Positions 1 through 38,895 of a stretch of DNA of 38,895 bases are shown here, piece by piece. The stretch is taken from assembly GCA_026413765.1 (NCBI GenBank), contig JAOAKI010000014.1, forward strand, positions 1-38,895. Direction: 5' to 3'. This stretch comes from Microcaldota archaeon (lineage in GTDB: Archaea > Micrarchaeota > Micrarchaeia > Anstonellales > Anstonellaceae). Every line of letters begins with the position of its first letter. The stretch's first letter is position 1. The notes below the pieces were generated by a model. The model saw nothing but the letters and a program-made list of their open reading frames with translations, ran no database searches and was not told the origin of the DNA. The translations under genes and the position numbers were made by a program.

Positions 1-314
1 TTTGTTATTTCGATTGCACCTTTATAGGTGAGGTTCGGTGGATTGAGAGACAAAATAGAAAGATATATTTTGTAAAAGTTGTAATCTGAATTGTCCGAAA
101 GCTGAATTTTGGATGCCGCCTCCGCATCTCCAAAGTGCTCAAAAACTGCTTTGCACAATCCAAGCGCCTGCTGGTCATTTGAAAGTTTTATGTTATTGTA
201 AAATGATTTGAACTCTGCCAGAATATTCTCTTTGTTTTGATAGTTGTGGAAAAGCTTTTTCTCATAATTTGGAAGCTGAAGCTGGGGGTCTGGAAACGGT
301 GCTGCAAATGGCAT
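1..314 (-). CDS. Hypothetical protein, 3' end cut by window edge
   Basis: An open frame runs from an ATG at 314-312 to the window edge without a stop (104 codons). It begins MPFAAPFPDPQLQLPNYEKK and is rich in Asn, Gln, Tyr and Phe, with no transmembrane segment. I do not recognise a family. A GGTG Shine-Dalgarno site lies about 9 nt before the ATG. An A/T box at about 343-354, inside the 3' end of pgk, would place transcription start near 324, so the gene can be transcribed separately from pgk, whose stop is 33 bp away. The spaced start signals and clean frame argue for a real gene; the function is unknown. Confidence 0.72.
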   Translation of the reverse strand, partial: MPFAAPFPDPQLQLPNYEKKLFHNYQNKENILAEFKSFYNNIKLSNDQQALGLCKAVFEHFGDAEAASKIQLSDNSDYNFYKIYLSILSLNPPNLTYKGAIEIT

Positions 315-347
315 AATAAACACCTAAAATATTGTGCGTCTGGTTAT

Positions 348-1553
348 TTATAAATTTGCCTTATGGTTTAATATTTTTATCCCTGGAAGCTCTTGGCCTG
401 AAAGATACTCTATGAGGGCTTTGCCTGCAAGCGAAATATAGCCTATCTTCTTTCTGCTTATGCGGAATTTCGAGATTGCTGAGAGTGTGTGCCCGCCGCC
501 AAGCACTGAGAATCCTTTGGAGGAGGCAATCGCGGCCAGCACTGATTTTGTCCCGTCAGAAAAAGCTTTTTTCTCATAGACCCCGACTGGGCCGTTCATG
601 ACGATTGTCTTTGATTTCAGGATATACTTTTTGTACAGGCGGGCGGTCTTCTTGCCGATGTCGCAAATCAGATAGTCAGAAGGGAGCTTTGAGAGCGGGA
701 TTTCTTTCCTTTTTCCATTTGCATCAAGCGCCACGTCCTGTGGGAAGAATATTTTGCGCTTGTATTTTGACAGAAGCTCTCTTGCTGAAGGAAGGTATTC
801 GAGCGCTTTTGATTCCCTTAGAAAGTCGGTTGTTTTGCCAAGCTCGACTCCTGAAGCCAAAATGAAAAGCTCTCCCAGCACGCCGCCCACTAGGGCATAG
901 TCCAGCTTCTTTTTTTCAAGCCAATGCTCAAGGATTCCGATCGAGTCTTCTACTTTCGCGCCTCCAAAAATGAATGCCACTGGCTTTTTTGGCTTGGAAA
1001 GCTTGCTTAGCGCATCAAGCTCTTGCTGCAAGATTCTGCCCGCTGCTGTGGGCTTCCTGTAGAAGCCGACTACTGATGCATGCGGCCGGTGCGCGACCGA
1101 AAAGGCGTCAAGAACGAAAATGTCGCAAAATGAAGAAAGCTCTTTGACTATTGTTGCCTGCTCATTTTCCTCGATTGTTTTGTATGCGGTCTCATCGTCA
1201 ACAAACCTTGTGTTCTCAAGCAAGAGTATCTCCCCTTCGCAAAGCGAGGCTATTGCGGATTTTGCCTTCTCTGAACAGACATCATCGACAAACTTCACAG
1301 GCTTTTTGCATGCTGCGCCAAGGACCAAAGAATGCTGGGAAAGCGAGATGAAATCGCTGTCCCCTTTCCTTCCCTGGTGCGCAAGGACCACAACTTTTGC
1401 TTTTTTATCCGAAAGCTCTTTGATTGTCTTTGCATGGGCAAAGATGCGCGCAGAAGGCTCTATCTTCTTTGTTTTCTCATCAACAGGCGAATTCAAGTCA
1501 ACGCGCACAAAGACTGTTTTGCCTTTGAAATCAAAATCGTCAAGCGTTTTCAT
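348..1553 (-). CDS. pgk: Phosphoglycerate kinase
   Basis: This 401-aa cytosolic enzyme interconverts 1,3-bisphosphoglycerate + ADP and 3-phosphoglycerate + ATP. The length is normal for archaeal PGK. Visible family motifs are the N-terminal substrate loop VRVDLNSPVD (about 16-25), LLENTRF (about 110-117), GGAKVEDSI (about 197-205), the hinge region MNGPVGVYE and the nucleotide-binding GGGHTLSAI near residue 355. The ATG at 1553 follows a strong GGGGGTG Shine-Dalgarno site, and an A/T box (TTATAA) lies near 1598-1603. Together with the aldolase/FBPase pair at 8.2-9.9 kb it suggests a retained gluconeogenic or lower glycolytic route. High confidence. Confidence 0.97.
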   Translation of the reverse strand: MKTLDDFDFKGKTVFVRVDLNSPVDEKTKKIEPSARIFAHAKTIKELSDKKAKVVVLAHQGRKGDSDFISLSQHSLVLGAACKKPVKFVDDVCSEKAKSAIASLCEGEILLLENTRFVDDETAYKTIEENEQATIVKELSSFCDIFVLDAFSVAHRPHASVVGFYRKPTAAGRILQQELDALSKLSKPKKPVAFIFGGAKVEDSIGILEHWLEKKKLDYALVGGVLGELFILASGVELGKTTDFLRESKALEYLPSARELLSKYKRKIFFPQDVALDANGKRKEIPLSKLPSDYLICDIGKKTARLYKKYILKSKTIVMNGPVGVYEKKAFSDGTKSVLAAIASSKGFSVLGGGHTLSAISKFRISRKKIGYISLAGKALIEYLSGQELPGIKILNHKANL

Positions 1554-1636
1554 TTCTACACCCCCTTTGCCGCAAGGCAGCTAAACCTAATTGCCTTTAT
1601 AATCTAAAAAATTTGCACATCCAAGCCTGGGCAGAT

Positions 1637-2308
1637 TTAGCTTTCGGTGAAGAATTTCACTTCGCCGCTTTCAAGCACATAGTAGGCGCCAACGATCATC
1701 AGCTTGCCTTCTTGCTCAAGCTTGCGGATTGTTTGGCTTTCTTGGCGTATCTTTTGGATTTGCAGCTTGACGTTCTCCAACGCAGCCTTTTCTGGGTCTT
1801 TGTTTGCCGCCTGGACTGCAGGCTGCAGTGCTTTGACAACTGCTCCGAGGTTGCCTTCTGCGGTTGAAGAGCCGCAGGCTGCCTTAATTGCACCGCAGGA
1901 CTGGTGCCCCATCACAACAAGAAGCGGGACTTTGAGGTGCTCGGCTGCATACTCCAAAGAGCCCAGGTCGCCTGGCTCAAGGTAGTTGCCCGCTTTCCTG
2001 ACTATGAACAAGTCTCCAAGCCTTGCATCAAAAACAAACTCAGGAGTTGTGCGGGAGTCTGCGCAATCGACAATCATCGCAAAAGGAGACTGACCGCTTA
2101 CCAGCTCTTTCCTTCTTTCTGCAACATTCCATTGGCTGAGCTTGCCTTGCATGAACCGCTGGTTGCCGCTCTTGAGCTTGTCGAAGGCTTCTTGAATTCT
2201 GAGGTTTGCATCAAGCCCAGGATGCCTCATCATGAAATCCTTTTTCATCTTTTGGGTTTGCTTTGCGCTCGGTTCAATGCCTAAATTTTCAGTCTGCTTT
2301 GGCTTCAT
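1637..2308 (-). CDS. Beta-class carbonic anhydrase
   Basis: Catalyses CO2 hydration to bicarbonate with a zinc ion. From the ATG at 2308 the protein is 223 aa. The beta-class signature is complete: CADSR (Cys82, Asp84, Arg86) and GHQSCGA (His135, Cys138) supply the Cys-His-Cys zinc ligands and the Asp/Arg dyad. The start at 2308 is preferred over an upstream frame extension to 2389 because an AGGGGTG Shine-Dalgarno site sits just before it and an ATTTAAAT box at 2353-2360 would start transcription near 2331, inside the extension. The roughly 35-residue N-terminal extension before the core is Lys/Gln-rich and poorly conserved in type. Bicarbonate supply for carboxylation or pH homeostasis is inferred. 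Confidence 0.93.
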   Translation of the reverse strand: MKPKQTENLGIEPSAKQTQKMKKDFMMRHPGLDANLRIQEAFDKLKSGNQRFMQGKLSQWNVAERRKELVSGQSPFAMIVDCADSRTTPEFVFDARLGDLFIVRKAGNYLEPGDLGSLEYAAEHLKVPLLVVMGHQSCGAIKAACGSSTAEGNLGAVVKALQPAVQAANKDPEKAALENVKLQIQKIRQESQTIRKLEQEGKLMIVGAYYVLESGEVKFFTES

Positions 2309-2352
2309 AAAAAACACCCCTTTTGCTGTAAGCTCTCGTTTTGCAGCAACGC

Positions 2353-2402
2353 ATTTAAATTGTTGTGCGCGCAAGCGCGCGCCGGGCAAGGATTTTAATT
2401 TT
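2353..2402. promoter_or_regulatory. Divergent promoter region, two TATA boxes
   Basis: Two separate boxes serve the divergent genes: ATTTAAAT at 2353-2360 (minus, carbonic anhydrase, 5' leader about 23 nt with Shine-Dalgarno site) and ATTTTAATTTT at about 2392-2402 (plus). The second is centred 24 bp before the GTG at 2421, so that transcript should be leaderless. Confidence 0.55.
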
Positions 2403-2420
2403 TGATAAAAAAAACCGATT

Positions 2421-3206
2421 GTGGAAGGTGAAAACAGGCTCTATACTGTGCTTGCGCTTGCCGGAGGATTCTTCTCGCTGTCGGCTGCCCTCTTTTTCAA
2501 TTCGCCGCTTGCCGCCGCTTTTGCGGCAGCCTGCTTTTTTGCTTCTTTGCTTTTGTGGAAATATGGCTATGCCATTGTGCCTGCGATAACCAAGAGGACA
2601 AACATCATAGAGGTTGGGCACAATTTTGAGATTCCTCCTTCGCAAGATGTGATAGTAGGAAAATCCGGCTGGAACTTCGTTTCGACCGCTTTTTTGGCGG
2701 TGAGGTTTTACGAGTCTGCAAGCGAGAAAGACGACAAAGAAAAGAAAGTGATGGCGGAGATGTTTGAAAGAGTGCTCTCAAGCGCCGGCTTCCCTTTCAA
2801 GCTGTCTTGCATGGTCTGCCCGCTTGACTTGAGAAATGAGATAGAGGAGGCGCAAGCAAGAAGAAGCATTGCGGAAAGCAAGCTGGAAAAGCTTGGTAAG
2901 AAAGAAAGCGCGCAGAGGGCGCAGCTCAAAAGGGAGATAGCAATGTGGAGTAGGCAAATCGAGAAGCTCTCTTCTGGGCAAGCCCCGCTTGACGTGGTAT
3001 TTTACATTTCAACGACTGCTTCGGGGATGACGAAAGAGGAGGCGATTGCGCGCGTGAATTCGCAGGCGGAAGAGCTTGCGGTGATTGTCAGCGGCGCGCT
3101 TGGATGCGAAGTTGCAAGGCTGAAAGGGGAGGAGATGAAGAAGTGCTTCTGGTGGGATTTCTTTGGCCCTGCAGACAAAGATGAGCTTGAAGACGGGCTA
3201 TTTTAA
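2421..3206 (+). CDS. Membrane protein resembling a stand-alone VirB4/CagE N-terminal domain
   Basis: A 261-aa protein with two adjacent transmembrane helices (about 8-27 and 30-47), then a cytosolic domain. That domain has a long charged helix rich in Arg/Lys/Glu (about 133-180) followed by a segment reading VVFYISTTASGMTKEEA. The order helix pair, PF-x-LS-type strand, long helix, and a YxxxxAxGxTxEEA strand resembles the domain that precedes the ATPase in VirB4/TrbE/CagE proteins. This is a pattern judgement, not a database hit. There is no Walker motif, so it is not an ATPase itself; a HerA/VirB4 ATPase lacking this domain is encoded at 16365-17822. GTG start; the only plausible in-frame start, positioned for a leaderless mRNA. 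Its 3' end overlaps the convergent lipoprotein gene by 9 bp. Confidence 0.7.
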   Translation: MEGENRLYTVLALAGGFFSLSAALFFNSPLAAAFAAACFFASLLLWKYGYAIVPAITKRTNIIEVGHNFEIPPSQDVIVGKSGWNFVSTAFLAVRFYESASEKDDKEKKVMAEMFERVLSSAGFPFKLSCMVCPLDLRNEIEEAQARRSIAESKLEKLGKKESAQRAQLKREIAMWSRQIEKLSSGQAPLDVVFYISTTASGMTKEEAIARVNSQAEELAVIVSGALGCEVARLKGEEMKKCFWWDFFGPADKDELEDGLF

Positions 3207-3728
3207 GTCGCCTTTGGCGTATGACTTGCACAAGTCTGCCTCTTTTGTCCCAGGCTCGAAGCTGTCGCACAACGAGAGGTTCTTTGTCTTTCTTGCTATC
3301 GTGTAGATGCAAACGTCTCTGGCGGACTGGCTCTTGATTGCCTTGCAAGCGGAGATATTCAGCTGGGTGATTGCTGTTTGGCTGATGCACTCGTCAGTTT
3401 GGCATTCTGGCTGGCGCTCGGTTAGCTCAGGCAAAGCAGCTGGCTTTGGCTCGGCAGGCGGCGTGGAAAACAGTTGCTCTTTCTGTTGCGGCGTAGCGCG
3501 GCTCAGCGCGGCTTTTGCTGAAGGCTCAATCGCATCGCGCAGGCAAATCTTGCGCTGGTCCAGGTCAGCAATATGATAGCAGTAGGAAGGGTTCTGCTCG
3601 GATACCGCTTCGAAATAGATGCATCTTGCGAAATCATCTGCCTGCAGGCCCTGGCAATTCGAAGGGACAGGCGCGCCGATGCACCCGAAAAGCAGGAAAG
3701 CCAAAAGTGCTGCAAGCAGGATGCGCAT
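3198..3728 (-). CDS. Secreted lipoprotein with paired-cysteine repeats
   Basis: A 176-aa protein starting MRILLAALLAFLLFGC: a short positive n-region, a hydrophobic stretch and an LFGC lipobox, so Cys16 is the probable lipidation site. The mature part is a Pro/Ala-rich linker flanked by Cys-containing units about 30-40 aa long (SNCQGL..ARC..SYCYHI..KIC, then SACKAI..DVC..SLCDSF..DLC). The same type of unit occurs in the secreted protein at 22121-23590. I know no function; extracellular binding or an envelope role is inferred. The ATG at 3728 is chosen because it precedes the signal peptide and lies about 25 bp from the TATA box at 3748-3757. An in-frame extension to 3884 would run through the promoter and the divergent gene. 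Confidence 0.82.
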   Translation of the reverse strand: MRILLAALLAFLLFGCIGAPVPSNCQGLQADDFARCIYFEAVSEQNPSYCYHIADLDQRKICLRDAIEPSAKAALSRATPQQKEQLFSTPPAEPKPAALPELTERQPECQTDECISQTAITQLNISACKAIKSQSARDVCIYTIARKTKNLSLCDSFEPGTKEADLCKSYAKGDLK

Positions 3729-3747
3729 GTCTTGATTTCGGCGCAAT

Positions 3748-3757
3748 AATTTAAATT
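3748..3757. promoter_or_regulatory. Shared palindromic TATA box for a divergent pair
   Basis: AATTTAAATT is a perfect 10-bp palindrome in the 51-bp gap between the lipoprotein (ATG at 3728) and the flavin reductase-like gene (GTG at 3780). Its centre is 24-25 bp from one start and 27-28 bp from the other, so one box can drive leaderless transcripts in both directions. No second A/T box is visible in the gap. Confidence 0.6.
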
Positions 3758-3779
3758 GGTTTAGCGCGAAAAGAAATCT

Positions 3780-4268
3780 GTGTTTGGGGAAATTTTCTAT
3801 CCGAGGCAGGTTGTGCTTGTCACTGCGGCGACAAGCGAAAAATCGAATGTCACTGCAGTGGAATGGTTTATGCCAGTAGCGCAAAAGCCGCCAATCTTGG
3901 CGATTTCTCTTTCAAACAGCTCGCTGACGCTTGACCTGATTTGCACCTCGCTTGAGTTTGCGGTCGCGGTGCCAACCGAGAAGATGAAGGAGCAGGTGCT
4001 TTTGTGCGGCATGACTTCAGGCAAGTTCATCGACAAATTCGCAGAGACAAAAATTTCCACCATGAAGGCAAAAAAAATCTCTGCGCCTCTGATTGCGGAT
4101 GCTGCAGCCAACCTTGAGTGCAAAGTGAGATATTATTCAACGCAAGGCGACTACACGATAGTGCTGGGGGAAGTGGTTGAGGCGCACTTCTCAAAGTCAA
4201 GCGATGAGCCGCTTCTTTTCAACAAGGGAGGAAAAGAGCTTTTCGGGTTGAAAAAAGATCAGCTGTAA
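3780..4268 (+). CDS. Flavin reductase-like / flavoredoxin-family FMN-binding protein
   Basis: A 162-aa protein with the split-barrel flavin reductase fold pattern: YPRQVVLVTAATSEKSNVTAVEW near the N-terminus, PPILAISLSNSSLTLDL, a conserved region around EFAVAVPTEKM, and GKFIDKFAETKIS followed by APLI..AAANLECKV. This order is typical of flavoredoxin/DIM6-NTAB family proteins that bind FMN and pass electrons from NAD(P)H or ferredoxin. The true partner cannot be deduced. GTG start at 3780, leaderless from the shared TATA box at 3748-3757. The last 10 bp overlap the convergent gene. Confidence 0.85.
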   Translation: MFGEIFYPRQVVLVTAATSEKSNVTAVEWFMPVAQKPPILAISLSNSSLTLDLICTSLEFAVAVPTEKMKEQVLLCGMTSGKFIDKFAETKISTMKAKKISAPLIADAAANLECKVRYYSTQGDYTIVLGEVVEAHFSKSSDEPLLFNKGGKELFGLKKDQL

Positions 4269-5521
4269 TGGCCGCACTCAAACCAGTCATAAAGCCTTGA
4301 GACGGTTTTGTAAGAATAGCAGCAAGGAATCTCTTCGCAAGCGTAAGGGAAGTCCATCGGGTAGGCGTGGCCTTGCGCACCCCTCGGCTGCGTGCATTCA
4401 GTGTCAGCAAACTCTATATAGTGCACGCGGTAGAGCGCGGCGTTCAGCTGCTGGCAGAATTTTGATGGCGGAAAGCCTTGGCTTGAATTGTAGCGCGAAT
4501 AGCTTGCAAACTGCTGGATAGGAGCAGGGAGGCTGCTGTTTCTTGCCTCTGTCTGGTTTGGCGGCGAAGGCGGAGTGGTGGTGTTCTTTTGGGCTGAAAC
4601 GTTGGGCGTTTCGGTCTTGTTTTGCGCCCTTGGCGCAGCGGATGCGTTCGGCCTTGTGACGTTTGGTGAAGGTTGGGTGATGACAACGGGCTTTTTGAGG
4701 GTAGTTGCGTTTTTAGTGGCGTTTTTCTTTTCTGCCTCAAGTTTGGATAAGTTGATGTAGCTTGGCTGCTCTGGCTGCTTTTCTGACTGCTGCTGGAAGA
4801 GGAAGAAAGCTGCGATCAGCAGCAAAGCAACTGCGGCAAGGGCAAGCGGGAGGGCGCTTTTTTTCGGCTGAATTGACGATATTGCGGCCGCCAGATTGGA
4901 AAAGGCGGGGTTTTTGGCAAACTCCTCGCTTCCTGGCTTTTGAGGCGGAGGTGGCTGCTTTTGTGGCGGAAGGGCAGATGAAGGCGGCGGCTGCTGGCTG
5001 GAAAACGAAATTGTGACAGTCGGAGTAGTCGCAATCCAAGGCGGAACTGCGGAATATTGCGAAAATTGCAATGAGGACTGCTTTTGTGTCTGGGCCTGCT
5101 CAACCGAAGATAGAGGCTTGCTTTCTTGCTGAGGAGCGGCATGCTGCGAAGGCTTCTTGAATAGGTTTGAAAGGAAGCTGAGGGGGGATTTGAGGGGTTG
5201 TGCTGCTTGCTGTGGCGAAGGCGCGGCTGGCTTCTGTGCCTGGCTGTCGGTCGCTTGCGGCACAGGCTGCATTGTTGGCTGCTGAGCAGAGGCTGAAGTC
5301 TGCTGCATAACCGATGAAGGCTGAGGTTGTGGTGTGGGTTGTTGCTGCGGCTGCAGCAGGCTTTGCGACTGGAGGAAATTGGGGTCGTCTATCCTTCGGA
5401 AGGCTGCCTCGACTTTTTCTTTTTTCCATCCGACCGAACACAGCGCGCGCATGATTTGCTCTTTGGTCCTGCCGCGCTCACGCGAACGAAGAATGTAATT
5501 GATCAGTTCCTCGTCGCCCAT
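4259..5521 (-). CDS. Q/P-rich single-pass membrane protein with cysteine-rich exodomain
   Basis: A 420-aa protein of four parts. (1) Residues 1-46: a compact helical domain (GDEELINYILRSRERGRT..) ending in a GWKKEKVEAAFRRI motif, a module common at the N-terminus of archaeal membrane proteins. (2) Residues about 50-220: a low-complexity cytosolic linker dominated by Gln, Pro, Ala and Ser. (3) One transmembrane helix near 226-243 (LALAAVALLLIAAFFLF). (4) An Asn/Thr/Ser/Pro-rich outer stalk with about ten N-x-S/T sequons, then a roughly 75-aa domain with six cysteines (FCQQL, DTECTQP, YACEEIPCCY, WFECGHYS). The topology suggests an inside-anchored surface protein. I recognise no family. It shares a TATA box with dtdA at 5551-5560; its 5' leader would be about 10 nt. 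Confidence 0.85.
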   Translation of the reverse strand: MGDEELINYILRSRERGRTKEQIMRALCSVGWKKEKVEAAFRRIDDPNFLQSQSLLQPQQQPTPQPQPSSVMQQTSASAQQPTMQPVPQATDSQAQKPAAPSPQQAAQPLKSPLSFLSNLFKKPSQHAAPQQESKPLSSVEQAQTQKQSSLQFSQYSAVPPWIATTPTVTISFSSQQPPPSSALPPQKQPPPPQKPGSEEFAKNPAFSNLAAAISSIQPKKSALPLALAAVALLLIAAFFLFQQQSEKQPEQPSYINLSKLEAEKKNATKNATTLKKPVVITQPSPNVTRPNASAAPRAQNKTETPNVSAQKNTTTPPSPPNQTEARNSSLPAPIQQFASYSRYNSSQGFPPSKFCQQLNAALYRVHYIEFADTECTQPRGAQGHAYPMDFPYACEEIPCCYSYKTVSRLYDWFECGHYS

Positions 5522-5550
5522 TCAGACCACAGAAAGAAAACGCAGGGTTT

Positions 5551-5560
5551 GCTTATAAAG
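5551..5560. promoter_or_regulatory. Shared TATA box for a divergent pair
   Basis: GCTTATAAAG, with the symmetric core CTTATAAAG/TTATAA, lies in the 59-bp gap between the membrane protein (ATG at 5521) and dtdA (ATG at 5581). Its centre is about 25 bp from the plus start (leaderless) and about 34 bp from the minus start (short leader). Confidence 0.55.
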
Positions 5561-5580
5561 ATATTTTTGCTTATTCCGTT

Positions 5581-6366
5581 ATGAGGCCAGCCGTCGTGGT
5601 TTCAAAGACCAACCCTGCAAGCGTCACGATACGCGATTCGATTTTTGAGGTTGAGGTTTTGGAGGAAAAGGGCGGCGGCGTTTGGTCTGGCCCTGATTTC
5701 GATTTGGTCGAATATGAGGGAAGCATCGTTGAGATTGTTCCGTCCTATCCTGCATCTTATTATATTTTCGCAAGCACCCACCGAAGCGAGTCAGGCAAAG
5801 ATTGCCTGACCGTCCACACTCCCGGCAATTGGGGCGAGGCGGCGCTTGGAGGGAAGCCTTTTGCGCTCAATATTTCGCTTCCTTTCTGCATCAAAGCTGC
5901 GGCGCAAGAGATGAAAAGGCTGTCTGCAAGCCGGCTTGGATGGGAAGTGTATGTCGAGGTTGACCATCACGGGCCTTCTCTTGACGTCCCTGTGATGTTT
6001 GCTGAGATAGGCAGCACTGATTCTGCATGGAAAAACAAAGAAGCAGGCAGAATAGTTGCTGGGGCCATCCTGGCTGCGATAAGGAACAAATGCAGATGGG
6101 CTGTATATGTTGGTTTTGGAGGCTCGCATTATGCCCCAAAATTTGCACCAAAAATAATCGATGGAGAAATTGCGATAGGTCATATCATTTCTGGCTATGC
6201 GCTTGAAAGCTTTGGCATCGATGAGCAGAGGGTGCGGCAAGCAATTGAAAAAAATCTGCCTGCGGCTGAAGGCGCGCTGATTGACTGGAAAGGGATGGGC
6301 AGCGCTGCAAGAAAAAAACTGATAGAGATGCTGGAAAAAGTAGGTGTTAAGTGGGAACGGTGCTGA
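5581..6366 (+). CDS. dtdA: D-aminoacyl-tRNA deacylase, archaeal DTD2 type
   Basis: Hydrolyses D-aminoacyl-tRNAs (for example D-Tyr-tRNA), keeping D-amino acids out of protein; cytosolic. At 261 aa it matches the archaeal/plant DTD2 (GEK1) family. Diagnostic segments are STHRSESGKDCLTVHTPGNW (about 64-83), VDHHGPSLDVP (about 127-137), the ASKNxxAG-like NKEAGRIVAGAI region and GFGGSHYAPKF (about 178-188), followed by IGHIISGYAL. ATG start, leaderless from the shared box at 5551-5560. It directly abuts the convergent htpX stop with no spacer. Confidence 0.95.
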   Translation: MRPAVVVSKTNPASVTIRDSIFEVEVLEEKGGGVWSGPDFDLVEYEGSIVEIVPSYPASYYIFASTHRSESGKDCLTVHTPGNWGEAALGGKPFALNISLPFCIKAAAQEMKRLSASRLGWEVYVEVDHHGPSLDVPVMFAEIGSTDSAWKNKEAGRIVAGAILAAIRNKCRWAVYVGFGGSHYAPKFAPKIIDGEIAIGHIISGYALESFGIDEQRVRQAIEKNLPAAEGALIDWKGMGSAARKKLIEMLEKVGVKWERC

Positions 6367-7230
6367 TCACATTTGGCGAAGTCTTTTGATGCGCTCTTCG
6401 ATAGGCGGGTGGGTCGAGAAAAACTTGAAGGAGAGAGGCGACGCAAAATAAAGGGGGGCGGTTGTGTCGCTTGCTGCTTTGACAGACGACCCTATTTTTT
6501 GGATTTTTTCAAGCGCAGATGCGAGGCCTTCCGGATATCTCGTAAGCTTTGCGGCAGTTGCGTCCGCAAGATATTCTCTCTGGCGGGAGAGGGCAAACCG
6601 GACCATCAGCGCAAAAAATGGGGCAAGGATGATGATGAGCAGCGCCACAAACACAAGCGGACCTGCGCCTCGCGCCGACCTGAGCCGCAAGCGACTGCGC
6701 AATATGATGTCTGAAATAAGCGCAATGAGCCCGACTACTGCGACCGCAATTGTAGCAAGGCGCACATCCATGTTTTGGATATGGGCAATCTCGTGGGCGG
6801 CAACACCTTCTATTTCGGCGCGATTTAGGTTCTTGAGCAGGCCCGTGGTGAAAACAACCGCTGAGTCCTGCGGTGTGAGTCCGGTCGCAAATGCGTTTAT
6901 ACCTTCTTCCTCTATGACGTAAATTTTCGGTGTTGGGACGCCTGCGGCAATCGAAACCCCTTCAACGACATTCACAAGATAGGGGTAGTCTTCTTTTTTC
7001 ACAGGCTTTGCGCCTGCAACTGCAAGAAGTATCTTTGCTGAGTTTTTGTAGACAATGTAGACATACAATGCGGAAAGCAAGGCCGCAAGAAGAAAAAACA
7101 GCGGGCTGTCTGTCTCAAAAAAGAGGATGCTGACTGCAAAAATCAGCATCGCAAGGATGAGAAATATGAAAAAAAGAAGGATGACTGAGTTTCTTTTGTT
7201 TTCTTCTATCCGGTCATAAAATGAGACCAT
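6367..7230 (-). CDS. htpX: Zinc metalloprotease HtpX (M48)
   Basis: A membrane-bound M48 protease that degrades damaged membrane proteins in stress responses. It has 287 aa, two N-terminal transmembrane helices (about 15-35 and 42-60), the catalytic zinc motif HEIAHIQN (about 145-152), two further hydrophobic segments (about 163-180 and 190-212), and a third-ligand region REYLADATAAKLT. The C-terminus FFSTHPPIEERIKRL is a typical HtpX ending. The ATG is preceded by a GGTGAA Shine-Dalgarno site, 16 bp after the lemA stop. The lemA-htpX order is a widely conserved pair. Confidence 0.96.
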   Translation of the reverse strand: MVSFYDRIEENKRNSVILLFFIFLILAMLIFAVSILFFETDSPLFFLLAALLSALYVYIVYKNSAKILLAVAGAKPVKKEDYPYLVNVVEGVSIAAGVPTPKIYVIEEEGINAFATGLTPQDSAVVFTTGLLKNLNRAEIEGVAAHEIAHIQNMDVRLATIAVAVVGLIALISDIILRSRLRLRSARGAGPLVFVALLIIILAPFFALMVRFALSRQREYLADATAAKLTRYPEGLASALEKIQKIGSSVKAASDTTAPLYFASPLSFKFFSTHPPIEERIKRLRQM

Positions 7231-7246
7231 TTCACCACTAATGGCG

Positions 7247-7801
7247 CTAGAACTTCACCTTCACGTTTTGCCTTTCCTCTTCTGCGACTTTGAAAAATTC
7301 GCGAGCAGTGAAGCCGAACATCCCTGCGACAATATTGGTTGGGACAGACTGAATCGCAATGTTGTATGCAAGCACGTTGTCATTGTAAAATTGCCTTGCG
7401 TAGGCGATTTTGTTTTCAATGCCAGAAAGCTCTTCCTGCAGAAGTCTGAAATTCTCGTTTGCCTTGAGGGTAGGGTAGTTTTCTGCGACCGCAAAAAGCG
7501 ATTTGAGTGTTTGGGAAAGCATGTTGTCTGCTTGGGCTTTTTCGGCAACGGTGTTGGCAGAAATTGAAGCTGCCCTTGCGCGCGTCACTTCATTGAAAAG
7601 CTCTTTCTCATGCTTTGCGTAGCCTTTGACAGTTTCGACAAGATTTGGGACCAAATCCGCCCTCTTTTTGAGCTGAACATCGATTTGGGACCAGGCATTG
7701 TCAATCCGGTTGCGCAAAGTGATCAGATAGTTGTAGGTGAATAAGAAAAAAAGCAAGATGATGCCAAGAAATGCCAGCAGACCGAAAAAAATAATTTCCA
7801 A
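7247..7801 (-). CDS. lemA: LemA family membrane protein
   Basis: A protein of 184 aa from a TTG at 7801, with one N-terminal transmembrane helix and a long helical domain. Family signatures are [61 protein letters not shown] and [13 protein letters not shown]. LemA's biochemical role is not established; in many genomes it is coupled to HtpX, as here, and is presumed to act in envelope quality control. The longer GTG start at 7810 lies inside the GAGGTG Shine-Dalgarno sequence (7814-7809), which is spaced 7 nt from the TTG at 7801; the TTG is therefore preferred. Confidence 0.93.
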
Positions 7802-7815
7802 ACAAAGCACCTCTT

Positions 7816-8070
7816 TTATCCTATTGTCTTTTTGTCCACAATAATGTGGTCGGAGGCAGCAAGCACAGAAGAATATGGGATCACAATCAGCCCGTCTTCC
7901 TTGTTTAGCCGGCGGGCAGTCTGGTTGTCCAGATTAGGCTCCAAAAGCAGATTCTCGATTTTGCCTGTAGATTCGGAAATCTCCAGATCTATCAGGCGCC
8001 CGAGCTCCTCGCCGTCGTTTGTTATGATTTTTTTGCTTGCCAGCTGCTTTGCAAGAACAATCTTTACCAT
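7816..8070 (-). CDS. PRC-barrel domain protein
   Basis: An 84-aa single-domain protein ([25 protein letters not shown]...). The PRC-barrel core is seen in the G[11 protein letters not shown] strand, the turn [13 protein letters not shown] and a final [17 protein letters not shown]. Such proteins bind RNA, DNA or partner proteins in RNA metabolism or cell division; this one cannot be assigned. The start is ATG 8070, because a GTG at 8079 is part of the GGTGAGG Shine-Dalgarno site. First gene of a PRC-lemA-htpX operon, with a 5-bp gap before the lemA Shine-Dalgarno site. A TTTTTAAATT box near 8107-8117 is the probable promoter. A paralogue lies at 24754-25017. Confidence 0.88.
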
Positions 8071-8196
8071 GAGCCTCACCTTTTATCCTGCAAATGTTCT
8101 TCTGTTCAAATTTAAAAAGCTTTAGCCAAAAGCCTGCTTGTTGGGGCTTTGATTTTTTAATTTTCAACATGCTTTTTAGCATTGAGGTGCTTTTGG

Positions 8197-8961
8197 ATGA
8201 GGGCAAACGAGGTCCATTTGGGGAAAATTGTCAAGGATGGCAAAGTCTTGATCTTGGCGATGGATCAGGGAATGGAGCACGGTCCAACTGATTTTGACTC
8301 AAGGAACATAAATCCAGAATATGTGTGTGAAATTGCAAGCAAAGGCGGATTTACAGGTTTTGCGGTCCAGAAAGGGATCGCCAAGCACTACAAGGAAAAC
8401 TATTCTGGCAAAGTGCCGCTAGTGCTCAAGCTCAACGGAAAGACCAACATAGTGCCGAAAGACGAGGCATACTCGCCGCCTGTGGCGACAGTAAAAGAAG
8501 CGGTTGCCTTGGGGGCAGACGCAATCGGATATACTATTTATGTTGGCTCCCCTATGGAGGCGCAAATGTTCAGAGAGTTTGGAGCGATAGAGAAGGAAGC
8601 GCACGATTTTGGGCTTGTCTGCGTCGTGTGGGCATATCCAAGAGGCAAATATGTCAAAGAAGAAAAGTCAAAAGAGATGGTCGCATATGCGGCAAGGGTG
8701 GCGCTCGAGCTTGGGGCAGACATTGTGAAGGTGAACTATCCAGGCTCGGTAGATGCGATGAAATGGGTGGTTGCTTCAGCAGGCAAATGCAGAGTGATTT
8801 CAGCGGGCGGAAGCAAGCAGCCTGAGGCGGAGTTTTTGCAGAAAGTCAGAGACATAATGTCTGCGGGGGCGGTTGGGCTTGCTGTCGGCCGGAATGTCTG
8901 GCAGCATGAGGAGCCGCTGAGGATGGCAAAGGAGATTAGGAAGATAATATTTGGCGAGTGA
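8197..8961 (+). CDS. fba: Fructose-bisphosphate aldolase, archaeal class I (DhnA type)
   Basis: Condenses DHAP and glyceraldehyde-3-phosphate to fructose-1,6-bisphosphate (or cleaves it) through a Schiff base. From ATG 8197 it has 254 aa, normal for the family. Key features are MDQGMEHGP (about 22-30), WAYPRG with Tyr147, ADIVKVNYPG with the probable Schiff-base Lys178, and the phosphate-binding strands VISAGGSK and VGLAVGRNVWQ. A GAGGTG Shine-Dalgarno site at 8184-8189 with a 7-nt spacer selects the ATG over the in-frame TTG at 8182. A TTTTTTAATTTT box near 8152-8163 predicts a leader of about 15 nt. The stop overlaps the start of the FBPase gene by 4 bp. Confidence 0.95.
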   Translation: MRANEVHLGKIVKDGKVLILAMDQGMEHGPTDFDSRNINPEYVCEIASKGGFTGFAVQKGIAKHYKENYSGKVPLVLKLNGKTNIVPKDEAYSPPVATVKEAVALGADAIGYTIYVGSPMEAQMFREFGAIEKEAHDFGLVCVVWAYPRGKYVKEEKSKEMVAYAARVALELGADIVKVNYPGSVDAMKWVVASAGKCRVISAGGSKQPEAEFLQKVRDIMSAGAVGLAVGRNVWQHEEPLRMAKEIRKIIFGE

Positions 8962-9887
8962 AAGGGATTGAAGTGGAAGTCGAGACGCTTGAGAGCCATT
9001 TGGAAAGGCATGTGGAGGACCAAAGGCTAAGGAAGCTCATCAGCTCGTTTGCATACATATCGCTGGACGCGCAGCACCATTTCCCGAAATATCTCCGAGG
9101 CACATTGGGGGACAAGAACAAATATGGGGAGGCGGTCGCAAAGCTTGACGAGTGGGTGAATGGCTATTTGTGCGACAGCCTTGTGAAGACTGGGCTTGTG
9201 GCAAAGATTTACTCTGAGGAATTGCGCCAGCCTTTGATTGCAAGCGCAAATGCGCCTTTCTTTGTCACGCTTGACCCGCTTGATGGCTCTTCAAACATCG
9301 TGACCAACAACGCCTTTGGCTCGATTGTAGGCGTCTATGCCGAGGATTTGCCGCAGACTGGCAAAAGGCTGCTTGCATCATTTTACAAGCTTTACGGGCC
9401 AGTGAACACTTTCGTCTACAGCATTGGAAAGGGGTCGCACGAGTTTGTCAAGCATTATGACTCTGAAGGGAATGCCAAATTTCTGCTTTTGGCAGAAAAC
9501 ATAAAAGTGCCCGAGCCAGGCGAAGTTTTTGGGCTTGGAGGCGACCCTCTCGAGTGGGACCCAAGGTTCCTGAAATTTGCGAAAGACTTGTTCAGGGTAG
9601 AAAAGCTGAAGGTGCGGTATAGCGGCACGCTGGTTGCCGATTTCTCCCAGATATTGCACAGGGGAGGACTTTTTGCTTATCCTTCTTCAAAGAAAAGCCC
9701 TGCCGGCAAATTGAGGCTGGTTTATGAGGCGCAGCCGTTGGCGCTGATATGGGAGCAGGCGGGGGGAGCAAGTTGGTCAGAAGAAGGCTCTTTGCTTGAG
9801 GTCTACAGGCAAGATGTTGATTCCAGAATACCCGTCTATTTTGGCAATAGGCATCTGATTGAGAAGCTGCAAAAGGCGCTCTCTTGA
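8958..9887 (+). CDS. fbp: Class I fructose-1,6-bisphosphatase
   Basis: Hydrolyses fructose-1,6-bisphosphate to fructose-6-phosphate, the irreversible gluconeogenic step. Of 309 aa. Class I metal-site motifs are visible: SEE (Ser86-Glu88), DPLDGSSN (Asp106 to Asn113), and the substrate-binding KLKVRYSGTLVADFSQILHRGG and RLVYEAQPLALIWEQAGG segments near the C-terminus, where a final Glu/Gln-rich strand normally completes the metal site. The start is a GTG whose GTGA overlaps the aldolase stop, so translation is coupled. Many archaea use a bifunctional aldolase/phosphatase or an inositol-phosphatase-like FBPase, so a bacterial-type class I enzyme in an operon with aldolase is notable and may reflect transfer. 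The convergent endA stop is 2 bp away. Confidence 0.92.
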   Translation: MKGIEVEVETLESHLERHVEDQRLRKLISSFAYISLDAQHHFPKYLRGTLGDKNKYGEAVAKLDEWVNGYLCDSLVKTGLVAKIYSEELRQPLIASANAPFFVTLDPLDGSSNIVTNNAFGSIVGVYAEDLPQTGKRLLASFYKLYGPVNTFVYSIGKGSHEFVKHYDSEGNAKFLLLAENIKVPEPGEVFGLGGDPLEWDPRFLKFAKDLFRVEKLKVRYSGTLVADFSQILHRGGLFAYPSSKKSPAGKLRLVYEAQPLALIWEQAGGASWSEEGSLLEVYRQDVDSRIPVYFGNRHLIEKLQKALS

Positions 9888-9889
9888 GC

Positions 9890-11074
9890 TTATGGCTGAA
9901 CCCACTCAATTTCATAATATTCGTAGCGCGAGCCTGGAAGCTCTATTCTTTTTACCGCATAATAGGTTACAGAAGTCTCGCGGTCGCAAATTGCAAGCAA
10001 TAGCTCAAGGCCGATTCGTCTGCATTGCGAGATTGCTTCAGCAAGCTCTTCTCCTCCCAAATATTCCTCTTCTGAAAGCGAAAACATCAGGTATTTTGGC
10101 TTGCCTGTCTTGGGGTTTTCGGCCGCGCTTCCTTTGCGATGGTACAAAAGAAAATCAAGAGTGGTGAAAAACTGGTCGCGTGGCTCTTTTTGCTTTGATT
10201 TTGCCTTTCCAGGTATTGCAAGCACGAACGTCTTTTTGACCGAATGCGCAACCCGGATTGCCCTTGCCCACTCGGAAATCAAGAGCTTCGAGGCGCGCGG
10301 GAAGCAGTGGATCACGTGCTTGCTGTGCACCCACTCTTTGCCCGACTTCACAGGCGAGGCGCCAGGGAAATAGAGGCGGAAATGAGTGCCGAACTTGAAG
10401 CCTGTCTTGAGGACGAAACCTTTGGTGCGCCAATCTTCATACACTTCGTACATCTCCTCAAAGTATTTGTGCTTCTTTTTCGCTGCGCGAATCACATCTT
10501 CTTCGGATGCGTTCGTAAGCTTGAGGCTCGCATGGCGCATCAGGAAAATGGTTTCATAAGCATCGAGTTTGGAGAGCCTGCCGCGCTGCTCCGCTTTATA
10601 AGAGCCAAATTGCCCAAACCAATAGCGCTCGTAAAGCTCCTTGCCCGCCGCTTCGTCATCTATTATGGCCCATAAATCGTTTGGATAGAAAGTGGCAAGA
10701 AGAGAATATTTGTCAAGAGAAAGCGGGTTGATTGGATATCTTTTTGAGCTGTTTTGCGAGTATTTCTCGCAGATTTCTGAAACCTGCCTTGCTATTAAGC
10801 CGCGGTCGCGCCAATCCTTGTATGTGAAATAGCGCGCCATTTGCTTTTTGCCCTTGAAATTGGCTGCCAGCTGGTTGAACTTGTATTCGTTGAGCGCGTT
10901 GTCGAAGCACCTTGCATTCCTGATGTCCATAAGATAGAGCGCTTCCTCCAGGAAAAGATAAAGCGTGCCTTTCTTCATATATCCATAATGCCCATTGACC
11001 AGCGAGGAGACTGCCTCCGGTTGTGAGACTGAAAGGCTCTTCTTCTTTTGGTCAAACAGGATTTGGATGGACAT
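9890..11074 (-). CDS. endA: tRNA-splicing endonuclease, three-unit (epsilon-2) type
   Basis: Cuts bulge-helix-bulge structures in pre-tRNA to release introns. From ATG 11074 the protein has 394 aa, about twice a simple archaeal EndA. Three units can be read: an N-terminal alpha-N unit (LEEALYLMDIR to YKDWRDRGLIARQ, about 40-100); a catalytic alpha unit (SKLDAYETIFLMR, YEVYEDWRTKGFVLKTGFKFG, FRLY, HSKHVIH, AIRVAHSVKKTFVLAI, about 125-290); and a beta-C unit (KYLMFSLSEEEYL to ETSVTYYAVKRI, about 305-380). The catalytic triad is present: Tyr235, His250 and Lys281. This alpha-N/alpha/beta-C order is the layout described for ARMAN endonucleases. GGAGGTG with 6-nt spacing picks ATG 11074; the GTG at 11083 is part of that site. 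Taw1 is divergent. Confidence 0.93.
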   Translation of the reverse strand: MSIQILFDQKKKSLSVSQPEAVSSLVNGHYGYMKKGTLYLFLEEALYLMDIRNARCFDNALNEYKFNQLAANFKGKKQMARYFTYKDWRDRGLIARQVSEICEKYSQNSSKRYPINPLSLDKYSLLATFYPNDLWAIIDDEAAGKELYERYWFGQFGSYKAEQRGRLSKLDAYETIFLMRHASLKLTNASEEDVIRAAKKKHKYFEEMYEVYEDWRTKGFVLKTGFKFGTHFRLYFPGASPVKSGKEWVHSKHVIHCFPRASKLLISEWARAIRVAHSVKKTFVLAIPGKAKSKQKEPRDQFFTTLDFLLYHRKGSAAENPKTGKPKYLMFSLSEEEYLGGEELAEAISQCRRIGLELLLAICDRETSVTYYAVKRIELPGSRYEYYEIEWVQP

Positions 11075-11142
11075 TTTTTGCACCTCCGTCGGGGCTCAAA
11101 AAACTGCCGGCGGAAGATTGTCGCACAAAAAAATGAGCAGAT

Positions 11143-11152
11143 AGTTTAAATA
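11143..11152. promoter_or_regulatory. TATA box between endA and taw1
   Basis: AGTTTAAATA lies between the divergent endA and taw1 genes. Its centre is 22-23 bp before the ATG at 11170, giving a leaderless taw1 transcript, and it makes the upstream GTG at 11158 an unlikely start. In the other direction it would give endA a leader of about 45-50 nt that carries its Shine-Dalgarno site. Confidence 0.5.
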
Positions 11153-11169
11153 ACAGAGTGGAAGAAGAG

Positions 11170-12231
11170 ATGGAAACGATGGCAAGAGGAAAGGGGAGGG
11201 AAAAATATTTCGAAAAGGTCAGGGAAAAAAACAAAAGCATCCCTGATGAAGTCTTGCGAATACTGCTTAGGCAAAAATACCATATTGCAGGCGAGCACTC
11301 TGCCGCCAAAATATGCCATTGGACGCATTCTGTGCTGACGGGCGGCATCGGATGCTATAAAAGCAAGTTCTATGGGATAGCGTCGCACAGGTGCATCCAG
11401 TGCACGCCTGTACTGCTTTTCTGCAACCACGCTTGCGTTTTTTGCTGGAGAATAATGCCTGAAAAGAGCCTCAAATTTGAGGACATGCCAGCAAAGCATT
11501 TCAAGTGGGACGAGCCTGAAAAAATTGCAGACTGGATTGTAGAGGCGCAAAAAAGCATCATTTCAGGATATGGCGGCAACCCAAAAGTGGACAAAAGAAG
11601 ATATGAGGAAGCGCTCAATCCGCTGCATGTTGCGCTTTCTTTGACAGGGGAGCCTGTGATTTATCCTCATTTGGAAAGGCTTATCGAAGAATTCCACAAA
11701 AGAAAAATGACCACTTTTCTTGTGACCAATGGGACTTTCCCAGAGCGGATTGAGAAATGGAAGACATATCCGACTCAGCTTTATGTGTCGATGGTGGCTC
11801 CAAACGAGGAAGTCTACAGGAAGGCGATTCGCCCAAAAAGCCCTATGCTTTGGAGAAAATACCTCAAAATGCTTGAGCTCATGCCAAAGATAAGCCAGAA
11901 AACGCGGACAGTGCTGCGCATGACCCTTACGCGAGGAGTGAATGATTCCGACCTTGAAGGCTATGCAAGGCAGATAATGGTTGCGCAGCCGCACTATGTT
12001 GAGGTCAAAAGCATGGTTTATGTCGGCGGGGCTCGCTTGCCACAGCGAGGCCTTTCCCTTTCAAGCATGCTGACAATTGAGGAGGTGGAAAAAATCGCGC
12101 AGCAACTGGCGCAGATGACAGGTTATATCATAAGCGACAAGCACGAGCTTTCGCGCGTTGTGCTTTTGTGCAAAGACAAGGAGGCTGAAAAGAACAGGAT
12201 GAAAATATGGCGGGAGAATTTGATGCCGTAG
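11170..12231 (+). CDS. taw1: 4-demethylwyosine synthase (Taw1/TYW1)
   Basis: A radical-SAM enzyme that condenses N1-methylguanosine-37 of tRNA-Phe with pyruvate carbons to make 4-demethylwyosine. From ATG 11170 it has 353 aa, matching archaeal Taw1 without the flavodoxin domain. The radical-SAM cluster motif is CNHACVFC (Cx3Cx2C), followed by the Taw1-specific W-R and, upstream, additional cysteines (ICHWT, GCYKSKFYG, RCIQCTP) that hold the second iron-sulfur cluster. ALSLTGEPVIYPHL carries the G-E-P motif that contacts SAM, and LVTNGTFPE follows. Its 3' end overlaps the HAD gene by 25 bp, so the two form an operon. Confidence 0.95.
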   Translation: METMARGKGREKYFEKVREKNKSIPDEVLRILLRQKYHIAGEHSAAKICHWTHSVLTGGIGCYKSKFYGIASHRCIQCTPVLLFCNHACVFCWRIMPEKSLKFEDMPAKHFKWDEPEKIADWIVEAQKSIISGYGGNPKVDKRRYEEALNPLHVALSLTGEPVIYPHLERLIEEFHKRKMTTFLVTNGTFPERIEKWKTYPTQLYVSMVAPNEEVYRKAIRPKSPMLWRKYLKMLELMPKISQKTRTVLRMTLTRGVNDSDLEGYARQIMVAQPHYVEVKSMVYVGGARLPQRGLSLSSMLTIEEVEKIAQQLAQMTGYIISDKHELSRVVLLCKDKEAEKNRMKIWRENLMP

Positions 12232-12815
12232 TGTTTGACATAGATGGCGTTCTGGCAGATTCAAGGAAAGCGGTTGTGCTGAATACGTTTTTGCTGATGG
12301 AAGAATTTGGGTTTCGCGTCAGCAAAAAAAAGATTGAGCGCCTTTCAACCGCCCACAGCGCAGAGACTGTGCTTATAACACTTGTTCCGAGCTTGAAGAG
12401 AAAAGCCGGGCTTTTGAAGAAGATGCTTGCAAGGCTTTCAGAGCTGACAAGAAAAAACCTTAGGCTCATAAAGCCTTTGTTTCTTGTCAGCAAGATTCCG
12501 GCAATATCAAAACAATATAAGCTCGGAATTGCGACGAATCGGAAGGCAAGCGCCTATCTTGTGCTTGAGAAATTCAGAATCTCACAATATTTCTCATGCG
12601 TGATGACAAGCGCAGATGCTCCTCCTAAGCCTTCGCCAAAAATGCTTTTGCTTGCAGCAAAAAAGCTTGTGGTGCGGCCGCAAAAGACACTGTTTGTGGG
12701 CGACAACAAAGAAGATGCGATTTGCGCAAAAAAGGCAGGGGCGCAATTCTTCATGCTTGATGGGAAAGACAAAAAAGCATGCCAGAAGCTGCTCCGAAAG
12801 CTAGGGATTGCCTGA
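12207..12815 (+). CDS. HAD-superfamily hydrolase
   Basis: A 202-aa phosphatase-like protein. HAD motif I is VVFDIDGVLADS (about 8-19; nucleophile Asp11, acid/base Asp13), motif II is GIATNRKAS (Thr near 111), motif III the KPSPK lysine, and motif IV VGDNKEDAICAKKAGA. The helical cap between motifs I and II places it with phosphoglycolate-phosphatase-like or pyrophosphatase-like HADs, but the substrate cannot be told. It begins inside the end of taw1 in another frame (25-bp overlap) and its 3' end overlaps the convergent pilin-like gene by 15 bp. Confidence 0.9.
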   Translation: MAGEFDAVVFDIDGVLADSRKAVVLNTFLLMEEFGFRVSKKKIERLSTAHSAETVLITLVPSLKRKAGLLKKMLARLSELTRKNLRLIKPLFLVSKIPAISKQYKLGIATNRKASAYLVLEKFRISQYFSCVMTSADAPPKPSPKMLLLAAKKLVVRPQKTLFVGDNKEDAICAKKAGAQFFMLDGKDKKACQKLLRKLGIA

Positions 12816-13202
12816 AGGGAAGGCGAAGATAGTGCCTCCTCTGTTTTCTATTATCAGCTCGCCTGTCGCATTTCCTTGGGAGATTATTGGGCATTTCGAT
12901 TGGCCTGACGCGGCGAAATTTTCCGCAATGAAAGTGTAGTTTTTGCCTTCTGCCTGCAGCATTCCGCCTCCGCTTGCCATCTTCACCCTTCGGACATTGC
13001 CGCTGCCAAGAAGGCAACTGTCATCGATTGCAGCTGAAAGCGAGATGAATGAGTAACGGTGGGCTTCATAGGCTGCGCGCTCCAGCACCTGCTGGCCCAG
13101 CTTTTGGATAGCAAAAAAAGAAAGCGAAAGAGCGGCAAGGAAAACAGCGAACACCAACAGTGCCTCAAGCGAAAGCTGCCCCTTGCAGCAAGAAGTAGGC
13201 AA
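12801..13202 (-). CDS. Pilin-like protein with class III signal peptide
   Basis: A secreted or pilus-related protein of 133 aa if translation starts at TTG 13202. The N-terminus then reads LPTSCCKGQLSLEALLVF: a short positive n-region, the class III prepilin cleavage site G|QLSLE, and a hydrophobic stretch of about 20 residues that forms the pilin helix. The mature part is beta-rich and contains three Cys. A longer frame reaches ATG 13274, but that would add over 20 residues overlapping the preceding pilin gene, which is atypical for class III signals; a GAGGC site precedes the TTG. It lies 10 bp after the pilin gene and is probably co-transcribed with it. Confidence 0.78.
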   Translation of the reverse strand: MPTSCCKGQLSLEALLVFAVFLAALSLSFFAIQKLGQQVLERAAYEAHRYSFISLSAAIDDSCLLGSGNVRRVKMASGGGMLQAEGKNYTFIAENFAASGQSKCPIISQGNATGELIIENRGGTIFAFPSGNP

Positions 13203-13212
13203 GAGGCCTGCC

Positions 13213-13455
13213 TCAGGAGCATCTTTTCGCTGATGGGTCGCAAAATCCGCTTTCACAGTCCTCATCCGAAACACAGAACGCGCCTTTTTGCCCTTTTGCC
13301 GCCGAATCGCTCATGTTCATGATTTTGTCTGCCTTTTGCTCGACGGTTGCGGCGGCTTTGTTCGCAGAGCGGAGCATTGTGGTGGCGACCAAGACAGCGA
13401 TGCCCAAGATGATCACTAAAATGATAAGCATCTCAGCTGAAAGCTGCGCTTTCAT
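13213..13455 (-). CDS. Small archaeal type IV pilin-like protein
   Basis: An 80-aa protein beginning MKAQLSAEMLIILVIILGIA: the class III signal A|QLSAEML, with conserved Q, S and E, then a hydrophobic helix. Prepilin peptidase (PibD-like) cleavage before Gln4 is expected. The short tail holds six Cys-region residues in a CVSDEDCESGFCDPSAKRC pattern resembling a disulfide knot; a similar RDEDC...YC pattern occurs near the end of the protein at 22121-23590. GGGGTGAAGCG precedes the ATG. Likely a minor pilin or secreted adhesin, in an operon with the next pilin-like gene. Confidence 0.87.
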   Translation of the reverse strand: MKAQLSAEMLIILVIILGIAVLVATTMLRSANKAAATVEQKADKIMNMSDSAAKGQKGAFCVSDEDCESGFCDPSAKRCS

Positions 13456-13512
13456 CGCTTCACCCCTTTAAGAGAATTGGCTGGTTGTTGTTAAAAGTCT
13501 TTGCAAGGCTTG

Positions 13513-13522
13513 CTTTAATAAA
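13513..13522 (+). promoter_or_regulatory. topA TATA box
   Basis: CTTTAATAAA is centred about 28 bp before the ATG at 13546, which predicts a transcript that starts within a few bases of the start codon. The minus-strand pilin gene has a separate CTTTTAAC box near 13493-13500. Confidence 0.5.
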
Positions 13523-13545
13523 CAATTGTTGGAAAAGGCAAGCAT

Positions 13546-15543
13546 ATGAAGTTCGTTGTTTGCGAAAAGCCAAATGCGGCTGAAAAAGTCGCGCTGGCTT
13601 TGGGGAAAGCAAAGAAGAGAAAATTCGGCAATGTAAGCTATTGGGAAGTGGAAGAAGGGCAAGAAAAGATAGTTGTTGTTTCGGCAGTTGGGCATCTTTA
13701 CACCTTAAAGCAGAAAGAAAAGGGCTGGTCGTATCCTGTTTTTGATGTAGAATGGGTCCCAAGCTACGAAGTAGATAAAGATGCACAATACCAGAAAGCC
13801 TACCTTGAGGCGATAAAAAACCTTTCAGTGGGGGCAGAAGAGCACATATGCGCATGCGACTATGACACTGAAGGAAGCCTTATCGGCTACAATGTCCTTC
13901 GCTTTGCATGCAAAAGCAAGCGCATGAGCAGAATGAAGTTTTCCACTCTCACAAAAGAAGAGTTGAGGGACGCTTGGCGGCAGCGTGGTGAAATGGACCT
14001 TGAAAATGCGCTTGCAGGCGAAGCGCGCCACATCCTTGACTGGTATTATGGCATAAACCTCAGCCGCGCTCTGATGGCTTCGATAAGAAAGGCTGGCGCC
14101 GCAAGGCAAGTGATGAGCATTGGAAGAGTGCAAGGGCCTGCTCTTGCCATCCTGGCAAAAAGGGAGCGCGAAATTGAGTCGTTTGTGCCGCAGCCATATT
14201 GGGAAGTGTGGTGCAAAGCAAAGGGCATAGAGTTCCAGAATGCCCATGGCAGATATCTCAAGAAGGAGGAGGCGGAGGCGGCAGTTGCCTCTTCTTCTGA
14301 GAGAGGAATAGTAAAAAAAATAGAAAAGAAAGAGCAGCAGAGCGGCTGCGAACCTCCTTTTGACTTGACAAGCTTGCAGCTGGAGGCATACAAGGTTTTT
14401 GGCTTTGACCCAAAAGCCACGCTCGACATTGCGCAGCAGCTTTATGAAAACGCATTGATTTCTTATCCGCGCACTAGCTCGCAAAAATTGCCGGCAAAGC
14501 TTGATTTGAAAAAAATATTGTGGGCGCTTTCAAAGCAAGAAGCTTACCGCCAAGCAAGCGTTTTGCTGAAAGAAGGGAAAACAAAGCCTGCTGAAGGCAA
14601 AAAAACCGACCCAGCGCATCCTGCCATCCATCCTACTGGCGAGGTCCCTGCTGGCTTGGATGAAAGGCAAGCCAAGCTTTACGACTTGATTGTAAGAAGG
14701 TTTCTTGCTTGCTTTGAAGAGCCTGCAATAAGGGAGTCCCAAAAGGTTGTAATCGAGTCTGGAAAGCAAGAATATGTTGCGATGGGCGTGAAAACAAAAA
14801 AAGAAGGGTGGATGAGAATCTATCGGCCCTATGTGAAATTGGAGGAAAAAGAGCTGCCGCCATTTGCGGAAAAAGAAAGCGTCCTCCTTTCGGATTTCAG
14901 GATAGAGGAAAAAATGACCCAGCCGCCAAAAAGATACACCACTGCCTCGTTGGTGGCTGAGCTTGAAAGGAGGGGGCTGGGGACCAAAGCAACGCGCGCA
15001 ACTATTATAGAGACGCTGTTCAAACGAGGCTATATCGACGGAAAAAGCATAAAGGTGACTCCGTTTGGGCTTGCGGTTTATGACTTGCTTGCGAAGCTTG
15101 CGCCGCAAATTCTTGATGAAAAGCTGACGCGCGAAATCGAAGAGGAGATGGAAAAAATAAAAGATGGCGAAAACGAAAAGAAGGCGATCGATAAAGGGAA
15201 AGAAGTCCTAAAAAAGATACTTGCTGGATTTGAGGCGCAAGAAAGCAAAATAGGTGGCGTGTTGCTTTCAGGCCTGAAAAGCAAGGAAGAGCAAGAAAAC
15301 ACGATTGGCGACTGCCCTTCTTGCCAGAACGGCAAATTGAGGATAATTAAAATGAAGGATGGGAGGCAATTTGTCGGATGCACAAATTATCCGTCCTGCA
15401 CAGCTGCTTTCAATTTGCCGCAGAAAGTGAAGATAAGGGCGACCGGCAAAAAGTGCCAGCATTGCGGCATGCCAACTGTCAGCTGGTATTCTGCCAGAAA
15501 AAAGATTGAAGTCTGCATAAATCCAGCATGCAAAAAAGGCTAG
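13546..15543 (+). CDS. topA: DNA topoisomerase I (type IA)
   Basis: Relaxes negatively supercoiled DNA by single-strand passage. The 665-aa protein has an N-terminal Toprim domain (CEKP with Glu7; CDYDTEG with Asp105/Asp107), the typical HLYTLK and IGRVQGPAL segments, and the active-site ALISYPRTSS with catalytic Tyr307. The C-terminal part has FxTxASLVAELERRGLGTKATRATIIETL and GYI.GK..K.TPFG motifs. It ends in two zinc-ribbon units: CPSC...CTNYPSC and CQHCG...CINPAC. There is no helicase domain, so it is not reverse gyrase. The TAG stop forms a CTAG with the stop of the convergent coiled-coil gene. Confidence 0.97.
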   Translation: MKFVVCEKPNAAEKVALALGKAKKRKFGNVSYWEVEEGQEKIVVVSAVGHLYTLKQKEKGWSYPVFDVEWVPSYEVDKDAQYQKAYLEAIKNLSVGAEEHICACDYDTEGSLIGYNVLRFACKSKRMSRMKFSTLTKEELRDAWRQRGEMDLENALAGEARHILDWYYGINLSRALMASIRKAGAARQVMSIGRVQGPALAILAKREREIESFVPQPYWEVWCKAKGIEFQNAHGRYLKKEEAEAAVASSSERGIVKKIEKKEQQSGCEPPFDLTSLQLEAYKVFGFDPKATLDIAQQLYENALISYPRTSSQKLPAKLDLKKILWALSKQEAYRQASVLLKEGKTKPAEGKKTDPAHPAIHPTGEVPAGLDERQAKLYDLIVRRFLACFEEPAIRESQKVVIESGKQEYVAMGVKTKKEGWMRIYRPYVKLEEKELPPFAEKESVLLSDFRIEEKMTQPPKRYTTASLVAELERRGLGTKATRATIIETLFKRGYIDGKSIKVTPFGLAVYDLLAKLAPQILDEKLTREIEEEMEKIKDGENEKKAIDKGKEVLKKILAGFEAQESKIGGVLLSGLKSKEEQENTIGDCPSCQNGKLRIIKMKDGRQFVGCTNYPSCTAAFNLPQKVKIRATGKKCQHCGMPTVSWYSARKKIEVCINPACKKG

Positions 15544-16364
15544 CTTTTCTTTTTGAATGCGCTTTTGAAAAACTCAACAAGCTTGTCTTTCAAGCTATTG
15601 CGAAGCTCAAAATAATCTCCAAGGGGCATTTGGGCACGGAATTTCTCTCCTGCTTTTGCGATTGCCCCGCTGGCAAGCAGTTTGTTTACCGCCTCTTGCA
15701 CGCGGGCAGGATTTATGCGGTGGTGCCTGGAGAACGAAAGCAGCGAGAAGCTTCCTTTATGCAAGCTTATCCACTCGAGGACAAGCTCTGCCAGAAGCTC
15801 ATCTGAAATGCCCTCAAGTTGCTCGAGCCTGCGGGCAAGCTCCTCGATTTTGCGCTGTTGCTGCAAAGAAAGCGCCGCCTCTTTCTCATACTGGCGCTGC
15901 AGCTTCTCAAATCTTTCGGAAATCTCCCGGTTTTGCAGCTGGCATTGCTTCAGCTGGGCAAGGAGAGCGGCCGTCTCTTGGGAGGAAAGAGGGGAAGCCT
16001 CAATCACAGGCAGCGCGAATTTTGCCAACTCTTGCGCATCCAATTTCACTCCAGGGAAAAGCATGGCTATCCGCAAGAAAAGGAGGCATGCCTGAGCATG
16101 GTAAAATGAAGCCTTTGCTTCATGCGGAATCGAATAGGAAATTTCCGCGGTGTTTGGCGAAAATGAGATTTTCGAGAAAGAGACTGGCTTGCCAAGCAAG
16201 TCCTTTGTATGTATTTTCAAAATGCTCAATTTGTTTTTGCTGGCTGAGATTTCGTCGAACCCGAGCGCTGCAAGCTGGCCTGCGACCCGCTCAAAGTTGC
16301 GCGCGCCCTTTGCGCTTATGGCAAACCGCTCAAGCTTTGGACTGCCAGGCACACTGCGCTCCAT
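15540..16364 (-). CDS. Coiled-coil protein coupled to a HerA/VirB4 ATPase
   Basis: A 274-aa protein I cannot assign. Residues 1-110 form a mixed alpha/beta domain. About 125-190 is a Gln/Glu/Leu-rich coiled coil (LLAQLKQCQLQNREISERFEKLQRQYEKEAA). About 195-255 looks like a winged-helix module (LVLEWISLHKGSFSLLSFSRHHRINPARVQEAVNKLLASGAIAKAG). No nuclease motif is seen, so it does not look like NurA, the usual HerA partner. It starts directly after the ATPase stop (no spacer; AAGGTGGATAA Shine-Dalgarno site) and is the last gene of the rfcL-to-herA run. A DNA-binding partner of the ATPase is an inference from context. Confidence 0.78.
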   Translation of the reverse strand: MERSVPGSPKLERFAISAKGARNFERVAGQLAALGFDEISASKNKLSILKIHTKDLLGKPVSFSKISFSPNTAEISYSIPHEAKASFYHAQACLLFLRIAMLFPGVKLDAQELAKFALPVIEASPLSSQETAALLAQLKQCQLQNREISERFEKLQRQYEKEAALSLQQQRKIEELARRLEQLEGISDELLAELVLEWISLHKGSFSLLSFSRHHRINPARVQEAVNKLLASGAIAKAGEKFRAQMPLGDYFELRNSLKDKLVEFFKSAFKKKS

Positions 16365-17822
16365 TTATCCACCTTTTTTGCCAAGAAAGACAACCGCTTG
16401 GCTGCCTTTTTTTGCGGATGAGAAAACCGAGAGTATCTCTTTTTCGGTTGCGCCAAGCTCCCTGAAAACAGATATCACAAAGGCGCGGCCATAGCCGAAT
16501 TTTTCAAGCAGCAAGGCAAATTGGTGCGCAGAAAGAGAGTAATTGTGCTTGGAAAATTCAGAAAGCACCAGCTTTGCATGCTTGTCCGAAAGCCCGCAAG
16601 AGATTAGTTTTTTGAGCAGCTCTTCTTTTTCGAACTCCAAAATCATCCCATCCCCCCTGATATAAACCGAAATCAGCGGCTCTTCACCTTCGACTTTTTC
16701 TAAAATGAATGTCCCGTGCCGCGGCTGCGGCGAGGAAAACTCAAAGTGCACAAGCGGCTGCCCCAACGAAAGAAGATTGGACTGCCGCTCAAAAAAATCA
16801 GGATAGGAAAGCGAAGTGCGCAAATATTCCCTCTCGGAAGCGCTTGTCAGCCTGAACGCCAAGACCGTGCCAGCGGACGCAAAAATTGCGCGATGGACAT
16901 CGGTGGGATTTTGAGAGGCAACTATCAGCGAAAACCCGTATTTCCTCCCTTCGCGGACTATTGCAACCACATCAGAGCGCTCGTCTGAAGCTATTTTCCA
17001 TGCTTCGTCGCACACGACAAACAGCCGTATTGCCTTCTCTTGGACTGCGTGCAGCCGCATTTTTTCTTTGACAAACTGCAAGATGGCAAGTCCGGCAAGG
17101 CTTCGGAGATTTTCGGAGGGAAGCGAATGAAGGTCCACGCACACCAGGCCAGAAAATAGCTCTTCCATCCTTATCGATTGGACGACAAATGAGTCGCCAG
17201 AAGACAAAAGCAGGCTTTTGATTCTGTATGCTGCCTCCTTTGCTTCTTCTTCTTTCAATCTGCTCAAGATAAAATAGACGTCGCGCAAAGTAGGATGCGC
17301 ACCTTTTTTGCCTCGCCTTTTGTATGCTTTCTCTATTGCTTCCTCGGTTATCCTTTTCTGCGAAGGAAAAGAGGAAAGATCGGTGAGAATCTCAAGTGAC
17401 TGGACAACTTGCTTGATTTTTTGGTGGACCGAAAGCCCGCCCAAATCAAGCAAGTTTATGCCACCTTGCTTTCCGAATGATATGACTTTCCCTCCCGATG
17501 CGCGCACCCAGTCGACATATTCGCCCGACCAATCGAGAACCAATACATTTGCAAGAAAGACCAGCCTTGCTCTTGTGATGAATGTCTTGACAAAGTAAGA
17601 CTTTCCAGAGCCTGTGATGCCAACCACGCAAATGTGAGGGTTGAGAAGTTTTGCAGGATCCCAAAAAACAGGGATATGCAGGAACTTTGTTTTGCCGATA
17701 TAGATGGATTTGGATGGTGGTGACAGCAGCGCTTGTGCCTGCGGCTCTGGCGGCCTCGAAGGCAAGAACCTTGAGGCTAACTGCCCTGAAAGCATGCGCA
17801 TGCAAGCAAGGTTGCCGCACAT
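16365..17822 (-). CDS. HerA/VirB4-family ATPase
   Basis: A 485-aa FtsK/HerA/VirB4-superfamily ATPase. Walker A is GITGSGKS (68-75), VLVLDWSGEYVDW is typical of HerA, Walker B is LFVVCDEAWK (267-276), with SQNP near 303-306 as the sensor-like Gln. The P-loop is only about 67 residues from the N-terminus, so the N-terminal beta-barrel (HAS) domain of HerA or the membrane/CagE domain of VirB4 is missing; a candidate for the latter is the separate protein at 2421-3206. A C-terminal helical region (about 400-460) follows the core. It could act in DNA translocation, repair or secretion; context does not decide. ATG 17822 lies 1 bp after the prs stop. Confidence 0.9.
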   Translation of the reverse strand: MCGNLACMRMLSGQLASRFLPSRPPEPQAQALLSPPSKSIYIGKTKFLHIPVFWDPAKLLNPHICVVGITGSGKSYFVKTFITRARLVFLANVLVLDWSGEYVDWVRASGGKVISFGKQGGINLLDLGGLSVHQKIKQVVQSLEILTDLSSFPSQKRITEEAIEKAYKRRGKKGAHPTLRDVYFILSRLKEEEAKEAAYRIKSLLLSSGDSFVVQSIRMEELFSGLVCVDLHSLPSENLRSLAGLAILQFVKEKMRLHAVQEKAIRLFVVCDEAWKIASDERSDVVAIVREGRKYGFSLIVASQNPTDVHRAIFASAGTVLAFRLTSASEREYLRTSLSYPDFFERQSNLLSLGQPLVHFEFSSPQPRHGTFILEKVEGEEPLISVYIRGDGMILEFEKEELLKKLISCGLSDKHAKLVLSEFSKHNYSLSAHQFALLLEKFGYGRAFVISVFRELGATEKEILSVFSSAKKGSQAVVFLGKKGG

Positions 17823-17823
17823 A

Positions 17824-18708
17824 CTAGAATTTCCCCAAAATTTTGGACTTCATGATTGGAAGGATATCTATCTTCGCTGCCTCCGAGGCTATAGTGTTGG
17901 AGCAAATTATCTCTTCTGCCCCTGCTTCTTGCAGCTTTGTGTAGGCGTCCCCAAGAAACAGGCCATGGGTGCAGCCGCAATAGACCGAACGCGCTCCTTG
18001 AGCAAGGACTGCGCGCACCGCCTTGATCATAGTCCCGCCGCCTGCGATCATATCATCCAAGATGACTACGTTCTTGCCCTTGACATCAAATGAGGCATCA
18101 AGCTCTTCCACCGGCCGGACTGCACGCTTCTTGTGGCTTTTGTATTCTCCGCGCTTTTTTGTCATGCTTTTGCCGCCTATTTCGTTGACAAGATAGGCTG
18201 CGCCTTTGTCGGGCGATATGAACAAGGCGTCCGGAACCTTTGCTTTGAAATAATTGACGAGTTCCTCAGAAAGCGTGAAGTTCCGTATCCGCAATCCGCC
18301 GTATGTCACTTCTCCCGGCTTTTTCACGAAATGGCAATCGAAAGTCGCAAGCGAGCTGAAGCCAGCGTCTGCCAAAAGAGCGCACACTGCCTCAGCGGAA
18401 AGCACTTCGCCCTCTTTCCATATTTTGTCTTGTCTTGCGTATGGAAGGTAGGGAACCACCGCCTCAACGCGTGCTGCGATTTTTGATAGTGTCTTTCCGA
18501 TGAGCATGAGCTGCAAAAGTGAGCTGTCCTGTTTTGGGTAGCAGCGATGCAAAACTTGCACATTGGCGCCACGATACGAATTAATATCGTGGATGAATAT
18601 GTGGCTCTCCTTGTCAGGGAACGATCTCAGCTCGATGTTTGCTTTGAAAAAGTATGAGCAGTTTTGGCTGACAAGCAGCTTGAAGCTTTGGCTGCTAGAG
18701 GCGACCAT
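17824..18708 (-). CDS. prs: Ribose-phosphate pyrophosphokinase (PRPP synthetase)
   Basis: Makes PRPP from ribose-5-phosphate and ATP for nucleotide, histidine and NAD synthesis. The 294-aa archaeal-type protein shows ELRSFPDKESHIFI at the ATP site, YLPYARQDKIWKEGE, FDCHF, ISPDKGA, and the PRPP-binding loop VVILDDMIAGGGTM (about 211-224). ATG 18708 is about 23 bp from an AATTTAAAA box at 18727-18735, so prs has its own leaderless promoter within the larger gene run. Its stop is 1 bp before the start of the HerA-like ATPase gene. Confidence 0.96.
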   Translation of the reverse strand: MVASSSQSFKLLVSQNCSYFFKANIELRSFPDKESHIFIHDINSYRGANVQVLHRCYPKQDSSLLQLMLIGKTLSKIAARVEAVVPYLPYARQDKIWKEGEVLSAEAVCALLADAGFSSLATFDCHFVKKPGEVTYGGLRIRNFTLSEELVNYFKAKVPDALFISPDKGAAYLVNEIGGKSMTKKRGEYKSHKKRAVRPVEELDASFDVKGKNVVILDDMIAGGGTMIKAVRAVLAQGARSVYCGCTHGLFLGDAYTKLQEAGAEEIICSNTIASEAAKIDILPIMKSKILGKF

Positions 18709-18726
18709 AAGCTTATGTAGCAGTCG

Positions 18727-18735
18727 AATTTAAAA
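18727..18735 (-). promoter_or_regulatory. Internal TATA box before prs
   Basis: AATTTAAAA (minus strand TTTTAAATT) is centred 23 bp from the prs ATG at 18708 and directly follows the stop of the zinc-ribbon gene. prs, the ATPase and the coiled-coil gene can therefore be expressed apart from rfcL. Confidence 0.55.
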
Positions 18736-18739
18736 CCTG

Positions 18740-19231
18740 TTATCTTGCAAGGAGCCTGCGGACGAGGACGGCGACGAACGATGACCTGCCTCCAAAATCC
18801 CTTCTTTGGCTTTCGCTTCTGTAGCACAGAGGGCAGATTATGCTGCCGCCAGGAAGAATCTTGAAATGCTCGGTTCTCTTCTTGCAGAACGAGCAAAAAA
18901 CCTCGATTCTCTTTCCTGCTGCGCAGTGCGTATGGGAAAGAGACTGGTCGGCAAGCTTTATTCTTTCCTGGAAAGACTCGATTTTTTGGTTGCAGAACCT
19001 GCATCTTGGTAGGAGCTCTTTGCGCTCAAGCTCGGCCGCACAATAGCTGCAATAGGGCTGGCTGCTTTTTCTTTTGATTTCTTCCGAGCGAATGCGCGTT
19101 CCGCACCTTGAGCAGAATGCGACCGACTCTGCGCTTTTTCTGACATAGCAAGGAATGCAAAGCATTCCCCTTGGGTAATAAGCAGAATCCGACTCTTCGA
19201 CCTCTACGCCGCAAGTGAGGCAGTGTTGCAT
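18740..19231 (-). CDS. Multi-zinc-ribbon protein
   Basis: A 163-aa protein with seven CxxC knuckles: CLTC, CIPC, CSRC, CSYC, CRFC, CSFC and CPLC, plus a Thr-His-Cys near residue 98. They pair as about four treble-clef or ribbon zinc sites in series, separated by 15-25 residues. The C-terminus is a basic, hydrophobic tail (SSFVAVLVRRLLAR). No enzyme motif is visible; RNA, DNA or protein binding is probable. It lies 9 bp after the EndA-like gene and shares its operon, so a role in RNA processing or replication is possible but unproven. Confidence 0.83.
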   Translation of the reverse strand: MQHCLTCGVEVEESDSAYYPRGMLCIPCYVRKSAESVAFCSRCGTRIRSEEIKRKSSQPYCSYCAAELERKELLPRCRFCNQKIESFQERIKLADQSLSHTHCAAGKRIEVFCSFCKKRTEHFKILPGGSIICPLCYRSESQRRDFGGRSSFVAVLVRRLLAR

Positions 19232-19240
19232 AAGGCTCGC

Positions 19241-19738
19241 CTAAAAATTATAAACTGAAATTTTGTAGAATTTGAAGCTTTTGTGGTCTCCACACGCCAC
19301 AATCAACTCCATTCTTGCTCGATGTGCGATTTTCACTTCCTCTTCTATTGACTTCAGCTTCGGCTCCCTGCCAGGCAAAAGGCAGACAAGATGCGAAGGC
19401 CTCTCCTCGTCCCTCCCTATGCCAGGCGCATAGACGCGGAAATATTTCAAGCTTTTGGAAAATAGACGAATTTGCCTTCCTGTTGAGCGTATATGCGAAT
19501 AGACTGCAAACGCGAACCGAAACAGCTTGTCTTTCCTTTCTTGCCTTTTGACAAAACTTTCCAGCGTGCTGCCCTCAAATGAAGTCTTCCCTATGCTTAC
19601 AAGATATGCTGCCTCGAGAGGGTGGAAAAGCGTCTGGTCGCCAAAGGCAAGCAAGCCAAACCCAGCCTCCACAAAAAGGCTGTGTAGATTCGAATCTTGC
19701 TCGAAAAACATATTCCTCTTCTTATATTCTGCAAGCAT
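19241..19738 (-). CDS. EndA-like protein, probable non-catalytic splicing endonuclease subunit
   Basis: A 165-aa homologue of archaeal EndA alpha/beta subunits. The N-terminal domain has LFHPLEAAYLVSIGKTSF, followed by KDKLFRFAFAVYSHIRSTGRQIRL in place of the usual VYxDLRxRGYxVKTG. The C-terminal domain has YFRVY, PSHLVCL and VKIAHRARMELIVACGDH...FKFYKI. Aligning these with the full-length endonuclease at 9890-11074, catalytic Tyr (Tyr103) and His (His116) positions are kept, but the catalytic Lys is Met143. It should therefore be inactive alone, as for structural beta subunits of heterotetrameric enzymes. The start is ATG 19738, 4 bp after the rfcL stop; a longer frame would overlap rfcL. 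Frame and length are intact, so it is not a pseudogene. Confidence 0.85.
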   Translation of the reverse strand: MLAEYKKRNMFFEQDSNLHSLFVEAGFGLLAFGDQTLFHPLEAAYLVSIGKTSFEGSTLESFVKRQERKDKLFRFAFAVYSHIRSTGRQIRLFSKSLKYFRVYAPGIGRDEERPSHLVCLLPGREPKLKSIEEEVKIAHRARMELIVACGDHKSFKFYKISVYNF

Positions 19739-19742
19739 GCAA

Positions 19743-20888
19743 TCACTTCGAAAGAAATTCTTTTTCTTCTTCGCTAAAGCCAAATTCGGGCGGAATTTTG
19801 CCTTTCGCCGCAAGCGGGAAAAGAATCCACAGGTAAGATTGCGCTGCTGAAGGACCGCAGTGGCATGCTTTGCCGACCTTTTTCAGGATGGACTTCCTGA
19901 GGGCGCGTTTTGATTTGGTGGCGCTCATCTCTTTCAGAAACGAAGGAAACTCAAGCCTGCAGCTTGCGATTGGCGCAAGCTTGGCGACGGCCACTCCACA
20001 GGAGGCAAGGTCGGTTGAATACCTAAGATATCCATAATATTGGTTGCGGCTTATCCTGCCGTCAAAAACATCCGCCTTTGAGAGGCTCTCATAAGCGTCC
20101 GCAATCTCGAATGGCTTTGAATAGCAAATGGGGATGTTGTGGGCTATCCACAGCTTCAGCGTATCGTGGTCAACATCAGCAAAAAAAGCGGCTTTCCTTG
20201 CTGTCGAATAATCTTCGGCCGAAAATATTTGAAGCAGCGATTCAAAAATTCCCTTCTGGATATCTCTTGCCGAGCTGAAATTCCTTGCCTCAAGGTCGTT
20301 GAGGGCGGCGCGGACATCTCCTGCGCAATTAGAGGCGATCGCTGAGATTTGCTCTTGCGTTATCTTTATCTTGTGTTTTGCAGCAATGCCTGAAAGGAAC
20401 TTGGCTACTGTGGATGGGTATGCTCTTCTAAGCTGAATTGGCTGGCAAACGCTTCGAATCGGCTGTATCTTTTTGTCATATAAGTCAAGCGCAGTCAGGA
20501 TGATGGGCTGTGCTGGCGACGCAAGGATAGGCGCAAGCGCAGATATTCCGCCTTTGTCTTCGCTTGCAGAAATAGCGTCGACGTCGTCTATCAAGATGAG
20601 CCTTTTTTTGCCGTAAAGAGAGCCAAAATTGAGACTTGCAGAAACGACCGACTTGATGACACTTTCGTCCCTGTTTTCAGAGGAGTTGAACTCGAGCATC
20701 TCCCAGCCGAACTGGGCTGCAAGCGCATGCGCTATAGCGGTCTTGCCAGTCCCTGGCGGACCCCAAAGCAGCAGGGGCTTTTGCGGAGAGCCTTTCTGCC
20801 ATCTTTCCGCCCACTGAAGAATTTGGCTTATTGCTTGCGTGTTTCCTATTATTTCGGAAAGCGAGGCGGGCTTATGCGCGCTTAGCAT
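19743..20888 (-). CDS. rfcL: Replication factor C large subunit
   Basis: The clamp-loader subunit that, with RfcS, loads PCNA at primer ends. Of 381 aa. AAA+ motifs are Walker A GPPGTGKT (43-50), Walker B LILIDDVDAI (97-106), and RSVCQPIQLRR near the SRC/sensor region; the C-terminal collar part is short and rich in Lys/Ser. No Q-x-x-hydrophobic-x-x-F-F PCNA-binding box is visible at the C-terminus, which is unusual for archaeal RfcL. ATG 20888 is about 27 bp from the GATTTAATAC box at 20911-20920 (leaderless). First gene of a six-gene minus-strand run. Confidence 0.94.
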   Translation of the reverse strand: MLSAHKPASLSEIIGNTQAISQILQWAERWQKGSPQKPLLLWGPPGTGKTAIAHALAAQFGWEMLEFNSSENRDESVIKSVVSASLNFGSLYGKKRLILIDDVDAISASEDKGGISALAPILASPAQPIILTALDLYDKKIQPIRSVCQPIQLRRAYPSTVAKFLSGIAAKHKIKITQEQISAIASNCAGDVRAALNDLEARNFSSARDIQKGIFESLLQIFSAEDYSTARKAAFFADVDHDTLKLWIAHNIPICYSKPFEIADAYESLSKADVFDGRISRNQYYGYLRYSTDLASCGVAVAKLAPIASCRLEFPSFLKEMSATKSKRALRKSILKKVGKACHCGPSAAQSYLWILFPLAAKGKIPPEFGFSEEEKEFLSK

Positions 20889-20910
20889 CAGGCTAAAAAT
20901 AGCAAGCTAT

Positions 20911-20946
20911 GATTTAATACCCTGACGCTGCAGGCATTTTAAATGC
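20911..20946. promoter_or_regulatory. Divergent rfcL / ychF promoters
   Basis: GATTTAATAC at 20911-20920 serves rfcL (minus). GCATTTTAAATGC at 20934-20946, an odd 13-bp palindrome, is centred 26 bp before the ychF ATG at 20966. Both predict leaderless transcripts. Confidence 0.55.
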
Positions 20947-20965
20947 AGGCGCAGAGATTTAAGGG

Positions 20966-22102
20966 ATGCTTGTTGGAGTAGTCGGTGCGCCAAACAAAGG
21001 CAAAAGCACCTTTTTTGCTGCCGCAACTGCAGCAGAAGTGCAGATTGCAAACTACCCGTTCACCACAATAAGTCCAAACAAAGGGGTCACTTACGTTAGG
21101 GCGGAGTGCGCCCACCTTTCTTTGGGTATTCAAAATTGCAGTCGGTGCATGAATGGGACCCGACTTGTTCCAGTAAACATTGTTGATGTGGCGGGTTTGG
21201 TGCCGGGGGCGCACGAAGGAAAGGGGCTTGGAAACAAGTTTTTGGATGACTTAAGGCAGGCGGATGCCTTGATACAGGTGGTTGACGCAAGCGGGAAGAC
21301 CGACCTGTATGGGAATCCTGCGGCAGATCAAGACCCGCTTGAAGAAGTCAAGTTCTTGAAGGAAGAATTTGCGTGGTGGATTTGCCAAATTCTGGAGCGC
21401 AAAAAGCATGCAAGCTCCAAAGAGGCTGCGCAGAGCCTAAGCGGGCTCAAGATAACCGAGGCAATGCTTGCGAATGCAGCACGCAGGTGCGGGCTGGACA
21501 TTTCAAGCGGCCTTCCAGCAGGCACCGACCTTTTTCGCCTAGCAGAGGCGCTCGTTGACGAAAGGATGCCGATCGTGGTCGCATATAATAAGATGGATTT
21601 GCCAGGAGCAGAAAAGAACTTGCAGAAAGCAAAGGAGCGCGGATTGGAGGCTTTCCCATGCTGCGCAGCGGCAGAGTTTGCATTGCGAAAGGCAGCCATG
21701 CGCGGCATTGTGCAATACACTCCGGGAGACAGCACTTTCAGCATAAAAGGGGCTGCAGATGAGAGGCAGATGGAGGCGCTTGACTGGATTTTTGCGCTGA
21801 TGAAAAAGAATGGTGGCACAGGTGTGCAGCAAATAATTGATTATGTTGTCTATCGCAAGCTGATGGCAATTGTTGTCTATCCTGTAGAAGACGAGCACAA
21901 ATGCACAAACCACAAAGGAGAGGTGTTGCCTGATGCTCTTTTAGTACCTCAAGGGACGACTGCAAGGCAACTTGCTGCGCTGATACACACTGAATTGGCT
22001 TCCAGTTTTATATGCGCTATTGATGTGAAAAGAAAGGTTAGGATTGGGGCAGAGCATGCCCTCAGAAACGGAGATGTAATAAAAGTTGTGGCTGGAAGAT
22101 AG
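20966..22102 (+). CDS. ychF: YchF/OBG-like GTPase with TGS domain
   Basis: A translation-associated P-loop GTPase/ATPase of 378 aa. G1 is GAPNKGKS (7-14), the switch-I region NYPFTTISPN, G3 is DVAGLVPGAHEGKGLGNKFL, and G4 is YNKMD. The archaeal YchF layout continues with a helical insertion (about 135-190) and a C-terminal TGS domain (about 300-378; LMAIVVYPVEDEH to ALRNGDVIKVV). The NKxD form of G4 favours GTP, unlike bacterial and eukaryotic YchF, which use NxxE and prefer ATP. A second TGS GTPase (DRG) is at 29451-30536. Leaderless ATG. Confidence 0.95.
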   Translation: MLVGVVGAPNKGKSTFFAAATAAEVQIANYPFTTISPNKGVTYVRAECAHLSLGIQNCSRCMNGTRLVPVNIVDVAGLVPGAHEGKGLGNKFLDDLRQADALIQVVDASGKTDLYGNPAADQDPLEEVKFLKEEFAWWICQILERKKHASSKEAAQSLSGLKITEAMLANAARRCGLDISSGLPAGTDLFRLAEALVDERMPIVVAYNKMDLPGAEKNLQKAKERGLEAFPCCAAAEFALRKAAMRGIVQYTPGDSTFSIKGAADERQMEALDWIFALMKKNGGTGVQQIIDYVVYRKLMAIVVYPVEDEHKCTNHKGEVLPDALLVPQGTTARQLAALIHTELASSFICAIDVKRKVRIGAEHALRNGDVIKVVAGR

Positions 22103-22120
22103 CTTTGGAAGGGTGAAAAA

Positions 22121-23590
22121 ATGCAAATCAAGCCGATTTATGTTTTGCTTTTAGCTGTAGCCGTCGTTCTGATAGGCGCAGGCGTTTACTATCTCCAAAA
22201 TCAAAAAGAAGCGGGCGCAAATACGCAAACGCCGCCAGCGCCGCCAACAATGACCGAACAGCAAAAGAAGGCGGCGCAGCTTCTGCTTGCAGCGCTTGAC
22301 AAGGACATCGAGCTTGAGCAGCCTTATATGAGGTATTATGACGAGGAAAATGGTGTGAAGACAGAATATGTGGTGATAAAGAACCAAGAGGGGGCATATG
22401 TAAAAGAAGAAAGCGAATGGGGGAAATTTGAAGTCTACAGAACGGCCAACAACACGACAGTTGTTTGCGCAACTTATTTGAATGAGACGCGCTGCACTGA
22501 CAAAACAAATGAGGAAATCGAAGCGGCCGCAGCCGGCCTTCTTGCAAGAATACCGACAAAAGATGATGCAAGAGAGAACAAGCGCTTGACTGAAAAGCTG
22601 ATAGACTACGGCGCCATAAAGTTTGCTGGTGAGATTGAGGAGGAGAAGATAGGGCAGTTTGAAACTTGGAAAATAAAATATGAGCTTGATTATCGTAACT
22701 TGACAGTGCAGACGCTTCTTTCATTAGGGATTTCGCCGCAGGACCCGCAAGTGACACAAGTAAGCGACTGGAAAGTTGAAAGGTGGGTAGATAAAAGGAC
22801 GGGCCGGCTTGTCAAAAGCAAAGCATCCTATAAGATTGGTCTTGCGCGCTACCAATTTATGCGGATGTATGAAGAGGTTGAGCCGCAGACAAACAAAAAA
22901 TTTGAGCTTCCAAGCCAAAATGTCGAGGGTGACGAGTTTCTGCTTTTTATCAAAAGGGCGCAAGAGGACTATGAAGGGAAAATGAAATGCCTTTCTTTAG
23001 CAGGGCAGGAGAAGTGGGCTTGCATAAAAGGATTGGCAAAAGAGAAAAAAGACAGCAAAATTTGCAATATGATAGAGGAAAAAAGCGAGCAAGAAAAATG
23101 CGTGCTTGTTGTTGCTGAAGTGGAGCCAGACCCGACAATATGTGAAGGCCTTGCGGCTTTGAAAGACGACTGCTACATAGTAGTGGTTGGGCAGACAGGC
23201 AACCGCACGCTTTGTGAAAAACTAGCCAACAAGAGTTTGGGTGAGGCGTGCCTTAAGGCGGCCGTTGAAGGCGAAAGAAGAGAGGCTGAAAGGAGAGCGG
23301 AACTTGAAAAAAGAGCAATGATGAGAAACTGTCAACGCGACGAAGATTGTTATGTTGCAGGAAATCAAGGCCAATATTGCGTGCCTACAACAAATAAAGG
23401 GCCGTTTGAGAATGAAAGCTCTCCTTTCCTTTCGTGCTTCAAGAACCTCAGCTGCGGCTGCATTGAAGGATACTGCAGCTTCAGGAAAAACAAAGAATAT
23501 TACTCATGCATTGATAAAGTTGAGGAGGAGCTCTTGAAAGAGATGATCCGAGAGTTGTCCAAAAAAGCAAAGAATCAGACTAATGATTAG
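22121..23590 (+). CDS. Membrane-anchored exoprotein with paired-cysteine repeats
   Basis: A 489-aa protein with one N-terminal transmembrane anchor (about 6-23, IYVLLLAVAVVLIGAGVYYL) and an outer domain. Residues 45-275 are a mixed domain with several N-x-T sequons. From about 287 to 395 there are four or so units of 25-35 aa with two Cys each (MKCLSL..WAC; SKICNMI..EKC; PTICEGL..DDC; RTLCEKL..EAC), the same motif style as the lipoprotein at 3198-3728. The C-terminus holds a CQRDEDCYVAGNQGQYC-type knot and CGCIEGYCSF. Family unknown. It is 18 bp after ychF with its own GGGTG Shine-Dalgarno site, so probably co-transcribed. Confidence 0.85.
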   Translation: MQIKPIYVLLLAVAVVLIGAGVYYLQNQKEAGANTQTPPAPPTMTEQQKKAAQLLLAALDKDIELEQPYMRYYDEENGVKTEYVVIKNQEGAYVKEESEWGKFEVYRTANNTTVVCATYLNETRCTDKTNEEIEAAAAGLLARIPTKDDARENKRLTEKLIDYGAIKFAGEIEEEKIGQFETWKIKYELDYRNLTVQTLLSLGISPQDPQVTQVSDWKVERWVDKRTGRLVKSKASYKIGLARYQFMRMYEEVEPQTNKKFELPSQNVEGDEFLLFIKRAQEDYEGKMKCLSLAGQEKWACIKGLAKEKKDSKICNMIEEKSEQEKCVLVVAEVEPDPTICEGLAALKDDCYIVVVGQTGNRTLCEKLANKSLGEACLKAAVEGERREAERRAELEKRAMMRNCQRDEDCYVAGNQGQYCVPTTNKGPFENESSPFLSCFKNLSCGCIEGYCSFRKNKEYYSCIDKVEEELLKEMIRELSKKAKNQTND

Positions 23591-23596
23591 GTGAAG

Positions 23597-23685
23597 CGGG
23601 CCCAGTGGGATTCGAACCCACGACAGGTGGATGCCTCTGGAAAGCCTTAAGAGTCCACTGCTCTACCAAGCTGAGCTATAGGCCC
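23597..23685 (-). tRNA. tRNA-Lys (CUU) with a 15-nt intron
   Basis: The folded minus-strand RNA has a 7-bp acceptor stem (GGGCCTA with TGGGCCC), D-arm GCTC/GAGC, anticodon stem GTGGA/TCCAC, variable loop CTGTC, and T-arm GTGGG/TTCGAAT/CCCAC. After intron removal the loop is CTCTTAA with anticodon CTT (positions 23649-23651). The discriminator is G and CCA is not encoded. An A/T box near 23703-23713 is about 25 bp upstream, placing transcription start at the mature 5' end. The tRNA-like tail overlaps no gene; an upstream in-frame extension of the prenyl synthase into this tRNA is rejected. Confidence 0.95.
23633..23647 (-). other. 15-nt tRNA-Lys intron with strict bulge-helix-bulge
   Basis: The intron AGGCTTTCCAGAGGC sits at the canonical position between nucleotides 37 and 38. 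Pairing gives anticodon stem GTGGA/TCCAC, a 3-nt bulge GCA, a 4-bp central helix CTCT/AGAG, a 3-nt bulge TAA, and a tiny GG/CC helix capped by CTTT. Cuts at TA|A and GC|A release exactly 15 nt. Confidence 0.85.
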
Positions 23686-23724
23686 GTAAATAATATAGGA
23701 GAAAAAATTTTTAGAGGGTTTGGA

Positions 23725-24708
23725 ATGGAAATTGAAGAGGAGATTGCGCAACTTACTTATCCTGTAAGGGAAAGGTTGGATGGGCTTTTCAAAGCGAAGA
23801 GAGAGCCATTTGAAGTTTATGGAATTTTGTCTGAGTTTTTGAGTATAAAAGGCAAACTTCTTAGGCCTGCGCTTTGTCTTGCGTCCTGCAAAGCGGTAGG
23901 AGGCAAAGCAGAAGATGCCCTCCATGCCGCAACAGCGGTGGAGCTATTCCATAATTTCACTTTGATACATGATGATATTGAAGACGGTTCGCTTCTTCGG
24001 AGAGGCAGGCCGTGCATGCACATAAAATACGGTGTCCCTCTTGCTCTGAATGCAGGAGACGGATTATTCATGTTGGTTTGGAAAGAGGCGCTTTTGATAA
24101 AAAAGAATGCAAAGACTGCCCAAGAGGAGCTTTTGAACTCATTCACAGGCGTGCTTGAAGGGCAAGCAATTGAGCTTGGCTGGTATTGGAAAGACAACTG
24201 GGATGTGAAGCGGGGAGATTATTACAAAGTGATCGAAGGCAAAACTGGAAGCTTGATTGCTGGTGCGTGCAAAGTAGGAGGAATAATAGGTGGCGGATCT
24301 GCAAGGCAGGTAGAGGCATTGTATGAGTTTGGTATGGGAATCGGCACCGGCTTTCAAATAATGGATGATGTTTTGAACATAATTGGGGATGAGAAAAAAT
24401 ATGGAAAAGAGATAGGGGGAGATATTGTTGAAGGAAAGCGCACGCTTATTGTTGTCGAAGCACTAGAGCGCCTCAAAAGCGCACAAAAGGATAGGTTGAT
24501 TTGGATTTTGAAAAAGAAGAAGAAAACAACTAAAGAGGTGAAAGAGGCGCTTTTGCTGCTTCGAGGCTCAGGCGCAGTGGAATGCGCAGTCCAGGAAGCA
24601 AAAAGAAGGATAGAGCTTGCAAAAAGAAGATTGGAGGACCTGCCAGACGGCAGCGGGCGCACCCTTCTTGGCCGCCTAGCAGAATATATAACGTCAAGGC
24701 AGCGCTAA
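23725..24708 (+). CDS. Polyprenyl (probably geranylgeranyl) diphosphate synthase
   Basis: Condenses IPP with allylic diphosphates to make the isoprenoid chain for archaeal ether lipids. Of 327 aa. The first Asp-rich motif is DDIED (Asp83-Asp87) and the second is MDDVLNIIGD; KGKLLRPAL, GRPCMH and GKTGSLIAGA are also family positions. Phe78 is the fifth residue before the first Asp; in a Sulfolobus GGPP synthase an aromatic there limits the chain to C20, so GGPP is the likely product, by analogy only. The start is ATG 23725: the frame runs further upstream but through the tRNA gene. GAGGG precedes the ATG. Confidence 0.93.
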   Translation: MEIEEEIAQLTYPVRERLDGLFKAKREPFEVYGILSEFLSIKGKLLRPALCLASCKAVGGKAEDALHAATAVELFHNFTLIHDDIEDGSLLRRGRPCMHIKYGVPLALNAGDGLFMLVWKEALLIKKNAKTAQEELLNSFTGVLEGQAIELGWYWKDNWDVKRGDYYKVIEGKTGSLIAGACKVGGIIGGGSARQVEALYEFGMGIGTGFQIMDDVLNIIGDEKKYGKEIGGDIVEGKRTLIVVEALERLKSAQKDRLIWILKKKKKTTKEVKEALLLLRGSGAVECAVQEAKRRIELAKRRLEDLPDGSGRTLLGRLAEYITSRQR

Positions 24709-24753
24709 GATTTTTAAATTAAAACCGAGATAGAAACGCGAAGGGTGATTTTC

Positions 24754-25017
24754 ATGACAATAAAAGTGTCTAAAATTTATGGAATGGATATTTACACTGA
24801 CGGTGGAAAGTTCTTGGGTAGAGTACAGGAAGTCTTGCTTGATTTAGAGAAAGGTGAAGTTATTAGGCTCACAATGGAGCCGCTCAACTCTGTTTCCAAA
24901 GAAGAGGCAAAAAGAATTCTGCGCGACCGCTCAGTGCTTTACAAAAGTGTGAAGTCAATTGAAGATGTGGTTGTTGTTTCAAAGGGCTCGGTTTCTTTAG
25001 GATCAGATGAAGGTTGA
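24754..25017 (+). CDS. PRC-barrel domain protein
   Basis: A protein of 87 aa from ATG 24754 (MTIKVSKIYGMDIYTDGGKFLGRVQEVLLDLEKG...). It shows the PRC-barrel pattern: G-x-x-LGRVQEVLLD, a turn, IRLTMEPL, and a final VKSIEDVVVVSKG strand. It resembles the protein at 7816-8070 but is not next to lemA/htpX. AAGGGTGATT before the ATG is the Shine-Dalgarno site; the GTG within it (24745) is not the likely start. A TTTTTAAATT box near 24711-24720 predicts a leader of about 14 nt. Function in division or RNA metabolism is unknown. Confidence 0.85.
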   Translation: MTIKVSKIYGMDIYTDGGKFLGRVQEVLLDLEKGEVIRLTMEPLNSVSKEEAKRILRDRSVLYKSVKSIEDVVVVSKGSVSLGSDEG

Positions 25018-25032
25018 TTGCCGCCTACCCCC

Positions 25033-25089
25033 AAACTTCCACTATTTTTCTTATTTTCTCTCTTGTTTTTTGTTTTTACTTTGATTTTT
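25033..25089 (+). terminator. T-rich termination region
   Basis: After the PRC-barrel stop the plus strand carries repeated runs of T (TTTTT, TTTT, TTTTTT, TTTTT, TTTTTT) over about 55 bp. Archaeal RNA polymerase terminates at such oligo-T tracts without a hairpin, so this is the probable 3' end of the transcript. Confidence 0.55.
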
Positions 25090-25105
25090 TGTAACCATGG
25101 TTACA
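25090..25105. promoter_or_regulatory. 16-bp perfect palindrome of unknown role
   Basis: TGTAACCATGGTTACA is a perfect inverted repeat without a spacer, in the 154-bp gap between the PRC-barrel gene and initiator tRNA-Met. It looks like a site for a dimeric DNA-binding protein. It is 3' to both flanking genes, so a normal operator role is not obvious. Confidence 0.4.
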
Positions 25106-25171
25106 TATTTTCAAGCACGCCATCATCAAAGAAGACTAAAACTAAATAGCGGAACTAAGGGGGCATGGAAA

Positions 25172-25246
25172 TAGCGGGAAGTGGATTTGAACCACTGGTC
25201 TCTGGGTTATGAGCCCAGCGGGCACTCCAGGCTACCCTATCCCGCT
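25172..25246 (-). tRNA. Initiator tRNA-Met (CAU)
   Basis: A 75-nt intron-free tRNA on the minus strand. The acceptor stem is AGCGGGA/TCCCGCT, giving the A1-U72 pair typical of archaeal initiators. The anticodon stem is CTGGG/CCCAG, which provides the three consecutive G-C pairs of initiator tRNAs, with loop CTCATAA (anticodon CAT). The T-arm is AGTGG/TTCAAAT/CCACT. The discriminator is A and CCA is not encoded. A CCTTTTAAGTG box near 25272-25282 can serve as its promoter. Confidence 0.95.
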
Positions 25247-25288
25247 ATTTGTTGATATACGATATGACGCACTTAAAAGGCTTTGCAA

Positions 25289-25831
25289 TTACTCCTCTTT
25301 TCTTTCGAAAAAAACCAGACCCTTGCCGCAATTTTGGCACCTGAATTCTCCAACAGTTGCTTCCTCAAAAGTCACGAATTTTTTAGGCTGACAAGAAGGA
25401 CAATAATATATCTCACCTTCATATTCTTCAGCGACTTCACCCATCTCCTGCTGCGGCTGTGCGAACTCTCTTAATTTGTCCTCGCGCAATCTCCAAACAT
25501 AAGTGTACCATCCACTATCCTTGTCTTTCACTCGTGTATAGGTGAATAGGCCGTAGCTATGCAAGCGATTCAAAACAACTCTCACATCACTTGCCTTGAC
25601 GGCAATTTTCTTTGCCAATTCCTCATCCGTCATATCTTTGTCAAATTCCCTAATAACATCAATTGTGTTCTCCCCCCCCATTTCAATCAGCTTTTGGCGG
25701 ATTTGCGCGCTTGCAAGCACCGCATATCTAAGCTTCTTTGAGTAGCTATTTCGTTTTACCTTTATCACTTCTTCGTCAATTTCCTTCTGCTTAGGACTAA
25801 TACCCTTCTTTTTTGTTTTTTTGCTAGACAT
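25289..25831 (-). CDS. tfe: Transcription factor E (TFE alpha)
   Basis: The archaeal homologue of TFIIE-alpha, which aids promoter opening and TFB/RNA polymerase function. Of 180 aa from ATG 25831. After a basic tail comes a winged-helix domain (about 25-110; DMTDEELAKKIAVKASDVRVVLNRLHSYGLFTYTRVKDKDSGWYTYVW) and then a zinc ribbon with CPSC and CQNC. The upstream in-frame start at 25858 is rejected: a GGTGG site precedes 25831 and a TATATAAAT box is centred near 25867, so transcription starts close to 25842. Confidence 0.93.
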   Translation of the reverse strand: MSSKKTKKKGISPKQKEIDEEVIKVKRNSYSKKLRYAVLASAQIRQKLIEMGGENTIDVIREFDKDMTDEELAKKIAVKASDVRVVLNRLHSYGLFTYTRVKDKDSGWYTYVWRLREDKLREFAQPQQEMGEVAEEYEGEIYYCPSCQPKKFVTFEEATVGEFRCQNCGKGLVFFERKEE

Positions 25832-25902
25832 GCGCCACCACAAGAAAAAATTGACCAATTATTTATATATGCATTTAGTGGTTTTTTACACGCCTTTCGA
25901 CT

Positions 25903-26430
25903 TTAATGCACACCTTCTTGCTCAACCACACATTTTCCTTTTTTTGAAGGGATTACCCTCAATTTCCCTTTAAACTCAAAACCCAATTCCTTCCCACCAT
26001 AAACCCTATCAAGAAAAAGAGCAAGCGCAGCAACTTCTGAATGCGGCTGATTCGTCACTGCTAAATTCCAATCCGCAATTTCATACATCTCTGGCGGCAC
26101 TTTTGTTGAGCCCACCACCACAACACATTTTTCAACCGCTTTTGCTACACTTTCAAAATTTTCACCATACATTGTCAAATGCGCAATCTTCCAACCTTCT
26201 TTTTTGCGCTCATTTAGGAATTTTTTCCAATCTTTTTCATACCTCAACTGAAAATCCCCACCCCACAAATCCACTACCTTCCTTATGCTTTGCACAACAT
26301 TACTATCCTCTTCGCCGCTCAGGATGCCTTCCTGCGCGCCAAACGCTCGCGCAACAAGAAAAACATGGGTAGTTATGCGCCGATCTCTCACTCTTCTGTG
26401 CCCAAGCCGAAGCACGCAAATTTTTTTCAT
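25903..26430 (-). CDS. trm56: tRNA (cytidine-56-2'-O)-methyltransferase
   Basis: A SPOUT methyltransferase that methylates C56 in the T-loop of archaeal tRNAs. The 175-aa protein shows the Trm56 signatures VLRLGHRRVRDRRITTHVFLVARAFGA near the N-terminus, VVVGSTKVPPEMYEIADWNLAVTNQPHSEVAALALFLDR in the knotted C-terminal half, and a final EFKGKLRVIPSKKGKCV. The start is ATG 26430, about 25 bp from GTTTTAAAAG (26451-26460), so leaderless. Only about 70 bp separate it from the tfe start; both run on the minus strand and each has a promoter. Confidence 0.94.
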   Translation of the reverse strand: MKKICVLRLGHRRVRDRRITTHVFLVARAFGAQEGILSGEEDSNVVQSIRKVVDLWGGDFQLRYEKDWKKFLNERKKEGWKIAHLTMYGENFESVAKAVEKCVVVVGSTKVPPEMYEIADWNLAVTNQPHSEVAALALFLDRVYGGKELGFEFKGKLRVIPSKKGKCVVEQEGVH

Positions 26431-26450
26431 GAAAATCAAGGGCGCAAAAC

Positions 26451-26477
26451 GTTTTAAAAGTGCAATGAATTAAAAGC
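26451..26477. promoter_or_regulatory. Divergent trm56 / PIN-gene promoters
   Basis: GTTTTAAAAG (26451-26460) is centred 25 bp from the trm56 ATG (minus). GAATTAAAAGC (26467-26477) is centred 25 bp from the ATG at 26497 (plus). The two boxes lie side by side and both predict leaderless mRNAs. Confidence 0.5.
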
Positions 26478-26496
26478 CAAAGCCCAAAATTGCACC

Positions 26497-26886
26497 ATGC
26501 AAATAATTGTTGACACCAGCTTTCTTCTTTCCCATTACGAATACAAAGTCGACATTTATTCCCATCTTAACATAATTTCCAACGGCCCAGTCCACATCCT
26601 TGTGCCTTCGGTTGTGCTTTCCGAAGTTCATAGGCTCTCAAAAAAGAAAGGGCGTAAGGCTGCTGCTGCAAGGTTTGCTTTAGCTTGCTTGGAGAAAATG
26701 AAAAAACCATTCAATATCCGTGTGATTGCTTCTGGCGGCAAAGCGGATGAATGGATTATTAAATATTGCTCAAAAAATAAAGAGGTGTCAGTAGCAACCA
26801 ACGATGTTGAGTTGCACAGGAAGCTCAACAAATTGGGTGTGGGGGTCATCACGCTAAAAGGCAAATCAAAATTAGGGTTCATATAA
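26497..26886 (+). CDS. PIN-domain ribonuclease-like protein
   Basis: A 129-aa PIN domain. The acidic residues that bind metal are present: Asp6 (IIVDTSFLL), Glu43 (SEVHRL), Asp84 (KADEWI) and Asp103 (ATNDVEL). The ending GVGVITLKGKSKL is typical of the Fcf1/Utp24-like archaeal branch, so rRNA or general RNA cleavage is possible; it could also be a VapC-like toxin. No antitoxin gene is adjacent, which argues against a VapBC module. ATG start, leaderless. The pyrophosphatase gene follows after 11 bp. Confidence 0.88.
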   Translation: MQIIVDTSFLLSHYEYKVDIYSHLNIISNGPVHILVPSVVLSEVHRLSKKKGRKAAAARFALACLEKMKKPFNIRVIASGGKADEWIIKYCSKNKEVSVATNDVELHRKLNKLGVGVITLKGKSKLGFI

Positions 26887-26897
26887 GAGGTGGTTTA

Positions 26898-28976
26898 GTG
26901 AACCAGGACATTTTTCTTTCCATACACCTTCCAGAATTCTCATTCATTTTGCCGTTTGCTTTTGCGCTGTTGGGGATATTTTACGGTGCATATCTTGCAA
27001 GAAAAATCTTTAAGCTCAGCCCAGGCAACGAAAAAATGCAGAAGATCTCTCAAGCTATTCAAGAAGGCGCAGACGCCTACCTGAAAAGACAGTTCAAAAC
27101 AATTGTTGTTTTTGCCGCAGTGTTGTTTTTTGGGCTTTTGTTCTTCCTTGGCGCACCCGTCGCAGTCGCTTTCATTTTTGGCGCGCTTGCATCCGCCCTT
27201 GCAGGCTACATAAGCATGTATGTTGCAGTACGAACCAATTCGCGTGCAGCCCAGGCTTCGCTGGTTTCGATGCAGGACGCCTTAAGCGTCCCATTCAGCG
27301 GAGGGGTGGTAAGCGGAGCAATGATAGCTGGGATAGGCTTGCTTGGAGTTTCAGCAATATTTTTTGGCGCCTTTTTCCTCTTAGGCGCAAACTCAGCAGC
27401 TCTTTCAGAAGCAGCAAAGGCGCTGATAGGGTTTGGTTTTGGAGCAAACCTGTTGGCTCTCTTCATGAGGGTTGGCGGCGGCATTTACACAAAAGCAGCC
27501 GACGTGGGAGCTGACTTAGTTGGAAAAGTAGAGAAAGGCATCCCAGAAGACGACCCAAGAAACCCAGCTACAATTGCTGACAATGTTGGGGACAATGTGG
27601 GCGATTGCGCAGGAATGGGCGCAGACGTTTTTGAATCTTACACTGTGACAATAATTGCCGCTATGGTTCTTGGAGCGACGTTGGCTGGGCTCAATGGTGC
27701 AATCTTTCCATTGCTGGTCGCAGGCGGCGCATTTCTTTTGGGCCTTTTGAGCACTTTTGTTGTCAAAATACAAAGAGAAGACGAGCATCCGTTCGAACCT
27801 ATGAAAAGAGGCTTCCTTCTTTCGCTTTTCTTGCAGGCGGCTTATTTCCTTGCCATCTCTTTGTGGTTTGCGGATTTGAGGGTGTTCTTTGCTCTCTTGC
27901 TTGGGCTCGTGGTTACTCAGCTGATCATCGCAATAACTGATTACTATACTTCCACCAAAAACAAGCCCGTTCAGACTATTGCTGTTGCGGCGCAATCAGG
28001 AGCAGGAACAAACCTGATTTCTGGGCTCGGCGTTGGCATGGAGTCAGCAGTGATAGGCATTGTTGTAGTCGCGCTGGCAGTTTTTGCAGGCTTTTACGGC
28101 ACTTACTTGGGATATTTGGGGATTGCACTAGTTGGCTTGGGCATGCTTTCTACAACTGCCTTCATAATGGCAATGGACACGTTTGGGCCGATTGCAGACA
28201 ACGCGGGCGGAATTGGCGAGATGTCTGGTATTCATCCATCAGGCAAGAAGAGAATGGGGCGGCTGGACGCGGTAGGCAACACAACCAAAGCTGTGACAAA
28301 AGGCTTTGCCATAAGCTCTGCAGCAGTTGCTGCGGTTGCCCTCTTTGCAACTTTCTTTGAAACAACTGGCCTTACAAAAATCGACATCGCAATACCCGCA
28401 GTTTTTGCAGGCTTCCTCATCGGCGGAGCAATACCCTTCATTTTCTCCTCTCTTACCATGAAGGCAGTAGGCGAGGCAGCAAACCTGGTCGTCAGCGAAG
28501 TCCGAAGGCAATTCAAAGACCCTGCAATCATGAAGGGCACGAAAAAGCCTGATTACGCAGCCTGTGTAGACATCTCCACAAAAGCAGCAATCAACTCTCT
28601 GATGCTGCCTGCGGCAATCGTTGTGCTTGCTCCGATAGCAGTGGGCGCTGGGCCGCTTTTGTTTGGGGCGCCTCCTTCATTTGGCCTTGAGGCTCTCGGC
28701 GGCTTCATAGCAGGGGCAATACTTGTCAGCCAGCTCATGGCAATCTTCATGGCAAATGCTGGAGCAGCTTGGGACAACGCAAAGAAATTCATAGAAGACG
28801 GCAATCTTGGAGGCAAGGGCTCAGAAGCCCACAAGGCCGCCGTCGTCGGAGATACTGTCGGCGACCCCTTCAAGGACACCTCAGGGCCTGCCCTCAACCC
28901 GATGATAAAAATTCTCAACATCGTCTCCCTGATGGTCGCAGCCGTCCTTGCAGGAAAGCAGATAGGCGCAATTTAG
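26898..28976 (+). CDS. hppA: Membrane proton-pumping pyrophosphatase, K+-independent type
   Basis: Couples hydrolysis of PPi to proton transport across the cytoplasmic membrane. The 692-aa protein has about 15-16 transmembrane helices. Substrate motifs are DVGADLVGKVEKGIPEDDPRNPATIADNVGDNVGDCAGMGADVFESY (about 195-241), DNAGGIGEM, and the C-terminal GDTVGDPFKDTSGPALN. In GNTTKA (about residue 448) a Lys occupies the position where K+-dependent enzymes carry Ala, which by known family rules indicates a K+-independent H+ pump. The GTG start follows a GAGGTGG site. Coupled to the PIN gene. Confidence 0.97.
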   Translation: MNQDIFLSIHLPEFSFILPFAFALLGIFYGAYLARKIFKLSPGNEKMQKISQAIQEGADAYLKRQFKTIVVFAAVLFFGLLFFLGAPVAVAFIFGALASALAGYISMYVAVRTNSRAAQASLVSMQDALSVPFSGGVVSGAMIAGIGLLGVSAIFFGAFFLLGANSAALSEAAKALIGFGFGANLLALFMRVGGGIYTKAADVGADLVGKVEKGIPEDDPRNPATIADNVGDNVGDCAGMGADVFESYTVTIIAAMVLGATLAGLNGAIFPLLVAGGAFLLGLLSTFVVKIQREDEHPFEPMKRGFLLSLFLQAAYFLAISLWFADLRVFFALLLGLVVTQLIIAITDYYTSTKNKPVQTIAVAAQSGAGTNLISGLGVGMESAVIGIVVVALAVFAGFYGTYLGYLGIALVGLGMLSTTAFIMAMDTFGPIADNAGGIGEMSGIHPSGKKRMGRLDAVGNTTKAVTKGFAISSAAVAAVALFATFFETTGLTKIDIAIPAVFAGFLIGGAIPFIFSSLTMKAVGEAANLVVSEVRRQFKDPAIMKGTKKPDYAACVDISTKAAINSLMLPAAIVVLAPIAVGAGPLLFGAPPSFGLEALGGFIAGAILVSQLMAIFMANAGAAWDNAKKFIEDGNLGGKGSEAHKAAVVGDTVGDPFKDTSGPALNPMIKILNIVSLMVAAVLAGKQIGAI

Positions 28977-29022
28977 AAAGCTATAAATTCATGCGCTGTC
29001 AAAATATGATTCAGGCGATAAG

Positions 29023-29175
29023 ATGACTACTACAATAACCTCAAAAGACCCGCATTTCTACGAGCTGAAACGCACACTTAAAGATGCCTATTCGCAACTC
29101 CCTGCTGAATGTGTATCCCTGCAACAACAAGGGTCTAAAAACCAACAACAAAAAGCCACAATAGGGTCATTTTGA
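29023..29175 (+). CDS. Small hypothetical protein, 50 aa
   Basis: ATG 29023 to TGA 29173-29175 gives a 50-aa protein (MTTTITSKDPHFYELKRTLK...). The central part looks helical and the C-terminus is Gln/Lys-rich. No family is recognised. Two features support it: a CTATAAATT box near 28981-28989 would start transcription about 14 nt before the ATG, and its TGA overlaps the ATG of the next gene (TGATG), a classic translational coupling signal. Independent conservation evidence is not available from the sequence alone. Confidence 0.58.
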   Translation: MTTTITSKDPHFYELKRTLKDAYSQLPAECVSLQQQGSKNQQQKATIGSF

Positions 29176-29444
29176 TGGTGGCAAAATTTCCACATCCCAA
29201 TGACATAGCTTGGGACAAGATAGACAAAATCAAAGTTGCGCACGACAACGCGAAGGACATCTTCAGCTTTGAATTTGAGCTGCATGGCAGAAAGCAAAAG
29301 ATGACAATATCAATCGGCAAAGACTTCACCTCTTATACACTTTCTTCGCAAAATGGCGCGCCCTTGCTTCACGGAATCCAAAAAGGCAAAGAGTTCAAAC
29401 TGATTGATTTCACAATGCCGCTTGGAAGATCCAAAAAGAAATAG
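29175..29444 (+). CDS. Hypothetical protein, 89 aa
   Basis: A small protein starting MVAKFPHPNDIAWDKIDKIK. The order of charged and hydrophobic strands (DIFSFEFELHGRKQKMTISIG, FTSYTLSSQNGAPLL, FKLIDFTMP) suggests a compact beta-rich domain with a basic tail. I do not recognise a family. It starts in the TGATG overlap with the 50-aa gene, so both should be made from one mRNA. The convergent drg stop is 6 bp downstream. Confidence 0.7.
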   Translation: MVAKFPHPNDIAWDKIDKIKVAHDNAKDIFSFEFELHGRKQKMTISIGKDFTSYTLSSQNGAPLLHGIQKGKEFKLIDFTMPLGRSKKK

Positions 29445-29450
29445 CCTCTC

Positions 29451-30536
29451 CTACTGTTTTTTTATTATTGAAAATATATCGCCGTCTTGCAGCACATGGG
29501 AAAGTCCTACTTTCTGCCCTGGGAATTTTGCCGACTTTCCCCACACAAGCGCATATTTGAACTGGGAAAGCAAGTCTTTATGCAGCCTTTTGCATGCATC
29601 CTCTATCGTCGAGCCCACCTTGAGCATCAACGGCTCGCTCAAATCCGGCCTATCCAGCCTTGGCTTGGTGTAGACTCTTATCAATTGCAGGCGCGCAAAT
29701 ATCTCTTCTTTCAGCCTGTCCATATTTGTCCCTTTCTCCGCAGACACGGGCAGATAGCTGAAATTCAGCTTTGCCAAATATTCCTCAGTCACCATATCCA
29801 CTTTGTTCAGCACGACAAGCGAACGGATATATTTCCTGTTTCCAACCACTGCATCGATTAGCCTGTCAACAGTAGCGTCCTCATGGAAAACAACAATCGC
29901 ATTGTGCAGCCCATATTCCCCAAGGATTGCTGCAATCATCTTGCTGTCTAGATGCGTAAGTGGCACGGTGGAGCTGATTTCGATTCCACCCCTTGCCCTT
30001 TTTGTGATGCTTATTTTCGGCGGCTCTTCATCCAGCCGAATGCCTGCTTCCCAAAGTTCCTCCTTTATTTTTTGCAAAATAGCAGGCTGAAAGACATCCA
30101 GAACTATCAGCACAAGGTCTGCGCTTCTTGCGACCGAAAGTATCTCTCTTCCCCGCCCTTTGCCTTCGTGCGCACCAATTATTATCCCAGGCAAATCCAA
30201 AATCTGTATTTTAGCCCCTTTGTGCTCCATTACGCCAGGAATGCAGTTGAGCGTGGTGAAAGCATAAGGCGCAGTCTTGCTTTTTGTCCCGCAAAGCGCA
30301 TTCAGAAGAGTAGACTTCCCGACCGATGGCAGCCCGATCAGAACCACTGTCGCATCCCCAGTTTTCTTGACATCAAACCCAACCGAGCTTGTTCCTGCTT
30401 TTTTCGGTGCTGCAAGCTCTCTCCTGATTTTTGCTATCTTTGCTTTCAGAAGCCCGATGTGGTACTCGGTAGCTTTGTTTTTTTGCGTCCTGGCAAGCTC
30501 CTCTTCAAGCAGCCGCAGCTTGTCTTCCAGCCCCAT
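29451..30536 (-). CDS. DRG-family GTPase with TGS domain
   Basis: An Obg/DRG GTPase that acts with ribosomes. Of 361 aa from ATG 30536. An N-terminal coiled segment (LEEELARTQKNKATEYHIGLLKAKIAKIRREL) precedes G1 GLPSVGKS, the switch DYxFTTL-like APYAFTTL, G3 DLPGIIIGAHEGKGRGRE, and G4 NKVD. The C-terminal TGS domain reads LMLKVGSTIEDACKRLHKDLLSQFKYALVWGKSAKFPGQKVGLSHVLQDGDI. The ATG is about 27 bp from the TATA box at 30561-30566; an upstream TTG (30548) would be before the predicted transcript start. Confidence 0.95.
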   Translation of the reverse strand: MGLEDKLRLLEEELARTQKNKATEYHIGLLKAKIAKIRRELAAPKKAGTSSVGFDVKKTGDATVVLIGLPSVGKSTLLNALCGTKSKTAPYAFTTLNCIPGVMEHKGAKIQILDLPGIIIGAHEGKGRGREILSVARSADLVLIVLDVFQPAILQKIKEELWEAGIRLDEEPPKISITKRARGGIEISSTVPLTHLDSKMIAAILGEYGLHNAIVVFHEDATVDRLIDAVVGNRKYIRSLVVLNKVDMVTEEYLAKLNFSYLPVSAEKGTNMDRLKEEIFARLQLIRVYTKPRLDRPDLSEPLMLKVGSTIEDACKRLHKDLLSQFKYALVWGKSAKFPGQKVGLSHVLQDGDIFSIIKKQ

Positions 30537-30560
30537 GTCTTTTATCAACGCACAAAATCC

Positions 30561-30566
30561 TTTAAA
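30561..30566. promoter_or_regulatory. Shared TATA box for drg and gatD
   Basis: TTTAAA within CCTTTAAATTC lies in the 53-bp gap between drg (ATG at 30536) and gatD (ATG at 30590). The palindromic core is centred about 27 bp from each start, so both transcripts should be leaderless from one box. Confidence 0.6.
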
Positions 30567-30589
30567 TTCTCAATTTCTTAAAACACTCC

Positions 30590-31918
30590 ATGCCAAAGCC
30601 AAAAACAGGCGCGCAGCCTATTTCAGAGCAGTTTGGCGCCAAAGAAGGCGACGAAGTACGGGTAATTTGCTCGGATGCGGTTTACTGCGGAATGCTTCTT
30701 CCAAGGCAGGCAAAATCAGACGAGTTTATCACCCTGAAGCTCGATTCAGGATACAACATCGGCATCCAAATAAGCAAAATCTCAAAAATAGAGATAATCC
30801 ACAAAGCCGCAAAGAAGGAAGCCATAACGCAGCACGAAAGCCAAAAGCAAAAATTTTCTGAGAAAGTCGCGCTTCTTAGTTGCGGAGGGACAATCGCAAG
30901 CAGGATAGACTATCGCACTGGGGCGGTCTACCCCGCGCTTACCCCCAGCCAGCTTCTGGCAGGAATCCCAAAAGCAGACCAAATAGCTCCAAAAATGCTT
31001 TTCTCAGTGGCTTCAGAAGACCTCTCACCGCAACATTGGGTCAAAATAGCGCAAGAGACCCATTCTGCAATAAAAGAAGGCGCAATAGGTGTAGTGATAA
31101 CGCACGGCACAGACACAATGCATTACACTTCCGCCGCGCTTTCGTTCATGCTTATCTGCCCGCCCTGCCCGATCGTCCTCACCGGCAGCCAGCGGAGCTC
31201 AGACCGCGGCTCTTCAGATGCGCCAATCAACCTTTCTGCCGCCATTCTTGCCGCAAAGGCAGACCTCGCAGGAGTTTTTATTTGCATGCACGAAGGACTG
31301 TCGGATGACCGCTGCAGCCTGATTTTCGGGACAAAGGCGCGGAAGATGCACACTAGCAGAAGGGATGCATTCCGCTCGATAAACGTCTCTCCTGCAGCAA
31401 CCATCCACCTGGATTCAGGCAAGGTTGAAAAGATTTCTGAATTGTGCAAAAGCCGCGCAAAAACTTCTGATTTCAAGCTTGACACAAAGCTCAACACAAA
31501 CGTCGCCATACAATACATCTACCCCGGCATCAAGCCTTCTGCAATCGCAGCGCTTTCTTCTTATGACGGCGTGGTGCTTGTTGGCACAGGTCTTGGGCAT
31601 CTGCCGATAAATCTGTCAAATGACCCTCTGGCAATGCCAATCTTAAAAGAAGTGTGCGCGCTTTTGGATTCAGGTGTCGCGGTTTATTTGGCTTCCCAAT
31701 GCATTTACGGGCGCGTGAACATGAACGTGTACACAAACGGCAGAGTCCTTTTGGAAAAAGGAATAATGGGGCACCAATGCGACATGACCCCAGAAACAGC
31801 GTATGTGAAGCTCATGTGGGTGCTTGGGCATGAGAAAAATCCAAAAAAAGTCAAAGAATTGATGGAGATGAATTTAGTTGGAGAAATTTCTCCAAAAAGC
31901 GAGCTTACAGGATATTAG
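30590..31918 (+). CDS. gatD: Glutamyl-tRNA(Gln) amidotransferase subunit D
   Basis: The asparaginase-type subunit that releases ammonia from Gln or Asn for conversion of Glu-tRNA(Gln) to Gln-tRNA(Gln). Of 442 aa. An N-terminal small barrel (about 1-75; KEGDEVRVIC..YCGMLLP) is followed by the L-asparaginase fold: SCGGTIASRIDYRTGAV (catalytic Thr in GGTIA), ITHGTDTMHYTSAALSF (Thr-Asp pair), LTGSQRSSDRGSSDAPINL and HTSRRDAFRSIN. The C-terminal part GTGLGHLPINL and ASQCIYGRVNMNVY is typical of GatD. It runs 10 bp before gatE. Confidence 0.97.
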   Translation: MPKPKTGAQPISEQFGAKEGDEVRVICSDAVYCGMLLPRQAKSDEFITLKLDSGYNIGIQISKISKIEIIHKAAKKEAITQHESQKQKFSEKVALLSCGGTIASRIDYRTGAVYPALTPSQLLAGIPKADQIAPKMLFSVASEDLSPQHWVKIAQETHSAIKEGAIGVVITHGTDTMHYTSAALSFMLICPPCPIVLTGSQRSSDRGSSDAPINLSAAILAAKADLAGVFICMHEGLSDDRCSLIFGTKARKMHTSRRDAFRSINVSPAATIHLDSGKVEKISELCKSRAKTSDFKLDTKLNTNVAIQYIYPGIKPSAIAALSSYDGVVLVGTGLGHLPINLSNDPLAMPILKEVCALLDSGVAVYLASQCIYGRVNMNVYTNGRVLLEKGIMGHQCDMTPETAYVKLMWVLGHEKNPKKVKELMEMNLVGEISPKSELTGY

Positions 31919-31927
31919 AGTGTTTTT

Positions 31928-33763
31928 ATGAAGTGCGGCATAGAGATACACCAGCGTATTGCGGCAGGCAAGCTTTTTTGCAGATGCCCTTCTCCATCTG
32001 CCGATGAGATGGGGCAAAAAGAAGTCTCATTCACAAGAAAACTGCACGCCGTCCGCTCCGAGCTTGACGAGGTTGACCGCGCTGCCCTCTTTGAGGAGAT
32101 GCGCCAGCGCAACATTGTCTATAAAGCGCCAACGCGCTACAGCTGCCTTGTCGAGGCGGACGAAGAGCCACCTGCAAGCATAAATCCGCACGCGCTGCAT
32201 GCGGCGCTTGTGTTTTGCCACCTCTTTGGCAGCAGAATCGTTGACGAGCTGCATGTCATGAGGAAAATAGTGATTGATGGCAGCAACACCTCTGGCTTCC
32301 AAAGGACTGCGGTTGTCGGGATAGGCGGAAGCGTTTCCACATCATTTGGCAAAGTCGGCATCCAAACGATCTGCATTGAGGAAGAAAGCGCAGGGATTGT
32401 TCAAGGTAACGAGTTTGACCTCTCGAGGCTGGGCATACCGCTTGTAGAAATATCAACCGAGCCGGTATTCGAATCTGGCAAGCAGGCGGAAGAAGCAGCC
32501 TTGCAGATAGGCACGCTTCTTCGCAAGACCGGCCTTGTGCAGCGCGGCATTGGCACAATCCGCCAAGATCTCAACATATCTGTTCCTGGCGGAGCAAGAG
32601 TTGAAATAAAAGGGGTCCAAGAGCTTTCTTTGATAGCCACAACAATCGAAATAGAGGTGCAAAGGCAATCAGCATTGATAGAAATTTCAAAAGAAGCCAA
32701 AGAAAGGCTGAATGACAAGCAATTCCAGCCAATATTTGTCGACTTGACCGACATTTTCAGCCAAACCGGCTCGCAAATGATCAGCAAGGCAATCGGCAGC
32801 GGCGCAAAAGTCTTTGGCATGAAGCTGCCCATGCATGCAGGATTGCTTGGCAAGCAGATAGCTCCAGGCAGAAGATATGGAACCGAGCTTGCAGATTACG
32901 CAAGGCTCAAAGGCTTGCGCGGCCTGTTGCATTCGGACGAAGACCTGCTTTCTTATGGGGTGTCTGAAGACGAGCTTCTGGAAGTCAAGGCAGCGCTTTC
33001 GGTCTCGCAAAAAGACGCCTTTGTGCTGTGCTTCGGGGACCAGCAAAAAGTGAAAGACGCGCTTTTCCAAGTGTGGAAGAGAGCAACTGTTTTTGGGGTT
33101 CCAGAAGAGACAAGAAAGGCAAATCCTGACGGAACCTCTTCTTTCATGAGGCCGCTGCCAGGCAAAGCAAGGATGTATCCAGAAACCGATCTGCCCCCAA
33201 TAATAATCTCGCCTGAAATGCTGCAGCAGGCAAAAGAGGCGCTTCTGAAGCTGGAGGAAGCCCAAAAAGAGATAGACTCCTTAATTTCGCTGCTCAATCC
33301 TGAGCTTGCCGCCCAGCTGAGGCAGCAAAAAGACACCATATCTCACAATCCATCTTTCGAGCCAAAAATTCCTCAGCCAGAGCTGGCGGTTTTTGCCTTT
33401 GCAGTCCAAAATGGCGTTGAGCCATCATTTGCCGCATCAACAATCACGAACACCTTGCAGTCGCTCAAGAGGGAAGGGGTGAACACCAAAGAGCTTGACG
33501 AGGAAAAGCTGGCCTCTTTCTTTCTTGCGTTCAAAGAAGGGCTGTTTGTCAAAGCAGCCGCTGCTGACATTTTGAGGCACATGTGTAACAAGAAAACTAC
33601 CGTCAAGCAGGCAGTCGAGCAGCTAGGGCTCAGGAAAATAACTGGTGAGCAGCTTGCAAACTTGGTGAAAAAAGAAGGCTTGGGCTTCGCGCAGCTTATG
33701 CAAAAATACCGCCTTCGTGTGGATGCGGCAGAGCTGCAAAAGCTTTTCAGCAATTCTAAATGA
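31928..33763 (+). CDS. gatE: Glutamyl-tRNA(Gln) amidotransferase subunit E
   Basis: The kinase/transamidase subunit that activates the Glu moiety on tRNA(Gln); with GatD it makes Gln-tRNA(Gln) in archaea lacking GlnRS. Of 611 aa. Signatures are CGIEIHQRIAAGKLFCRCPSP (about 3-23), GIQTICIEEESAG, RLGIPLVEISTEP, RQDLNISVPGGARVEIKGVQEL, a GAD-type insertion (about 290-400, PGRRYGTELADYARLKG), MRPLPGKARMYPETDLPPI, and a C-terminal helical tail. The same gatDE pair occurs widely in archaea. ATG 31928. Confidence 0.97.
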   Translation: MKCGIEIHQRIAAGKLFCRCPSPSADEMGQKEVSFTRKLHAVRSELDEVDRAALFEEMRQRNIVYKAPTRYSCLVEADEEPPASINPHALHAALVFCHLFGSRIVDELHVMRKIVIDGSNTSGFQRTAVVGIGGSVSTSFGKVGIQTICIEEESAGIVQGNEFDLSRLGIPLVEISTEPVFESGKQAEEAALQIGTLLRKTGLVQRGIGTIRQDLNISVPGGARVEIKGVQELSLIATTIEIEVQRQSALIEISKEAKERLNDKQFQPIFVDLTDIFSQTGSQMISKAIGSGAKVFGMKLPMHAGLLGKQIAPGRRYGTELADYARLKGLRGLLHSDEDLLSYGVSEDELLEVKAALSVSQKDAFVLCFGDQQKVKDALFQVWKRATVFGVPEETRKANPDGTSSFMRPLPGKARMYPETDLPPIIISPEMLQQAKEALLKLEEAQKEIDSLISLLNPELAAQLRQQKDTISHNPSFEPKIPQPELAVFAFAVQNGVEPSFAASTITNTLQSLKREGVNTKELDEEKLASFFLAFKEGLFVKAAAADILRHMCNKKTTVKQAVEQLGLRKITGEQLANLVKKEGLGFAQLMQKYRLRVDAAELQKLFSNSK

Positions 33764-33816
33764 AATTCTTTGCAGCTTGCGTCCACAAGCGCCACGGCAA
33801 AACCGCTGCCTGGCAA

Positions 33817-34626
33817 TCATAGCGACCTGTATTTTTTGTCTTGCAGATGCTTTCTTTTTCCATACCAGCAGATTTCAAGCTTGTCCCTGCTTATTTTCAG
33901 ATAATCAATGTCTTCAGAGTGGACTTCAAGAGTGATTGTTCCATCGTAGAATGCCTTTATTGCTGCCACTGTTTTTGGCACGTCAAGCTTTCCTGCGCCG
34001 ATTGGAAGATGAAGGTCCCTGCGTTTGTCGTTGTCATGCAGATGGATATGTTGGATATTCTTTTTGAACTGCCTTATGTACTCCTCTATCTTGCCTTCGC
34101 CTTCGATCAGCAAATGCCCAACATCCAGCGTCATCCCCACCTCCAATTCCGAAAACATGTTCCTGAAATCGTCCAAAGAGAAAGAGGCTTCGCTGACATT
34201 TTCCACCAACAGCGCAATCCCCAAGTCGTGTGCTATTTTGTGCAAAGTTGCAATTGTCTCAATCGTCTTTGCCACCAGCACCTGCCTTTCTGGCGCTATA
34301 TAGGGCGCCCATTCGGTATGGATAGTGATTTTCTTTGCGCCGAAAAGCGCCGCGCTCTCAAACGCTCGCCTGAATTCTTCCACTGTCGCCTTCTGTATTG
34401 ATGCGTATGGGTGCGCGACTGAGAAATACCACGGGCAGTGCGCAACCACTCCAAAATTATACGCCGAAAGCGCATCATTTATCTCTTTTTTTGCGGCAGC
34501 AAGCTTCTGCGGGGAGGCGTTTGGCGCTTCAATCGTCAGCTCCAAAAAATCAAATCCGCTCTCACCAAACAAGTGAATCTGCTCTGCGACTTCCTTCTTT
34601 GGGTTGTTCATAGCGCCAATAATCAC
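33817..34626 (-). CDS. TIM-barrel protein of the xylose isomerase / AP endonuclease-2 family
   Basis: A 269-aa TIM barrel from GTG 34626. Strand-end metal-binding positions can be seen: VVAHCPWYFSV, KKITIHTEW, LLVENVSEASFS, MTLDVGHLLIEG, IQHIHLHDND, and ITLEVHSEDI. This pattern fits sugar-phosphate isomerase/epimerase-like proteins and is also shared by endonuclease IV, so the substrate cannot be fixed. A GGGTGA site 4 nt before the GTG, which overlaps the nadX stop region, supports this start; TTG 34638 and ATG 34611 remain alternatives. Third gene of the metallopeptidase-nadX run. Confidence 0.83.
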   Translation of the reverse strand: MIIGAMNNPKKEVAEQIHLFGESGFDFLELTIEAPNASPQKLAAAKKEINDALSAYNFGVVAHCPWYFSVAHPYASIQKATVEEFRRAFESAALFGAKKITIHTEWAPYIAPERQVLVAKTIETIATLHKIAHDLGIALLVENVSEASFSLDDFRNMFSELEVGMTLDVGHLLIEGEGKIEEYIRQFKKNIQHIHLHDNDKRRDLHLPIGAGKLDVPKTVAAIKAFYDGTITLEVHSEDIDYLKISRDKLEICWYGKRKHLQDKKYRSL

Positions 34627-34630
34627 ATGC

Positions 34631-35374
34631 TCACCCAATCTGCATCCGCTTTCTTTGCTTTTCTATCTTTTCTATCACTGAATAGGCGGCAAGCGCGGAT
34701 GTTTTCGGGTTCTGCTTGAAGGCAAGATTGTCAAACAAAAATTCCATCCTGCCGCCGCTCCAAGCGACAGTGATGCGATGGACATTGCTTTTCAGCCCAG
34801 GATCGCTTATTATCCTCACCTTGGTCTTCTTGAACCCCACGCCTGCAAGCGCAAGCGTCGCCGCCACATTTACATTCTGGGGAAATAGCCTGCAAGCATC
34901 CTTCGCATTCCCCTCAAAAACTACCGTCCGGAAAGCATCTGCCCTTCCAAGCGCATGCGGCGGCTTGGCAGTCTCAAGCACCACTTCGCGCGCCTCCGCT
35001 GCAACTGCAGCAATTGCATCCAGGCCGCCTATTGCGCCAGAAGGAATCAAGACGCGATGCCCATATTTTTCCGCATATTTTTCGACTCTCTGCAAAATTT
35101 TCTGCTTGGCAAGGGCGCCGACAGAAAGTATCATCAAATCCGAGTATTTCAGGCAGCCTGCAAGCTTGCCAACTGCTTTCTGGTTTGCAGCCTCAATCAC
35201 CAGCTCAACGCCTCCGCATTTTTTTGGCAATTTGGCAAAAAGAGGGCATTTTAGCCCAATCTTTTTCATTGTCTTGCTGACATCCCTTACGTCAACAACC
35301 CAGGCTATCTTTTCTTTCATCTTTTTTGCGATATGGCTTCCTATCGCTCCTAACCCAACCAATCCTATTTTCAT
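34631..35374 (-). CDS. nadX: L-aspartate dehydrogenase
   Basis: Oxidises L-aspartate to iminoaspartate with NAD(P)+, the first step of NAD biosynthesis in many archaea. Of 247 aa. The Rossmann loop is GLVGLGAIGSHIA (about 4-16); other family segments are LVIEAANQKAV, ILSVGALA, LIPSGAIGGLDA, FPQNVNVAATLALAGVG and a C-terminal NLAFKQNPKTSALAAYSVI. ATG 35374 overlaps the metallopeptidase stop in an ATGA, so the two are coupled. The upstream in-frame extension to 35407 is rejected for that reason. Confidence 0.93.
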   Translation of the reverse strand: MKIGLVGLGAIGSHIAKKMKEKIAWVVDVRDVSKTMKKIGLKCPLFAKLPKKCGGVELVIEAANQKAVGKLAGCLKYSDLMILSVGALAKQKILQRVEKYAEKYGHRVLIPSGAIGGLDAIAAVAAEAREVVLETAKPPHALGRADAFRTVVFEGNAKDACRLFPQNVNVAATLALAGVGFKKTKVRIISDPGLKSNVHRITVAWSGGRMEFLFDNLAFKQNPKTSALAAYSVIEKIEKQRKRMQIG

Positions 35375-35784
35375 CGCACTTCGCCTTCCTTGGACTTCTG
35401 CTTGCAATATATCTTGTAAAGCCTTTCAACATTTCTCCTGTCAATTTTTATCCTGCCGTTGTGCGGCCTGAGCGCGCCAGAAAAATTTTTTGGTATGTGC
35501 AGCAATTCGTGTATGAGAACCTTCGTCTTTTCCTCCTCAGGCAGCTTGTCGTAGTGCGGGCTTACCACCTCGATGATATAAAATGCCCCAACCGACAAAG
35601 CCACCTGCCATATCTTCGGGAGATTCCATATTCGCGCATAAGCATTTGCTTTCGAGCCTTCGGTGCGCATGCATATTATTCTGAATTGGTTTATGTGCGC
35701 AAGCTCATTGTTTTCCGACCTAGAAAAGACAGCAAGGATGTCCTCTAGCTTCTTTTGCACGTCTTCCGCAGGCATTGGCCGCAT
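35371..35784 (-). CDS. Small putative zinc metallopeptidase
   Basis: A 137-aa protein with the zinc motif HELLH (His92-His96) in KVLIHELLHIPKNF and a third candidate ligand, His108, in ALRPHNG. The first 75 residues contain two strands and HINQFRIICMRTEGSKANAYARIW. It resembles short archaeal and phage metallopeptidases of the HExxH-IP type. No signal peptide, so probably cytosolic. ATG 35784 is 24 bp from a GTATAAAAGG box (leaderless). First gene of the nadX run. Confidence 0.85.
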   Translation of the reverse strand: MRPMPAEDVQKKLEDILAVFSRSENNELAHINQFRIICMRTEGSKANAYARIWNLPKIWQVALSVGAFYIIEVVSPHYDKLPEEEKTKVLIHELLHIPKNFSGALRPHNGRIKIDRRNVERLYKIYCKQKSKEGEVR

Positions 35785-35802
35785 GAATCAATTAATGCAA
35801 TT

Positions 35803-35813
35803 CCTTTTATACG
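35803..35813. promoter_or_regulatory. Shared TATA box for metallopeptidase and GAN genes
   Basis: CCTTTTATACG in the 49-bp gap between ATG 35784 (minus) and GTG 35834 (plus) is centred about 24 bp from one start and 26 bp from the other. Both transcripts should be leaderless from this one A/T box. Confidence 0.6.
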
Positions 35814-35833
35814 CCTACTGTTAAACTCCTAGC

Positions 35834-37150
35834 GTGGGCAACGAACAAGCTTTTTTCTCAAGGTGCAGCGAGGCTTTCGATGCGATAGCAAAAATGCAAA
35901 ACCCGCTGATCGTCCACCATTACGATTGCGACGGAATAACTTCGGGCGCAATCGTAGCGTCGTGGTTCGAGTCAGCAAAAAAGCCTTACCGAATGCTTAC
36001 GGTCAAAAGAATCGACCAGCAGACCATCATTTCGCTCAAGCATGAAAAAGACATAATTTTTGTTGATTTGGGCAGCAGCTCGCCTTCAGTTGAAGAGCTT
36101 TCAAAATCAAACGTTGTGATCATCGACCACCATCAGCCACAAACGAAAGAGCACCTGCAAGCCAACCCGCACCTATTTGGTTTTGATGGCGGCAGCCATG
36201 CCTCCGCTTCAGCATGCGCATATTTTGTCTTCAGAAGGATGCCAGACCTGGGCATAACGGGCGCAGTGGGCGACATCCAATATCCTCTCCAAAGCCTCAA
36301 CAGGATAATGCTTTTGGAGGCGCAAAAGGCAGGCGAAGTCCAAGTCAAGAAAGACCTGCGCTTGTTTGGGAAATCCTCACGCCCGCTGATACAATTCCTT
36401 GCCTATGCAGACGACCCCTATCTGCCGGGCTTGACAGGCAATGATGAAGCAGCTGCTTTTTTTCTTTCCCAGCTGGGAATCTCGCTAAAGGATGAAAAAG
36501 GCTGGCGTACTTACTACAGCCTGACTCAAGAAGAAAAGAAAAGGTTGGTTTCTGCGCTTGCGCAGCTAGTTTCTGAAAGGATTTCTGCTGAATTGGCTGA
36601 AAAGCTTGTCGGCGAGGTGTACCTTTTTTTGTCGCGGCCGCAAAACACCGAGCTTTTTGATGCATCGGATTTTTCGACACTGGTCAATGCGTGCGGCAGA
36701 AACGGAAGATATCAGCTTGGAGTTGATGTCTGCCTTGGAAAAGAGGGAGCATATGAAGAGGCGAGGGCGCTTTTGGCTATCCACCGAAAACACTTGAAGG
36801 ACGGGCTGGCGTTCGCGCAGCAGAACTTGCAAGATTTTGGAAAATTCTTTTTCCTGGATGGTAGGGGAGTGATTTCTGACACAATCATAGGCGTAGTCAT
36901 AGGTATGCTTTTTCCTGCCGGAAAGCCAAAGCCAATAATCGGAATCGCCTTGGAGGAAGAAGGCAACATCAAAATTTCGGCAAGGGCGTCAAAAAGCCAC
37001 GTCGAGCGTGGCTTAAATTTGGGGCTTGCGCTTTCAGGTGCTTCTGAGGCGGTTGGCGGAATCGGCGGAGGCCACAACATCGCTGCCGGCGCATCGATTC
37101 CTCCTTCTGCATTGAATGACTTCCTCAAAGAGCTAGGAGAAAGACTCTAA
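35834..37150 (+). CDS. DHH/DHHA1 phosphoesterase, archaeal RecJ-like / GAN
   Basis: A single-strand exonuclease-like protein of 438 aa. The DHH domain has HHYDCDGITSGAIV (about 28-41; Asp31, Asp33), FVDLGSS (Asp78), VVIIDHH (Asp98-His100), and a further metal ligand in AVGDIQYP. The C-terminal DHHA1 domain ends with GGIGGGHNIAAGASIP. The length and layout match archaeal RecJ homologues that associate with GINS (GAN) in the replisome, though other archaeal DHH proteins handle nanoRNA. GTG start, leaderless. It lies near nadX genes but is transcribed away from them. Confidence 0.9.
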   Translation: MGNEQAFFSRCSEAFDAIAKMQNPLIVHHYDCDGITSGAIVASWFESAKKPYRMLTVKRIDQQTIISLKHEKDIIFVDLGSSSPSVEELSKSNVVIIDHHQPQTKEHLQANPHLFGFDGGSHASASACAYFVFRRMPDLGITGAVGDIQYPLQSLNRIMLLEAQKAGEVQVKKDLRLFGKSSRPLIQFLAYADDPYLPGLTGNDEAAAFFLSQLGISLKDEKGWRTYYSLTQEEKKRLVSALAQLVSERISAELAEKLVGEVYLFLSRPQNTELFDASDFSTLVNACGRNGRYQLGVDVCLGKEGAYEEARALLAIHRKHLKDGLAFAQQNLQDFGKFFFLDGRGVISDTIIGVVIGMLFPAGKPKPIIGIALEEEGNIKISARASKSHVERGLNLGLALSGASEAVGGIGGGHNIAAGASIPPSALNDFLKELGERL

Positions 37151-37204
37151 GCTCTCATTTGCTTTTTTGCCTATTTTCGCAATCGCTTGCGCCCATTCAG
37201 CCAA

Positions 37205-38895
37205 CTAGCCTTCTTTTGTCTTTTTCTTCCTTGCTTTCTCTTTTTCCTCTTCAATTTTTGCTTCTTGCAGCTCTTTCCTGACAAGCTCCTGGAAAATCTC
37301 TTTCCACTTTCGGTCCGCCTCTTTCCAGTCAATCTCGTTCCCGTCGCCTTCAAGCTTTTTGAGCAAGGTGTTTGCTTCTTTTGTGCATCGAATGACAAAG
37401 TCCAGCTCAACAAACTGCGGATGGTTATATCTGTCTGCCGCCTCAGCAATCTGCGAATAAATCTTGCCTTTGAAGAATGCCTCCATAAGATATTGCGCAG
37501 GAGGAATGCCTGTCTCTTCTGCCCTTCTTGCCAAAGCAGGCGGGACGAATTTCACCTTCAGCCCGCTGGCAACTTTGTCCAAATCTATTCCTGAAAGGGA
37601 GTGCAATTCTGCCTCAGGCATGTCCAAAAACAGGCACTTGAGCTTTGTTGTCTGCACATCTTGCCCTCTTTCAAGCGAAAAGACAGGCACAAACTTGTGC
37701 TCAACACTGTCGCTTTCATATTGCTGGCCAACCATTCTGTATATCCTGCTTTTCCGCCCAAACCTCACTTTCTTCAAGAAGGTGTATCTGTCGGTTGAAT
37801 ACATCGACGCGGCAGGTATTCCAAAAACCAATTCAAGCCTGTCTTGCACATCTTTGAGTGATTGCGCATGCAAGTTGTACAGAAGGAAGATTCCTGGCTG
37901 GGTGTTGAGCATGTTTATGACTCCTTGTATTGCCAACCTTGAACGTATTTCGTTGATTATCACGCACGCATCGCCCATGCGCAAAGCGGCGTTCGTCATC
38001 GACACCAAATCAAGCTCAGGAGTCCTGCCAGCATCCTCTACTTCAGACGACTGTACTTGCACTGCTCCTATGTGGAATCCCCTCTTTCTGTACGCTTTCG
38101 TCGGAATTTCCTCAATATCCTGTATCGGCAATATTCTTTTTTTTGTCCCGATGGCAGCTATTTTTGCGGACGTGAAGGCGGTTTTCCCAACTCCTTTCAG
38201 CCCAAGGACTGCCTCTGAGCAACCTAAAGAAACCATTACATCATCATAACCCGCAAAAAACGGGCTCATAGACTTCAGTCTCAAGTACATCGGATAGGTG
38301 AAAGGCTGATCCCTCATCACGCGCAGCGCAGCCTGTAGCTCGCCAAATGTCGCAGGCGGCCTTTGGAGGTGGCACCTCATCGCAAGGCGGGTCAGCACCA
38401 CATCCACCACCGGTGTGTTCTTGTCAAATTTCCTTCCGCCTTGCGAAGATGCGATTATGTTTTTGAACATGTTCTCAAGCATCTCACGATTATATCTCCA
38501 CAACGTATGGCAGAGGCCGAATTTAGCATGCTCAACGTATATTGGCGAATTTTCCGCGTCTATGTAGATGTCGGTTATGTTGTCTTTGTCAAGCGCCATG
38601 TTTTCGATGGGCGACCCAAGTCCAAACACCCACGCAGCAGCCTCTCTCCCCATTGCGGCTGCCTGCTCCTGCGTTATTGGTATCTTTTCAAGAGTGGCTT
38701 TGTCTATGAATTTCTGCGCGTATTCTCTGCTTTTTTCGTCAAATATTGTCGCATAATCCACTGTTTGTCTGACTTCCTTCATCCCTTCTTGGATAGCATT
38801 CCTGAGCATTTCTTGCAGCTGCGCAGGAAGCTGCTCTATCACCGGGTCCTCAATAGTGTAAAGATGCGCCTCTCCAGAAGGCAAATCATATATCT
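37205..38895 (-). CDS. PilB/TadA/GspE-family secretion ATPase, 5' end cut by window edge
   Basis: A hexameric type IV pilus or secretion ATPase; 563 codons are visible and the frame is still open at 38895, so the N-terminus is missing. An N-terminal domain (about 60-200) precedes the ATPase core. Walker A is GLKGVGKT, an unusual form; the Asp box is ILPIQDIEEIP; the Walker B/His region reads AALRMGDACVIINEIRS and GIFLLYNLHAQSLKDVQDRLELV. A long C-terminal helical region ends in a basic Lys/Glu tail. A role in assembling the two pilin-like proteins at 12801-13455 is possible. Its stop forms CTAG and the convergent GAN gene ends 54 bp away. Confidence 0.9.
   Translation of the reverse strand, partial: IYDLPSGEAHLYTIEDPVIEQLPAQLQEMLRNAIQEGMKEVRQTVDYATIFDEKSREYAQKFIDKATLEKIPITQEQAAAMGREAAAWVFGLGSPIENMALDKDNITDIYIDAENSPIYVEHAKFGLCHTLWRYNREMLENMFKNIIASSQGGRKFDKNTPVVDVVLTRLAMRCHLQRPPATFGELQAALRVMRDQPFTYPMYLRLKSMSPFFAGYDDVMVSLGCSEAVLGLKGVGKTAFTSAKIAAIGTKKRILPIQDIEEIPTKAYRKRGFHIGAVQVQSSEVEDAGRTPELDLVSMTNAALRMGDACVIINEIRSRLAIQGVINMLNTQPGIFLLYNLHAQSLKDVQDRLELVFGIPAASMYSTDRYTFLKKVRFGRKSRIYRMVGQQYESDSVEHKFVPVFSLERGQDVQTTKLKCLFLDMPEAELHSLSGIDLDKVASGLKVKFVPPALARRAEETGIPPAQYLMEAFFKGKIYSQIAEAADRYNHPQFVELDFVIRCTKEANTLLKKLEGDGNEIDWKEADRKWKEIFQELVRKELQEAKIEEEKEKARKKKTKEG

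Follow-up and report, generated by a model that had tools for sequence, protein, structure and literature searches.

The window, that is, the whole stretch of 38,895 nucleotides that was analysed, carries two genes of the tRNA splicing endonuclease (EndA) family. One encodes a complete epsilon-type enzyme and the other a short homologue with a degenerate active site, hereafter called pseudo-EndA. The features to which the text refers are the following:

9890-11074, minus strand: complete epsilon-type EndA, 394 aa, with the triad Y235/H250/K281 and the ASL residues Y159-K160 intact
18740-19231, minus strand: zinc-ribbon partner protein, 163 aa, with paired CxxC motifs, conserved directly downstream of pseudo-EndA
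19241-19738, minus strand: pseudo-EndA, 165 aa, with an NTD at about residues 1-60 and an EndA catalytic-type CTD at about residues 73-165
19271-19294, minus strand: L10-equivalent loop of pseudo-EndA, residues 149-156 (CGDHKSFK), not acidic
19310-19312, minus strand: Met143 codon, at the catalytic Lys position in alignments
19391-19393, minus strand: His116 codon, three residues past the catalytic His position; a variable site, His in 3 of 70 orthologues
19400-19402, minus strand: Arg113 codon, at the catalytic His position (H251 of ARMAN-2 EndA, H250 of the window's epsilon EndA)
19430-19432, minus strand: Tyr103 codon, aligned with the catalytic Tyr (Y236 of ARMAN-2 EndA)
19743-20888, minus strand: rfcL, replication factor C large subunit, directly upstream of pseudo-EndA in the window's genus only

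The pseudo-EndA reading frame is intact (165 codons from the ATG) and tightly packed between its neighbours, its ATG lying 4 bp after the rfcL stop and its end 9 bp before the ATG of the zinc-ribbon gene. The RfcL encoded upstream, at 381 aa, is short beside the NCBIfam RfcL models, which span about 405-517 positions. A plus-strand gene (11158-12231) for a TYW1/Taw1-like radical-SAM wyosine protein (PF08608) faces the epsilon EndA gene head to head, and this gene pair is kept in the window's genus. The wyosine gene product acts at position 37 of tRNA-Phe, which adjoins the canonical intron site.

Several comparisons agree with the original prediction that the 165-aa frame encodes an EndA homologue. 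The window protein scores below the 27-bit gathering threshold of PF01974 (E = 6.7e-5, 23.3 bits), and the family is matched by all 27 of the pseudo-EndA orthologues compared with it (best E = 7.4e-13). A phmmer comparison with PDB sequences pairs it with the A. fulgidus EndA at 1.5e-13, and a profile built from 27 orthologues matches the M. jannaschii EndA at 4e-26 and also finds TSEN54 (E = 1e-5). An AlphaFold2 model built from five sequences has a mean pLDDT of 68; the CTD mostly reaches 66-91 per ten residues and the N-terminal 36 residues are poorly modelled. The best PDB match of this model of the protein alone is the M. jannaschii EndA (1a79, E = 2.3e-8, TM 0.65), and EndA/TSEN chains account for all of its 40 best PDB matches; it also resembles the structural subunit of N. 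equitans (E = 2.7e-7) and has weak matches to Hjc resolvases. Given these sequence, profile and model matches, the protein's place in the EndA / tRNA-intron endonuclease superfamily (PF01974, PF02778) and its EndA fold are secure. The complete epsilon EndA announced for the same window is likewise there, matching the ARMAN-2 enzyme (4fz2) at E = 1e-130. The two window proteins share 22% identity over 114 aa, and pseudo-EndA is a single unit of 165 aa, lacking both the three fused units and the ASL Tyr-Lys of the epsilon enzyme.

The state of the active site was examined in 70 aligned orthologues. In ARMAN-2 the catalytic triad is Y236, H251 and K282 (PMC12397907, PMC6379350). The alignments agree with the earlier assignment of Tyr103 to the catalytic Tyr and of Met143 to the place of the catalytic Lys, but the catalytic His is not retained as His116, as had been thought. 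The segment R113-P-S-H116-L-V aligns without gaps with H-S-V-Y-L-V of the M. jannaschii EndA and with R-T-x-Y-L of the orthologues, and the wider context is concordant (DKE-H-S-V-Y-L-V in M. jannaschii, GED-R-T-x-Y-L in the orthologue consensus, DEE-R113-P-S-H116-L-V in the window protein). H251 of ARMAN-2 is the first His of its WIHSKHV motif and corresponds to R113, while H116 corresponds to the second; the counterpart of H116 is a Tyr in the M. jannaschii EndA and H253 in the window's epsilon EndA. Since the alignment to the M. jannaschii EndA and the orthologues is free of gaps, it places the catalytic His position of the window protein at R113, not at H116. Among the 70 orthologues this position holds R in 48, K in 14, E in 4, P in 2, and V and H in one each; position 143 is K in 53, L in 12 and M in 3, and position 103 is Y in 45 and H in 21. 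These counts indicate that the loss of the His is a general feature of pseudo-EndA, and that the loss of the Lys is nearly confined to the Anstonellaceae. A complete Tyr-His-Lys triad occurs in a single orthologue (1/70), and the window protein has Tyr103, Arg113 and Met143.

The losses extend beyond the triad. The TGxKxG motif, whose Lys (K228 in ARMAN-2) contacts the bulge, is kept only in the two sequences of family f17 (families are numbered here) and is found in 0 of the 68 others. The equivalent of the bulge-binding Arg of the IRxA motif, at position 136, is R in 4 of these 68. The L10 loop, by which structural units dock into a pocket of their partner, has a net charge of -3 to -4 in the EndA of M. 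jannaschii, A. fulgidus and M. kandleri, against means of +0.3 in f1, -0.5 in f7 (the Bilamarchaeaceae) and -3 in f17. As a control, all 111 aligned epsilon EndAs keep the Tyr, His and Lys, the bulge residues K227 and R274 and the ASL Tyr-Lys. The view that the window encodes, besides its self-sufficient epsilon enzyme, a further EndA homologue without catalytic function thus holds, with both the triad and TGxKxG lost in the former and the triad intact in the latter. What remains conserved on the surface of pseudo-EndA is basic and lies at the former active site (R142 in 68/70 orthologues, R84 in 66/70, R101 in 64/70 and, in most, R113), together with a C-terminal strand (F157, K159, F165). 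No metal-binding D/ExK signature is found among the conserved residues of the orthologues.

The distribution search covered the Micrarchaeota, and the 70 orthologues come from the Anstonellaceae, the Bilamarchaeaceae and a few related families. Pseudo-EndA is present in nearly all f1 and f7 genomes and in part of f8, and further in f3, f6, f10, f11, f16, f17 and f18. Among named organisms, it is carried by 'Ca. Anstonella stagnisolia' LFW-35, from the same family as the window genome, and by 'Ca. Bilamarchaeum dharawalense' LFW-283_2. Epsilon EndA alone, and no pseudo-EndA, was detected in well-completed genomes sampled from f13, f19, f20, f23 and f25, in the complete chromosome of 'Ca. Fermentimicrarchaeum limneticum', and in 'Ca. 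Burarchaeum' and 'Ca. Gugararchaeum'; for f19 and f20, large families of the same class, the absence extends over more than 100 genomes searched. The scan of named genomes was queried with epsilon EndA, the orthologue alignment being too diverse for back-translated patterns. As a single-protein query against genome contigs, pseudo-EndA gave 0 matches, and a plasmid search also gave 0. Wherever it was looked for in a genome with pseudo-EndA, epsilon EndA is present, so that the co-occurrence of both forms in related genomes extends to about 70 genomes. Two small f8 genomes of genus g23 (G036 and G043, 0.5-0.6 Mb) have no EndA of either kind at E = 1e-4, nor G036 at E = 1; they are possibly Micrarchaeota without a tRNA splicing endonuclease, or else incomplete assemblies. 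Within the window's genus, identity to the window protein is 53-59% for pseudo-EndA and 71-79% for epsilon EndA. The dN/dS is 0.09-0.14 in three pairs of close relatives (YN00), and since it is this low, it indicates that pseudo-EndA is a functional pseudo-enzyme under purifying selection.

The descent of pseudo-EndA was studied in a maximum-likelihood tree (68 sequences, 155 columns, four outside sequences), which was made by a quick method and rooted for drawing only. The pseudo-EndAs and the alpha units of the epsilon enzymes are separate, with the EndA of M. jannaschii, M. kandleri and A. fulgidus between them; the support is moderate (SH-aLRT 82 on the pseudo-EndA side and 99 on the epsilon side, 82-97 at the key forks). 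The two f17 sequences are the nearest to the outside EndAs. They also keep TGxKxG, the bulge Arg and an acidic L10, and one of them (G097) has the full triad; in its sister G098 the His is replaced by Arg. Both f17 genomes also hold an epsilon EndA, so that G097, whose short alpha-type EndA lies at 3840-4367 on the minus strand of locus L180, apparently has two active EndA types in one archaeon. Because of the tree and of these f17 copies with their motifs, one with the whole triad, it is fairly likely that pseudo-EndA derives from a stand-alone alpha-type EndA which coexisted with the epsilon enzyme before losing both catalysis and its docking into tetramers. It may also have been gained independently by transfer.

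The gene neighbourhoods bear on what the protein now does. For these, only neighbours identified by sequence or Pfam were counted, as the list of recurring neighbours includes antisense shadow ORFs. Pseudo-EndA had been described as coupled to rfcL and to a zinc-ribbon protein; the second link extends across four families, whereas the first is seen in the window's genus only. Sixteen genomes (f1, f6, f10 and f11) encode the zinc-ribbon protein at full length, its gene lying directly downstream of pseudo-EndA in 15 of them (a few bases away or overlapping) and 0.8 kb downstream in the other. Even in f11, where pseudo-EndA is cut down to its C-terminal domain, the two genes adjoin. On these gene orders the zinc-ribbon partner is a deeper link than rfcL. 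Yet it is absent from the Bilamarchaeaceae, which keep pseudo-EndA, and the partner is thus not obligatory. In 27 genomes of f1 and f7, co-directional HerA-type ATPase genes lie downstream, and an RNase HI gene lies divergently upstream in 32 f7 genomes. The f1 and f7 HerA genes seem to differ in subtype: that of f7 has a HAS barrel, and none was found in that of the window. In about 25 genomes, which belong to five families, a convergent PF18894 metallopeptidase gene follows pseudo-EndA (loci L073, L040, L042, L034 and L067 are examples). The window's own copy of this short 'putative phage metallopeptidase', with an HELLH motif, lies 16 kb from pseudo-EndA (35374-35787, minus strand). The epsilon EndA gene lies about 0.4-2.5 kb from pseudo-EndA on the same strand in two Bilamarchaeaceae genera (g13 and g19), and 8-14 kb away in the window's genus. 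A common operon of the two genes was considered for g13 and g19 and rejected, as a convergent PF18894 gene separates them in 6/6 loci where the gap was read.

Several scenarios may explain a conserved EndA homologue that has lost its catalytic residues. The one that we favour, with a confidence that is evenly balanced, is that pseudo-EndA is a conserved non-catalytic protein of EndA fold, a displaced alpha-type EndA that now binds structured RNA together with the zinc protein and does not cut it. A stand-alone alpha-type EndA would once have existed beside the epsilon enzyme and been superseded by it; catalysis and L10 docking would then have been lost and the gene retained for a non-catalytic job. 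The protein could pair with the zinc-ribbon protein in a small complex, or with itself in a homodimer joined by the conserved C-terminal strand, although this step is among the least certain. Structured RNA would be held, uncut, in the old RNA groove lined by R84, R101, R113 and R142, and the protein might serve, equally uncertainly, as a cofactor in RNA processing or of a ribonucleoprotein. Non-cutting binding of nucleic acid with the zinc protein is favoured because the conserved surface is basic at the former active site. Judged from sequence, pseudo-EndA probably grips RNA or a partner protein instead of cutting RNA and, where the zinc protein exists, probably binds nucleic acid together with it. 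Nevertheless, in several families DNA-related genes (HerA-type ATPase, RNase HI, RfcL) lie nearby, which speaks against an RNA role and would fit a DNA role. The fuller history, to which we give somewhat less than an even chance, is that an older stand-alone EndA outlived the arrival of the epsilon enzyme, gave up catalysis and docking and now makes up, together with a zinc-ribbon protein, a two-protein module that binds RNA or regulates splicing; in that case, f17 would be a living intermediate with two apparently active EndA types.

Alternatively, pseudo-EndA could serve epsilon EndA as an accessory subunit: added to the epsilon2 dimer as a non-catalytic third chain, or taking the place of one protomer, it would alter substrate choice, in the manner of TSEN54/TSEN15 or of the crenarchaeal beta subunit. 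The shared family, the constant presence of epsilon EndA in the same genomes, the nearness of the two genes in g13 and g19 and the likenesses to TSEN54, to the N. equitans structural subunit and, for the f11 copies, to the 96-aa beta subunit of P. aerophilum are all consistent with it. Nevertheless, we consider it unlikely, because a structural beta subunit needs L10, the acidity of which is lost here, and because the epsilon2 dimer, in its published architecture (PMC6379350), already provides its own alpha/betaC strand and L10-pocket contacts. Moreover, the convergent gene between the two genes in g13 and g19 contradicts a single operon, and more than 100 f19/f20 genomes use epsilon EndA where pseudo-EndA is not found. 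The extra beta-like subunit of the original prediction is thus disfavoured by an L10 charge that is about neutral in f1 and f7, and the suggestion that such a subunit widens substrate choice is weakened in turn: a wider choice needs no extra subunit, since every epsilon EndA in the control keeps the ASL Tyr-Lys. A role in DNA replication or repair with RfcL or HerA, in which the restriction-endonuclease-like fold would be used to bind DNA, is suggested by the adjacent rfcL, HerA and RNase HI genes and by the weak model matches to Hjc resolvases. We regard it as similarly unlikely, as the rfcL adjacency is limited to one genus, the HerA genes seem to be of different subtypes, the D/ExK signature is not among the conserved residues and gene neighbours are no proof of function. 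That the protein is still an active nuclease through another residue (Arg113, Tyr103 and Lys/Met143) is very improbable: many orthologues keep the Tyr or the Lys, but the window protein has neither His nor Lys, no alternative His is conserved and the bulge motif is gone. Finally, a decaying remnant without function, as the lost catalytic and docking features and the fast divergence within the genus might suggest, is hardly credible in the face of a dN/dS of about 0.1, a frame that is open in about 70 genomes across several families and a conserved partner gene.

Archaeal EndA is the classic illustration of how subunits duplicate, fuse and subfunctionalise, with four types, alpha4, alpha'2, (alpha-beta)2 and epsilon2. 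Pseudo-EndA resembles the alpha4-type enzyme of M. jannaschii (1a79) in length, in its NTD and catalytic-type CTD and in fold, and that enzyme is its best match along one whole chain unit (4e-26). It differs from it by the replacement of His by Arg and of Lys by Met, by the loss of TGxKxG and of the acidic L10, and by its coexistence with an epsilon EndA. Like the structural subunits of the (alpha-beta)2 enzymes (N. equitans NEQ261, the M. kandleri EndA-like protein, the 96-aa beta of P. aerophilum, which the CTD-only copies of f11 recall), it is a non-catalytic paralogue encoded apart from the catalytic chain. Yet its L10 is not acidic and its catalytic partner is already self-sufficient. The epsilon2 EndA of ARMAN-2 (4fz2, 9w2k) belongs to the same superfamily, but pseudo-EndA forms a separate lineage in the tree, without the ASL and without a complete triad. 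The eukaryotic TSEN54 and TSEN15 are also non-catalytic members of the superfamily, the former with a weak profile match to pseudo-EndA, which lacks the eukaryote-specific domains.

No such paralogue is mentioned in the available portions of PMC12397907, PMC6379350 and PMC4090602, and an earlier mention in Fujishima 2011 is possible. This conserved pseudo-enzyme branch of EndA is real and, in the open literature searched, apparently undescribed. It was probably overlooked because laboratory work on epsilon EndA has used the ARMAN-2 enzyme and because the more than 100 genomes searched of f19 and f20 lack the gene. None of the four types accommodates a conserved EndA member that lacks catalysis and yet is no canonical structural subunit. 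The zinc-ribbon partner gives a handle on the new function, and in family f17 the replacement of one type of splicing enzyme by another can be tested directly.
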